In this document: piece by piece, positions 1 to 57,336 of the stretch | Position numbering within the stretch: position 1 is the stretch's first letter | Layout: every line of letters starts with the position of its first letter | Assembly: GCA_016841875.1 (NCBI GenBank) | Contig: JAENYG010000023.1 | Span: 1 to 57,336, forward strand | Source: Syntrophomonas sp. | GTDB lineage: Bacteria; Bacillota; Syntrophomonadia; Syntrophomonadales; Syntrophomonadaceae | Direction: 5' to 3' | DNA length: 57,336 nucleotides | Program-made: the position numbers and the translations under genes | Notes under the pieces: model-generated | Seen by the model: only the letters and a program-made list of their open reading frames with translations | Databases searched by the model: none | What the model was told of the DNA's origin: nothing

Positions 1-662
1 ACGATATTATCGCCCTCTGCCAGATCACCTACGGTCTGAGCGCTGCCGCTGATGGCTGCTGTACCAGCGATGGTCAAGGATGCATTTTCATCTGCCGTGG
101 TGGCGGTAATATCTACGCTTTCTACATCATTGGGAATGCTTACTGCATACCCTGTTGTTCCAGCCTCAAAGTCCGGGATCAGCTCATATTCTGCCACACT
201 AAGACTATTTAAGTCGGCATCGCTGCTGATTTCACTATCTGCCGGAGCCGGTTCTTCAATCTCTGCTTCGGCCCTGGTGATAATAATGGTGTAGGTCTTA
301 ACTGTAGTACCATCTTCGGCGGTTACCACTACAGCTGCTTCGTTATCCCCCACATCCAGGTTATCCACTGTCTGTCCTTCACCACTGGAGACCTCATTTC
401 CATTTATCTCCAGGGTGGCATTTGTATCTGCCGTGGTGGCAAATATCTCTACACCGTATACTTCACTGGATACACTGACTGTGTAATCAGTAATTGATAC
501 GTCAAAGGCTGGGTCCAGCTCGTATCCTAGCACTTCCAGACCGCTTAAGTCGGCATTGCTGCTGGCTGTTAGCTCTGATGTTTCACCGGCTATTCCAGCA
601 GGTATGCACATGAAAAGCATCATAAGACAAATTAATATCGACCATGTTTTTCTCATTTCCAT
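1..662 (-). CDS. exported cadherin-like beta-sandwich surface protein (3' end outside window)
   Basis: The minus-strand frame is open from an ATG at 662 to the window edge, so only the first ~220 residues are visible. A short signal peptide (start MEMRKTW, then a hydrophobic core ending near IPAGIAG) is followed by at least two copies of a ~95-residue module with the pattern ADLSGLEVLGYELDPAF ... YTVSVSS ... AED/GTTVKTYTIIITR. That pattern is typical of the cadherin-like beta-sandwich domain (PF12733). The start at 662 is preferred over 656 because AAAGGAGAG lies a few bases upstream of it. It sits 71 bp behind the 933-residue SLH gene on the same strand and is probably the last visible gene of that surface-protein operon. 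A role as a cell-wall or S-layer adhesin/scaffold is inferred only from domain type. Confidence 0.75.
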   Translation of the reverse strand, partial: MEMRKTWSILICLMMLFMCIPAGIAGETSELTASSNADLSGLEVLGYELDPAFDVSITDYTVSVSSEVYGVEIFATTADTNATLEINGNEVSSGEGQTVDNLDVGDNEAAVVVTAEDGTTVKTYTIIITRAEAEIEEPAPADSEISSDADLNSLSVAEYELIPDFEAGTTGYAVSIPNDVESVDITATTADENASLTIAGTAAISGSAQTVGDLAEGDNI

Positions 663-732
663 CTATTCTCTCCTTTCCTCCCCTTAAGTCACCCTTTTAT
701 CCACTCGGTGGAATCCTGGGACTACCAGGATT

Positions 733-3534
733 TTACTTAACTTCGATAAAGTTTATATACTCTAAGAAACGTTTTAACATGACTGCACTCTGAGCCCGGT
801 CAGCATTGGTTCGAGGAGAAAAATCACCATTAGACATACCATTGATGATTCCGGCCTTGGCTGCCAGTGCCACATTTTTTTCGGCCCAAGGAGATATTGA
901 CTGTTGGTCTCCAAACCTGGCCAGATATGTTTCTTGTTCAGCATCAGACAGGTTGTTTTCTATCCCTGCCACGCGCGCGGCTCTGACTATCATTACTGCT
1001 ATTTCCTCGCGGGTTATATTATTAGTTGGTTTAAACAGCTGTCCATCATAACCGGTAATAATATTTTCCGCTACCGCAGTTGCTACGGCGCCAGCATACC
1101 AGGCATTAACATCAACGTCTTTAAATTGTCCTTCTTGTAAAACTCCTTCTTCTAACCCCAGTGCTCTCACCAAGAGGGTGGCAAATTCTGCCCGCGTTAT
1201 ACTGCAATTAGGTTCGAAGGAATTAGCACTTTTACCATTGACCAGCATTTTGGAACTGAGTAGTTCAATATCATTCTTAGCCCAGCTATTCTGGATATCA
1301 GCAAAAGTCTTGCTCGATTGCAATACCGTGTACAGGCTATTGCTCCGGCTGAATATGGCTGCATATTCTTTCCCATCCAAGGTCTCAAAGAGTGTAGGTA
1401 ATGGCAGGAATTTACCGCCGGCTTCATTCCAAACTACGCCTACCGCCTGCCTTGGATTAGCAGCTTTGTTCAGCACCAGGTCTCGCTCTACATATGCACC
1501 GCCAAAATAGCTGTACTCTATTTTTCCTCCGCCAGGTGCTGTAACTTCTACTGTGAATTGGATAGGGTCGGCCAGCATCTGCTGTCCGGGCTGGAGTTGC
1601 CCCATCAAATCATTCCTGTCTTCCTCGCTCGCCCGTGAAATCACTATGCTTAAAGTGAGCTCTTCCAATTTCACCCCTAGACGGGCAGCAGCTTCTTCAA
1701 GGTTTATAGTGTCTAACGGCAGAGTATACTTTCCTATTAGGGTATCTATTCCTAGAGGCATTCCCTTTTCTTTTGCTTTTTGCAATACAGTCGCGGGAAT
1801 TTGAACTCGTACTTCATCAGCATTAGCGGTTGATATGACCGTTACCCTGCTGCCCGCAACTCCATTTTCAATATCACTTAAAGCACCTTCTTGCACCACA
1901 ATTTGCTCTCCGGTGCGGCTATTATCAAGGCTTAATAACTCCCGCCTCAGATTAGTCTCGCTTATTGGCAGCATCGTTAATGCTGATGAGGGCGTAACCT
2001 GTGGTACGGATACGGGTTCTGGAATTGGAGCTCCGCCACCTCCAGGAAGGTTAGCACCAACCGTGAAGGTTAAGCTCATAACATCACTATTGTATTGGCC
2101 TCTGCCTATGGCTAAAGCCTTTATTGTGGTTGTTCCGGTTATTTCAACCGGCTCCTCCACGCCCTGTTCCGGTCCACATCCATGTAGATTGAATATATCG
2201 CTGTCCATATCCGGAGTGCTGCCATCGGTAGTGTAATAAATTCTAGGCACCGCACTGCTGTGTTTGAGATATATCAGGGACCCGCTGGGTACTGGACCAC
2301 CCTGGGTGGCAACTTTTATTTTGGAATCCGGGGTTACGATTAAGGCCGTGGGACAATCCCACTCATCCGGATCATCTGTGCTTACAGTTATCACGCTCAG
2401 CTTCTTGGCAAAATACAAAAGGGTTTGATCAGTTTCAGCTCGCTGACCATAAACCAGTACCGGTATATCATCATCCGTCATATCGTCATAATCAGACGAT
2501 CCTTCCGCCCGCAATAAGGCTATGATCGGCTCTACCCTGGTCTTTTCCGGGAATATATAACGGGGTTGTGCAAATAGCTCATACATTGTGAATTCGACAT
2601 CAAAGGTATCAGTAGCCTGGAATTCGATTAGCTTGGCTTTACTCCAATTTATACCTGCTTGGTTCAACAAGGTTTTCAGTGGCACACCTTCAACTGCCAT
2701 ATCTAAATCTTGCGGCCGGTCACTGGTCACAGATAATACGGTTCTGGTCTGCTTCATATTTTGAAGATCCTCCAATGAATAAGAAACAGGGTTAGATACT
2801 CCATTACCATTAATGGTTAGAAAATCCCCGCTGTCTCCTCCACCAGAGCCACCACCACCAGGACTCCCTGATGAATTAACAATAAACTTGCTGGTCTGGG
2901 CAGCAGTCATTCCATACCCGGTGATGTAAATAGTATATTCACCTGCAGCTGCATCTTGGGATAAAGTAAACCCGCAGGTAAAGCTGTTGTTTTCTATAGT
3001 CGGCTGGGTTACATAAACTCGTCCATTGTCACTGTTACGTACGCATATAGCCAGATAATTTATGTTTTCAGCCGTACCAGCTATTTCCACCACGTCTCCA
3101 GCATCAAATTCCTCATCTGCCGACGGCGTTACGATATCCACAACCACTTTGAGGTCACTTATCAGAATAATCCGTTTTTTAACTTCGGAGAGTCCCAATC
3201 CGCTAAGTGAGATGGTATATTCCCCTTCAGCTGCATTGGAATCCAGGGTAAAGCTGGTGGTAAAAATACCGTCATTTACCTGAGGCTGGGCTGTAAATAC
3301 CAGACTATCCTGCTCACTTCTTACTGTTATCGAAACTTCTGCCAGTCCCTGAGCGGTACCGCTGATCTCAACCATACTTCCCAGTCCAAACACCTGACGG
3401 GAAGTGGGCGAGGTAAAGTCGGCCTGGATATCATTCGCAGCAGTGGCAGACAGATTAATACCTAACATAGTTAACGATATGGCCAGCACCATAAAGATGC
3501 TCAGTAATTTCCTCTTATTTCGATGTATCTTCAT
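733..3534 (-). CDS. SLH-domain surface protein with pterin-oxidoreductase-like and chitobiase-C-like domains
   Basis: 933 residues. A Sec signal peptide (residues ~1-33) is followed by two ~90-residue Ig-like repeats that share FTSPTSRQVF/IVTPSADEEF and GEYTI signatures, then a Gly/Ser-rich linker near 220. Residues ~235-400 resemble the oxidoreductase molybdopterin-binding fold (GVPLKTLLNQAG), but the loop that carries the Mo-ligating Cys in real enzymes has no Cys here. A chitobiase/hexosaminidase C-terminal type motif (IYYTTDGSTPD) follows near 435. The last ~180 residues hold three SLH repeats (FADIQNSWAKNDIELL; WYAGAVATAVAENIITGY; ISPWAEKNVALAAKAGIING) that should anchor it to secondary cell-wall polymer. 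The start has AAGGGAG seven bases upstream. It lies 39 bp behind the 557-residue gene, which carries the same two domain types, so an operon is likely. Confidence 0.85.
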   Translation of the reverse strand: MKIHRNKRKLLSIFMVLAISLTMLGINLSATAANDIQADFTSPTSRQVFGLGSMVEISGTAQGLAEVSITVRSEQDSLVFTAQPQVNDGIFTTSFTLDSNAAEGEYTISLSGLGLSEVKKRIILISDLKVVVDIVTPSADEEFDAGDVVEIAGTAENINYLAICVRNSDNGRVYVTQPTIENNSFTCGFTLSQDAAAGEYTIYITGYGMTAAQTSKFIVNSSGSPGGGGSGGGDSGDFLTINGNGVSNPVSYSLEDLQNMKQTRTVLSVTSDRPQDLDMAVEGVPLKTLLNQAGINWSKAKLIEFQATDTFDVEFTMYELFAQPRYIFPEKTRVEPIIALLRAEGSSDYDDMTDDDIPVLVYGQRAETDQTLLYFAKKLSVITVSTDDPDEWDCPTALIVTPDSKIKVATQGGPVPSGSLIYLKHSSAVPRIYYTTDGSTPDMDSDIFNLHGCGPEQGVEEPVEITGTTTIKALAIGRGQYNSDVMSLTFTVGANLPGGGGAPIPEPVSVPQVTPSSALTMLPISETNLRRELLSLDNSRTGEQIVVQEGALSDIENGVAGSRVTVISTANADEVRVQIPATVLQKAKEKGMPLGIDTLIGKYTLPLDTINLEEAAARLGVKLEELTLSIVISRASEEDRNDLMGQLQPGQQMLADPIQFTVEVTAPGGGKIEYSYFGGAYVERDLVLNKAANPRQAVGVVWNEAGGKFLPLPTLFETLDGKEYAAIFSRSNSLYTVLQSSKTFADIQNSWAKNDIELLSSKMLVNGKSANSFEPNCSITRAEFATLLVRALGLEEGVLQEGQFKDVDVNAWYAGAVATAVAENIITGYDGQLFKPTNNITREEIAVMIVRAARVAGIENNLSDAEQETYLARFGDQQSISPWAEKNVALAAKAGIINGMSNGDFSPRTNADRAQSAVMLKRFLEYINFIEVK

Positions 3535-3573
3535 TTGTATTCTCCCTTCTTCACCATAGAGGCAGACCGATTA

Positions 3574-5247
3574 CTACTCCTCGATATCAAAGTTCAAGGT
3601 GTGATCGTCACTCCCCAATGGGTGATTATTGATGAAATTTTCCCAGACGAAAACGTCAACATATGCGGTTCCGCTCAGATCGTGGGGCAGGGTAAATTCA
3701 GCCCTTACTTTACCTCCATTCACATCTACTACCGTTTGGGCAGCTGTGCAAGCTATTACCTGGCCCCCGCTCATCATGCCAGCATCAGTTCCACCGCGCA
3801 CCTGGATTATCAATAAAGCATTTTTAATTGCATTTACTGCATTTACGGTATCGACTTCAATACAATATCCTCCCCCAGGAGCCACCGAAGTTATTGATGA
3901 ACCATTATAATCCAGCAGCTGCACATCACTGATGGTAATCTCATCATCCACATTAACCAGTTCAATGGCATTCACATACTTTAAGCGATTAAGACTTACA
4001 TCGCCATCATCAAGGCTGCGTAATATTTGAATTTTTACAGTTTCATCTCCCGATACATCAGATAGTTCTGCTCCATTTACTTCATAAGCCAGCAAACACT
4101 GCTGGTCTCTTATGTCCTGCACCGTGCCGCCGGCGAATTCTTCACCGGTGACAGCAATGAAATTAACTTCCCAGTTGCTGGCGGCGCCAAGATCATCGAG
4201 CAGGGTGCTGAGCAGCACTCCGGTAGCATTAACAGACACCGACTGCCCATTATCCAGGCATTGATAATTCCCCTGGGCCGGGGTCATCGCTTTCAAAGTT
4301 TCCACAGTATATTCAGTATCAATACCAGCGCCTTGCACTGTGCAGGCTAACGACCCCAGGTCATAGTTGAAAGTAATGACATCACTATCCAGTTTTCCCA
4401 GACCGACAGCCCGGGCCTTGATTGTGACCGGTCCATCAATCGGTATAGGTTTATTAAACCAGGGCCGAAAAGTTGGGTAACTGATATTGTATATATTGCT
4501 ATGTACAGTGGGTTCGCTCCCATCCAGGGTGTAATATATCTTGGTGTGCCATAGGGAACCGTCCCCGTACTGCAGTTCTACTTCAGTACCCGGGATTACT
4601 GAACCTGAGTCAGGATAAGCATCAGGAGTATCCCACTGGGTCGGTTCTTCACAAGTTACTTCGATCGTACCCCCATCGAGAATCGGACTGAACTGCTCCC
4701 CGTTGCAGGCAGTCGGTTCCAGAGGGTCCCACTGACCGTAAATTAGTTTCCCATTTTTCATATCAGCAATCATAGTAGGAACTTCTACAGCTCCTTCCCA
4801 TCCCCGGCCTTCCGGGGGCCAAACCGAACAGTCACTGCCATCTTCTCCCTCGGGAAAATAATATCGCGGCTCGTCCAATAGGTCTCTTCGGGTATGGTAG
4901 CTGTACGACATATCAGCCCCTTTGATCTTGATCATGGTGGCTTCATCTTTGATCCCCCCGGCCAGATCAAGAAGGGTTTGCAACGTAACTCCGGTGGTAT
5001 CCTTAAAAATCTGCAGAGATGGATAGAAATTATATCCCGAATAATCATGGGTTTCATGCGGCAGGGCTTCATATTCTGCCGCGGTAAGCTGTACCGTTTT
5101 TTCTACTCCGTCACCTTTTATGGTTAATATTATCTCATCTTCGGCTAACACTGCTGGTGCTGCGATGGCCAGAAAGCTGAAAATTATACTCAAGGCCACT
5201 AAACCAGCCAGCAGTTTGTTAAAACTGAAATTACTGAATTTTATCAT
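3574..5247 (-). CDS. secreted protein with two pterin-oxidoreductase-like domains and a chitobiase-C-like domain
   Basis: 557 residues with a Sec signal peptide (cleavage near VLAEDE) and no SLH repeats. Residues ~36-200 and ~300-425 each resemble the fold of the sulfite-oxidase/YedY molybdopterin domain: TTGVTLQTLLDLAG in the first, ATGVLLSTLLDDLG and AYEVNGAEL in the second. The second copy keeps a Cys (GNYQCLDNGQ) just before the GV-L-LL motif, where Mo-ligating Cys sits in the enzyme family; the first copy does not. Between them lies a chitobiase-C-like segment (IYYTLDGSEPT, ~245). There is no twin-arginine signal, so folded export with Moco loaded is unlikely, and a non-catalytic or ligand-binding role is equally possible. 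AAGGTGG precedes the ATG. The gene is 32 bp behind the 342-residue SLH gene and shares domains with the next gene downstream. Confidence 0.82.
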   Translation of the reverse strand: MIKFSNFSFNKLLAGLVALSIIFSFLAIAAPAVLAEDEIILTIKGDGVEKTVQLTAAEYEALPHETHDYSGYNFYPSLQIFKDTTGVTLQTLLDLAGGIKDEATMIKIKGADMSYSYHTRRDLLDEPRYYFPEGEDGSDCSVWPPEGRGWEGAVEVPTMIADMKNGKLIYGQWDPLEPTACNGEQFSPILDGGTIEVTCEEPTQWDTPDAYPDSGSVIPGTEVELQYGDGSLWHTKIYYTLDGSEPTVHSNIYNISYPTFRPWFNKPIPIDGPVTIKARAVGLGKLDSDVITFNYDLGSLACTVQGAGIDTEYTVETLKAMTPAQGNYQCLDNGQSVSVNATGVLLSTLLDDLGAASNWEVNFIAVTGEEFAGGTVQDIRDQQCLLAYEVNGAELSDVSGDETVKIQILRSLDDGDVSLNRLKYVNAIELVNVDDEITISDVQLLDYNGSSITSVAPGGGYCIEVDTVNAVNAIKNALLIIQVRGGTDAGMMSGGQVIACTAAQTVVDVNGGKVRAEFTLPHDLSGTAYVDVFVWENFINNHPLGSDDHTLNFDIEE

Positions 5248-5279
5248 TGCTGTCCACCTTCCTAATAAAATTTCAAGTT

Positions 5280-6308
5280 CTACCTGGAGTTAAGCGTGTT
5301 CATGATGAGTGTGACCGCTTCACCCCGGGTTGCATATTTCAGCGGATGAATAGTGTTATCAGAATATCCCTGCATGAGCCCTTCCCGAGTCATAGTTGCG
5401 ATTGCTTCCCGGGCCCAAACGGATATATCAGCACTGTCATCAAAGTTAATCTCTCCTATACCTCCTTCCAGTCCAGCTGCTCTGACTATCATCACCGCCA
5501 TCTGTTCTCGAGTAACAGGATCATTCGGTCCAAAAGTATCAGCATCATATCCATTGGCCACCCCACTGGCTACCGCTGCGGCAATGTGATTCCGGGCCCA
5601 GTGATTTACTGTATCCTGGAAAGTAATATTACCCTGTTGATTCAGGCTAAAAGCCTTCACCAGTACGGCAGCAAATTCGGCTCTGCTGATAGTATTATCA
5701 GGCTTGAAACTGCCGTCGGGATAACCATTTATTGCTCCCAGAGCCACCAGTTGGTTGATGCTGCTGATAGCCCAGTGACCGTTGGTATCATTGAATTTCT
5801 GCGACCCGGTAGATGTTGTGGCACCAGGTTCACTGTTTCCGGTAACCGCTTCGGGGTTAGGGCTTACTCCCCCTCCGCCACCGCCGCCGGTGGCAGGACT
5901 TGATCCCCCGGGTGTATTTCCGCCGCCAGGCTGAACTGATGGGCTGTCCTTGCTCACCCCGAAAGTAAATTCAAGGGGTGCACCTAAACCTTCTGCCCCG
6001 ATCTTTATGGTATAGGTACCTTCTAAAGCATCGCTATTAAGCTGAAATCCAGTCGTAAAAGCACCGTTTAATACAGACGGCTGTGCTACATAGGCTATAC
6101 TTCCTTTAGAGTTAAACACTATCAGCGACACCTGCTGTACGTTTTCTGCCTGCCCGCTGATTTCAACATCGTCTCCCGGGCTGAAGGTCTGTGAAGAAGC
6201 TGGTGAATCCAGGCTTACTGATACTTCAATATCTTCAGCAACACAGATCCCGGTAAAAAGTAGACAAATAATTGATACTATAACTGAAACCGTAAATATC
6301 TTTTTCAC
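5280..6308 (-). CDS. small SLH-domain cell-surface protein with one Ig-like domain
   Basis: 342 residues from a GTG start with GGAG five bases upstream. A signal peptide ends near ICVAED. Residues ~27-125 form one Ig-like module homologous to the repeats of the 933-residue protein (SLDSPASSQTFSPGDDVEISGQ and GTYTIKIGAEGLG). A Pro/Gly-rich linker with a run of glycines follows, and then three SLH repeats fill residues ~165-342 (GHWAISSINQLVALGAINGY; HWARNHIAAAVASGVANGY; SVWAREAIATMTREGLMQGY). It is the first gene after the array of minus-strand riboswitch-like RNAs and terminators, whose nearest terminator ends about 165 bp upstream, so it should be the promoter-proximal gene of this surface operon. 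Its ligand is unknown. Confidence 0.88.
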   Translation of the reverse strand: MKKIFTVSVIVSIICLLFTGICVAEDIEVSVSLDSPASSQTFSPGDDVEISGQAENVQQVSLIVFNSKGSIAYVAQPSVLNGAFTTGFQLNSDALEGTYTIKIGAEGLGAPLEFTFGVSKDSPSVQPGGGNTPGGSSPATGGGGGGGVSPNPEAVTGNSEPGATTSTGSQKFNDTNGHWAISSINQLVALGAINGYPDGSFKPDNTISRAEFAAVLVKAFSLNQQGNITFQDTVNHWARNHIAAAVASGVANGYDADTFGPNDPVTREQMAVMIVRAAGLEGGIGEINFDDSADISVWAREAIATMTREGLMQGYSDNTIHPLKYATRGEAVTLIMNTLNSR

Positions 6309-6471
6309 TCTATCTCCATCCTTTCCCCATATTTTTAAATGCTTTCCTGTGCTAATGCCCTATCCTCCTCCTTTAACCTTCAAATACCCCAACGTATAAT
6401 ACTGAACCTTGCGGTGAATATGATAATATTTAATCCTCTACCCTCCCTGTTTTCTATTGCTATCCATAAAC

Positions 6472-6507
6472 AAAAAACATCCGCCTGAAGGGATACAGGC
6501 AGATGTT
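6472..6507 (-). terminator. intrinsic terminator after aptamer copy A
   Basis: On the minus strand AACATCTGCCTG and CAGGCGGATGTT form a 12-bp stem (one G-U) around an 8-nt loop, followed at once by six T. It lies directly downstream of aptamer copy A and ~165 bp before the first surface gene, as expected of the expression platform of a transcription-terminating riboswitch. Confidence 0.85.
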
Positions 6508-6520
6508 AACAATCATTCCT

Positions 6521-6630
6521 GATACTCCTTTCCAAATGCGGGAGGCAGCAAAATTTCTCTTACCACCCTCGGGTTTTTGCCCTGGCTGCTAAACCATAGA
6601 TAAATCTTTAGGGTTAACAACTCGGAGTTA
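6521..6630 (-). ncRNA. Moco/Tuco-type riboswitch aptamer, copy A
   Basis: Read on the minus strand. A closing stem ACTCC/GGAGT brackets the element. Inside are a helix with the 11-nt tetraloop-receptor-like halves CCTAAAG and TATGG, a short GGG/CCC hairpin, a helix capped by a GAAA tetraloop (GGTAAGA-GAAA-TTTTGCT), and the conserved 3' segment CCTCCCGCATTTGGAAAGGA. GAAA loop plus receptor, and the presence of the same RNA before the modABC-like operon, point to the molybdenum/tungsten cofactor riboswitch class (RF01055 as I recall it). No covariance model was run. It precedes SLH and pterin-oxidoreductase-like surface genes. Confidence 0.75.
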
Positions 6631-6787
6631 TTATGCTTTTTTTCAAGTAACACACTAATAGATATAAGGTTAGTGCTTTTTATCATGCAACGGTTTTGAT
6701 AAGTATAATACTTGGTGTAGTGCAGTGATTTAGTATATTTTTTTATGTATGGTTTTATTTATCTCCTTCGGTCGTTGGGTTACACAC

Positions 6788-6827
6788 AAAAACCTTCTGC
6801 CAGAAACGGGTACAGGCAGAAGGTTTT
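6788..6827 (-). terminator. intrinsic terminator after aptamer copy B
   Basis: On the minus strand AAAACCTTCTGCC pairs with GGCAGAAGGTTTT over a 13-nt loop and runs into a T tract. It is immediately downstream of aptamer copy B, the same arrangement as in copies A and C. Confidence 0.85.
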
Positions 6828-6836
6828 AACTATCCT

Positions 6837-6946
6837 GATACTCCTTTCCAAATGCGGGAGGCAGTAAAATTTCTCTTACCACCCTCGGGTTTTTGCCCTG
6901 GCGGCTAAACCATAGATAAATCCTTAGGTTTAACAACTCGGAGTTA
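6837..6946 (-). ncRNA. Moco/Tuco-type riboswitch aptamer, copy B
   Basis: Nearly the same sequence as copies A and C, with the CTCCGAG 5' segment, receptor-like TATGG, GAAA-capped hairpin and GGAAAGGAGTATC 3' segment all present on the minus strand. Differences from A and C fall mostly in loops and in the G/A of the small hairpin (GCCGCC, GCAGCC and GCAGTC variants). The ~170-bp spacer between copies is also homologous, so the whole aptamer-terminator-spacer unit was duplicated. Confidence 0.75.
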
Positions 6947-7091
6947 TTATTCTTTTTTTAGTTGAGTTTTCAGCATAAGGTTAGTGCTTCATATCGTGCA
7001 GTAACCTTGGATAAGTATTATATGTAGTGTAGTGTGACGTTTTTGGGTATGTTTTTTATGTATAGTTTTATTCATCTCATTTGGTCAAAAC

Positions 7092-7132
7092 AAAAAACTT
7101 CTGCCAGAAACGGGTACAGGCAGAAGGTTTTA
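7092..7132 (-). terminator. intrinsic terminator after aptamer copy C
   Basis: On the minus strand AAAACCTTCTGCC pairs with GGCAGAAGTTTTTT, with the T tract forming part of the lower stem. It follows aptamer copy C directly. Confidence 0.82.
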
Positions 7133-7140
7133 GCTATCCT

Positions 7141-7250
7141 GATACTCCTTTCCAAATGCGGGAGGCAGTAAAATTTCTCTTACCACCCTCGGGTTTTTGC
7201 CCTGACTGCTAAACCATAGATAAATCCTTAGGCTTAACAGCTCGGAGTTA
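7141..7250 (-). ncRNA. Moco/Tuco-type riboswitch aptamer, copy C
   Basis: Third near-identical minus-strand copy. It has CTCCGAG at the 5' side, CCTAAGG and TATGG receptor halves, a GAAA-capped helix and the CCTCCCGCATTTGGAAAGGA segment. Copies A, B and C start 316 and 304 bp apart. Confidence 0.75.
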
Positions 7251-7314
7251 TTATTCATTTCGATGTTCTAGAGTCAGGTCCGACCCCTAAATATGCTTAA
7301 ATATGTCCATAAAC

Positions 7315-7354
7315 AAAAAACTCCTGCCTGGAAAGATCTACAGTCAGAAGTTTT
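7315..7354 (-). terminator. intrinsic terminator after decayed copy D
   Basis: Minus strand: AAAACTTCTGACTG pairs with CAGGCAGGAGTTTT (one mismatch, one G-U) and is followed by TTG. It has the same position and related sequence as the terminators of copies A to C. Confidence 0.7.
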
Positions 7355-7366
7355 ATATAATATATT

Positions 7367-7474
7367 GGTACTCCCTATTCTGGCAGGGAATTTTCTTTCT
7401 CTACCATTCTATATGAAAATACCCTGACTACAATCCCCAAACTATATCTCTCGATTAATATTCTGCTCTGAGCG
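7367..7474 (-). ncRNA. diverged Moco/Tuco-type aptamer, copy D
   Basis: On the minus strand this promoter-proximal element keeps GCTCAGAGC at the 5' side, ATAGAATGG in the receptor position, GAGAAAG in the tetraloop position and GGGAGTACC at the 3' side. The CCTCCCGCATTTGGAAAGG core is changed to CCCTGCCAGAATAGGGAG. It may be a decaying copy or a variant with altered ligand preference. It retains its own terminator. Confidence 0.45.
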
Positions 7475-7870
7475 AAATTTTTCCGTATACTACGTAAATC
7501 AATCAGAAGTTAATCTTTTTTGTTATATTGGTTATATTTACATATTCCACTTTGATTTCCAAATATCCTTTAATATACGGGAATTTTAAGGATTTTTTTC
7601 CCATAGTTCTATAGGGCTTATAGCTCTCTCAATATAAATCTCAAGTCCCAGCTTTCAGATATTATAGCTCATTTATCCCATTTATCATTTACAATCTATC
7701 TTCTAAATAAATACAAATAATACATTTTAAAGTTGTTATTTTGTCTTATTTTTAGTTTTATGGCAATATTCTGTTTTATTGTGAAAATTTTTACATTAAT
7801 TTATTTACAATTCCAATCGAGTGCGTTATCTTAATTATTAGGATTACCATAATAAAGTTAACAAAATATT
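7475..7870. promoter_or_regulatory. AT-rich divergent promoter region between the two riboswitch arrays
   Basis: About 400 bp with no credible ORF. On the plus strand TTTACA (7804-7809) and TATCTT (7827-7832), 17 bp apart, form a plausible sigma-A promoter ending ~30 bp before aptamer E. The minus-strand promoter for copies D to A must lie here too, but I could not pick one hexamer pair with confidence. The remainder is AT-rich filler. Confidence 0.5.
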
Positions 7871-7983
7871 CACCTCCGAGCCTTTTTGCCTACGGGATTC
7901 TATGGCAACCTGGCCTGAGCTTACAGCTCACGGGCTGTAGGAGAAATCCTGCAACCTCCCGCATTTGGAAAGGAGTACCAGGA
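7871..7983 (+). ncRNA. Moco/Tuco-type riboswitch aptamer, copy E (modABC leader)
   Basis: Plus strand. CTCC (7873-) pairs with GGAG of GGAGTACC. A GCC...GGC helix carries the CCTA/CTATGG receptor-like halves, a TGAGC/GCTCA hairpin follows, and the helix TGTAGGA-GAAA-TCCTGCA is a perfect GAAA-capped stem. The CCTCCCGCATTTGGAAAGGAGTACC-type 3' segment matches the minus-strand copies base for base over most of its length. Being in front of a molybdate/tungstate transporter supports a Moco or Tuco ligand. Confidence 0.8.
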
Positions 7984-7997
7984 AGAATTTGTTTTGC

Positions 7998-8035
7998 AAT
8001 GCTTCTGTGCTCTTTTGCGTGCAGAAGTATTTTTT
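7998..8035 (+). terminator. intrinsic terminator after aptamer copy E
   Basis: ATGCTTCTG pairs with CAGAAGTAT (one G-U), and the stem is followed by a T tract. It lies 15 nt after the aptamer. Confidence 0.85.
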
Positions 8036-8117
8036 ATTTTCTTTCTAATGCGCCTAACGAAGTGCATGAATAATTATTGCTTAATCTGGCTTGAAAATAT
8101 ATATAAACTGAATATTC

Positions 8118-8226
8118 AACTCCGAGCCTTTTTGCCTACGGGATTCTATGGCAATCTGGCCTGAGCTTTCAGCTCACGGGCTGTGGGAGAAATCCTGCAA
8201 CCTCCCCTATTTGGAAAGGAGTACCA
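8118..8226 (+). ncRNA. Moco/Tuco-type riboswitch aptamer, copy F (modABC leader)
   Basis: Second plus-strand copy, 247 bp after copy E. It has the same CTCCGAGCC start, CTATGG, TGAGC/GCTCA hairpin, GAAA-capped helix and GGAAAGGAGTACC end. The few differences from copy E (for example CCTCCCCTATTT for CCTCCCGCATTT) are mostly in single-stranded positions. Two switches in series would give a steeper or more complete shut-off of modABC. Confidence 0.8.
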
Positions 8227-8243
8227 GGAAGAATTTGTTTGCA

Positions 8244-16428: not shown

Positions 16429-19395
16429 CTATTCTGATATTTGTAGAGCCCGGCTGATCATTATTAGTGCCTCGGCCCGGGTAGCGTTGTTCTGGGGCCC
16501 GAAGGTATTGTCTTCATATCCTAAAATAATGCCATTAGCAAAGCAGGCATTAACTGCGTTCACAGCCCAGGGAGATATTTTGCGGCTATCGTTAAAGGAA
16601 TTCCCCCCTGCAGCATCCGCTAATTTCGCTGCCTTCATAAGCATTACTGCTATCTGTTCCCGGGTTATCAAGTCGTTCGGGCCAAAGGTACTGCTGTCAT
16701 AGCCATTAACAATCCCATATCCTGCTGCTGTTGATATGGCCTGCCTGGCCCAGTGAGAAGAAGTATCAGCAAAGATATTCCCATCCCTGGACTCCAGGGC
16801 GAAGGCTTTTACCAGCATAGTTACAAATTCTGCCCGGGTGATAGTCTGGTCCGGTTTAAAACTGCCATCCGGATAGCCGCTCACTACACCCCGGTCAACT
16901 AGCGCCTGGATACTTTCCCCGGCCCAATGTCCATTAATATCGTTTAACGGATTTGTGACAGGACTGGTGGCAGGACTGGCGACATCCTCTGTTTCAACCG
17001 TTACCGGTTCATTTTCGGTATCAGTTGATGTGTAAGAACCTTCAGATTTAGTAGTAAATTTAAATTCGTATTCCTCTCCAAGAGTGCTGCCATTATTAGC
17101 TGTAATGTCCTGGCCAAGTTCCACAATATAAGTTGTGGAAGGTTTTAGATCATCCAGGGTAAGGATTAGCTGGCGAATTTTGTCTCCGGTTGCTGTCTGC
17201 CCCTCTTTTTTATATTCACTACTATAAGACACCGATTTACCTGAGCTTCTTTCATAGATTTCAATCTGTTCCAGGTTAGAATCCATGTTTTCATCGATGC
17301 CCTTGCTAAAATCAAGATGCAGTACGGTCTGATCCGCGTATAATGAGACTGCGGCGAACTCTACTGTCATGCCGCCGCCGGTATTAGGTTCTGGATCACC
17401 ACTATTATCGTTTTCGTCACCTTCAGTTGGAGGAGAGCTGGTAGTAAAGGTCCACAGGTGGTTCAGCCACAGCTTATCCCCGTTATTGGCTTCTATATCG
17501 TTTGCCAGTTTTAACTTGTAGGTAGTATCTGATTCCAGGGTGCAGCTGCTGAGGATGAATTCCAGTCTCCGCAGCTTCGTAGGAGTTGTTTGCTTAGTAT
17601 ATTTAAAATCGCCCAGTTCTATGATGTCGCCGGTGATCTCTTCCTGGGTCAGTGTTCCCCGGTCAATATCTACCACGGTTCCATCACTTTTCTTCAGCGT
17701 AATTTTATCCAGGTTGCTGACCAGTTTCTCATCCATGCCGTTGCTGAAATCCCATACAAAATGTATCCCATCGGGCTCCAGTTGGCTGCTTACCTGGTAT
17801 TCCACTTTGGAAGCATCAACCGCTTCGGTGGAAGCAGGGCTGTAGGATGAAATAGTGAGCTGCCCGGCGGTTGTTGCTGTAGTAACCGGCCCGTTGTCAG
17901 TCCATGCATCAGATGCATCCCCTGCTTCTACTTTGAATTCATAGGGAGTCTTGGCGGTCAGACCAGTTACGTTATATGACAGCTCACTCCCGGCCAGGGT
18001 TTGAATTTCATTACCATCCTGGTAGACTTTATAATTGGCTGCATTATCGGCAGCTGTCCAGGTCAATGTCAAAGTGCCAGGGGTGATGTCAGCAGCTGTT
18101 ATTTGACTTCCATCCGGCCAGGATACAGGTCCGCTTTCTGCTGGCGGATCAACCGTATCTGAGCTGGTGGTAAATGTCCACACGTGGTTCAGCCACAGCT
18201 TATCCCCGTTATTGGCTTCTATATCGCTTGCCAATTTTAACTTGTAGGTGGTGTCTGATTCCAGGGTGCAGCTGCTGAGGATGAATTCCAGTCTCCGCAG
18301 CTTCGTAGGAGTTGTTTGCTTAGTATATTTAAAATCGCCCAGTTCTATGATGTCGCCGGTGATCTCTTCCTGGGTCAGTGTTCCCCGGTCAATATCTACC
18401 ACGGTTCCATCACTTTTCTTCAGCGTAATTTTATCCAGGTTGCTGACCAGTTTCTCATCCATGCCGTTGCTGAAATCCCATACAAAATGTATCCCATCGG
18501 GCTCCAGTTGGCTGCTTACCTGGTATTCCACTTTGGAAGCATCAACCGCTTCGGTGGAAGCAGGGCTGTAGGATGAAATAGTGAGCTGCCCGGCGGTTGT
18601 TGCTGTAGTAACCGGCCCGTCGCTAGTCCATACCCCATCTGCATCCCCAGCTTCAACTTTGAACTCGTAGGGAGTCTTGGCGGTTAGACCAGTTACGTTA
18701 TATGACAGCTCACTCCCGACCAGTGTCTGAATTTCATTACTATCTTGATAGATTTTATATTGTGCTGCATTTTCAGCAGCTGTCCAGGTCAGGGTCAAAG
18801 AGCCGGGGGTGATACTGGAAGCCGTTATCTGGCTTTCCGCCGGCCAGGAAACAGGTCCGCTGTCTCCAGGGCTTTCCTCCTCACCGGCCGATGAGGCAGT
18901 AGTAAAGTACCAGGTATAAGTTTTTCCCAGAGTACTGCCGTTGTTGGACATGATATCAGGACCCAACTCAACAATATATTCCGTATCTGGCTGAAGCTTA
19001 CCGCTGTCAACCATAGTTAATTCCAGCTGTCTCAATTTAACTGGCTCATTCTGCTCAGTATAAACTAGCTCCTGGTCATAATTAATGACAATATCATCCC
19101 CACCTGCGGCTTTAAGAGTAACTTCTTCCTTATTCGCCTGCAGGTAGGTATCTAAACCGTTGCTGAAATTCCAGACAAAAGATACATTTTCGTAATCGGC
19201 CAGATCATTCACCTGGTAGACTACCTGGGTCTCTCCACTGCTGGTCAGCTCGGCTGCCGGTGACGTTAGTGCAACAGTTAAGTCACCTACCCCTGCATCA
19301 ACTGATACTGGTGCAACCACCATATTGAAAACCATTAGAAATAATACCAGGCTTATAATATTTATAGCCCAACTAGTCTTTCTTTTTATATACAA
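16429..19395 (-). CDS. large SLH surface protein with Big_5-like and fibronectin-III-like repeats
   Basis: 988 residues from a TTG start with GGGAGGG seven bases upstream. A signal peptide ends near SVDAGVG. The ectodomain alternates Big_5/SbsA-like Ig domains (signatures HFVWDFSNGMDEKL, LRRLEF, EANNGDKLW ... WTFTTS) with fibronectin-III-like modules (LTLTWTAAENAAQYKIYQ, GLTAKTPYEFKVEAGDA). Three SLH repeats close the protein (residues ~805-988: GHWAGESIQALVDRGVVSGY; HWARQAISTAAGYGIVNGY; ISPWAVNAVNACFANGIILGY). One Fn3-Big_5 unit of 242 residues is duplicated almost exactly. A Moco/Tuco-type aptamer with terminator lies upstream, as for the 342-residue SLH gene, so the two loci are probably co-regulated. 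Function beyond cell-wall display is unknown. Confidence 0.9.
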   Translation of the reverse strand: MYIKRKTSWAINIISLVLFLMVFNMVVAPVSVDAGVGDLTVALTSPAAELTSSGETQVVYQVNDLADYENVSFVWNFSNGLDTYLQANKEEVTLKAAGGDDIVINYDQELVYTEQNEPVKLRQLELTMVDSGKLQPDTEYIVELGPDIMSNNGSTLGKTYTWYFTTASSAGEEESPGDSGPVSWPAESQITASSITPGSLTLTWTAAENAAQYKIYQDSNEIQTLVGSELSYNVTGLTAKTPYEFKVEAGDADGVWTSDGPVTTATTAGQLTISSYSPASTEAVDASKVEYQVSSQLEPDGIHFVWDFSNGMDEKLVSNLDKITLKKSDGTVVDIDRGTLTQEEITGDIIELGDFKYTKQTTPTKLRRLEFILSSCTLESDTTYKLKLASDIEANNGDKLWLNHVWTFTTSSDTVDPPAESGPVSWPDGSQITAADITPGTLTLTWTAADNAANYKVYQDGNEIQTLAGSELSYNVTGLTAKTPYEFKVEAGDASDAWTDNGPVTTATTAGQLTISSYSPASTEAVDASKVEYQVSSQLEPDGIHFVWDFSNGMDEKLVSNLDKITLKKSDGTVVDIDRGTLTQEEITGDIIELGDFKYTKQTTPTKLRRLEFILSSCTLESDTTYKLKLANDIEANNGDKLWLNHLWTFTTSSPPTEGDENDNSGDPEPNTGGGMTVEFAAVSLYADQTVLHLDFSKGIDENMDSNLEQIEIYERSSGKSVSYSSEYKKEGQTATGDKIRQLILTLDDLKPSTTYIVELGQDITANNGSTLGEEYEFKFTTKSEGSYTSTDTENEPVTVETEDVASPATSPVTNPLNDINGHWAGESIQALVDRGVVSGYPDGSFKPDQTITRAEFVTMLVKAFALESRDGNIFADTSSHWARQAISTAAGYGIVNGYDSSTFGPNDLITREQIAVMLMKAAKLADAAGGNSFNDSRKISPWAVNAVNACFANGIILGYEDNTFGPQNNATRAEALIMISRALQISE
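17457..18890 (-). repeat. 726-bp internal tandem duplication in SLH gene
   Basis: Sequence from about 17457 recurs 726 bp further on (from about 18183), nearly base-identical for the Big_5-encoding part and slightly diverged over the Fn3-encoding part. 726 bp is exactly 242 codons, so the frame is kept. Confidence 0.85.
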
Positions 19396-19613
19396 TGTTA
19401 AGCCCTCCCTTTTTGCTTTCTAATACAATCCCTAAAAATATATTCAAACCTTATGGTTGAACTCTAATTTAATTGAAGATCTCCCCTCCTTCAGTCCCTG
19501 CTCGACTTTTTATCTTTTTATCATCCAGGGTATGATAGTATTTAAGCACGGGTTATTGCCAATCTAGATAACAAAAAGGCCAGCTGCGCAATTCAACTAA
19601 CCTTCGGTATGAT

Positions 19614-19641
19614 TAAAAAGCTAAACCGTTAAAGGTTTAGC
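19614..19641 (-). terminator. intrinsic terminator upstream of the SLH gene
   Basis: Minus strand: GCTAAACC and GGTTTAGC form a perfect 8-bp stem over a 6-nt loop, followed by TTTTT. It sits ~25 nt after aptamer G and ~220 bp before the TTG start of the 988-residue SLH gene, so it can act as the switch's terminator. Confidence 0.85.
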
Positions 19642-19663
19642 CCATATGCATACATAATAACTT

Positions 19664-19764
19664 AGCCAATTTCCTTTCCGCACTGGGAGGCACAGCCGTT
19701 TCCAACTCTACCCTGCCGGCCCAGGGACCATCGTCATGCGCATTAGGCCCAAAGGCTCGAAAAT
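19664..19764 (-). ncRNA. Moco/Tuco-type riboswitch aptamer, copy G (SLH gene leader)
   Basis: Minus strand. GAGCC and CCTAATG...GATGG occupy the positions of GAGCC and CCTA...TATGG in copies E/F; CCCTG/CAGGG is the middle hairpin; AGTTG-GAAA-CGGCT is the GAAA-capped helix; and GCCTCCCAGTGCGGAAAGGA matches the conserved 3' segment. The closing helix differs in sequence (TTTC with GGAA rather than CTCC with GGAG) but still pairs, which is covariation in favour of a real RNA of the same class. The rest of the 19396-20056 gap shows nothing further that I can support. Confidence 0.65.
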
Positions 19765-20056
19765 CGTTATCCTTTTTTATGGTTTTTTGTCCTATTATCA
19801 GTTTCGACAAAATCGAATTAATTCCTTGTTCCAGCGAATAGTTTTTTATCCTGAGTCAAAAGTACAGGTCCTTTAATCATTTCAGCCAATTTCCATTATT
19901 AGCTGAACAATATCTTATAACCTTTATATTTAGCCATTCAGGAAGCATAAAGTGAAATAATATGCATAATCATCTTATATCCCTTGCATAATTGTGGACA
20001 TATGTTCCTCAATTTCAACTATTTACATATGCCAGATTGAGAACCGGCCCCTCGAC

Positions 20057-20255
20057 TCACTTATGCGGCAGCTCTACGATAAACGAGGTATCTATTCCCT
20101 CCCTGCTTCTGGCATAGATTCTTCCCCGGTGCTGTTCGACAATAGACTTAGCGATGGCTAATCCTAAACCATAGCCTCCACTTTCTCTGGAGCGAGAGGT
20201 ATCCACTCTATAAAAACGTTCAAATATTTTTTCAATATGCTCCTGAGGAATGCTG
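20057..20255 (-). pseudogene. C-terminal remnant of a sensor histidine kinase
   Basis: Only the last ~65 codons of a histidine kinase ATPase domain remain: IPQEHIEKIFERFYRVDTSR (F box), GGYGLGLAIAKSIVEQHRG (G2 box) and the closing SFIVELPHK. The H box, N box and everything upstream are missing. The reading frame runs on for a few meaningless codons to 20281, but homology stops near 20250, where CotH sequence on the other strand begins. The fragment cannot bind ATP or signal. Confidence 0.8.
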
Positions 20256-21739
20256 ATTTCGATACGTATATTGATGGGCAAACCGCCTTTGGTTTAGACA
20301 AGCTTTAGTTTGAACAATATCATTCAGGATAACACCTACATGAAAGAATACTTGGCTTATGAGATGTTTTCAGCCATGGGAGTAGTAACCCCAGCCTATT
20401 CTTATGTTAACATTACCCTAAATGGGGAGCCCTGGGGACTTTACCTGGCCGTCGAAGCTGAAGATAAAAGCTTTGTGGAAAGGGTTTATGGCAGTCTGGA
20501 GGGTCATCTCTACCTTCCCGAGGGTTTGGGATCTGACTTGTTATATACCGGCGATAATGCCTCCGACTATGCGGGCATTAAAAATGGAGCAGCTTATAAG
20601 GTTAGCGATAGTGATTTTGAAAAAGTAATAACCATGATAAAGAACCTTAATGAAGGAAGTGACCTGGAGAATTATATAGATGCAGATGCAACCCTGCGTT
20701 ATTTCGCGGTCAATACTTTCCTGGTCAATTACGATAGTTATCAGGGGAATCCTAAGCATAACTATTACCTTTATGAGGAGGATGGGGTATGTACCATCTT
20801 ACCATGGGATTTCAACCAGTCCTTTGCCGGATTTGGCAGCAGCAGCGCGCAGGAAGCGGTGAATCATTCCATAGATGCACCAGTTAGCGGCACTACTTTG
20901 GAGGAACGGCCTCTGCTGGGTAAGCTGCTGGAAGTTCCGGAATATAAGGAGCTTTATTATCAATACCTGGATGAACTGGTAAGCACCTATATTGACAGTG
21001 GCCTTTTTAATGAAACAATAGATAGAATTGATCTCCTAATAACAACTTATGTTGAAAATGATGCTTCGGCATTATGCACCTACCAAGAATACGAATCCTC
21101 CTTGCCGGTTCTAAAACAGTTTGCAGCACTGCGGGCGCAGGCGATTAGCGCCCAGTTAGCTGGAGATACCGAGGAAATCGATGCTTCATCGATCAACCTG
21201 CATGACCTTGGCAGTATGGGTGCTGGCGGCAGGGGTAATCCACCCGATAATGCTGGTAACGGCGATGCTGGCGGTTGGTTTAATGCTCCCGATAATGCCG
21301 GTGGCCAACCTGCAGATATGCAGCCACCAGATATCGGTAAAAATCCCGGCGATTGGGGGAATGCTTCCGCTAATACTGGCATCCAACCTCCAGATATGCA
21401 ACCGCCCGGTGGAGAATTCGCAATGCCGAAGATGGAGAACTCAGTGAAGAACAAATGGCAGAGCTAAAGGAACTGGGCATTGATGAAGAACAGATCGAAA
21501 GAATGTTGACCATGCCTGCTATGGGTGAACGTCCCACCGGCCAGGCGCTTGGCCCTGGAGGTGAAATGAGAGTGGCTCCCGGCGGCGCGGCAGCTGGGGA
21601 TATGAATGCCCGATCGGAAGAAGAACCGGGAGGCACCATCTCCACAGCTCAACTGTACAATCTAGGCGGCTGGGCTGGACTCCTGCTGGCAGGACTGCTT
21701 TTAGCCTGGCTGTTTAAGAGACGCAAGTATCGAAGTTGA
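20250..21739 (+). pseudogene. truncated, frameshifted CotH-family protein gene
   Basis: Three consecutive frames make one decayed CotH-like (spore-coat kinase/inner-spore-coat H) protein. Frame one, from ~20250, reads FDTYIDGQTAFGLDKL and then stops. One extra T near 20300 shifts to SLNNIIQDNTYMKEYLAYEM and on through the CotH core (GEPWGLYLAVEAEDKSF, CTILPWDFNQSF) to 21467. A second shift near 21425 leads to AEDGELSEEQMAELKELG and a C-terminal membrane anchor (WAGLLLAGLLLAWLF, then KRRK) ending at 21739. The first part of the family (the region with the RGNSS-type motif) is missing. An Asn/Pro/Gly-rich low-complexity stretch (ANTGIQPPDMQPP type) precedes the anchor. Not expected to be functional. 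Confidence 0.8.
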
Positions 21740-21749
21740 TCTAAGTCTA

Positions 21750-21847
21750 AGGGACACAAGGGGGCGAATGACACAAGGGGACGTTTTTGGTGTGTCATTC
21801 TAGTATTACATAAAATGACACACCAAAAACGTCCCCTTGTGTCATTG
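21750..21847. repeat. REP-like long inverted repeat, second copy
   Basis: GGGACACAAGGGGGCG / AATGACACAAGGGGACGTTTTT is complemented at the right by ACACCAAAAACGTCCCCTTG and TGTCATTGTGTCCCCC. The core is the same as at 16321-16418, with GGTGTGTC instead of GTTGTGTC. It lies between the CotH remnant and the glycosyltransferase fusion gene. Confidence 0.75.
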
Positions 21848-21940
21848 TGTCCCCCCTGACTCACCCCTGTGAGTTTATATATGCCTGGCATAATGTCAGC
21901 TTCACACGTATAATAATAATTGCAGGGAGGGGGTATTATT

Positions 21941-24900
21941 ATGCAGTTTAAAACAGCAGATTTGAAAGCAGGGCAGGCTAGCGAAGCCTTATTTGATGAA
22001 AGCTTAGAAAAACCCTGGCAGGAGTTAGGTTCCCTTCAGATAGATTTGATTATCGGAATACCTTTTTATAATGAAAAAGATACCTTGCCTGAGATATTAA
22101 AGATTGTTGAAGAAGCCTTAATATCTGTAGAAAACTATAAACATCCTTTAATTTTGTGTGTCGGTGACCCGGAAGGCCTTGAAGCCCTAGGGCGTATTCA
22201 GGAGATGGACTTGAGTTTTGCTCACTATGAGTTTCTTATGAAGCCAGGCAGCAATGGCAGAGGAGCCAGTATACGGGCTATGCTGGAAATAGCTAATCAT
22301 TTAACCGCAGACCTGGTAGTATTTGCTGCTGATCTGGCCAGCGAAAAGAACAGAGGGGTAAAAGCAGAATGGATAACCAGTATGCTTGAACCATTAACGC
22401 TAAAATATGACTTTGTATTGACCACTTACCGGCAGCACCATTTTGTAAATATTGTGTACAGCTTCCTGGTAGCGCCGCTGCTGGAGAATTTCTATGGTTA
22501 TAATATAGAAGGCCCCATTAGCGGGATCTATGCTCTTTCTCATAACCTGATAGAAGACTTGTGCCTGGAACTTAAATTCTGGCCTGACATCACCAGGGGT
22601 TATGGTATCGATCCCTGGATAATAACCCGGGTCATGACCTGGAATAAAGATATGTGCGAAGTTCCTCTGGGGGCAAAATTGGAAAGGTTTTCTCTGGAAA
22701 AGGTCAATTATGTTTTCAAGGAAATGGCAAGAGCTCTATTTGAGTGTATAAAAACTGATGAAGAATGCTGGTTAAAGAAGCGGCTTATCTTTCGATCACC
22801 TGATATCTTCGGGGTAAGAAGTGAAGAAAGGCCAGCAGAAGTAGTTTTTTGTCCAGAAGAAATGGTATTATTTTTTAAACGTAATTTCAATCAGTACTCC
22901 AGCATATATGAAAAAGCAGTAAGCGAAAATGTGTATAAAGATATTCAAGCCACCGTCTTATCTCCCAGTAAAGAATTTAGATTAAAACCTGAAAGCTGGG
23001 CTGAAATAGTCCTCTCCATGCTTTTTGAATACTGCTTTTCCAAAGAATTAAAACAAGACGATATACTAAATACCCTTACTTCAGCCTTCAATGGCCGAAT
23101 AGCCAGTTATGTGATGCATATCCAGTTGCTGCAAGAACAACTGGAATACATGTCAGAAATTAGTACCGACCATTTCCCGAAAATGGAAGCCTCCTGGCTA
23201 AAAGACGAACAGCACCAGTATTTCCTGAGACTGCGGGAGAGCTTTAATGACAAATGGGAAACCAAGCTGCTGGAGGTCACTCCCCCGATTACTCCTTCCC
23301 GTTACCTGGAGTATGTGCCAGGAATCCCCATAGTTTTGCACAATACTATTATCGGCAAAGGCGGTAAAGAAGTATATACCGAAGAGGTATTTAACCGTCT
23401 GCAAAAACGTTATCAGGAGGCATTCGAGGAGATTATCTACCATTCTCTGGGAGTACCCAGAGAAGCCGGTTCTGATCTAATATTTGCCCGGTTCAGAGAG
23501 TATATGCACGGGCTGGAACAGACTATGGAATCGCTTTTTCCCGGCGACCTCTACAGCGAGGCTGGAGTTGAGCAGGTGCTGCAGCGCCTTTTTGAAATGC
23601 TCCCCCACCAGAAGATGTTTTCAGTTAAAGACGAAATTTTTAAAGAAATGCTGTTGCGCTTCCCTCCGGTAAATCTTATGATACCAGCCGGATGCCAGAG
23701 CACCAGAGAGCTAATGAAACAAATGGAGGTAAGGGATGCGGTAAGCCTGGCCAACCTGATCGAGACCCGCAAATACGCAGACCGGGCTCTATTATGGATA
23801 CTGGACAACCAGCGCCCGGAAGGACTGGAAGAGGTTGATATCAAATATATTGTACTGGAACCAAAGTTCGGTCCAATAGCCCGCCTGGGCAATATTTCTA
23901 ATCTTAATAAGCTTACTACCAGGATAGTGACTACTCCCTTTAATAAAGGTATGGGGGGAGATTTTCCCCGCCTGCGCTTCTGTTTGTTCATAGTCCGGCA
24001 TATTACTATAGCCGAGAATTATGCCCATCTATGGAGAACCTATGCCCGGGAGAGAAAGAATTTAGGTACCAAGATGCGTAATTCCCTTATAGGCCGCTAC
24101 GAAACTACCGCTTTTTCAGCCCACAACATATTCGAGAATCTGCATCATCGAAATCTGGTACGCAATTTTAGAGGACTGGCAGAAAAGCTCCAGAAGGAAG
24201 GCCTGAGTGAAGAGGCTGAAGTGATAAGGATAATGTGTGATAGTTATGGTTTAAGCCAGGTTCTCGATGATGGCACTTTTATACCCTTATCCGCCTGGAG
24301 CTGGTCCAGCTACAACTATAAAGGAGGCCAAGGAGTTCCTACTCCGCTTTCCAGTCATGTGGAAGAAAAATGGTTTAACCAGGATTTATTGGAGGATATC
24401 TATAAAGAACTGGGTTATGATATCGCCGGAATAGAAACCGGAGTGACCCAGCTTATTGGAGAAGGCCGGGCCAGCGAAAATGTTCTGGATGCCTTGCTGG
24501 GCATCAGACCCAAAGATGTAACTGTGGTGGCTCAAGAAGCAATTGCCTATCCTCCTGCGAAACCCCTGATCAGGTATCAGGGCAACCCCATACTAAATCC
24601 GATTAAGGATCATTACTGGGAAAGTAAATATGTCCTTAACGCAGCGGCATTAAGGATTGATGACCGGGTCTATATATTGTACCGGGCTTATGGCGATGAT
24701 GAAGTCTCCCGCATCGGTATGGCGGTAAGCGATGGCTTCAAAATTCTTGAAAGGCTGCCGGATCCGATATTTATCCCAGTAAATGAAAAAGAAAAAAAGG
24801 GCTGTGAAGATCCGCGAACCGTTATTATAGATGACGAAATTTACATGATGTATACCGCTTATGATGGGGTTATAGCCCAAATTTCGGCCGCTTCCATTAA

Positions 24901-25504
24901 GGTGGAGGACTTCCTGCAGCGCAGGTTTGACCGGTGGATCAGGAAAGGCCTGGCCTTTAAAGATGTGTGGAACAAAGATGCCATACTGTTTCCAGAAAAA
25001 ATACAGGGAAAGTACGTTATTTACCATCGCATCGAGCCCAGTATATGGGTTTCCTACATGGATAAGCTGGAATTCCCGGTACCACGGGAAAGGCATGCCA
25101 TAATCATGGGGCCTCGTTCGGGCAGGATGTGGGATTCCTTGAAAATCGGTTCTGGTACCCAGCCTATAAAAACCCGTTACGGTTGGTTGATGATTTATCA
25201 TGGAGTCGACCGACAGATGGTTTATCGTCTGGGAGTAATCCTGGTAGATCTTAATAACCCGGAACTCCTAATATATCGTTCTCCCAACAGTATTTTGCAG
25301 CCCGAAGAGGACTATGAAATTGGGTCCGGGACCGGCTCATGGGTACCTAACGTAGTGTTCACCTGTGGGGCAGTGGCAGCTTCCAACAAGGAAATTCTGG
25401 ATGATAATGATGAGATACTGGTATATTACGGGGCGGCTGACACCCACATCGGGGTAGCCACAGCCACCCTGGCTGACCTTATCCCTGAACAATACCGCAG
25501 ATAA
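21941..25504 (+). CDS. glycosyltransferase - GH130 mannoside phosphorylase fusion protein
   Basis: About 1187 residues. Residues ~30-280 are a GT-A fold glycosyltransferase of the mannosyl/glucosyl-3-phosphoglycerate-synthase-like type (LIIGIPFYNEKDTLPEIL, GSNGRGASIRAM, VFAADLAS, GPISGIYAL, RGYGIDPWIITRV). Residues ~300-850 are a mostly helical region I do not recognise. Residues ~855-1185 are a GH130 phosphorylase domain (RYQGNPILNP, GCEDPRTVIIDDEIYMMYTAYD, KDAILFPEKIQGKYVIYHR, IGSGTQPIKT, YYGAADTHIGVA), including the D of EDPR expected to be catalytic. GH130 enzymes phosphorolyse beta-mannosides to mannose 1-phosphate. The start at 21941 follows GGGAGGGGG; an upstream TTG frame (21920) would cover that site. 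Neighbouring genes make GDP-mannose. Confidence 0.82.
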   Translation: MQFKTADLKAGQASEALFDESLEKPWQELGSLQIDLIIGIPFYNEKDTLPEILKIVEEALISVENYKHPLILCVGDPEGLEALGRIQEMDLSFAHYEFLMKPGSNGRGASIRAMLEIANHLTADLVVFAADLASEKNRGVKAEWITSMLEPLTLKYDFVLTTYRQHHFVNIVYSFLVAPLLENFYGYNIEGPISGIYALSHNLIEDLCLELKFWPDITRGYGIDPWIITRVMTWNKDMCEVPLGAKLERFSLEKVNYVFKEMARALFECIKTDEECWLKKRLIFRSPDIFGVRSEERPAEVVFCPEEMVLFFKRNFNQYSSIYEKAVSENVYKDIQATVLSPSKEFRLKPESWAEIVLSMLFEYCFSKELKQDDILNTLTSAFNGRIASYVMHIQLLQEQLEYMSEISTDHFPKMEASWLKDEQHQYFLRLRESFNDKWETKLLEVTPPITPSRYLEYVPGIPIVLHNTIIGKGGKEVYTEEVFNRLQKRYQEAFEEIIYHSLGVPREAGSDLIFARFREYMHGLEQTMESLFPGDLYSEAGVEQVLQRLFEMLPHQKMFSVKDEIFKEMLLRFPPVNLMIPAGCQSTRELMKQMEVRDAVSLANLIETRKYADRALLWILDNQRPEGLEEVDIKYIVLEPKFGPIARLGNISNLNKLTTRIVTTPFNKGMGGDFPRLRFCLFIVRHITIAENYAHLWRTYARERKNLGTKMRNSLIGRYETTAFSAHNIFENLHHRNLVRNFRGLAEKLQKEGLSEEAEVIRIMCDSYGLSQVLDDGTFIPLSAWSWSSYNYKGGQGVPTPLSSHVEEKWFNQDLLEDIYKELGYDIAGIETGVTQLIGEGRASENVLDALLGIRPKDVTVVAQEAIAYPPAKPLIRYQGNPILNPIKDHYWESKYVLNAAALRIDDRVYILYRAYGDDEVSRIGMAVSDGFKILERLPDPIFIPVNEKEKKGCEDPRTVIIDDEIYMMYTAYDGVIAQISAASIKVEDFLQRRFDRWIRKGLAFKDVWNKDAILFPEKIQGKYVIYHRIEPSIWVSYMDKLEFPVPRERHAIIMGPRSGRMWDSLKIGSGTQPIKTRYGWLMIYHGVDRQMVYRLGVILVDLNNPELLIYRSPNSILQPEEDYEIGSGTGSWVPNVVFTCGAVAASNKEILDDNDEILVYYGAADTHIGVATATLADLIPEQYRR

Positions 25505-25564
25505 GAAAGACCCAGGCAGACCTTAAGGGCTTTGGTCTTTCGAGCAAGGCTCATTAAAATAAAG

Positions 25565-25650
25565 AACCCCTTACATGACCACCCCGTACCGTTAAACTGA
25601 GGTGCTATAGCTAAAGGCTAGCCCTCATAAGGGTGTAAATTAATGTTCGG
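25565..25650. other. intergenic segment with several short inverted repeats, unknown
   Basis: TGACC at the left and GGTCA at the right bracket TAGCTAAAGGCTA and CCCTCATAAGGG hairpins. It is compact and structured-looking, but I cannot assign it to a known RNA family, and neither strand shows a linked start codon. Confidence 0.25.
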
Positions 25651-25670
25651 TCAAAGCTCACAAATAATGA

Positions 25671-25722
25671 AGAATCCCGCCCCTCGGACGTATTAGATAC
25701 GCCTTAAGCGCGGGCTTTTCTT
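25671..25722 (+). terminator. terminator of the fusion gene
   Basis: CCCGC pairs with GCGGG around a second helix (ACGTAT/ATACG), followed by CTTTTCTT. It lies between converging genes (ends 25504 and 25750) and could also serve the minus strand weakly. Confidence 0.6.
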
Positions 25723-25749
25723 AATCTTCACTTCTTACCCATATGTCTA

Positions 25750-26928
25750 TCACCCGAGCCTGGTTCTACTATGATGAAAGTGCTGGGCTTGATCGTTTTC
25801 TAATACCTCTTCGGCTATAGCGTAATAAAGCTCCGCCACACTCGCCCAGGTCAGAGAACGACCCAGCTCGGCTGCCTTGCTTTCCAGTTCTTCCTTCAGA
25901 CCTGGATTCTTTAGAATGAGGTCAATAAGTTCCGCCAATGCTTCAGGGGTAGGCTCCCACGCTATCATACCCCGACCCTGAGCCAGAATTTCCCGGGCAT
26001 ACTCGTAGGGAGTAGAGACGATAGCGCGACCGCAGCCGACCGCAAAAGCCAGGGTACCGGATACCGCCTGGTCAAGATTGGGGTAGGGACTGAGATATAT
26101 ATCAGTCATGTACAAATAATCGCCCAATTCATCATCCTCGAGGAAGCGATTATCAAATAGCACATGCTGACCCAGGTGTAAATCCGCCACCAACTGCCTG
26201 ACACTATCTCTATAGCGTTCTCCTTCACTTCTCAGCAGGTTGGGGTGAGTGGCACCAGCGATAATATACAACAGCTGGGGGTGCTCAACAACCACCTTTG
26301 CTAGAGCTTCAATACCAATTTCCAGTCCCTTTCCGGGACCTATTAAACCGAAAGTAGTAATAATGGTACGCTCTTGAAAACCATACCGGGCTTTCAAAGC
26401 AGGTCTGCTCTTTTTGATAAAACCGGGAACCCCATGAGGTACTACGAATACCTTTTCCGGCATCACTTCATATACGCTGGTCAGTAATCTGCGGGACCTT
26501 TCAGTCATACACAGAACTCCAGCAGCTAAACCGGCCAGCCTGATCAATATTTGCTTTTGCTTTTCAGATGGCTGTGGCAGTACGGTATGAGTAACCAGCA
26601 GAAACGGTTTGGTGAGGTGAGTGGCCAGCTCTATTATGTATTCGCCATCCGGCCCCCCGAATATGCCATATTCATGTTGGATAATAACCATGTCCAGGTT
26701 GGGCTCATGATTAGCCCAGGTAGCACAAGCTATATAATCAGCGGTATTCTCCTGCTCTATCTCCAATACTACCTCGGAAGGATATTTATGGGATTGAAAG
26801 GGATCATTCACAGCAGCTACCAGAACTTCTGGCACATGTTTTATCAGATTATCCCTTAAGTCCTCAGAGAAGGTTGCAATTCCGCACTTCCGGGGAGGGT
26901 AGGTACTCACGATCAAGCAAGCGTTCAT
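25750..26928 (-). CDS. GT4-family glycosyltransferase
   Basis: 392 residues from the ATG at 26928, which has AAAGGAGGTGA seven bases upstream; a longer frame to 26970 lacks a site. GT-B fold with an N-terminal acceptor domain beginning CLIVSTYPPRKCGIATFSEDL, the linker VVPHGVPGF near 180, and a nucleotide-sugar domain with TTFGLIGPGKGLEIGIEAL, YIIAGATHP and the E-rich end SPYPNLDQAVSGTLAFAVGCGRAIVSTPY. This resembles bacterial mannosyl/glucosyltransferases acting on soluble or cell-wall acceptors. Phosphomannomutase and GDP-mannose synthesis genes sit just upstream on the same strand, so GDP-mannose is the likely donor. The acceptor is unknown. Confidence 0.85.
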   Translation of the reverse strand: MNACLIVSTYPPRKCGIATFSEDLRDNLIKHVPEVLVAAVNDPFQSHKYPSEVVLEIEQENTADYIACATWANHEPNLDMVIIQHEYGIFGGPDGEYIIELATHLTKPFLLVTHTVLPQPSEKQKQILIRLAGLAAGVLCMTERSRRLLTSVYEVMPEKVFVVPHGVPGFIKKSRPALKARYGFQERTIITTFGLIGPGKGLEIGIEALAKVVVEHPQLLYIIAGATHPNLLRSEGERYRDSVRQLVADLHLGQHVLFDNRFLEDDELGDYLYMTDIYLSPYPNLDQAVSGTLAFAVGCGRAIVSTPYEYAREILAQGRGMIAWEPTPEALAELIDLILKNPGLKEELESKAAELGRSLTWASVAELYYAIAEEVLENDQAQHFHHSRTRLG

Positions 26929-27139
26929 CCCTGAGTCACCTCCTTTTTTCGGCACTATGCAATTTAGCACAGTACGACTGAAGTTGAATCAACGTCTTCT
27001 TAGCAGCTAAATGGTGGGGCTAATAGAGCAACAGATGAGGGGCTAATCAGTTCTGTGAAGTTAAATCTCTTACCTTAAATTTTAACATATATTTCAAATA
27101 TCGTCAGCAGATGAAGCATTAAGCTGGTATACGAAAGAT

Positions 27140-27178
27140 AGCCAATAAGTTCGGTACCAGGTACCGAACTTATTGGCT
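27140..27178. repeat. perfect 19-bp-arm palindrome overlapping a stop codon
   Basis: AGCCAATAAGTTCGGTACC and GGTACCGAACTTATTGGCT surround a single A. The right arm contains the last codons and TAA stop of the phosphomannomutase gene (ends 27170). There is no T tract, so it is not an ordinary terminator. It looks like a REP-type element. Confidence 0.7.
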
Positions 27179-28546
27179 TACGTGTATACCCAGACTCTCT
27201 AGATATCCGAACAACTCGACTTTTATTTCCTCGAGGGCTTCCGGGGTACTTCCTTCACATCTCACAATCAGTTCCGGACCGGTATTAGACGCTCGAACCA
27301 GGCCCCATCCCCCTGGAAAGAGAATGCGTGCCCCATCTACATCCAGAACTTCATATAGGGGCCGGAAGTGCTGCAGGACCTGTTCTACCACCTGAAATTT
27401 TTCTTCATCGGTACTCTTCACCCTTATTTCCGGGGTAGTATAGTATTTATTCACATCATCCAGCAATTGGGTGAGGTCCTTATCGCTATGGGATAGAATG
27501 CGCAGCAGTCTGGCTGCCGCATAAAGGGCATCATCAAAACCATAATATTCATCGGCAAAAAACATGTGCCCTGACATTTCCCCGGTAAAAATTGCTCCGA
27601 TTTCTCTCATTTTGCCTTTAATCAGAGAGTGCCCGGTTTTATAAAGCATAGGCTTGCCGCCCAGGCGGTAAATCTCATCTATCAGGCTTTGGGAACACTT
27701 TACTTCCACAATGCAGTCCGTACCAGGATGATGAGGCAGAATTTCGCGCCAGAAAATAATCATCAGCATATCGCCCCAGATAATATTCCCTTCCCGGTCC
27801 ACTACACCCAGCCGGTCGCCATCTCCGTCCAGGCCAATCCCCAGATCAGCTTGTTCCTGCCTGACTACCTGAATAAGATCCTGACAATTTTCTACTGCTA
27901 CCGGATCGGGATGATGATGGGGAAAATTCGGATCAGATTCGCAATACAGTTCCACCACCTGACAGCCCAGCTCTCTGAACAAGCGGGGAGCAAAAAGAGA
28001 CGCTGTGCCACTGCCGCAGTCTACTACTACTTTTAGTTTTTTGGGTCCCAGTCGGATTTTCTCCTTGATCATGTCAATATAGTCGTCAACTATATCTATT
28101 TCTATCAGACTGCCTCCTGAGTCAGAAATAAAATCTCCACTTTCCGCCAGCTGACGGATTTCTTGAATCTCCTCTCCATAAATGGTGGTTTCCCCCAGCA
28201 GCATCTTAAAACCGTTAAACTCCGAAGAATTATGACTGGCAGTGATCATCAGACCAGCCTTTATATCCAAGTGGCGAGCCGCAAAGTAGAAGATAGGGGT
28301 TATAACGACTCCCAGGTCTACTATTTCACAACCTGAATCGAGCAGCGCTTTTATAGTAATTTCTCTTATGCGGGGAGAGGACATCCTGTTATCCCTGCCC
28401 AGCACGATTTTCTGCCAACCCCTACGGGCAGCCTGAGCCGCCAGAGCACGAGCTATTCTATAAACTGCTTCTTCGGTCAAGTCTTCACCAACTATGCCCC
28501 TGATATCGTACAACCTGAAAATGTTCTTCTTTATCACAGGTCTCAC
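27170..28546 (-). CDS. phosphomannomutase/phosphoglucomutase (AlgC/ManB type)
   Basis: 458 residues, normal for the alpha-D-phosphohexomutase family. It shows all four landmarks: the phosphoserine loop TASHNSSEFNGFKML (~95-110), the metal loop DGDGDRLGVVD (~240-250), the sugar-binding GEMSGHMFF (~320) and the phosphate-binding RASNTGPELIVRCEG (~425). It converts mannose 6-phosphate to mannose 1-phosphate (and probably the glucose analogues), supplying the guanylyltransferase 52 bp upstream on the same strand. The start is a GTG with GGGAGG very close by; another GTG nine bases in is possible. Confidence 0.93.
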   Translation of the reverse strand: MRPVIKKNIFRLYDIRGIVGEDLTEEAVYRIARALAAQAARRGWQKIVLGRDNRMSSPRIREITIKALLDSGCEIVDLGVVITPIFYFAARHLDIKAGLMITASHNSSEFNGFKMLLGETTIYGEEIQEIRQLAESGDFISDSGGSLIEIDIVDDYIDMIKEKIRLGPKKLKVVVDCGSGTASLFAPRLFRELGCQVVELYCESDPNFPHHHPDPVAVENCQDLIQVVRQEQADLGIGLDGDGDRLGVVDREGNIIWGDMLMIIFWREILPHHPGTDCIVEVKCSQSLIDEIYRLGGKPMLYKTGHSLIKGKMREIGAIFTGEMSGHMFFADEYYGFDDALYAAARLLRILSHSDKDLTQLLDDVNKYYTTPEIRVKSTDEEKFQVVEQVLQHFRPLYEVLDVDGARILFPGGWGLVRASNTGPELIVRCEGSTPEALEEIKVELFGYLESLGIHVSQ

Positions 28547-28598
28547 TCCCTCCCAAGCTCAAGTTTTCTAATAGTATTATTTGCTATTCATCAAAAGG

Positions 28599-29669
28599 TC
28601 AGATTATATCTTGATATCCCGCTTCCTTTAGAGCTTCTATGACTTTCTTAATTTCCTGAGCCCGGTCTTTACTGCAAACCAGCAGACTTTCCTGGCTATT
28701 AACGATTATAAGACCCTCTACTCCTAGAGTAGCAACTACCCTTTGGGGTGCATAAATCATACAGTCCCGGGTATCAATAAAAACCCCCTGGCTTTCCAGT
28801 ACATTGCCCTCTTGATCAGACTCTCGATAGCGGCCCAGGGCTGTCCAGCTTCCTACATCGTCCCAGCCAAACGATGCGGGGATCACCAATGCCTGATTGC
28901 ACTTTTCCATTATTCCATAATCCACAGAAACACGGGACAGCTTCTCGTAGACCTCTCCTATAACTTCCGCTTCCCGCTCTGTTCCTATATTCTCTGCGAT
29001 AAAAGCCAGGCCTCGGTTCAGCTCGGGCAGGTACTGCGCAATTAATCTAAGGAGTAAATCTACCCGCCAGACAAACATACCGCTATTCCACAAATAATTA
29101 TCCTGGTTTAAATATTCTACAGCCGTCTTCAGGTCAGGCTTCTCATGAAAGGCAATGGTTTTGTAAACGGGAATACCTTCCAGCTTCTCTATGGCTTCCC
29201 CCTGCTGTATGTAACCATATCCGGTTTCTGGCCGGGAGGGTCTGATACCAATAGTTACGACCCACTCTCCGGAACGCGCCGACCTTACAGCTACCTGTAT
29301 TATCCTCTGAAATTCTTCGATATCAGCAATATAATGATCGGCTGGCAGAACCACCATTAATCCCTCCGGGTCTCGGCTCTGTATATAGGTCGCAGCCAGA
29401 CCAGCGGCGGCGGCTGTATCTCGTCCACAATACTCACAGATTATATTTCCCAGTGGAAGCTCGGGCAGTTGTTGTCGAACTAATTCCTTATATTTTTCTT
29501 CGGTTACTATATACGTATCTGCAGGATTTACCAGGCCTGACAGCCTGTCCATACTTAGCTGCAGCATAGAACGACTACCCAACAGAGACAAAAACTGTTT
29601 AGGTTTTTCACGACGAGACAGAGGCCAGAACCTCTCTCCCGTTCCGCCTGCCAGAATAACAGCATACAT
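28599..29669 (-). CDS. manC: mannose-1-phosphate guanylyltransferase
   Basis: 356 residues, matching single-domain GDP-mannose pyrophosphorylases without the isomerase half. The N-terminal signature VILAGGTGERFWPLSRREKPKQ binds GTP and metal, and further family marks follow (VLPADHYI near 110, GYGYIQQGE near 150, EKPD, LWNSGMFVWR near 195, VDYGIMEK near 250, WDDVGSW near 270). It makes GDP-mannose from mannose 1-phosphate and GTP. It is the first gene of a mannose-metabolism cluster with the mutase and GT4 genes. AGAGGTGG precedes the ATG. Confidence 0.95.
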   Translation of the reverse strand: MYAVILAGGTGERFWPLSRREKPKQFLSLLGSRSMLQLSMDRLSGLVNPADTYIVTEEKYKELVRQQLPELPLGNIICEYCGRDTAAAAGLAATYIQSRDPEGLMVVLPADHYIADIEEFQRIIQVAVRSARSGEWVVTIGIRPSRPETGYGYIQQGEAIEKLEGIPVYKTIAFHEKPDLKTAVEYLNQDNYLWNSGMFVWRVDLLLRLIAQYLPELNRGLAFIAENIGTEREAEVIGEVYEKLSRVSVDYGIMEKCNQALVIPASFGWDDVGSWTALGRYRESDQEGNVLESQGVFIDTRDCMIYAPQRVVATLGVEGLIIVNSQESLLVCSKDRAQEIKKVIEALKEAGYQDII

Positions 29670-29828
29670 GGAGCTACCACCTCTTTCTATTCCAAACAGT
29701 TCAACCCGGGTATAGCTGTTCTTGTTTGGCAGTTTTTTACCCTTTTTTCCCTTTTTATTATCTCATAAACTAAAATTTCGCGGAAGCACTGTCTGCTAAT
29801 GACTGCTCCCTGCGGCTTAAGGTAAGAC

Positions 29829-30713
29829 TTAAGACAACGCCGACCGGCTCTCCTGACTGCTGTTTCTTTTCACTACTACAGCACCCGTATCACAGCCCAA
29901 ATCCCTGGCTATCACGGGACATTTCACTTTCAATAAAAAAAAGGTATCTGTATTTTTCACTTCACTTAGGGTTTCGTAGTTGGCCTGACCCTTGGCTATG
30001 ATGAGATCCGCCTTATGAAATTCTTCGATAAACTGTGGTGAGCATAATTTCAGGATAGTACCTGGAGCAGCGCTGCCATTATCAATAACTCTTACCAGCC
30101 CAGTCATGCCAGCTGCATCTGCATCTTTCATAGTGGCATCATTTATGATCGGCTGTCCTTTAACCACATAGCAGACTTTTTCCCTCGGCATCTGCTCAAT
30201 CAATAGACGATCAAATACAATTTCTCCGGCATTATCACTCAGAAACATAATATTATCCGCTTGCTTAATAGAACGATTCAATTCAATACTGGTGTTAAAT
30301 GATATTGGACTATGCAGGCATTCTAGAATGGTGTCATTGACCTCCTGGGATCCAATATCAGCGCGAACTCCAAAATCTATAATATTACCTGCAATAGAAA
30401 TGCGTACCGCGGTCTCAAAAGGATCAGCCGAGTTTTCTACCCGCTGTTGCAGATCTTCATACATATCTAGAGCCAGCTGGTTGAAGTGCTCTTTTACCTC
30501 CTGGTATGGATCAGGGTCATTCAATACTTCCCTTATTTTTTGATGAATCAAGTAAGCCATATACGGCGGGGTCTCGTTCAAATCAATATCTGCGGTTTCC
30601 CGTAGTACGAATCGTATCAGTTTTTCCTGGATCCCCTCATCTGCTCCGGACATCCGCATTGCTTCAACAGTCTGTCTCAATAAGCAGGGAATACAATCAT
30701 AATATGTTTTCAT
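29829..30713 (-). CDS. DUF89/ARMT1-like damage-control phosphatase
   Basis: 294 residues. The N-terminal helical part begins KTYYDCIPCLLRQTVEAM with a CxxC pair. The catalytic part has FLSDNAGEIVFDRLLI (metal-binding Asp-Asn pair, ~160-175), GQPIINDATMKDA and DLIIAKGQANYE, the DUF89 signatures. The family comprises metal-dependent phosphatases that remove damaged or excess phosphometabolites; prokaryotic members often act on sugar phosphates. It is 115 bp downstream of no obvious partner, and its link to the sugar-phosphate genes next door is only suggestive. The 29670-29828 gap shows nothing clear. Confidence 0.88.
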   Translation of the reverse strand: MKTYYDCIPCLLRQTVEAMRMSGADEGIQEKLIRFVLRETADIDLNETPPYMAYLIHQKIREVLNDPDPYQEVKEHFNQLALDMYEDLQQRVENSADPFETAVRISIAGNIIDFGVRADIGSQEVNDTILECLHSPISFNTSIELNRSIKQADNIMFLSDNAGEIVFDRLLIEQMPREKVCYVVKGQPIINDATMKDADAAGMTGLVRVIDNGSAAPGTILKLCSPQFIEEFHKADLIIAKGQANYETLSEVKNTDTFFLLKVKCPVIARDLGCDTGAVVVKRNSSQESRSALS

Positions 30714-30914
30714 GTTCTTTTACCCCTTATTATTTGATACATTTTAATATTGTACTATATTGGTTATCATATCGTTTATAGTATAATTTAAGTAATAATT
30801 TCATTAGCACTAGTTTCATTATTTCTCTTTTGTTTTAAATCAAAATATTGTATAATCAATTTGTGACCATAGTACCTAATTGTAGTTGTTTTTTGTCAAA
30901 TTTCTGGAGGTTAT

Positions 30915-31634
30915 ATGCTTGATATAATAATGGCAATCGATATTAAAGTTTTATTATTTTTCTTGGGTATGATTATTCTATCTTTTATATTCTTTAAATT
31001 ATCCGACCGCTTTAAGCCCAACCGCTCCTGGGCTCAATCTGCTGCAGGCGCATTTATGATTGTCTATGCCGCACTGGGAGGTATATATGGCTATCTTCTG
31101 CCTGCACTGGCAGCCATTACATTGACTTTTGTCCTTTATTATCCACTCCGTCTTTTATGCATCATGTTAATCGATGCTGTACAAAAAAATAATTATGACG
31201 TTATTAAAATAGAGGATGAAGATTTTCGCAAGCTGGATGTAGATTCGCAGTTATCCCTGTTGAATATGCGTATCAGGTATTATAGGAAGGCCATCATTAG
31301 GATACAAACAGGCAGAGGTCTGGCTTTTATGGCCTTTATCAGCTCTTTAATTATTTTTATATTAGGCTTGCTGGTATTAAGTAAACTAGACTATTCTGGA
31401 ATGCTGCTTTTACTTGCCAATATTATATTATTTATACTCATCTTTAGTATAACGCCAAGATCCAAAGGTATATTCTATGAGTTTTTGAGAAAATATGTTT
31501 TTGCTCTGGAAACCATTAATCTTAAAAATTATTATGAACAGCAATTGCAGCAGAGTAACTATGAAATTAAAGCTATTGAACATGGATACTATATGGCCAC
31601 CAAACAGCAAATCATGAATCGGCTGAAATTTTAA
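30915..31634 (+). CDS. membrane protein of unknown function
   Basis: 239 residues with four hydrophobic segments in two pairs (residues ~8-28, 42-75, 135-155, 162-180). A charged linker lies between the pairs (YDVIKIEDEDFRKLDVDSQLSLLN), and the C-terminal tail is Gln/Tyr/Lys-rich and probably coiled-coil or helical. CTGGAGG lies six bases before the ATG. No family was recognised. Isolated; its neighbour on the same strand is a diguanylate cyclase 166 bp downstream. Confidence 0.75.
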   Translation: MLDIIMAIDIKVLLFFLGMIILSFIFFKLSDRFKPNRSWAQSAAGAFMIVYAALGGIYGYLLPALAAITLTFVLYYPLRLLCIMLIDAVQKNNYDVIKIEDEDFRKLDVDSQLSLLNMRIRYYRKAIIRIQTGRGLAFMAFISSLIIFILGLLVLSKLDYSGMLLLLANIILFILIFSITPRSKGIFYEFLRKYVFALETINLKNYYEQQLQQSNYEIKAIEHGYYMATKQQIMNRLKF

Positions 31635-31800
31635 TTATATTAAGATTCTCGGCCCTTTTTTGGCATATCGTCATAACACCTTTGGTTCCCTGTTAACCTT
31701 CAAGTACCATCCCAAAGTTCAAATGAAAACTAATTAATATTTTCTAAATACCGATAGTAATATATAATTGTTTTTGCTTTCATCAGGAAAGGACCCCGCC

Positions 31801-32949
31801 ATGCAGGTTAAAAAAATAGCTCTATTTATTATTGGACAGCCCGATAAATTCAGCCTGGAACACCGCATTTTCAATATTACTGCTGCGGTAGCAGTTATGA
31901 TAGCATTAATTGTGGGCATTGAGAATCTTTTTCTCGAGCTTTCACCTTTTCTCACTACCAGCATTTTTGTCTATATGGCACTAATGATGTTGATCTACTA
32001 CCTATCCCGCTTCAAAAACATTTTAGAACCATCAATTACCGCAGCCTGCATTTTATTAATCCTGTTTTTTACTCCGGCCTCGTGGATTTTTAATGGGGGT
32101 ACCGATGGAGGAGCCCATTATACAGTCATGTTTTATGGTCTGGTAATATGTGCCGTATGTACGGATTGGAAGCGGAATTTATTTGTTTTATTGCTGATTT
32201 TAATGGTAATCGGCCTGGGAGTCTTTGAGTATTTTCACCCGGAACAGATCTTATATTCTGATAACCGTATACTCAGGTATTTCGATGTTATTTCTTCCAT
32301 GGTTATTACTATAGTAATAACCATCCTGCTTTTTTTAGTATATTCAAAGAACTACGATCACGAACGAGCCCGAGTCCTGCAGTATTCGCAACTGCTGGAG
32401 GAAATGGCTATTACTGACGGACTTACTGGACTGTTTAATCATTCATATATATATAACCTGCTGGAGGATACAATTATTGACAGCCGACATCATGGCAGCA
32501 GCTTGAGTATCATCATGTTTGATCTAGATTACTTTAAAAACATCAATGATGCCTTCGGCCATGAATTTGGCAATAGAGTTTTGGTAGATGTTTCCAGTAG
32601 CTTGAAAAACGATATCAGAAATTGCGATTTAGTTGGTAGATATGGGGGAGAGGAATTCCTGGTAATATGCCCTGCTACCGGGCTTAAAGAGGCATCCGAA
32701 TTAGCCGCGCGACTGATAATGGGGGTAGAAAATCTGATCATAGGTAATGGCATCAGGGTCACCCTGAGTGGAGGAGTCGCCGAGTTGAATAGGGATATTG
32801 ATGGTACAGCTATAAGCCTTATCGAAAAGGCGGATGATGCACTTTACCAGGCCAAACGCATGGGTAGGAATAGAATTGCTCAATACAGTAGGAGCAGGCG
32901 TGAGGTTCCTTTTGATCTAACATCTGCCTATCCAAATATTCCTTCATAA
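31801..32949 (+). CDS. membrane-bound diguanylate cyclase (GGDEF)
   Basis: 382 residues from the ATG at 31801, with AAGGA seven bases upstream; a TTG-started longer frame from 31768 lacks a site. Five to six membrane helices occupy residues ~25-190, followed by a short coiled segment and a GGDEF domain with DGLTGLFNHSY, FDLDYFKNIND and an intact GGEEF active site (282-286). RNCD five residues before it (273-276) matches the RxxD inhibitory site for product feedback. It should make c-di-GMP in response to a signal sensed in or at the membrane. It ends 6 bp into the convergent DUF2284 gene. No EAL domain is present. Confidence 0.92.
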   Translation: MQVKKIALFIIGQPDKFSLEHRIFNITAAVAVMIALIVGIENLFLELSPFLTTSIFVYMALMMLIYYLSRFKNILEPSITAACILLILFFTPASWIFNGGTDGGAHYTVMFYGLVICAVCTDWKRNLFVLLLILMVIGLGVFEYFHPEQILYSDNRILRYFDVISSMVITIVITILLFLVYSKNYDHERARVLQYSQLLEEMAITDGLTGLFNHSYIYNLLEDTIIDSRHHGSSLSIIMFDLDYFKNINDAFGHEFGNRVLVDVSSSLKNDIRNCDLVGRYGGEEFLVICPATGLKEASELAARLIMGVENLIIGNGIRVTLSGGVAELNRDIDGTAISLIEKADDALYQAKRMGRNRIAQYSRSRREVPFDLTSAYPNIPS

Positions 32950-33648
32950 TAATCTATTTAAAATCAACCGGTACTCTTCTGTTGGTATTTTGAATTTGCT
33001 GCACGGCAAAGTATTCAAATTCACTATCATTTCATCCATAATCTCATTCTGAATAGACCTTTCACGGCAGAAAAAGCCCATGGTTTTAGTAATGCAGTCC
33101 ACCTGCTGATTATCTGCATTATGCCACTGCAAAGTGATACCAAAAACGCTTTGCAGAAGCGGAACCACCTCTACCCCGGTAGCCCCGATAGCATAAGTCC
33201 GTCGCTGCGGGTGCCTGCAGTTAGTCTCACCTTTTATGAAACTGCAGGTTTGTAAACCGCAGCCCATACAGTGACCGCTGTTCAGGAATAGTACTTCTTC
33301 CTGGATAGATTCTCTCACTTGATATCCAAGTTGAGTAAATAGTCTGGATAAGATAATGTCCTGAAATCTATATTGTAAATATGGGATATTGGACAGAGCA
33401 AGCCTGGATGGTCTATACCTGGAAAAAAATCTAGCAAAAATTAAAACTCCATATGCGTATTGGGTTTGGATATCTGAAAACGAGGGAGCCCAGGGAGGAC
33501 AGCCGCCCGAGCCACAGCTTTCACAGCCCTTTCTACATAAATTGGTAATCTGCTCATAATTATAGGTTACTTCGTTGCTCTCGACTGCCCGATATCCAAA
33601 TTCCAGGGGGTAATTATTACCTTCCTGGCTGGTGTATATGTACCACAT
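32944..33648 (-). CDS. DUF2284 cysteine-rich metal-binding protein
   Basis: 234 residues from the ATG at 33648, seven bases after GGGGG; ATGs at 33654 and 33678 are too close to or before that site. Cys clusters CRKGCESCGSGGCPPWAP (~30-45) and GHCMGCGLQTC ... NCRHP (~135-160) are the DUF2284 signature and probably bind a metal or Fe-S cluster. SLQ/GVEVVPLLQSVFGITLQW near the end is also typical. Biochemical role unknown. The stop codon overlaps the convergent diguanylate cyclase gene by 6 bp. Confidence 0.85.
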   Translation of the reverse strand: MWYIYTSQEGNNYPLEFGYRAVESNEVTYNYEQITNLCRKGCESCGSGGCPPWAPSFSDIQTQYAYGVLIFARFFSRYRPSRLALSNIPYLQYRFQDIILSRLFTQLGYQVRESIQEEVLFLNSGHCMGCGLQTCSFIKGETNCRHPQRRTYAIGATGVEVVPLLQSVFGITLQWHNADNQQVDCITKTMGFFCRERSIQNEIMDEMIVNLNTLPCSKFKIPTEEYRLILNRLL

Positions 33649-33792
33649 CAGCATGCCCCCTTTTATTAAGGGTTTCACTTACATGAGTTCTTGACCTATT
33701 AAACTGCACGGGTCTTATCAATACCAGGTCCAGCTCATTACCTGGCTGGTCTGGCTGTTCATGCATCTCACAGCATTGGCTGGTATAATTAC

Positions 33793-33824
33793 AAAAATAC
33801 CTTCTTTACTTGTGAAGAAGGCAT
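33793..33824 (-). terminator. terminator downstream of small KOW-like gene
   Basis: Minus strand: ATGCCTTCTT pairs with AAGAAGGTAT over an 8-nt loop and runs into TTTTTG. It lies 15 bp after the 63-residue gene. Confidence 0.8.
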
Positions 33825-33838
33825 TGACCAGCAACGAT

Positions 33839-34030
33839 TCAGTTATTTTGCTGGCCATAACTATATATACTAAGCATAGATTCCGGTATTATATAGGATC
33901 TATTATTAATTAACACCAGCATTAAGGTATCATCAGGAGATCTCTTGCCGCGTTTACCCACGATTTTTCCTACATAATTATAGAATGGATGCCGGGGATG
34001 ATTTACTATAACTATGTCTCCATATTCCAT
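33839..34030 (-). CDS. small SH3/KOW-like protein
   Basis: 63 residues. It has a very strong GGGGAGGTGA site just before the ATG and its own terminator, so it is a real gene despite its size. The sequence begins MEYGDIVIVNHPRHPFYNYVG, followed by IVGKRGKRSPDD and LVLINNRSYIIPESMLSIY. This alternation of short strands with V-G-K-R-G resembles a KOW or other SH3-like barrel. Such small barrels bind RNA or protein, but the partner is unknown. Confidence 0.75.
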   Translation of the reverse strand: MEYGDIVIVNHPRHPFYNYVGKIVGKRGKRSPDDTLMLVLINNRSYIIPESMLSIYSYGQQNN

Positions 34031-34205
34031 TGCTTCACCTCCCCTTTTCTATAATAATTAAACCCCAGGTGAAGCATTGGTATTGCAGCAAATGAATCTA
34101 TTCAATCTTGTAATACCTGTGTTTTTACATATGTATTCAATACTACTCGAATTAGACTAAGCTCAATGACCTCAGTCTGCTTAAGCTGCTAAAAGCGGAA
34201 TGCAT

Positions 34206-34745
34206 CTATTTATCTTTGGAATTCGCAGTTATGTTAATGCGTTTTCGGAAATAGCTGATTCCTATTATTATGATAATCAGTATGGCCCCCAGTATAGCCA
34301 GAGTATTGGTTATATTATGGCTCCGGTGAAAGTAATCACCCAGAGCAACGTAAATAATAGCCCAGGGGATCATACCCAAAGCTGAAGATGAAGCAAATAT
34401 ACCCAGGGGAACTCCGCTTAAACCAGACCCTATATTTATTACCGGGGTAGGTACAACCGGGAAAACTCTAATAATTAACAGCAGCAAGAAGATTGTCTTC
34501 CCATTCATATTCTCGAAATTTAATTGGTAAGGCTTCTTTGTTACCCGTTGGATAAATTTTATCCCGGTATATTTGGCCAGCAGGTAGATGCACAACGTCC
34601 CTGCCATTGCACTACTCCAGGCCATAAAAAAACCGGTTGTTTTGCCATAAATAATTCCTGCCGCCCCGGCCAGGATAGCGTATGGTATAATCGGTACAAT
34701 AGCCTGTATAAAGAACATCATTATTATTACTAATGGTCCGTACAC
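34206..34745 (-). CDS. TVP38/TMEM64 (DedA-like) membrane protein
   Basis: About 179 residues with five to six hydrophobic helices. The family motif region is present: PYAILAGAAGIIYGKTTGFFMAWSSAMAGTLCIYLLAKYTG (quoted in parts; Gly-rich re-entrant loop) and LSGVPLGIFASSSALGMIPWAIIYV. Members help move phospholipids or act in envelope stress. The assigned GTG at 34745 has no ribosome site, and the frame stays open upstream through IDLSSIDALASYISDYG, which looks like the natural N-terminus. GAGGAG near 34814 lacks an ATG/GTG/TTG in this frame at proper spacing, so the true start may be non-standard or damaged. Confidence 0.75.
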   Translation of the reverse strand: MYGPLVIIMMFFIQAIVPIIPYAILAGAAGIIYGKTTGFFMAWSSAMAGTLCIYLLAKYTGIKFIQRVTKKPYQLNFENMNGKTIFLLLLIIRVFPVVPTPVINIGSGLSGVPLGIFASSSALGMIPWAIIYVALGDYFHRSHNITNTLAILGAILIIIIIGISYFRKRINITANSKDK

Positions 34746-34810
34746 TCCATAATCACTAATATATGAAGCTAGTGCATCAATACTGCTTAAGTCTATCTTC
34801 CAGCACTCCT

Positions 34811-35572
34811 CTATTTATCTATGAAGTGTTTCCTCAGCCACTTGATAGTAATTTCTTCTCGATCCCTGATCTTATTTTCGAACCGGTGGTCAGCATCATC
34901 CACTATTACCATTTCAGCGTTGCAAAGCCTATTGAACATATAACGGGCATTATATACTGCTACTACCTTATCATCCTGCCCCTGCACGATCAAAACAGGC
35001 CGTGTATATATTTTCTTCAGGTACTCGTCCATATTATGCTGATAAAAATCTTCTACAAAAGCCGGTCTTATATCATAGGCTCCCGATTCGTCATGTATAT
35101 TTACTATTCTTCCTTTTATCAACTCTTCATAGGCTTCTTCCATCACCCGGGTAAAAGTCTGCTGCAATTCAACGGGAGTAGACCACAATATGAAGCCCTT
35201 AACTTTACTGTCTTCTGACCCGCCTGCCAGCACGGTACTTCCGCCAAAGCTTCTTCCTAGTAGTATAATGGGCTTCTGGTAGGTGTGGTATGCATAGTCA
35301 ATAACTGTTTTTAAATCTTGAACCTGCCGGGTCAGGGTAATTTCGCTAAATTCCCCATCACTCTCACCTGATCCGGTAAAATCAAATGCTAAAACCCCTA
35401 GTCCCAGCTCATTCATTTGTTCGGCAAATGCATATATACGATCACTGTTTTCTTTTCTTCCCCTGAATCCGTGGCAGGTTATTAGAAGATGGTCAAAACT
35501 GTCCGGCAAGAATATCAGGGCAGCAATTCTTTCCTGATTTTCTTTTATAATTTTCAGGGTTTGCACTAACAT
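34811..35572 (-). CDS. alpha/beta-hydrolase (DUF-like esterase/peptidase)
   Basis: 253 residues. The oxyanion HGFRG (~34-38), nucleophile elbow GRSFGGS with Ser108, acid in QGQDDKVV (~197) and His in DDADHRFEN (~230) give a complete catalytic triad. FDFTGSGESDGEFSE (~64) is typical of BAAT/prolyl-oligopeptidase-like serine hydrolases. Likely cytoplasmic (no signal peptide). Substrate unknown. The tail (WLRKHF) is conserved in this group. It is followed closely by the TVP38 gene and preceded by a small zinc-ribbon gene. Confidence 0.88.
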   Translation of the reverse strand: MLVQTLKIIKENQERIAALIFLPDSFDHLLITCHGFRGRKENSDRIYAFAEQMNELGLGVLAFDFTGSGESDGEFSEITLTRQVQDLKTVIDYAYHTYQKPIILLGRSFGGSTVLAGGSEDSKVKGFILWSTPVELQQTFTRVMEEAYEELIKGRIVNIHDESGAYDIRPAFVEDFYQHNMDEYLKKIYTRPVLIVQGQDDKVVAVYNARYMFNRLCNAEMVIVDDADHRFENKIRDREEITIKWLRKHFIDK

Positions 35573-35598
35573 CCCTCACTTCTTTGTAAGCTTATGAT

Positions 35599-35784
35599 CT
35601 ACATAGGCTTCTGGGGTTTGTTTTTGTCTTCTGATTCATGCCGTACCCGATAACCGCATAAATCACAAATAAAGGTCGGAAGGTCTTTCTGCTGCTCTAC
35701 CAGTTTCTTGAAGTCTTTGTGATCTTCCTCTACATCCCAGGTCTTACCGCACAGAAGGCATCTGGCAGAGATTTTCTTACTCAT
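35599..35784 (-). CDS. small zinc-ribbon protein (DUF2197-like)
   Basis: 61 residues from the ATG at 35784, with GGAGG five bases upstream; the GTG six bases earlier overlaps that site. Two CxxC knuckles (CLLCGKTW near residue 9 and CDLCGYRV near 40) should bind one Zn ion, and the linker is Lys/Asp-rich. It resembles the uncharacterised DUF2197 proteins of Firmicutes. It lies 27 bp upstream of the hydrolase and 34 bp downstream of a YkgJ-type gene, all on one strand. Confidence 0.8.
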   Translation of the reverse strand: MSKKISARCLLCGKTWDVEEDHKDFKKLVEQQKDLPTFICDLCGYRVRHESEDKNKPQKPM

Positions 35785-35817
35785 GGTCACTCCTCCTCTC
35801 CGACTATATCTCCATCC

Positions 35818-36468
35818 TTATAGTAACATGTGTTTGAATAAATCTGAAGATAATACATTTTTTAATAAAATGTTCGAATAATTATTTTTCCCGGTGAATT
35901 TGTTTTTACCCCAATCTTTTATATTCACTCGGGCATTATGACTCCGGTTTAAAGGCAGCACTTTACCAGCAGATGAAAAGGCCAGAATGCTGGCCCTGAT
36001 CAGTTCGTCCATCCCCATATTAACTACTTGACTCCTGAGTTCTTCTATCTGCGGAGTAGTTTGACAGCATATATAGGTCTGGCAGAGAAAAGGACGATTC
36101 TTATATATCGAACAGGTAGAATCCGGTTGCAGGAAGATACACCTTCCTGCCTGGGTCCGCCTGAGAGTTATATCAATTACATTATCCTGTGCTTCTGCCC
36201 ATAAATATTTATAAGCGTCCATCAAGTTGATTCCTTGGGCCTGACATATGTTTCTTACATCTATTGAGGTCAATGGAAGCGGTTCGTGACAGCACAGGTC
36301 ACATCCATAACAACTCTGCTTTCCTTCCGGCCACAGGCGTTCCAGGTTTCCCTCCTCAAAAAATAGGTTTAATTCGTCCAGCAAGTCTTGAATGCTGACT
36401 TTCTTCTCCATTATCTTTATTTCGTAACCGGGAAGCCCCTGGATATTATTCTTTGTTATCTGCAGCAT
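35818..36468 (-). CDS. YkgJ-family cysteine cluster protein
   Basis: About 216 residues. CYGCDLCCHEPLPLTSIDV (residues ~40-60) and GRCIFLQPDSTCSIYKNRP ... FLCQTYICC (~110-140) form the CxxCxxCC-type cluster typical of YkgJ proteins (PF03692), thought to bind zinc or Fe-S. GGGAGG sits five bases before a TTG at 36474 and eleven before the ATG at 36468, so either could start translation. A longer frame to 36501 has no site. Function unknown. Confidence 0.82.
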   Translation of the reverse strand: MLQITKNNIQGLPGYEIKIMEKKVSIQDLLDELNLFFEEGNLERLWPEGKQSCYGCDLCCHEPLPLTSIDVRNICQAQGINLMDAYKYLWAEAQDNVIDITLRRTQAGRCIFLQPDSTCSIYKNRPFLCQTYICCQTTPQIEELRSQVVNMGMDELIRASILAFSSAGKVLPLNRSHNARVNIKDWGKNKFTGKNNYSNILLKNVLSSDLFKHMLL

Positions 36469-36493
36469 GTTCAAAGTATCCTCCCACAAAATT

Positions 36494-36538
36494 AAGCCCA
36501 CTCTACTCTACTAATTATAGAATAAAATGGGCTTTTTG
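36494..36538. terminator. bidirectional-type hairpin after the chemoreceptor gene
   Basis: AAGCCCA (36494-) and TGGGCTT pair around a ~27-bp loop; T runs on the plus side (TTTTTGTTTT) and weakly on the minus side (TTAATTTT). It separates the chemoreceptor gene from the YkgJ gene on the minus strand. Confidence 0.5.
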
Positions 36539-36556
36539 TTTTACATCATATTACTA

Positions 36557-38269
36557 TTATATTTTAAAGAATTTTATAGACTGGTCCAGTTCTGCTACCA
36601 CCTGGTTTAATTCTAACATGGACTGGTTCATGTTTTCAATGCTGGCCATCTGTTCTGCCGTCAAACGGGTAATATCCCGGGCGTATCTGGAATTATTTTC
36701 TGCCGCATTGGCAGTCTCCTGAACGGAATCGAACGCAGTCTGGGAACTGGCAGCCATTTCTTCACTGGCGGCCGAGACTTCCTGGATTTGCATGCTAACA
36801 GTAGCCACCGCACCAATAATCTCTTTAAAGGCACTTCCAGCATGAGCCACCACCTGTATGCCATTGGAAACCTCACGGGTTCCTGCCTGCATTGCTTTCA
36901 CTGCATCACCCGCTCCTGCCTGCATTTCCTTGATCACATCCGAAATACGGCTGGCAGCTTGACCTGATTCTTCCGCCAATTTCCTCACTTCTTCAGCAAC
37001 TACCGCAAACCCTTTCCCCTGCTCTCCGGCCCGGGCTGCTTCAATAGCTGCGTTAAGGGCCAGTAAATTGGTTTGATTGGCTATGTCAGTTATTAATACA
37101 ACTATCTGCCCAATCTCCTCGGATTTTTTCCCCAAATTTTCCACGATAACTGCAGTTGAATTAACGGCATCACTAATGACATCCATCTGCTTGATAGCCT
37201 TTTCTACCTCTTCCCCGCCTCCTTGAGCTTTGAATGTGGCATCTGCCACCAAATTAGATACATCGCTGGAATTAGCTGCTACCTGCTGGATAGCAGCTGA
37301 CATTTCACTCAACACCACCCTGGAACCTCCCGCAAGTTCCACCTGACGTACCGCTTCATCATTCATCTTTTCTGCCTGTACTGACATATCACCCACCATT
37401 TGGGTACTGGAATCTATAAGTCCAGTTATGTGCGAGGAGGCTCTTCCGACATGTTCTGACAGCTGCCTGGTTCCCCCGATCAAAGCAGACATACTCTCCA
37501 CCATCTTATTTACCATATCAGCCACTTTACCTGGCTCATCATTGGCTTTGACCGGCACCTTATAAGTTAAATCGCCCTGACTGATCACTTCGACCCCTTC
37601 TGTTATCCTCCGGAGCGGGGTATATACTGTGAATGCAATCAAGAAAGCGGCCAGGAATCCTATCAGTATTCCAATACCTGAATAAGCGACCATCATATTC
37701 CTGAACTCACTTACCGCATCATCATATGGAGTGGCCGGCACGCCTACGTACCATATGCCGATTATTTCTCCCTTATTATCCCGTATAGGTTCATAGGCGG
37801 TTTCATTCCAGGTTCCAACCACTTCAGCCCGGCCTATATATTTTTCTCCCTTTGTTAATACCGTCTCTGCAACTACATCAGAAACCTGAGTACCTACACA
37901 TCTCTCGCCATTATTCATAACGTTAGTTGCTACACGGGTATCTCCTTTAAAAATAGTGACTGTATCTCCACCCGTTAATTCACCGATTTCATCAATCAGT
38001 TCATAGTTTTCTTCCATTAGAACACTGCCTTTATACAGCTGCTGGTTTTTAATCTGCCAATCTCCAGGATAATTGTACTCTAACATCTGCCAGCCCATAT
38101 TAAGATCGGAACTTAACTTTTCCTGGGCAGAAATAGTAATCTTTTCTGACATTACAGATGTTGCATATATTCCCATTATTCCGGTGACCGCTGCCAGAAT
38201 AAGAGTAAATGCAAGTATCAGGCGTATCCTGACGCTCATCTTACGAAGTAAGCTTTCAATAAAATCCAC
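36557..38269 (-). CDS. methyl-accepting chemotaxis protein with single Cache-type sensor
   Basis: 570 residues from the GTG at 38269, eight bases after GGAGG; a GTG at 38284 overlaps the site. A membrane helix (~12-35), an extracytoplasmic sCache_3-like sensor (~40-185, ending GIWYVGVP), a second helix (~190-215), HAMP ([20 protein letters not shown]) and a cytoplasmic signalling domain follow. The hairpin tip is intact ([35 protein letters not shown], quoted in parts), so it should couple to CheA/CheW. No other chemotaxis gene is in the window. Ligand unknown, probably a small carboxylate or similar. Confidence 0.93.
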
Positions 38270-38434
38270 TATAAATCCCTCCACTGTTTCTCTAAAAGTT
38301 TAATCAAACGTTCTACCACCGCTTTTTCCGAAAACTCGCTCAGATAATGGTTTCAACATAAGAAAACAGGAGATGTTATTTTTTACCATACCCCTGTTCT
38401 TTTTATCGATTATATTTTTTTTTTCTTAAGCTTT

Positions 38435-38764
38435 TTATGAAGATTCTTCATCCTGGCTGGAGATAATCTTGATAAACAATACCCTTTGATAATTGTAGGA
38501 ACCCACAATATTTCCCCTGGCATCATACAGGTAATTAAGTGATGAACCTCCTACATAGACCTTTCCATCCTGTTGTATTCCCAGATCCTTTATGTAAGTT
38601 TTCAAAGTCTGTCCATCGGTAAAAAATATTTCAGCCTTGATTAATTCAGGTTGATTATTTCCCGAGGGCATACCTAAAATTTCTGAAAAATCATAGCTGC
38701 AGCCACCCAGGGGCAGCAAAAACAGCAGCAAAAGGACTGGTGTTATAAATTTTTTTACTCTCAT
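38435..38764 (-). CDS. small lipoprotein coupled to Lon-like protease gene
   Basis: 109 residues with a clear lipoprotein signal (LLLLFLLPLGGC, Cys ~22). The mature part carries IKAEIFFTDGQTLKTYIKDLG and VYVGGSSLNYLYDARGNIVGSYNY, a small beta-rich domain I cannot name. Its start overlaps the stop region of the Lon-like gene by 4 bp, which implies translational coupling, although one product is cytoplasmic and the other exported. It is short enough to be a wall-associated sensor or stability factor. Function unknown. Confidence 0.82.
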   Translation of the reverse strand: MRVKKFITPVLLLLFLLPLGGCSYDFSEILGMPSGNNQPELIKAEIFFTDGQTLKTYIKDLGIQQDGKVYVGGSSLNYLYDARGNIVGSYNYQRVLFIKIISSQDEESS

Positions 38765-41229
38765 TTTCTCCTCCTCCTTCTCCGGCTGGTTGCCCCAGGT
38801 TTTTTAGTCTTTCTGGTTAATGCCAGCGCTTTCTCCTGGATATGCATCTTTCTTTTAAGGCTCCATTCCTCCAGCTGTTGGTCGGCCAGATAATGGACCG
38901 TCTCCGGGAGAAAGGCTCCCTTCACGTCCTTTTCTCCTGCTGGTATTCCGGTTAGTATTTCCAGCCCCTCGTCTATATGACTTACCGCCCATATATTAAA
39001 CAGCTTGTTTCGTACTGCTTCGATTACTTCTTCATCTAGCATTAGATTAGGGACATTCTTACGGGGAATTATAACGCCATGGTTTCCCACTAATCCCTTT
39101 TCTCTGCAAACTTTATAAAAACCTTCAATTTTTTCATTGATACCGCCTACCGGTTGTATTTCTCCATTCTGGTTTACTGATCCGGTAACAGCTATTCTTT
39201 GATTTATTGGTACCCGGGCCAGACTTGAGATCAGAGCATAAAGTTCTGCACTGGAAGCGCTGTCTCCTTCTACCCCCTGGTAGCTTTGCTCGAAGGTAAG
39301 GCTGGCTGATAAGGCGAGGGGCTTATCTTGTGCATATTGATATCCCAAATAGCCACTCAGGGTCAAAATCCCTTTACTATGGATACGGCCGCTCATGGCT
39401 ATCTCTCTTTCGATGTTAACCAGTCCTTTTTCTCCCATAAAAGTCTTGGCAGTTATTCTTACCGGTCTACCAAATCTATATTCGCCAGCCTGGTAAACTG
39501 CCAGACCGTTTACCTCCCCAATTAAATTTCCTTCCACATTGATTATCAGGACATTCCGGTTTATTGCCTCCTGAATCTTCTCTTCAGACAGCGAACTCCT
39601 ATATACTCGCTGTTCTATAGCCTTCTGCACATGCTCTCCAGTTACTAAATCAGCCCCATCATAGTCTGCCACGCAATTCGCTTCATATATTAGTTCCATC
39701 AGTTTGTTAAAGGAAGTACTCAATTTCTGCTGATCATCGGTCATTCTGCTTCCATATTCTACTATGACTGCAGCTGCTTCCGGACTGAAATGCTTCAGAT
39801 TTTGAGTTTCACATACGGAACTGATCAGGCGGACATAATCGTTTACATGCCTCCGGCTCCGGTTCATCTCATCATCAAAATCGGCCTTGATTTTAAATAG
39901 CTTGGAAAATTCCTGGTCATAATGATGCAGCAGATAGTAATACGATGATTCACCTATTAATATTACTTTGATCTTTAAAGGAATAGGCTCCGGCTGTAAA
40001 GTCTCGGTATTAGTAATACCAATCATTCGGGATATATTTTCTACTGATATCTCCTGGTTTTTTATTATTCTTTTCAAGGTATCCCAAACAAAATTGTTTT
40101 TTAGCAGGTCGTATACCCTGAGTACTAGATAACCACCGTTGGCGCGATGTATGGATCCTGCTTTAATCTTAGAAAAGTCAGTAGCCAGGACACCGAATTC
40201 CCCTTCATATTCTATCTGCCCAAAAAGGTTAGCAAAAGTAGGGTTGTTTTCGAAAACAACTGGCGCATGCAGGCATTCTGAATTATCAACCAGCAGGTTA
40301 ATCTGATAGCGACGTAAAAAAGAACGTTTATCAATATGTCTGAAAAAGCTCAGGGCAGTATTTTCATCATGATTCACAAAGACATCCAGATGATCAAGAA
40401 AGTCCTTCTGTACCGCCTGCAAGTATTCCAGAACTTGTTCGAAATCCTGGTATTTATTGAATAAATCATCAAACTGAGGTTGGGAAACCTGCCGGGCTGT
40501 CTCCTGTTCCAGGATTTTTAGTTTTTCTTTCATCAACTTTTCCATACTGCGATATTTTCTCATAGCCTCGTTCATCTTTTCTTGAACTAGTCCACTATTG
40601 GTCATCATTATAGCCCGGTCTTCTTCACTGAGTCCCACATACTCTTCCTGCCCCATCACTTCTCCATTTTTATTTATTGGTATGGTATTAACTCCGCCCT
40701 GTTGATTCTGGGTGATGGAAAATCCATGTGAGCGAGCTTCCTGGTCCAGCTCCAGATATAGAGCGTTTGATTCCGTTACAAAATCGTTGAAGATAGTATT
40801 TTTTTGAGCTGTATATTCTTCCCCGGCAAATGTATTTATTACTCCTTCTATGGCCTCATCAATGCAGGCAGTCAATTCCTGTTTAAGTTGTTTTCCCTTC
40901 CCAGCCGGGATTTTCATAGCACACGGGATATCCGGGTTCTTAAAATTATAAACATAACACCAATCTGGCGGCGCTGGTTTTTTGCTGGCTTTATGGTGCA
41001 GCATTTTGCTGGCCAGAGTAGTTTTACCGGTACCCGATTGACCAGCCAGGTAAATATTATATCCTTCACTCTCGATATCCAACCCTATTGAGATAGCCTT
41101 TAAAGCTCTATCCTGCCCTATTATGCCAGTCAGAGGTTTGACTTCTGCCGTGCTATTAAATTTAAATCCTGATGGATTACATGTTTTTCTTAATTCCCCT
41201 GGTTTTAGTCTATATTTATTAAGATTCAC
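38761..41229 (-). CDS. Lon-like ATP-dependent protease (AAA_32 type)
   Basis: 822 residues from a GTG with GGGGGA eight bases upstream. The N-terminal AAA part has Walker A GQSGTGKT (63-70) and a large inserted helical region (~120-350). The AAA_32-type segment has FANLFGQIEYEGEFG and FSKIKAGSIHRANGGYLVLR. The C-terminal Lon protease domain has the catalytic Ser in EGDSASSAELYAL (~655) and Lys in GGINEKIEGF (~700). The end is a basic run (SRRRRRRK), possibly for nucleic-acid binding. Such Lon relatives (LonC/LonB-like) occur in many Clostridia alongside classical Lon; they degrade damaged proteins. Confidence 0.92.
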   Translation of the reverse strand: MNLNKYRLKPGELRKTCNPSGFKFNSTAEVKPLTGIIGQDRALKAISIGLDIESEGYNIYLAGQSGTGKTTLASKMLHHKASKKPAPPDWCYVYNFKNPDIPCAMKIPAGKGKQLKQELTACIDEAIEGVINTFAGEEYTAQKNTIFNDFVTESNALYLELDQEARSHGFSITQNQQGGVNTIPINKNGEVMGQEEYVGLSEEDRAIMMTNSGLVQEKMNEAMRKYRSMEKLMKEKLKILEQETARQVSQPQFDDLFNKYQDFEQVLEYLQAVQKDFLDHLDVFVNHDENTALSFFRHIDKRSFLRRYQINLLVDNSECLHAPVVFENNPTFANLFGQIEYEGEFGVLATDFSKIKAGSIHRANGGYLVLRVYDLLKNNFVWDTLKRIIKNQEISVENISRMIGITNTETLQPEPIPLKIKVILIGESSYYYLLHHYDQEFSKLFKIKADFDDEMNRSRRHVNDYVRLISSVCETQNLKHFSPEAAAVIVEYGSRMTDDQQKLSTSFNKLMELIYEANCVADYDGADLVTGEHVQKAIEQRVYRSSLSEEKIQEAINRNVLIINVEGNLIGEVNGLAVYQAGEYRFGRPVRITAKTFMGEKGLVNIEREIAMSGRIHSKGILTLSGYLGYQYAQDKPLALSASLTFEQSYQGVEGDSASSAELYALISSLARVPINQRIAVTGSVNQNGEIQPVGGINEKIEGFYKVCREKGLVGNHGVIIPRKNVPNLMLDEEVIEAVRNKLFNIWAVSHIDEGLEILTGIPAGEKDVKGAFLPETVHYLADQQLEEWSLKRKMHIQEKALALTRKTKKPGATSRRRRRRK

Positions 41230-41336
41230 CTGCGAAATCCCCCATTATCTTCTTAAGTATTTATTTCTCTCTATATGGATATGTTGTTTTTTATCTTCGT
41301 GCTATAGATATTATATGATTTCTTATACTAAGGGCA

Positions 41337-42170
41337 TTAAAAAACGAACTTCATACCGGCGTCCATTTTTATAACTCTATTCCGACCCAGCTGACTGTAC
41401 AGCTCAGCTGCTGCATAAAAACCGGTACAGTGGCCGATAATCAGTTTCTTAACATCATACATTCTTACAGCTTCTATGGTGTTTACCAGCCTCTCCGGGG
41501 AAGCATTCATCAAATGAGTACCTCCAACATATGCCAGTACTTCAGAGCGGCCAGTTTTCTGCCGGCAGTATTCCAGGGTATTTATCATTCCGGAATGAGA
41601 ACAGCCGCTGATGATGATCAGACCCTCCGGGTGCTCGATAACCATAGCCATGTCATCGGGCAGCAGATCTTGGTGGAGCTGTCCATCCTTTTCAAATACA
41701 AAATCTCCTCCCACATCTTCATATGTGGTTGATCTAGGAATTTCCCCGGTTAAATATATTCCCGGATGTATTTCTGAAAAAATATCGGTAAAAACCAGCT
41801 CCGCTCCCGCATCAACAGCTTCTTGATAAGCAAATTTGCAGCCTATATCAACCATTTTGCCTCCAGTTCTGCTGATCAAACGGCGTGGAAAAATGCCGGA
41901 ATGAGCATAAATCTTTCTCCCCCCATATTTATTAAGAAAGGGCATCAATGCTCCGGTATGATCATAATGACCATGGCTGATAACTATCTCTTCAACCAGT
42001 GATAGATCTATTCCTAAAGCGGTGCTGTTTAAAAAAAGAGCATCGTTAGAGCCAGTATCAAAAAGGATATTATGGTTATCGATCAGTAATTGAGCCGAAA
42101 AACCATATTCGCCAATCAGGGGTGAACTAGGAGTGGTGTTTTCTACTAAAACGTTAATTACTGTATTCAT
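41337..42170 (-). CDS. metallo-beta-lactamase-fold hydrolase (COG1237 type)
   Basis: 277 residues, no signal peptide. The metal site is SHGHYDHTG (H66, H68, D70, H71), with further ligands in GCSHSG (~193) and GHCTGF (~245). The start MNTVINVLVENTT and the YGFSAQLLIDNHNILFDTGS stretch match the COG1237 group, in which some archaeal members make ribofuranosylaminobenzene-phosphate derivatives for methanopterin. In this bacterium the substrate is unknown. AAGGAGG lies seven bases before the ATG. It is monocistronic as far as can be seen. Confidence 0.88.
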   Translation of the reverse strand: MNTVINVLVENTTPSSPLIGEYGFSAQLLIDNHNILFDTGSNDALFLNSTALGIDLSLVEEIVISHGHYDHTGALMPFLNKYGGRKIYAHSGIFPRRLISRTGGKMVDIGCKFAYQEAVDAGAELVFTDIFSEIHPGIYLTGEIPRSTTYEDVGGDFVFEKDGQLHQDLLPDDMAMVIEHPEGLIIISGCSHSGMINTLEYCRQKTGRSEVLAYVGGTHLMNASPERLVNTIEAVRMYDVKKLIIGHCTGFYAAAELYSQLGRNRVIKMDAGMKFVF

Positions 42171-42454
42171 TTGTTGAACCTCCTTAAATCATATTTCCCT
42201 ATCTTTGTATTATTCATCTATCTTCAGGCGGTTTCCTGCCTTAAGCCGTATAAATAACTGTTCTTCTATATTATTCTAATAATAATATACTTTACCTTTA
42301 TATATAATTGACCATTAACTGCCCGAGAATAACAAGCTTTCAGTTTTTTAATTAGATTTATAAGGCCAATATGATTCCTTTCCAATAATTCAATTAAATG
42401 GTTTATAATGATTTACAGTAGTATGGAATTTTATACTAATAAGGAGGTACAACT
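42171..42454. promoter_or_regulatory. divergent intergenic region, probable promoters
   Basis: 284 bp between divergent genes. It is AT-rich, with AAGGAGG sites belonging to both flanking genes at its ends. Several TATAAT-like boxes occur but no hexamer pair stands out. Nothing else recognised. Confidence 0.35.
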
Positions 42455-43777
42455 ATGTTGTTAAACAAGAAAGTGAAACTTATGGCAGGGTTGCTTGTTC
42501 TCATCCTCTTCACTATGCTTATACCCGCTTCTGCACTGGGTATAGATCCGCTTGCTTATGACATTATACCCATTGACCCTTCAATTTTCACAACAACTGT
42601 TGAATGGTCAGGTGATGAATTTGTGGAGTCCACTGATAATGACGGTTCAATAGGTAACGTTATTACTGTTTCTTTGGACGGTACAGGTACCTTTAATGGT
42701 TCAGATGGCACCATTTTTCCTGCATCAAGTTATTCGGTTGATAATGTTCCTGATGGTTTGAGTGTTCAGATCGTACAGGTTACCAACAAGACAGCACAGA
42801 TCAGTCTCACTGGTAATGCAAGTAACCATACTACTATAAATAGTATAAGTGATCTTAGCATAGACTTGTCTGATTTGATTACTGCCATAACCTTGATCAG
42901 CGGAAGCAGGGACGACCTTAAAATAACTTATACCGGCTATCCATTATTTTACGTTATTCCTCACCTTATTCCTGGTCAGTTTGTTACGGCTCCATGTATG
43001 ACCTGGAGTGATGATGAATTTGAAGAGGCCAGTATCAATGACGGATCTATTGCCACTTCACTTCTGGTAACTATAACAAATGCAACTTTTACCGGCTCCA
43101 ACGGCAGTGTTTATACAGCCGGCAACCAGTATACGGCTGCTAATCTGCCAGCTGGATTAACTGTTAAAATAAGCAAAATCAACGATTATACGATCAAAAT
43201 TGAGCTACTGGGTGAAGCCGACGATAATGAAGCAGCGGACAGTATCAATAACCTGAATATTTCATTTACCGATGCCGCCATCGATAATACTTCTATATTT
43301 TCCTTTGTGTATAACCAATCCCGAGACAACCTAGCAATCAGCTTTGAAGACGCTGAAACTTCAACAACTACTCCATACAGCACTATACATGCAACCATCA
43401 CGATCGGGTCGCTGATTTACACCGTTAATGACGTACCGGCCCAAATGGATGCACTGCCTTATATAACTAATAGCCGCACTTATGTGCCAGTACGCTATCT
43501 GGCCTATGCACTGGGATTAACTGCAGATGATATCGACTGGGATAATGCTTCCCGAACGGTGACCATTGTGGATGCAAACAGCAGCACAACTATTCAACTG
43601 ACCATCGGCAGTAAATACCTTTTCGTAAATGGAACACCCACGCTTATGGACGTAGCACCTGAAATCACCAGCAGCAGAACTATGTTGCCAGCCCGCTGGG
43701 TGGCTGAAGCTCTGGGGGCAGCAGTCGGCTGGGATTCTGCCACCCGTACCGTAGTTATCGATAAAATAGTCAATTAG
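42455..43777 (+). CDS. secreted protein with copper-amine-oxidase-N-like C-terminal domain
   Basis: 440 residues. A signal peptide ends near PASALGID. Two ~115-residue repeats follow (start TVEWSGDEFVESTDNDGSIG and CMTWSDDEFEEASINDGSIA, end SGSRDDLKITY and NQSRDNLAISF), a module I do not know by name. Residues ~310-438 are the copper-amine-oxidase-N-terminal-like domain (PF07833): DALPYITNSRTYVPVRYLAYALG, DNASRTVTI, then EITSSRTMLPARWVAEALGAAVGWDSATRTVVI (quoted in parts). This domain is common in clostridial surface proteins and is not enzymatic. AAGGAGG precedes the ATG. Confidence 0.85.
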   Translation: MLLNKKVKLMAGLLVLILFTMLIPASALGIDPLAYDIIPIDPSIFTTTVEWSGDEFVESTDNDGSIGNVITVSLDGTGTFNGSDGTIFPASSYSVDNVPDGLSVQIVQVTNKTAQISLTGNASNHTTINSISDLSIDLSDLITAITLISGSRDDLKITYTGYPLFYVIPHLIPGQFVTAPCMTWSDDEFEEASINDGSIATSLLVTITNATFTGSNGSVYTAGNQYTAANLPAGLTVKISKINDYTIKIELLGEADDNEAADSINNLNISFTDAAIDNTSIFSFVYNQSRDNLAISFEDAETSTTTPYSTIHATITIGSLIYTVNDVPAQMDALPYITNSRTYVPVRYLAYALGLTADDIDWDNASRTVTIVDANSSTTIQLTIGSKYLFVNGTPTLMDVAPEITSSRTMLPARWVAEALGAAVGWDSATRTVVIDKIVN

Positions 43778-43813
43778 TAAATGAATCTCTCAGTTACTCA
43801 AACTGATGCCATT

Positions 43814-43839
43814 GTAGGGGAGAATCAATTCTCCCCTAC
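43814..43839. terminator. bidirectional terminator-like hairpin
   Basis: GTAGGGGAGAA and TTCTCCCCTAC form a perfect 11-bp stem over TCAA between two convergent genes (ends 43777 and 43860). The T tract is short. Confidence 0.6.
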
Positions 43840-43859
43840 TTATATGATCCCTTTCAAGC

Positions 43860-45785
43860 TCAGGGAGTTTCAGCATCCCACAGCAGCCATTCCAAATCGG
43901 AGGTATGATAATAACAAATTTCCTCAGGTTCGGTTCCTTCGATGAATGCCATCCGAATGCTGCGCGGGCACGATTCACTCGCAATAAGTCCGGTATCCAG
44001 ACACACATTTACCAAATTGACTTTAGCTGGCCTTTCAAAGTCGATATCGGGTAAGCTGACTGATGCATCCCCAATAAACTTAGCCCATATTGGGCCTGCA
44101 GCTACGCTTCCCACCAGGTTAACATTGCGTCCCTTATCATATCCTACCCAGACTGCACAGCAAAGCTGCGGAGTATAGCCTACAAACCAGGCGTCATTAA
44201 AATCGTCGGTAGTCCCAGTCTTCCCAGCCGCCGTCCTCCCAACTGCAGCCTGCAGATTTGCTCCGGTTCCTCCCGGTTCCATTACGCCCTTTAACATATC
44301 AGTGATAATGTAAGCATTTTCTTGGCTTATGACCTGCTGTTGTTCAGTCTGATTTTCTTCCAGGATATTTCCATCTTTATCAACCACTTTTAAAATGTAT
44401 ATTGGTTCACTATATATACCTTGATTGGCAAAAACACTATAGGCGGCCGCCATATCAAGAGGAGTCACTTCCTTGGAACCCAGGGGTAAGGAGAGAATCG
44501 GCTGTATGTTTTTAAATCCGAATTTTTCTGCATGTTTAGCTACATATTCAGGTCCCAGCAAATTGTTAACCTGCACCGCAATTACATTATCTGAGATCAT
44601 AAGCGCTTCTTTTAGAGTAAATTCCTGCCAGTGATATTTTTCGTCTCCATAGTCGGTTGGTTCATAAGTATCCCCGTTAGGAAGCTCGAATTTCACCGGT
44701 TCACATTTCATCATATAAGCCTCGGTGAGACCCCATTCAATAGCCAGCGAGTACATAAAGGGCTTAAAGGTTGACCCCGGCTGTCTTTCAGAAAATACCC
44801 GGTTATAAGTAGAGCTAGCAAAGTCTCTCCCACCTATGAGCGCACGTATTTGTCCATTAGTGGTATCCATAGCTACCAGAGCTGCCTGTACTTCAGCCTC
44901 TCTTTCCTGCATGCCTTCTTGATAGGCTTTATTTGCAGCCTTCTGCATATCCAGATCCAGAGTAGTGTATATCTTCATCCCCCCCTGATAAACCATTCTC
45001 TCCCCATATTTTTCAGACAGATAATCTCGTACCATAGCGATAAAGTACGGGGCCTCACCCAGTACATAATCAGCCTGTTGATAGCTTAACTCTCTGGAGA
45101 ATATCGTGTCCTTATCCGCCTTACTTATATAGCCTTCCTCAACCATGCGCTGCAGCACTATACCCTGTCTTTCTTTGGCCTGGTCTGGATTTATATATGG
45201 ATCATATAGACTGGGGGCATTGGGCAGTCCAGCCAACAGGGCAGCTTCCTCGACAGTGAGATCCTGGGCGTTCTTATTAAAAAAGGTACGCGCTGCAACC
45301 TCCAATCCATAGGCACCATGTCCAAAATAGATAGTATTACAATACATAGTCAGTATTTCATCTTTGCTGTAACTGCGCTCAAGTTCTAAAGCATAAAATA
45401 ACTCCTTGATTTTTCTGGTCAGGGTACGTTCATTGCTCAAAAAGAGAGTCTTGGCTGTTTGCTGGGTAATTGTACTTCCACCAGCAGTTATCTTCCCTGC
45501 TTTCACATTAAGAAGTAATGCCCGCATGATACCGCCTATATCTACTCCATGATGCGAATAGAAATTCTTATCCTCAACTGCAATAATAGCAGCTTTGAAG
45601 CTCTCGGGTATTTCTTCAAACCCTATGCTGATACGATTTTCTTCGGCCAATCCTTTTATCGGACGGCCATTGGTATCATAGACTACCGAAGCTTCTGGAA
45701 CATCAATGGTAGATATGTCAACGCCGCATCCACTGAAGATCAGGCTGGTTAACAATATTAAAATCAAAAAATACTTCTTGAACAT
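43860..45785 (-). CDS. class A penicillin-binding protein with lipobox-like N-terminus
   Basis: 641 residues, slightly shorter than usual. GT51 glycosyltransferase: catalytic Glu71 in EDKNFYSHHG, then GGSTITQQ (102-109) and YGLEVAAR (159-166). Transpeptidase: Ser338 in STFK, SDN (398-400) and KTGT (522-525), all intact, so both activities are expected for peptidoglycan synthesis. Instead of a plain transmembrane anchor, the N-terminus reads ILILLTSLIFSGC (Cys20), which fits a lipoprotein signal, with Phe at -3 a mild deviation. TAGGAGG precedes the ATG. The C-terminus after KTG is short and has two Cys-Pro/CYY motifs (SESCPRS, EEICYYH). Confidence 0.9.
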   Translation of the reverse strand: MFKKYFLILILLTSLIFSGCGVDISTIDVPEASVVYDTNGRPIKGLAEENRISIGFEEIPESFKAAIIAVEDKNFYSHHGVDIGGIMRALLLNVKAGKITAGGSTITQQTAKTLFLSNERTLTRKIKELFYALELERSYSKDEILTMYCNTIYFGHGAYGLEVAARTFFNKNAQDLTVEEAALLAGLPNAPSLYDPYINPDQAKERQGIVLQRMVEEGYISKADKDTIFSRELSYQQADYVLGEAPYFIAMVRDYLSEKYGERMVYQGGMKIYTTLDLDMQKAANKAYQEGMQEREAEVQAALVAMDTTNGQIRALIGGRDFASSTYNRVFSERQPGSTFKPFMYSLAIEWGLTEAYMMKCEPVKFELPNGDTYEPTDYGDEKYHWQEFTLKEALMISDNVIAVQVNNLLGPEYVAKHAEKFGFKNIQPILSLPLGSKEVTPLDMAAAYSVFANQGIYSEPIYILKVVDKDGNILEENQTEQQQVISQENAYIITDMLKGVMEPGGTGANLQAAVGRTAAGKTGTTDDFNDAWFVGYTPQLCCAVWVGYDKGRNVNLVGSVAAGPIWAKFIGDASVSLPDIDFERPAKVNLVNVCLDTGLIASESCPRSIRMAFIEGTEPEEICYYHTSDLEWLLWDAETP

Positions 45786-45899
45786 AAACTACCTCCTATT
45801 TCCTAAAATACCCATTATTGATACATTTAATTCGGCATCAATGGTTTATGGCCTTCTCTTTTCATGGAGCTATTATCTACTTATAATGTCTTACAGGTA

Positions 45900-45929
45900 T
45901 TGACAGGACATGCTTATAACAACTATATT
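45900..45929 (+). promoter_or_regulatory. sigma-A promoter of the corA leader
   Basis: TTGACA (45900-45905) and TATATT (45924-45929) lie 18 bp apart, predicting transcription from near 45936 and a leader of about 170 nt before corA. Confidence 0.65.
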
Positions 45930-45972
45930 TTAGGGAGCGAACAAATATAGGAATTGTAAAGGTGGTGGTATG

Positions 45973-46080
45973 ATGGACCCCGTTCCAGATTATGGATCGT
46001 GCATCTATAAGCTGCTTAATGTCAATAAATCAAATATCAACGGAGGGTTCAACATATTCTGCTGCCAGATTAGCTATTAA
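45973..46080 (+). CDS. corA leader peptide (MgtL-like upstream ORF)
   Basis: A 35-codon ORF ending 29 bases before corA. AGGTGG (45960-45965) lies seven bases before the ATG at 45973; an ATG three bases earlier would add one Met. The peptide starts MDPVPDYGSC and ends NGGFNIFCCQISY. The Asp/Pro-rich start resembles E. coli MgtL (MEPDPTP), where acidic and proline residues stall or release ribosomes when Mg2+ is low. The ORF contains GGAGGG (46042-46047), which can compete with the corA ribosome site for pairing to CCCTCC. Function as a sensor peptide is inference; a chance ORF remains possible. Confidence 0.55.
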   Translation: MDPVPDYGSCIYKLLNVNKSNINGGFNIFCCQISY

Positions 46081-46102
46081 TACCCTCCGAAATTAAGGAG
46101 GG
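46041..46102 (+). promoter_or_regulatory. mutually exclusive helices controlling the corA ribosome site
   Basis: Segment 1 CGGAGGGT (46041-46048, inside the leader ORF), segment 2 ACCCTCCG (46082-46089) and segment 3 GGAGGG (46097-46102, the corA ribosome site). 1:2 gives 8 bp and frees the site; 2:3 gives 6 bp with an 8-nt loop and hides it. The leader stop codon (46078-46080) is two bases before segment 2, so a terminating ribosome would cover it. Confidence 0.6.
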
Positions 46103-46109
46103 ATGAGCT

Positions 46110-47084
46110 GTGATAAAAACCTATTTTTACAACTCTCAAGTTAATGCCATGTTTCATGATGTAAATCTCAGCCAACTGGATGACCTTCTAACATCTTCTG
46201 ACAGCCTTTTATGGATTGACCTGTATGAATGCTCTGCGTCAGAACTTAACTCAATTGGCAATCTGTTTAACTTCCATCCTCTGGCTCTGGAAGATTGCCT
46301 GCAGGAAAGTCCACGCGCCAAGTTAGACCGTTATGATAATTATAATTTCTTCGTTTTTCATGGATTGAATTATTGTGAAGATGCTGAAGATGATGAGATA
46401 AGCAGTATCGAACTAGATGTGTTCATGGGATCAAATTATATAGTTACTATTCATCAAGTAGCTCTGGATGCGGTAGGTAAAATTGCCAAAAAATGCCTTA
46501 CCGAAACTTCTTATATGACCATTGGCCCTGAACATCTGCTATACAGAATAGTTGACAATATCGTTGATGATTGTTTTCCTACTATAGAAAGATTGGGAGA
46601 GAGAATAGATGACCTCGAAGATAATATTTTTATTAAACGTGGCAGGGAAATCACCGAAGAAATTCTATCTCTTAAACGCAGTATAATACTGCTGAGGAAA
46701 GTACTAATACCACAGCGGCGAATTTTTGGCAATATCAATGGTTACTACTCCTTTTTTGTAAATGAAAAAAATCGGCCATATTATCTTGATTTAGTAGACC
46801 ATCTGGACAGTATTCTGGATACGGCTACAACCTATAGGGATCTGGTCAACAGTTCAACTGAAACTTATTACTCGATAATCAACGGGAGGACCAGTGAAAT
46901 CATAACCACGCTTACTATTTTTTCGATTATCATGATGACTTTAACCGTAATAACTGGTTTTTATGGGATGAATGTTAACCTTCCGGGGGCTGGCAATCCC
47001 CATTTTGTATGGTACCTCATAACGATCATGATCTTACTGGTATCAGGGATGATGTTATTCGTTTCTCATCGCAAGTGGATATAA
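46110..47084 (+). CDS. corA: CorA-family magnesium transporter
   Basis: 324 residues from a GTG with AGGAGG eight bases upstream. An N-terminal cytoplasmic alpha/beta domain and long helical stalk (FPTIERLGERIDDLEDNIF, SIILLRKVLIPQRR, quoted in parts) are followed by two membrane helices. The selectivity motif YGMNVN is intact (GMN 286-288) and the basic C-terminus (SHRKWI) is as expected. It forms a pentameric Mg2+ (or Co2+/Ni2+) channel. Its leader carries a small ORF and a helix that can sequester the ribosome site, suggesting translational control by ion level. Confidence 0.95.
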   Translation: MIKTYFYNSQVNAMFHDVNLSQLDDLLTSSDSLLWIDLYECSASELNSIGNLFNFHPLALEDCLQESPRAKLDRYDNYNFFVFHGLNYCEDAEDDEISSIELDVFMGSNYIVTIHQVALDAVGKIAKKCLTETSYMTIGPEHLLYRIVDNIVDDCFPTIERLGERIDDLEDNIFIKRGREITEEILSLKRSIILLRKVLIPQRRIFGNINGYYSFFVNEKNRPYYLDLVDHLDSILDTATTYRDLVNSSTETYYSIINGRTSEIITTLTIFSIIMMTLTVITGFYGMNVNLPGAGNPHFVWYLITIMILLVSGMMLFVSHRKWI

Positions 47085-47114
47085 TAGCATTAGAAAACCC
47101 CTTGCGGTTATTTG

Positions 47115-47190
47115 AAATGATAAGCTCCCCTTTGAGTAGTCCTGAATTTTTATTATTTCAGTTATCTACTCAAAGGGGAGCTTATCATTT
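47115..47190. repeat. 25-bp perfect inverted repeat downstream of corA
   Basis: AAATGATAAGCTCCCCTTTG... and its exact complement ...CAAAGGGGAGCTTATCATTT, each 25 bases, flank a 25-bp AT-rich centre. It starts 31 bp after corA and ends in TTTTC, so it may act as the corA terminator, but arm length and GC content are more like a mobile palindrome. From 47190 to 47333 nothing else was recognised. Confidence 0.7.
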
Positions 47191-47333
47191 TCACCGGGAT
47201 TTTTTGGACCACTACTACTTTTTTGGAGTCGGAATTTGATTCATATATAAGCACTCAAATGTCAATTACGCTACTGTTTTCGATACCGTCAATATTTTTT
47301 CGCAAATTTAATTTACCGCTTGGCAGCTAACAG

Positions 47334-47731
47334 TTAACCTGTAACTAAAGCTTCTTCTTTTTGCATATCTTCGAGATGCTTCATACTCATGTAACGTTTG
47401 GTGCCCCAGGCTTTGCTGGCCACATGTCGTAGTCTGGCACAGACGAGCATCAAGGCGGAATTACCATCCGGGAATGTACCTACCACTCTGGTTCGGCGAC
47501 GGATCTCCCGATTAAGCCGTTCAATTACGTTATTGCTACGCAACTTTGACCAGTGAGCATAGGGGAATTCCATATATGTAAGGGTCTCTGTGATACTGTC
47601 CTCTATCTTTTTGGCGGCTTCCTTAAGTTTCATTTCTCGTAGCTTAACGGCAACTGCTGTTGCTTTTTCTTTGGCTGCGTCTTTATTCTCCTGGGCATGA
47701 ATGGCCTTGAGCATAGCTGCGACTTTGGATT
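47334..47731 (-). pseudogene. IS256-family transposase fragment
   Basis: Only the C-terminal ~130 residues are left. YAHWSKLRSNNVIERLNREIRRRTRVVGTFPDG and SALMLVCARL (quoted in parts) are diagnostic of the IS256/mutator family, where the last catalytic Glu (IERLNREI) resides. The frame is cut at about 47731 by the end of an IS3-type element, so the first two catalytic Asp residues are gone. It is inactive. Confidence 0.9.
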
Positions 47732-47743
47732 GTCAACAGAAAA

Positions 47744-48577
47744 CTAGACAGATTTCTTAAGGTGTCTGGCTTTAAATTCCTGCGGACTGAGATAGCCTAA
47801 TGTGGAATGAATCCTCTTTTCATTAAACCACTTTACATACATCTTCAGTTCACTTTCCAGTTGCTCAAGAGAATCAAAGTGACGATTCCTTGCGAATTCA
47901 GCTTTGATCACCCTGAAAGTGGCTTCAGATACAGCATTGTCGTAAGGGCAGCCCTTTAGACTCAAAGATCTTTTAATATTGAAAGTGGTAATCACTTCAT
48001 CAATCAGCTGATTCTTAAATTCGCTGCCACGGTCAGTATGAAACATACGTATTTCATGCAGATTAGTCTTAACGCTGGCAAATGCTCGATAAACAAGGAC
48101 AGTATCTTTGTTCCTGCCGCAGCTTTGCCCAATTATCTCGCGGTTAAATAAATCTACCAAAAGACAAATATAATGCCATTTTCCTGCCACCCGCACATAA
48201 GTCAGATCGCTTACAACTGCCTCTAATGGTGTTTCTTTTTTAAACTCCCGATTTAACTCGTTCTGGACCTCAGATTCATTACATACGGTTTTATGTGGTT
48301 TGTACTGAGCTACTGTATAGACAGATACAAGTCCATTCTTTTTCATCAGTTTTCCAATCCTGCGGCGAGAGACCGTCATGCTAAGCTTTTTAAGTTCAAC
48401 TTTAATTTTCCTGGTGCCATAAACATGCTGATTTGATTCAAAAATATCAATTACGGCCTGCTTAACTTTGTCATCAACGGTACGGCTGGTTGATTCATAG
48501 TAATAACTGCTTCGGTTTACTTGTAGGACTCTACACATTGCTGATACCGAGTATTTGTGGGCATTCTGCCTGATCAC
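47744..48577 (-). CDS. IS3-family transposase OrfB
   Basis: 277 residues from a GTG. Residues ~1-60 are the HTH_21-type segment (YGTRKIKVELKK) and the rest is an rve integrase core with DDE residues visible: D in VVSDLTYV, D in FHTDRGSEF and E in NAVSEATF, followed by YVKWFNEKRIHSTLGYLSPQEF. It is probably made mainly as an OrfAB fusion by -1 frameshifting from orfA. All catalytic residues are intact, so the element could still move. Confidence 0.93.
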   Translation of the reverse strand: MIRQNAHKYSVSAMCRVLQVNRSSYYYESTSRTVDDKVKQAVIDIFESNQHVYGTRKIKVELKKLSMTVSRRRIGKLMKKNGLVSVYTVAQYKPHKTVCNESEVQNELNREFKKETPLEAVVSDLTYVRVAGKWHYICLLVDLFNREIIGQSCGRNKDTVLVYRAFASVKTNLHEIRMFHTDRGSEFKNQLIDEVITTFNIKRSLSLKGCPYDNAVSEATFRVIKAEFARNRHFDSLEQLESELKMYVKWFNEKRIHSTLGYLSPQEFKARHLKKSV

Positions 48578-48579
48578 AT

Positions 48580-48864
48580 CTACTTTCGTCCTAAAATCAG
48601 CGCTGCTTGCTTTAAAATATCATTTTCCATCTTTAATTGCTGGTTTTCTTTACGTAATTTGATGAGTTCTTTTTGCTCATCACTGCGATTGTCATTTTCT
48701 CTAAATGACCCTGAGGTCTTACTTTGTTTGACCCATCTATCAAAGGCTGATCCACTGAGATCGTATTCTTTAAGAATATCTGCTCTTGGTTTACCATTCA
48801 GGTATAGCTGCACCATCTGGTTCTTGAATTCGTCGGTAAATTTTCTCCGTTCTCTTTTTGTCAT
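48580..48864 (-). CDS. IS3-family OrfA (HTH protein)
   Basis: 94 residues. HTH_Tnp_1 domain (RRKFTDEFKNQMVQLYLNG, YDLSGSAFDRWVKQ, quoted in parts) followed by a leucine-zipper stretch (ELIKLRKENQQLKMENDILKQA). It binds the IS ends. Near its end TTTAAAG (plus-strand 48610-48616) is read as T TTA AAG in frame, a good slippery heptamer, and the -1 frame is open from there into orfB, allowing an OrfAB transposase. Confidence 0.92.
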   Translation of the reverse strand: MTKRERRKFTDEFKNQMVQLYLNGKPRADILKEYDLSGSAFDRWVKQSKTSGSFRENDNRSDEQKELIKLRKENQQLKMENDILKQAALILGRK

Positions 48865-48941
48865 TGTAGTAACTCCTTTTTTTATTGATTTTAATCTACA
48901 AGACCTTAAGAGAACTGTCCAGTTTAGTGTAGCCTATCCAA

Positions 48942-49568
48942 CTTAACCTGGTCGCAATTCTCCTCGCCTGCCAGGCTGCTGATGGTTCCCTTCAGGGTAG
49001 CTCCAGTCTGGTTAACATTTGCAGCACTTTCAGTTACCACTGCCAAAGCGTTGGCACTGGTGGTAAAGCTGAAGGTCAATTCCTGGTTGGGCTCATTATC
49101 CGGGTTCTGCACCGCCCCGGCTGGAATATATGCCGTATAGACTGTGCTGGTATCTAGATTGTTGGTAGATTGTATGGATAAAGTCTTATCTGCAATGCTG
49201 GTAGTGATCTCAACCGGGTTCTCCCCCTGTTTCAGACTGATATTATCAATATTAGCCGCGGCAGTGATGGTCTGATTGAAATTAATATGTATAACTTTAT
49301 TTACAGGTACTCCGGTTTCTTCACCAGCCGGATCGGTGGATAATACTGTCAGCACAATACTACTGGTGGACTGCAGCAGGTTGCCCCCGCTGTCATAGGT
49401 GTAAGTTCTGGTTACTCCATTCCCATAGGTAACAGATATAAGCCTTCCCAATTCATCATATTCATAGTGTTTGTGTCCGGCCTGTGCCGGAATTACAACC
49501 GCAAACAGGATAAACACCACGCACAGTGCCAACCCAACTGCTTTTTTTGTGAATCTTTTTAAATTCAT
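48942..49568 (-). pseudogene. N-terminal fragment of RHS/Ig-like surface protein, cut by IS3
   Basis: About 208 codons of a secreted protein with a signal peptide (VVIPAQAG), a YD-type motif (HYEYDELGRLISVTYGNGVTR, quoted in part) and one Big_5 Ig domain (VLSTDPAGEETGVPVNKVIHINF). The product stops at the IS3 boundary; the last six residues in the open frame (LDRLH region) are not native. The gene at 52898-54349 has the same N-terminus, identical at protein level from VTYGNGVTR to EENCDQVK, with only the first ~45 residues differing. AAGGAGTG precedes the ATG. Confidence 0.8.
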
Positions 49569-49670
49569 TTTTACACTCCTTCCCCAATGTCTTAAATATT
49601 ATTCATAGTATTGAAAAAGCTTCATTTTTCGTTTCTGGTTAAACATACGCTTCACTTGATGACAGTTGTA

Positions 49671-49955
49671 CTATATTCTTGATAAGTATTTTAGTATTAG
49701 ACCTAGTGCTATTAGAAATATACCTCCTATTATCGAGAAATAGTTAGCTGTCTTAGGGTCATCAAATAATGACTTTGCAATTCTTAGACCAACAATATTC
49801 CCCCAAATTCCAATAATAATACACCATAGTCCAAGGGCGACAAAAATACCTCTTGTTTTATCCATAATAGTAGGAGCTATATAAATTACATATAGTACTG
49901 AAAATGTGATTACTAATATAAAATTTATTAATTCCTTAGTTGTCTGTTTATCCAT
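49671..49955 (-). CDS. small membrane protein, probable toxin immunity (paralogue 2)
   Basis: 94 residues from the ATG at 49955 (AAGGTG six bases upstream). Three hydrophobic helices: VITFSVLYVIYIAPTIM, FVALGLWCIIIGIWGNIVG and YFSIIGGIFLIALGLILKYL. It is about 60% identical to the next gene upstream (start MDKQTxKELIN, centre WCIIxGIWGNxVG). It lies directly behind an RHS C-terminal toxin tip, the usual place for an immunity protein; a membrane immunity protein suggests a membrane-active toxin. Not a recognised family. Confidence 0.6.
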   Translation of the reverse strand: MDKQTTKELINFILVITFSVLYVIYIAPTIMDKTRGIFVALGLWCIIIGIWGNIVGLRIAKSLFDDPKTANYFSIIGGIFLIALGLILKYLSRI

Positions 49956-49974
49956 AATTGACACCTTAATTTAT

Positions 49975-50256
49975 CTACAATAATTTAATGACCAATCCTA
50001 TTACTACTAGAAGTATCCCTAGCGCTATCAAAAAGTAGTTTTCCTTCTTATAGTTGTCGAACACTCCGAATGACTTTACGATTCTAAAGCCAACAACATT
50101 TCCCCAAATGCCTACAATAATACACCAGATTCCAGTAGATACAAAAATGTCTCCTGTATCATTTACAATAATAGGTAGCATATAAATTACATATAGCAAA
50201 GAAAATAGAATTACTAATATATAATTTATTAATTCCTTAATTGTCTGTTTATCCAT
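49975..50256 (-). CDS. small membrane protein, probable toxin immunity (paralogue 1)
   Basis: 93 residues from the ATG at 50256, with AGAGGTG six bases upstream. Same three-helix plan as its neighbour (LVILFSLLYVIYMLPIIV; STGIWCIIVGIWGNVVGF; YFLIALGILLVVIGLVIKLL). It starts 12 bp after the stop of the orphan RHS toxin tip, which makes it the best candidate for the cognate immunity gene. The tandem paralogue may protect against a variant of the same toxin. Confidence 0.65.
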   Translation of the reverse strand: MDKQTIKELINYILVILFSLLYVIYMLPIIVNDTGDIFVSTGIWCIIVGIWGNVVGFRIVKSFGVFDNYKKENYFLIALGILLVVIGLVIKLL

Positions 50257-50268
50257 ATCGCACACCTC

Positions 50269-51075
50269 TTATTTATCTACAAATACGCCTTTTATTGGGT
50301 CATTACTCTTTGCGTCAACAACAGCATTATATGTACCATAAATAGGGATTAGGTCCAGCAGCCAAGAAATGTCCGGATTGTTCTGAAAAACAAGAATCTC
50401 TACTCCAGGACCATAGATATCAGTTTCAGCAACAGAAAACAATTCCCCTATTTTTGATGATACTTTTGCAGCTTTGCATACTCTAGCAATAGCTACCACA
50501 TCAGATGCACCACTAACTACTACCTTACTCCATTTCCACATACTATCATCTCTATGTTGAAAATCTAAATAGGCTAAATCTGCTATAGTGCTGTATTCAT
50601 AATTAGAACCTTTAGGAATAAAGGCTTGCGTTTTTCCCTCATAAGCTTTTCTTCTTTCAAGATTAAACTTTCTTCCGTTATCATTAAGCCGGTCGTTCAT
50701 ACTTGTTTCTGATGTTTCATATACAGTTATATTTAAATTAGTGAATGTATGTTTTCTCACAATTGCATCAACATAATTATATGGATAACCAAACGGATCG
50801 GAATTGTCATTATAGTCTACATACCAGTATTCGAAAATACAATACGAAACTATATGCTCATGTCCCGTCGGGTCTATACTATTTATCGGGTCATTACTAC
50901 AATACGCATACCGATTCAAACTGAGCGGGTCACTGATGTCCCCTTCCAATATATCTGTCGAAACGAATCTATGCACGTCCGGGTTGTAGTAGCGAGCCCG
51001 CATATAAACGAGGCCGTTGCCGTCGGTCATAATCCCGTACTGGCCGTTGTAGAGGAACGGGGTCTCGCTGCTATT
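50269..51075 (-). CDS. orphan RHS C-terminal toxin module
   Basis: The frame is open from 51075, immediately after the stop of an immunity gene, and enters the RHS core at SSETPFLYNGQYGIMTDGNG, continuing MRARYYNPDVHRFVSTDILEG and NRYAYCSNDPINSIDPTGH (quoted in parts). After the DPTG boundary a unique ~185-residue tip follows (FEYWYVDYNDN ... LERRKAYEGKTQAF ... WLLDLIPIYGTYNAVVDAK) that I cannot assign. There is no ribosome site or signal peptide, so it is probably a silent cassette that becomes active after recombination into a full RHS gene. Two small membrane proteins follow as likely immunity genes. Confidence 0.75.
   Translation of the reverse strand, partial: NSSETPFLYNGQYGIMTDGNGLVYMRARYYNPDVHRFVSTDILEGDISDPLSLNRYAYCSNDPINSIDPTGHEHIVSYCIFEYWYVDYNDNSDPFGYPYNYVDAIVRKHTFTNLNITVYETSETSMNDRLNDNGRKFNLERRKAYEGKTQAFIPKGSNYEYSTIADLAYLDFQHRDDSMWKWSKVVVSGASDVVAIARVCKAAKVSSKIGELFSVAETDIYGPGVEILVFQNNPDISWLLDLIPIYGTYNAVVDAKSNDPIKGVFVDK
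50880..51068 (-). repeat. RHS core repeat (copies also at 52080-52500 and 56920-57336)
   Basis: About 190 bp of RHS core DNA here is nearly identical to 52080-52270 and 56930-57093. The two larger copies extend the match for another ~240 bp. These homologies could let toxin tips be exchanged by recombination. Confidence 0.85.
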
Positions 51076-51483
51076 TTAAAGATTAAACATCCCGAATGCT
51101 CTTTTCGTAGCTAATGCCTTAACCTTGCTGTGGGTATCTTTTGAGTTATTAGTATTAAAAGCTTGAAAGATCTGAGGTATGTTCTTTTTGATTAAAGTTG
51201 CCGTTTCTGCCGTAAAGCTTATAAAATCGGTGCTACTATTCACAAATGTAACACCTATGAACGCAAACACATCCTCAATAAAATACCATTCTCCAGTTTG
51301 ACCTATTTCACACCAAAAATCTCCCTTGTCTTTAATAAAACGAATATCGACCTGATTTTTCGAGTTAAGAACGACAAAAGCATTACCAAAGTTCCTTTCT
51401 TCGTAACCTATTCGGTCAATATGGAAAGTACCATCACTTGTTAGTATATTTAGAGAATTTCTAATCATTTCTTCAACATTCAT
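51076..51483 (-). CDS. probable immunity protein for the upstream RHS toxin
   Basis: 135 residues, cytoplasmic, with AAGGAG nine bases before the ATG. It starts 13 bp after the stop of the 444-residue RHS protein. Sequence begins MNVEEMIRNSLNILTSDGTF and contains IRFIKDKGDFWCEIGQTGEWYF and FIEDVFAFIGV, an alpha/beta make-up common in immunity proteins, but I do not recognise the family. Position alone supports the role. The RHS orphan cassette begins one codon after its stop. Confidence 0.6.
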   Translation of the reverse strand: MNVEEMIRNSLNILTSDGTFHIDRIGYEERNFGNAFVVLNSKNQVDIRFIKDKGDFWCEIGQTGEWYFIEDVFAFIGVTFVNSSTDFISFTAETATLIKKNIPQIFQAFNTNNSKDTHSKVKALATKRAFGMFNL

Positions 51484-51496
51484 TATTTTAAGCTCC

Positions 51497-52831
51497 TTAC
51501 TTTACTAGTTTCGTACCATCACTATTAAGCTTATAGCCTTGTTTAATCAAATATTCAATTTCTTTTTGCAGATAACTACCAGGGCGAACTTTGTCTATTG
51601 GTGTTGCTAAATTAAACTCCGAACCCTTTGCAATTGCACGATCTAAGAATTTCTTATTTGCTATCCATTGTTCTGCAGGAGTCATTTTATTCCATATATT
51701 GATAGGTATTGAAAACGGTTTTGCCCCAAGCTTATTAGACATTTCAACATACTCCGGATAGTGTCCAATGACATTTTGAGGTACTTGAGGGTTAACAGTT
51801 CCCTGCGCTTCTAACGCAACAGCACCGGTTCCCCCTGCAACAAGATATACTGCTTCTGCTCCTTCAGCCATGGTAAAGGCAGCGACGTGGGCTCCCAAAA
51901 CAGCACCAGTAGTATTCAAATAGGCCTCCTGTGCTTCATCTGATCCTAAGTACTCAATAGTCTGCGGGACCGTATTGTTCCAGGTGTCTGAACAACTAGT
52001 GCTAACAGTTGATGGAATTTGTTTAAATGAATTCCATGAGTTAGTCATCCATTCAGGAACCTGTCCCATGGGGTCCACAAAAGTTATCGGATTATTACTA
52101 CAATACGCATACCTGTTCAAACTCAGCGGGTCACTGATGTCCCCTTCCAGTATATCTGTTGAAACAAACCTGTGCACGTCCGGGTTGTAGTACCGGGCCC
52201 GCATATAGATGAGGCCGTTGCCGTCGGTCATGATTCCATACTGGCCGTTGTAGAGGAACGAAGTTTCGCTGCTGCCGGTATGGTCGGTTAATTTTCCGTA
52301 TTCATCGTAATGGAAGCTATCGGTAACACTGCCGGAGGCATCGGTCAGCTTCACTGTGCTGCCTCTGAAGTCGTAATGGTAGACCTTATAGTTACCCTGC
52401 TTTTCTTCCCCGATGAGTCCCAGACCGTAGACATAGCAGGTCTGGCTTTCATCAGCTGCGGTCCTGGCCAGCACCTGGCTCAAGGAGGCATGGGGGTTGA
52501 TTATGTCATCATATTGTTCTCCATCTATGTTAACCCCGATACGGTTACTTTCAGCGTCGTAGGTATAGATGCTGTTCCCTGCTGCGGTAAGGCGGTTGCG
52601 GGAATCGAAACTGTATGATGTCATCTGCTCATCCAAAGGTCCGTAAGTCATGTTGCCATCGGCATCGTAGCTGACTTCCTGTCCATTGTAGGTGGCCAGA
52701 CGGTTGTCACTGGTACAGGTTATTCCACTGTCTTCACCAGCATCTGCAGGATCGGAAAGATTGGAGTATTCATCAATGAGGTTTCCGGCTTCGTTACCTT
52801 TGCCAAAAGGGAAGTGCCTGCTCTCGTACAC
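51497..52831 (-). CDS. RHS-repeat toxin protein, N-terminally truncated
   Basis: 444 residues from a GTG with only a weak, badly spaced site; a normal RHS protein would be far longer and exported. YD repeats (YSFDSRNRLTAAGN, YTYDAESNRIG), then the RHS-associated core (YNGQYGIMTDGNGLIYMRARYYNPDVHRF, NRYAYCSNNPITFVDPMGQ; in parts) are followed by a unique tip (~residues 265-444). The tip contains a hydrophobic Ala/Gly segment and a C-terminal basic domain (NIWNKMTPAEQWIANKKFLDRA, SYLQKEIEYLIKQGYKL; in parts) of the kind seen in RNase-type polymorphic toxins; the exact family is uncertain. The matching N-terminal half may be the gene just upstream (52898-54349), from which it is separated by 66 bp and stop codons. 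Confidence 0.78.
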   Translation of the reverse strand: MYESRHFPFGKGNEAGNLIDEYSNLSDPADAGEDSGITCTSDNRLATYNGQEVSYDADGNMTYGPLDEQMTSYSFDSRNRLTAAGNSIYTYDAESNRIGVNIDGEQYDDIINPHASLSQVLARTAADESQTCYVYGLGLIGEEKQGNYKVYHYDFRGSTVKLTDASGSVTDSFHYDEYGKLTDHTGSSETSFLYNGQYGIMTDGNGLIYMRARYYNPDVHRFVSTDILEGDISDPLSLNRYAYCSNNPITFVDPMGQVPEWMTNSWNSFKQIPSTVSTSCSDTWNNTVPQTIEYLGSDEAQEAYLNTTGAVLGAHVAAFTMAEGAEAVYLVAGGTGAVALEAQGTVNPQVPQNVIGHYPEYVEMSNKLGAKPFSIPINIWNKMTPAEQWIANKKFLDRAIAKGSEFNLATPIDKVRPGSYLQKEIEYLIKQGYKLNSDGTKLVK

Positions 52832-52897
52832 TTCCCTTCTGCATACCTACATATGAATCTGTTGTTAATATATTTCTGTCTGGACATAATTTTAGAT

Positions 52898-54349
52898 TTA
52901 AGTAGTAAAACTGAATTCATATCCCTCGTCCAGTGGTTCACCGGTGAACATATCCTTTACTGAACCTGCGGGTATTATCACCCGGTAGGTCTTGCCGCTC
53001 TGCAGATTGAAAATAGGGTCTATCGTAAGTTTATTTCCTGCCAGCAGCTTAATTGCCGCTACACTGTTGTTATTTTCATTAAGCAGAACAATGGAAGAAA
53101 ACTGACTGCCCTGCAGGCATGAAACCGAGAAGTATACCTTAATATTGCTGTTTACTGCTACCCCAGTGCTTCCATCTGATGGCACGGTACTCACTATCTG
53201 GGGTCCGCTGGCTGCTTCTTCGGTTGTAAAGCTGAATTGATAGCTGTTGCTCAGCGGTATATCGGTTACTGCGTCTTCAACGGCTCCGGCAGGAATGATT
53301 ACGGTGTAATTCATGCTGCTGTCCAGATCAAAGACCGGCATGATTTTCAGCTGGTCAAGCACCAGCATGTTAATCGTGTTTACTGGATCGTTATTTTCAT
53401 CTAACAGCTGGATGGAAGAAAAGGTACTGCCCGTACTGCACCATGCGGATAAGGTAACACCAATATCAGTATCTGCTGAAACTCCCTCACTCCCATCCGC
53501 TGGCACTGTAGCAATTATCTGGGGAGATCCGATCACAGAGGTGGTAAAGGACTGTATCTCTCCGGGAATCCAGCCCAGGGAGTTATGCGCCATAGCCCGG
53601 TAAAGGTAGGATGTTTCGGGGGTTAATCCGTCTATATAGGCCGAGAATGGCCCCACACCAAAGCTACCGGTTTGGACAGCATAGTCAATCCATTCACTGT
53701 CATCCTCCGCCCTGTACAGGAATTTGACCTGGTCGCAATTCTCCTCGCCTGCCAGGCTGCTGATGGTTCCCTTCAGGGTAGCTCCAGTCTGGTTAACATT
53801 TGCAGCACTTTCAGTTACCACTGCCAAAGCGTTGGCACTGGTGGTAAAGCTGAAGGTCAATTCCTGGTTGGGCTCATTATCCGGGTTCTGCACCGCCCCG
53901 GCTGGAATATATGCCGTATAGACTGTGCTGGTATCTAGATTGTTGGTAGATTGTATGGATAAAGTCTTATCTGCAATGCTGGTAGTGATCTCAACCGGGT
54001 TCTCCCCCTGTTTCAGACTGATATTATCAATATTAGCCGCGGCAGTGATGGTCTGATTGAAATTAATATGTATAACTTTATTTACAGGTACTCCGGTTTC
54101 TTCACCAGCCGGATCGGTGGATAATACTGTCAGCACAATACTACTGGTGGACTGCAGCAGGTTGCCCCCGCTGTCATAGGTGTAAGTTCTGGTTACTCCA
54201 TTCCCATAGGTAACAGATGTAAGTCTCCCCAAAGCGTCATATTCATAGTGTATATGTCCGGCCTGTGCCGGAACAGCAATCGTAAAAATTAGAAACACCA
54301 CACATAGTGCCAGCCCTACAGTTTTTTTCGTGCATCTTCTTAAATCCAT
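52898..54349 (-). CDS. secreted Ig-like (Big_5) N-terminal part of an RHS-type protein
   Basis: 483 residues. Signal peptide (AVPAQAG), then a YD-like motif (YEYDALGRLTSV, YTYDSGGN), a Big_5 domain, a fibronectin-III-like module (DDSEWIDYAVQTGSFG, ETSYLYRAMAHN), and two more Big_5 domains ending GYEFSFTT just before the stop. Each Big_5 repeat has the VPADGSEGVSADTDI / VPSDGSTGVAVNSNI start. In a complete RHS protein, repeats and core would follow, so the gene probably lost its downstream part and now encodes a secreted scaffold only. AAAGGAG precedes the ATG. The first ~205 codons duplicate the fragment at 48942-49568. Confidence 0.8.
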   Translation of the reverse strand: MDLRRCTKKTVGLALCVVFLIFTIAVPAQAGHIHYEYDALGRLTSVTYGNGVTRTYTYDSGGNLLQSTSSIVLTVLSTDPAGEETGVPVNKVIHINFNQTITAAANIDNISLKQGENPVEITTSIADKTLSIQSTNNLDTSTVYTAYIPAGAVQNPDNEPNQELTFSFTTSANALAVVTESAANVNQTGATLKGTISSLAGEENCDQVKFLYRAEDDSEWIDYAVQTGSFGVGPFSAYIDGLTPETSYLYRAMAHNSLGWIPGEIQSFTTSVIGSPQIIATVPADGSEGVSADTDIGVTLSAWCSTGSTFSSIQLLDENNDPVNTINMLVLDQLKIMPVFDLDSSMNYTVIIPAGAVEDAVTDIPLSNSYQFSFTTEEAASGPQIVSTVPSDGSTGVAVNSNIKVYFSVSCLQGSQFSSIVLLNENNNSVAAIKLLAGNKLTIDPIFNLQSGKTYRVIIPAGSVKDMFTGEPLDEGYEFSFTT

Positions 54350-54539
54350 TTTTATACTCCTTTCCCAATGTCTTAAATATTGTTCATCGTATTAGAAATG
54401 GTTGTCACACATTAAAAGATGTTATTTGCTCTGTTCTCCATACAATATATATTTAAACTTTTGCACGTGTTTACTTATTCCCGCTCCCCTAAAAAATCAT
54501 TTACTATTAGCTTGTCTTTAAGGCTCCTTATACCAGGAT

Positions 54540-55400
54540 TTATCCACATTGTAGTACTAGCCATATATTATCAAAATTTCTTGTTAGCAAATCCTGTTTC
54601 TTGATCCAATAATATATCCTGCCATCATCTCCCCACATCATTTGCAGATTTTCATCAGAATCCAATTGGAAAAGCAAAATCCAATCTTCTGCTCCTTTTT
54701 CCAGCTCAAATCTTCTTGGACTACTATACGCATCTACTTTTCCACAATACAAACCATTAGTTACTATCTGGCATTCAAGCTGCATATCTCCTTGGAGAGC
54801 ATCTGGATGGCCAAGCATGCGATTTATCCGGTCGTCTCTTTCTTTATATAACTCTTCTATATCATCCATTAAGTTATCATAAATATTACCCTCCAATGAG
54901 TTCAATCCCAGTTTGTATAGATATCCTGAATCCACAGGAGGCAGCGTTATTTCTCTTGAAAACTCAAGTGAACAGGCATCAAAAACAACTACTTCATTTG
55001 ATGAGGGTTCTGAACGCACTAATTCAGACGAATCACCATCATAATAAAATACTTTCCATCCGTCTCGATCTGCTGGATCAAATCCCCATGGTTGATCGTC
55101 ACAATCATAGAAAAAGTAAATGATTCCTGCTCCAGGTAATAGCTTATGATAATCATAATCCCTGGTATCTTGCATATTTATTTGTGCAATAAATGAAAGT
55201 GGAACTCCTTCAGTATTTATCCATTGCATTCCTTTTGGGAGATCTGGAAGCCCCCCTATTTTGGAAGCCCCCAGTTGAATCTCTTTTTCATCTACAGCAT
55301 ATGTATATACACGAATGGATTCTTTAGCTTCTTCCATGAGTTTTCTTGAAATATGTATCAAGCCGTTATCCTTTATAATTTTAAAAAGTTTATTTTTCAT
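54540..55400 (-). CDS. DUF1963 (YwqG-like) protein, possible immunity protein
   Basis: 286 residues, cytoplasmic, with CAGGGAG six bases before the ATG. DUF1963 landmarks: IQLGASKIGGLPDLPKGMQW (~50-70), LSFIAQINMQDT, GIIYFFYD, the H/P-poor Asp-rich loop, and MLGHPDALQGDMQ (~205) with DWILLFQLDSDE near the end. DUF1963 proteins occur widely as immunity proteins in polymorphic toxin loci. Here it lies between two immunity/RHS units on the same strand, so an orphan immunity role is likely, though no matching toxin tip is next to it. Confidence 0.82.
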   Translation of the reverse strand: MKNKLFKIIKDNGLIHISRKLMEEAKESIRVYTYAVDEKEIQLGASKIGGLPDLPKGMQWINTEGVPLSFIAQINMQDTRDYDYHKLLPGAGIIYFFYDCDDQPWGFDPADRDGWKVFYYDGDSSELVRSEPSSNEVVVFDACSLEFSREITLPPVDSGYLYKLGLNSLEGNIYDNLMDDIEELYKERDDRINRMLGHPDALQGDMQLECQIVTNGLYCGKVDAYSSPRRFELEKGAEDWILLFQLDSDENLQMMWGDDGRIYYWIKKQDLLTRNFDNIWLVLQCG

Positions 55401-55448
55401 AATTTCTCCCTGTAGCCAAGACAGTATTTAGCATGCCAATATGGATAC

Positions 55449-56237
55449 TCAAATGATACTTATAGGTTCAAAATGTATTCTTTTGATTCTGTTTTTCTGG
55501 AATAAATGATATATTTTTGCACTTACAACCAGAATCCTTTTGCAGTATAGGTTTATTCCAAAATACTCTTGAGTTAAATTAAAGTCACACGCTCCTTTAA
55601 GACTTTCTCTATCATAAATAGCTTCCGACCTGAGAATCATTCCATTTCGCTGACATTTTTTGCACCGTATATCTTCGACCACTTCAACCCTTATTTTGTC
55701 GTTCATGTTGGGAAGAATATGGGTTGGTTTTAACTGATATAATATCAATTCATCTCTCCCTTTATAGTCAACTACAGGTCCAAATTCACAACCTGTAAGA
55801 TTATGATCTAATATTAGATTGCACAGTCTTTCAGTTACAATGATTTCCGGTTGAATGGTTATTATGTCATATTTTTTCATTTTCTTTTTATCAATTCTCA
55901 GTTCAGACACTTGCTGCTTTCCACAGTGACAATAATTGCAATCCAGTTCATATTCTGTTCCAAATTTTTCCGCGTTCATGCCGTCCCTTTCCCATGGATA
56001 CATTATTTCCACAGTAAAGAATTCTGCTGTGTTGATTTCCTCTTTGGTATATTCCCGCCCTTCTGCAAAAGTATAAGAAAGCTTATGTTTTTCGATCTCT
56101 TCCATCAGTATTTTGAAACCTTTGGTATCCTGGTAAATGACAATATAAAGACTCGCAACAACTTTTGACTCTAACGAATCATTTTTTATCTTTTCATGTA
56201 TCTCGCTCAATAAATTATAATCTCCGTGTACATACAT
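55449..56237 (-). CDS. double-CXXC immunity-like protein
   Basis: 262 residues from the ATG at 56237; GAGGAG lies ten bases upstream, and the ATG at 56255 overlaps that site but is possible. Two Cys pairs, CNYCHCGK (~residue 130) and CKKCQRNG (~200), probably bind zinc. The middle (YDIITIQPEIIVTERLCNLIL, FGPVVDYKG; in parts) resembles the double-CXXCG proteins described as immunity partners of RHS/Sit-type toxins. It starts just after the stop of the HNH-type RHS toxin, so it is the likely cognate immunity protein. It is cytoplasmic, as expected for nuclease protection. Confidence 0.72.
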   Translation of the reverse strand: MYVHGDYNLLSEIHEKIKNDSLESKVVASLYIVIYQDTKGFKILMEEIEKHKLSYTFAEGREYTKEEINTAEFFTVEIMYPWERDGMNAEKFGTEYELDCNYCHCGKQQVSELRIDKKKMKKYDIITIQPEIIVTERLCNLILDHNLTGCEFGPVVDYKGRDELILYQLKPTHILPNMNDKIRVEVVEDIRCKKCQRNGMILRSEAIYDRESLKGACDFNLTQEYFGINLYCKRILVVSAKIYHLFQKNRIKRIHFEPISII

Positions 56238-56258
56238 CTTGGCACTTCTCCTCATAAA

Positions 56259-57336
56259 TTACCAACCCCTAAAATCAATGTTTACACCGTTGTTAATAAG
56301 CTGTTGTTTCAGTGGTTTAAGGTACTGTTCCATACCTAATTCCTTATAAATTTCTACAGTAGCGTCCCATATTTCTTGCTGAGTCGCATTGGTTGTCCTA
56401 GTTTGATTCCTAAAGTCATAGGCATACCCAATCCTTTCCCGAAACATTTTGGTGGTTTGTTTGTGGGTTTCTTTATCAATTGCAATCGATAGCATATCAT
56501 TAGGATTTATACCTAGTGTATCGGCAAGTCTCTTCTCGATTAGATGATGAGTTTCTAAGTTAGTTCCTTTTACTATCTTTCTTAAACTTTTGTAGGACAT
56601 TACTACTTGGCCATTACCAAAGGTTTCTTTAATGAGTTCAATCTCGTCTGCACTTTTTATTAATCCGGTTTTTACAAGAAAATTTCTAGCAGTATTAGCC
56701 GCTTTTTTTGTCGTATCATCTGCAAATTTACCTACTCCTGTGACACCTGGCACTAATAGTCCTGCACTATCAAAAGTCGCTGCAAAATAATTACCTTGCG
56801 AAATATCAAGTGCAATAAGTTGCATGTCCATCTGCGTATCAGGTGAACCAGCCACGGTTACAACATACATATACACTGCAGCTGCCGGATTTTGACCACT
56901 ATAATCTACATAACTTACCGGATTACTATAACAATAAATATACCTGTTCAAACTCAACGGGTCGCTGATGTCCCCTTCCAGTATATCTGTTGAAACGAAT
57001 CGATGCACGTCCGGGTTGTAGTACCTGGCCCGTATATAGATTAGGCCGTTGCCGTCGGTCATGATCCCGTACTGGCCGTTGTAGAGGAACGGGGTCTCGC
57101 TGCTGCCGGTATGGTCGGTTAGTTTTCCGTAGTCATCGTACTGGAAGCTGTCGGTGACACTGCCTGCGGCATCGGTCAGCTTAACTGTGCTGCCTCTGAA
57201 GTCGTAATGGTAGACCTTATAGTTACCCTGCTTTTCTTCCCCGATGAGTCCCAGACCGTAGACATAGCAGGTCTGGCTTTCATCAGCTGCGGTCCTGGCC
57301 AGCACCTGGCTCAAGGAGGCATGGGGGTTGATTATG
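56259..57336 (-). CDS. RHS toxin protein with HNH-like nuclease tip (5' end outside window)
   Basis: The frame enters from beyond the right edge in RHS repeat sequence (PHASLSQVLARTAADES), runs through the core (SSETPFLYNGQYGIMTDGNG, YYNPDVHRFVSTDILEGD, NRYIYCYSNPVSYVDYSGQ) and ends in a unique ~215-residue tip. The tip has a hydrophobic segment, then TNLETHHLIEKRLADTLG, NDMLSIAIDKETHKQTTKM and EIWDATVEIYKELG (in parts); the xHH followed by N-H spacing is that of HNH/EndoVII-superfamily nuclease toxins. It would cleave DNA or RNA of a neighbouring cell after delivery. The cytoplasmic immunity gene follows within ~20 bp. The core is nearly identical at DNA level to those at ~52080-52500 and ~50880-51068. 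Confidence 0.85.
   Translation of the reverse strand, partial: IINPHASLSQVLARTAADESQTCYVYGLGLIGEEKQGNYKVYHYDFRGSTVKLTDAAGSVTDSFQYDDYGKLTDHTGSSETPFLYNGQYGIMTDGNGLIYIRARYYNPDVHRFVSTDILEGDISDPLSLNRYIYCYSNPVSYVDYSGQNPAAAVYMYVVTVAGSPDTQMDMQLIALDISQGNYFAATFDSAGLLVPGVTGVGKFADDTTKKAANTARNFLVKTGLIKSADEIELIKETFGNGQVVMSYKSLRKIVKGTNLETHHLIEKRLADTLGINPNDMLSIAIDKETHKQTTKMFRERIGYAYDFRNQTRTTNATQQEIWDATVEIYKELGMEQYLKPLKQQLINNGVNIDFRGW

Follow-up and report, generated by a model that had tools for sequence, protein, structure and literature searches.

The window that we analysed, i.e. the whole stretch of 57,336 nucleotides from Syntrophomonas sp., carries on its minus strand a gene for a secreted 988-aa protein with three SLH domains, preceded by an RNA element that is here called copy G. 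The initial annotation had described a 988-residue SLH gene downstream of this RNA and a terminator, and this arrangement was confirmed, with the start at 19395 and the SLH domains recognised by Pfam. Translation begins at a TTG codon behind a good ribosome site (19410-19403), 260 nt downstream of copy G. Four Big_5-like modules alternate with fn3 domains in the protein, the SLH triplet is located at the C terminus, and the N terminus is hydrophobic, as judged by eye in the translation. The features of the locus are listed below.

19655..19774, minus strand: copy G, P3-less Moco/Tuco riboswitch aptamer (RF01055 covariance match, five-copy model and covariation)
19678..19690, minus strand: conserved aptamer core CCTCCCAGTGCGG, predicted antiterminator strand (folding of growing transcripts)
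19640..19650, minus strand: predicted antiterminator partner TGCATATGGGC, overlapping the 5' arm of terminator 1 (folding prediction)
19615..19643, minus strand: intrinsic terminator 1, GGGCTAAACC...GGTTTAGC TTTTT (hairpin -12.4 kcal/mol)
19572..19604, minus strand: intrinsic terminator 2, AAGGTTAG...CTGGCCTTTTTG (hairpin -12.5 kcal/mol)
16429..19395, minus strand: 988-aa secreted SLH protein, monocistronic here (Pfam SLH 7e-48, fn3 5e-21, Big_5 2e-16)
18892..19284, minus strand: Big_5-like module 1
18160..18588, minus strand: Big_5-like module 2, predicted Ig fold (pLDDT 96)
17434..17862, minus strand: Big_5-like module 3, 99% identical to module 2
17044..17385, minus strand: Big_5-like module 4
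16468..16947, minus strand: three SLH domains, cell-wall anchor

The module sequences gave no meaningful match in the PDB. With the predicted structure of module 2 the fold search returned generic Ig/CopC/SbsC-like matches only (Z 9; Foldseek best E 2e-3), and therefore no function was read from the fold. No NEAT domain was detected in the Pfam scans or among the listed fold matches, and the NCBIfam model inl_like_NEAT_1 matched the SLH end only, far below its cut-off. A molybdopterin domain was likewise considered for the 988-aa protein and rejected, as Pfam found none in it; PF00174 occurs only at the other SLH locus of the window.

The RNA leader and its proposed switching

The structured RNA that had been proposed in front of the 988-aa gene is real and runs from 19774 to 19655 on the minus strand; rather than something new, it is the known Moco/Tuco riboswitch RF01055. 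Rfam matched it over the full length with 55.5 bits (E 1.2e-10, cut-off 36 bits), and a covariance model built from the other five window copies alone recovered copy G with 34.8 bits (E 1.7e-8), so that the failure to recover it, which the initial annotation had named as a refutation, did not occur. The GAAA loop and the CCTCCC...GCGGAAAGGA segment are both present, as had been noted, and we regard the identity of copy G as a Moco/Tuco riboswitch as secure.

The compensatory exchange in the closing stem, CTCC/GGAG to TTTC/GGAA, was also borne out, with every pair kept. P1 of copy G is formed by GATTTTC (19765-19759) paired with GGAAATT, i.e. AUUUUC/GGAAAU compared to ACUCC/GGAGU otherwise. In an alignment of 29 related aptamers, columns 13/108 (C-G in 16, U-A in 12) and 15/106 (C-G in 16, U-A in 8, U-G in 5) covary. 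Covariation over these relatives was 0.411, compared to 0.205 after shuffling (reached in 0 of 500 shuffles); 86.4% of the cells in P1, P2 and P4 were paired, with double changes in 21 of the 31 pairs, and sliding the partner by one column lowered the paired cells to 49% or less. The P1 variant UUUUC/GRAAA of copy G is common to RNAs from about ten other genomes that head operons for a membrane-anchored Big_5 protein (Big5TM) and a FecCD permease. These RNAs (L105, L123, L124, L134 and others, alignment A8) form a sequence subclass with P1 GUUUUC/GAAAGRAAAC and the loop AUGCGG, which is usable as a marker for the Big5TM-FecCD system.

Behind copy G the initial annotation had recorded a single terminator. 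This hairpin with its T run (19643-19615) was confirmed, but a second one at 19604-19572 had been missed, and both recur in the leader of the orthologous gene in a genome of the same genus (G001). There the equivalent of terminator 1 has -13.2 kcal/mol, and terminator 2 has U-A and C-G at the positions of two G-U pairs of the copy-G leader. Leaders of RF01055 are expected to carry a terminator or a ribosome-site platform before W/Mo-related genes, and at copy G two terminators were found. When growing transcripts were folded, a pairing was predicted between the aptamer core CCCAGUGCG and UGCAUAUGGG, a segment that contains the terminator 1 5' arm. The predicted duplex has -10.3 kcal/mol in copy G and the homologous one -12.2 kcal/mol in G001; because 4% and 5% of shuffled linkers, respectively, do as well, this core-linker antiterminator pairing is suggestive only. 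A longer antiterminator of the P2 5' strand with the linker was considered for copy G and discarded, as G001 conserves the shorter core-linker pairing but not this one.

As the terminators and the alternative pairing recur in the orthologous leader and RNAs of this class repress in E. coli (PMC2408646), we infer that copy G is an OFF switch of transcription. Binding of the cofactor would let the aptamer fold, and the two downstream terminators would then stop RNA polymerase. When the cofactor is scarce, the core would instead engage the linker together with the terminator 1 5' arm, so that terminator 1 could not form and the 988-aa SLH gene would be transcribed.

Stem P3 and the proposed cofactor class

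Seven copies of the RNA had been counted in the window, of which Rfam recognises six. The other five copies and the genes behind them are as follows.

7129..7259, minus strand: P3-containing Moco-class copy, first of a triple (87.8 bits; P3 gap 16 nt)
6825..6955, minus strand: P3-containing copy, second of the triple (82.9 bits)
6509..6639, minus strand: P3-containing copy, third of the triple (80.2 bits)
733..6308, minus strand: operon behind the triple (Pfam SLH, Oxidored_molyb and CHB_HEX_C_1)
5280-6308, minus strand: 342-aa SLH protein of this operon
3574-5247, minus strand: 557-aa Oxidored_molyb/CHB_HEX_C_1 protein of this operon
733-3534, minus strand: 933-aa SLH protein with weak Oxidored_molyb of this operon
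7862..7991, plus strand: P3-containing copy before modABC (80.3 bits; P3 gap 17 nt)
8108..8237, plus strand: P3-containing copy before modABC (85.7 bits; P3 gap 17 nt)
8481..11191, plus strand: modABC molybdate importer (SBP_bac_11, BPD_transp_1, ABC_tran with TOBE)

An Rfam search at E up to 5 found no further RF01055 copy in 6400-8400. Between the two riboswitch arrays, at 7310-7440 on the minus strand, a sequence resembling a truncated 3' aptamer remnant with its terminator was noticed by eye, for which Rfam reported nothing. Proteins similar to the SLH/Oxidored_molyb (sulfite-oxidase-type) proteins of 733-6308, with Shr-like_HID, are found behind RF01055 in G006 and G031. Two P3-less copies have been described before 'sulphite oxidase' genes of Syntrophomonas wolfei (PMC2408646), and the Oxidored_molyb SLH proteins of 733-6308 may be the 'sulphite oxidases' noted there in 2008.

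The RNAs at the two SLH loci of the window had been taken to be the same. This identity was ruled out, as the triple before 5280-6308 contains stem P3 (Moco type) and copy G does not: only 5 nt separate P2 from P4 in copy G, compared to 16-20 nt in the P3 copies, and all five other window copies have P3. P3-less RNAs have been proposed as sensors of the tungsten cofactor, a proposal that is itself unproven (Regulski et al. 2008, PMC2408646). With P3 absent, copy G is likely to belong to this proposed Tuco class, and the two SLH loci of the window probably answer to different cofactors. In the genome of the window, P3-less copies precede WtpA (above the NCBIfam curated cut-off), a TupA-like protein (sub-cut-off) and all Big_5/MolB-like units, and one stands before an importer whose binding protein is of the ModA-family type (SBP_bac_11); P3 copies are found before modABC and before the Oxidored_molyb operon. 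Having P3 and P3-less copies kilobases apart in one genome, before molybdate-type versus tungstate-type genes, makes for a natural test case of what was proposed in 2008. Additionally, the formate dehydrogenase/MoeA operon on contig C34 of G000 (L019 3189-3607) has one P3-less and one P3 copy side by side, a heterotypic tandem that was kept in each of the five genomes examined from the genus (units U02, U12, U22, U28 and U62) and could gate the operon on both the W and the Mo cofactor.

Two other readings of copy G were weighed. It has the lowest RF01055 score of the six window copies, as would befit a chance match or a degenerate aptamer without function, but this reading is hardly credible and is already refuted computationally: a chance RNA was excluded by the match to the five-copy model, by the strong covariation and by a score of 92 bits in a family-specific model (of which copy G is itself a member), and copy G with its P1 variant and both terminators is kept in G001. 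It is also conceivable, though we consider it unlikely, that copy G senses Moco or both cofactors, that the absence of P3 reflects lineage only and that a single molybdenum regulon spans the whole window. The P3 rule is a correlation to which S. wolfei has exceptions, and deletion of P3 from the E. coli RNA abolished regulation and did not switch specificity (PMC2408646); the P3-less copy before the SBP_bac_11 importer also fits a Moco sensor. The distribution described above, with P3 copies before modABC and the Oxidored_molyb operon and P3-less copies before the WtpA, TupA-like and Big_5/MolB-like units, speaks against it and for the Tuco assignment.

Riboswitch units in the genome and its relatives

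The genome of the window (3.97 Mb, 90 contigs) has 18 RF01055 copies in 13 units, and in four of these units the first gene encodes an SLH protein: the 988-aa protein behind copy G, the 342-aa protein behind the window triple, a 3,508-aa fn3/RCC1/SLH protein on contig C39 and a 460-aa Big_5/fn3/SLH protein on contig C15. With about 26 SLH genes in the genome, the probability that at least four of them stand first in the 13 units by chance lies between 1e-6 and 3e-6 (for an assumed 3,000-4,000 genes), a figure given for this genome alone because the typing of first genes elsewhere was incomplete. The association with SLH genes that had been claimed from two loci is thus beyond chance, with four independent loci at P of about 1e-6, and it recurs across the order and outside it. 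The genome-wide search also returned Mo/W genes (fdh, mod, tup, wtp and mobB), which had been anticipated together with further surface genes, the remaining units including formate dehydrogenase with MoeA, Mod/Wtp/Tup-type importers, MobB, a HypA/NiFe-hydrogenase operon and a Big_5/FecCD importer. The name 'surface-protein regulon' does not fit, as most units are genes for W/Mo transport, cofactor and W/Mo enzymes; the protein behind copy G goes together with a MolBC-like importer, so that the surface genes appear to form the outer part of a regulon for metal uptake.

Some of these units deserve mention in their own right. In G000 a P3-less copy (C14:234985-235105, L027) precedes a HypA - CobW/HypB-like - NiFe hydrogenase operon, and such operons stand behind P3-less copies in six genomes (also units U07, U19, U27, U37 and U47; fully typed in G000 and elsewhere by their leading genes). 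These operons may serve to exchange W-dependent formate dehydrogenase for hydrogenase at low W cofactor. Giant surface proteins of 3,100-3,900 aa with Big_5 modules occur behind one to three RF01055 copies (L020 1251-11777, with many fn3 and RCC1 repeats besides; L057 1386-13103; L149 3711-13001), and a c-di-GMP-I riboswitch (L107 242-330) lies about 4 kb upstream of a triple Moco/Tuco array on contig C16 of G002.

The 988-aa SLH gene is monocistronic in the genome of the window, and the functional link is therefore carried by its relatives. In G001 the orthologue (70% identical) is followed in one operon by Big5TM and a FecCD permease. A single riboswitch in G006 heads Big5TM, FecCD permease, ATPase, PBP_2 binding protein and an SLH/Big_5 protein, and in G267, from outside the order, the riboswitch is followed by a 1,025-aa SLH/Big_5 protein, Big5TM, FecCD permease, ATPase and substrate-binding protein (SBP). 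Loci that combine SLH/Big_5 proteins with Big5TM-FecCD-type importers were likewise found in G004, G044, G066, G051 and G054; in G066 and G051 such a locus contains one riboswitch for the SLH gene and another for the importer. It was found that SLH proteins of the copy-G kind are co-located with Big5TM and a FecCD importer in G001 and at least six other genomes. In the genome of the window itself, the importer and Big5TM are encoded on contig C13 behind their own P3-less copy, and the SLH gene stands apart behind copy G.

Genes with strong Big_5 modules, i.e. at least 90 bits to the copy-G module profile, lay in riboswitch-headed units in 11 of 13 cases (12 genomes); all strong matches did so in seven genomes and three of five in five further genomes. 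A genome scan with module alignment A3 gave two loci only. Big5TM-type matches were present in 42 of the 63 genomes of the order. Among 33 full-length Big5TM genes of the order three were cut by a contig edge, and 26 of the remaining 30 had the RNA in the operon, as tallied by hand with operon extents inferred from spacing and strand; many of the relatives are fragmented MAGs. The four Big5TM genes without the RNA were three from the genus of G059, in clusters that lack FecCD, and one in L143, where 1.5 kb upstream was covered. SLH-Big_5 or Big5TM loci without a riboswitch numbered three, in G059 and G066. Outside the order 13 genomes had Big5TM, and seven loci carry the RNA.

Two further components were observed around these operons. 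One is a protein of about 250 aa, similar to TiaS and methanogenesis marker 11 at scores below cut-off, that was met repeatedly in the MolBC-like operons as well as behind other RF01055 copies (L106 6831-7589, L149 13734-14492, L166 862-1605, L021 12743-13492). In some genomes an ECF-type importer replaces MolBC beside Big5TM and RF01055 (L108 574-5277; L173; L174); its parts are ATPases, a T subunit, a 151-aa protein and an S-like protein of 194 aa (S 72% conserved), and it is possible that it imports tungstate or molybdate.

A candidate surface route for tungsten and known systems

Among proteins of solved structure, the FecCD permease was closest to HI1471 (MolB) at 6e-74, followed by a hemin permease at 2e-49 and BtuC at 4e-40. 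For the SBP, HI1472 (MolA) was matched at 7e-25, second to 4ovk (3e-29), a periplasmic binding protein whose entry does not state a substrate; Ni/Fe-annotated proteins match the SBP as well, and similarity to IsdE and enterobactin binding proteins was sub-cut-off. NCBIfam assigned no equivalog to the importer, so the substrate is one that we infer: the MolB-like permease together with the P3-less riboswitch points to tungstate or molybdate. The known MolBC-A system imports molybdate, and MolA binds tungstate as well (PMC4031551). The model of the Big5TM ectodomain (pLDDT 93.5) superposed on CopC with Z 13.1 and 1.6 A over 96 of 97 residues; its best score against Pfam CopC (PF04234) was 22.2 bits, just under the cut-off of 23.3, and Big_5 passes its own.

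Based on these comparisons we consider it probable, with a good deal of room for doubt, that copy G is a P3-less OFF riboswitch on the wall-level SLH part of a MolBC-like tungstate/molybdate uptake system. Low tungsten cofactor would switch on this surface component. The SLH protein on the wall would capture the oxyanion or a chelate, and the metal would pass via Big5TM to the SBP and importer; the partners encoded on C13 are Big5TM (membrane-anchored, CopC-fold), the MolB-like FecCD permease, the ATPase and the substrate-binding protein. By analogy, an Isd-like surface relay for W and/or Mo can be drawn, from SLH-Big_5 capture over a CopC-fold carrier to MolA-like and MolBC-like proteins under repression by the Tuco riboswitch. 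We put this relay forward tentatively, with somewhat less than even confidence; if true, it would to our knowledge be the first pathway in which a metal oxyanion is acquired by wall-anchored proteins. W/Mo enzymes, e.g. formate dehydrogenase, are central to syntrophic, methane-forming communities. An uptake function would give S-layer-type proteins a testable role in metal acquisition and bears on the extracellular capture of trace W/Mo oxyanions by Gram-positive cells.

The importer and surface proteins might handle another ligand that is relevant at low cofactor, such as heme, Ni, a pterin or a metal complexed by a metallophore. Chelates are the usual cargo of FecCD/PBP_2 systems, the SBP has the resemblances to IsdE, enterobactin binders and Ni-annotated proteins given above, and an ECF-type importer takes the place of MolBC beside Big5TM in some genomes. 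We nevertheless judge this improbable, though worth keeping in mind, since the permease is far nearer to MolB than to the hemin and B12 permeases and the riboswitch class points to W/Mo. The SLH protein could also be structural or adhesive and merely co-regulated with W/Mo status, binding no metal, for example by remodelling the envelope for contact between syntrophic partners while W-dependent formate dehydrogenase is at work. Modules such as Big_5 and fn3 commonly and typically serve as spacers or in adhesion, giant fn3/SLH proteins of 3,500-3,900 aa have the same riboswitch and module, and S-layer SbsC domains are among the module fold matches. This reading seems rather improbable to us: the module is also present in the membrane-anchored partner of the importer, the SLH protein and the importer share a locus in at least seven genomes, and an OFF switch would have the protein made at low cofactor, which fits scavenging better than W-dependent metabolism.

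RF01055, its P3-less class and its high copy number with tandems in S. wolfei are published (PMC2408646). When S. wolfei was grown on butyrate, a tungstate-uptake permease and a 140-kDa surface-type protein were both induced (PMC3582634). In the open-licence literature, outside which most subscription journals lie, we found no paper that joins the Moco riboswitch with S-layer or SLH proteins, or RF01055 with a MolBC-like system with surface parts.

Copy G shares the aptamer core, P1, P2, P4, the terminator platform and the P3-less subclass with the known Moco/Tuco riboswitch, and differs in its target, an SLH-anchored surface protein of a MolBC-like system. High-affinity ABC importers for Mo and W are usually counted as three families (ModABC, WtpABC, TupABC), and more may exist (PMC6147048). 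The candidate system would have the metals and, in the genome of the window, has the riboswitch class in common with these families, which are not known to have wall-anchored surface components. ModABC, WtpABC and TupABC are Type I importers. The likeness of Big5TM to the CopC family of extracellular copper carriers (PF04234) is one of fold, from which we read no function, the ectodomain superposing on CopC and scoring under the CopC and above the Big_5 cut-off in Pfam. In architecture the closest analogue is the Isd/NEAT relay with BslK of Bacillus anthracis, an SLH-anchored heme-binding protein (PMC7759979). Common to both are a wall-anchored protein, a membrane-anchored Ig-fold protein, an SBP and a FecCD importer, a similarity of design and not of membership; the Pfam scans detected no NEAT domain here, and the expected ligand is W/Mo instead of heme. 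MolBC-A (HI1470-1472) is a type II importer of molybdate/tungstate (PMC4031551), in which MolB is the nearest relative of the permease and MolA is related to the SBP; the system described here differs in being Gram-positive, in its additional membrane-anchored CopC-fold protein and SLH proteins, in its control by a riboswitch and in the TiaS/methanogenesis-marker-11-like protein that often accompanies it.
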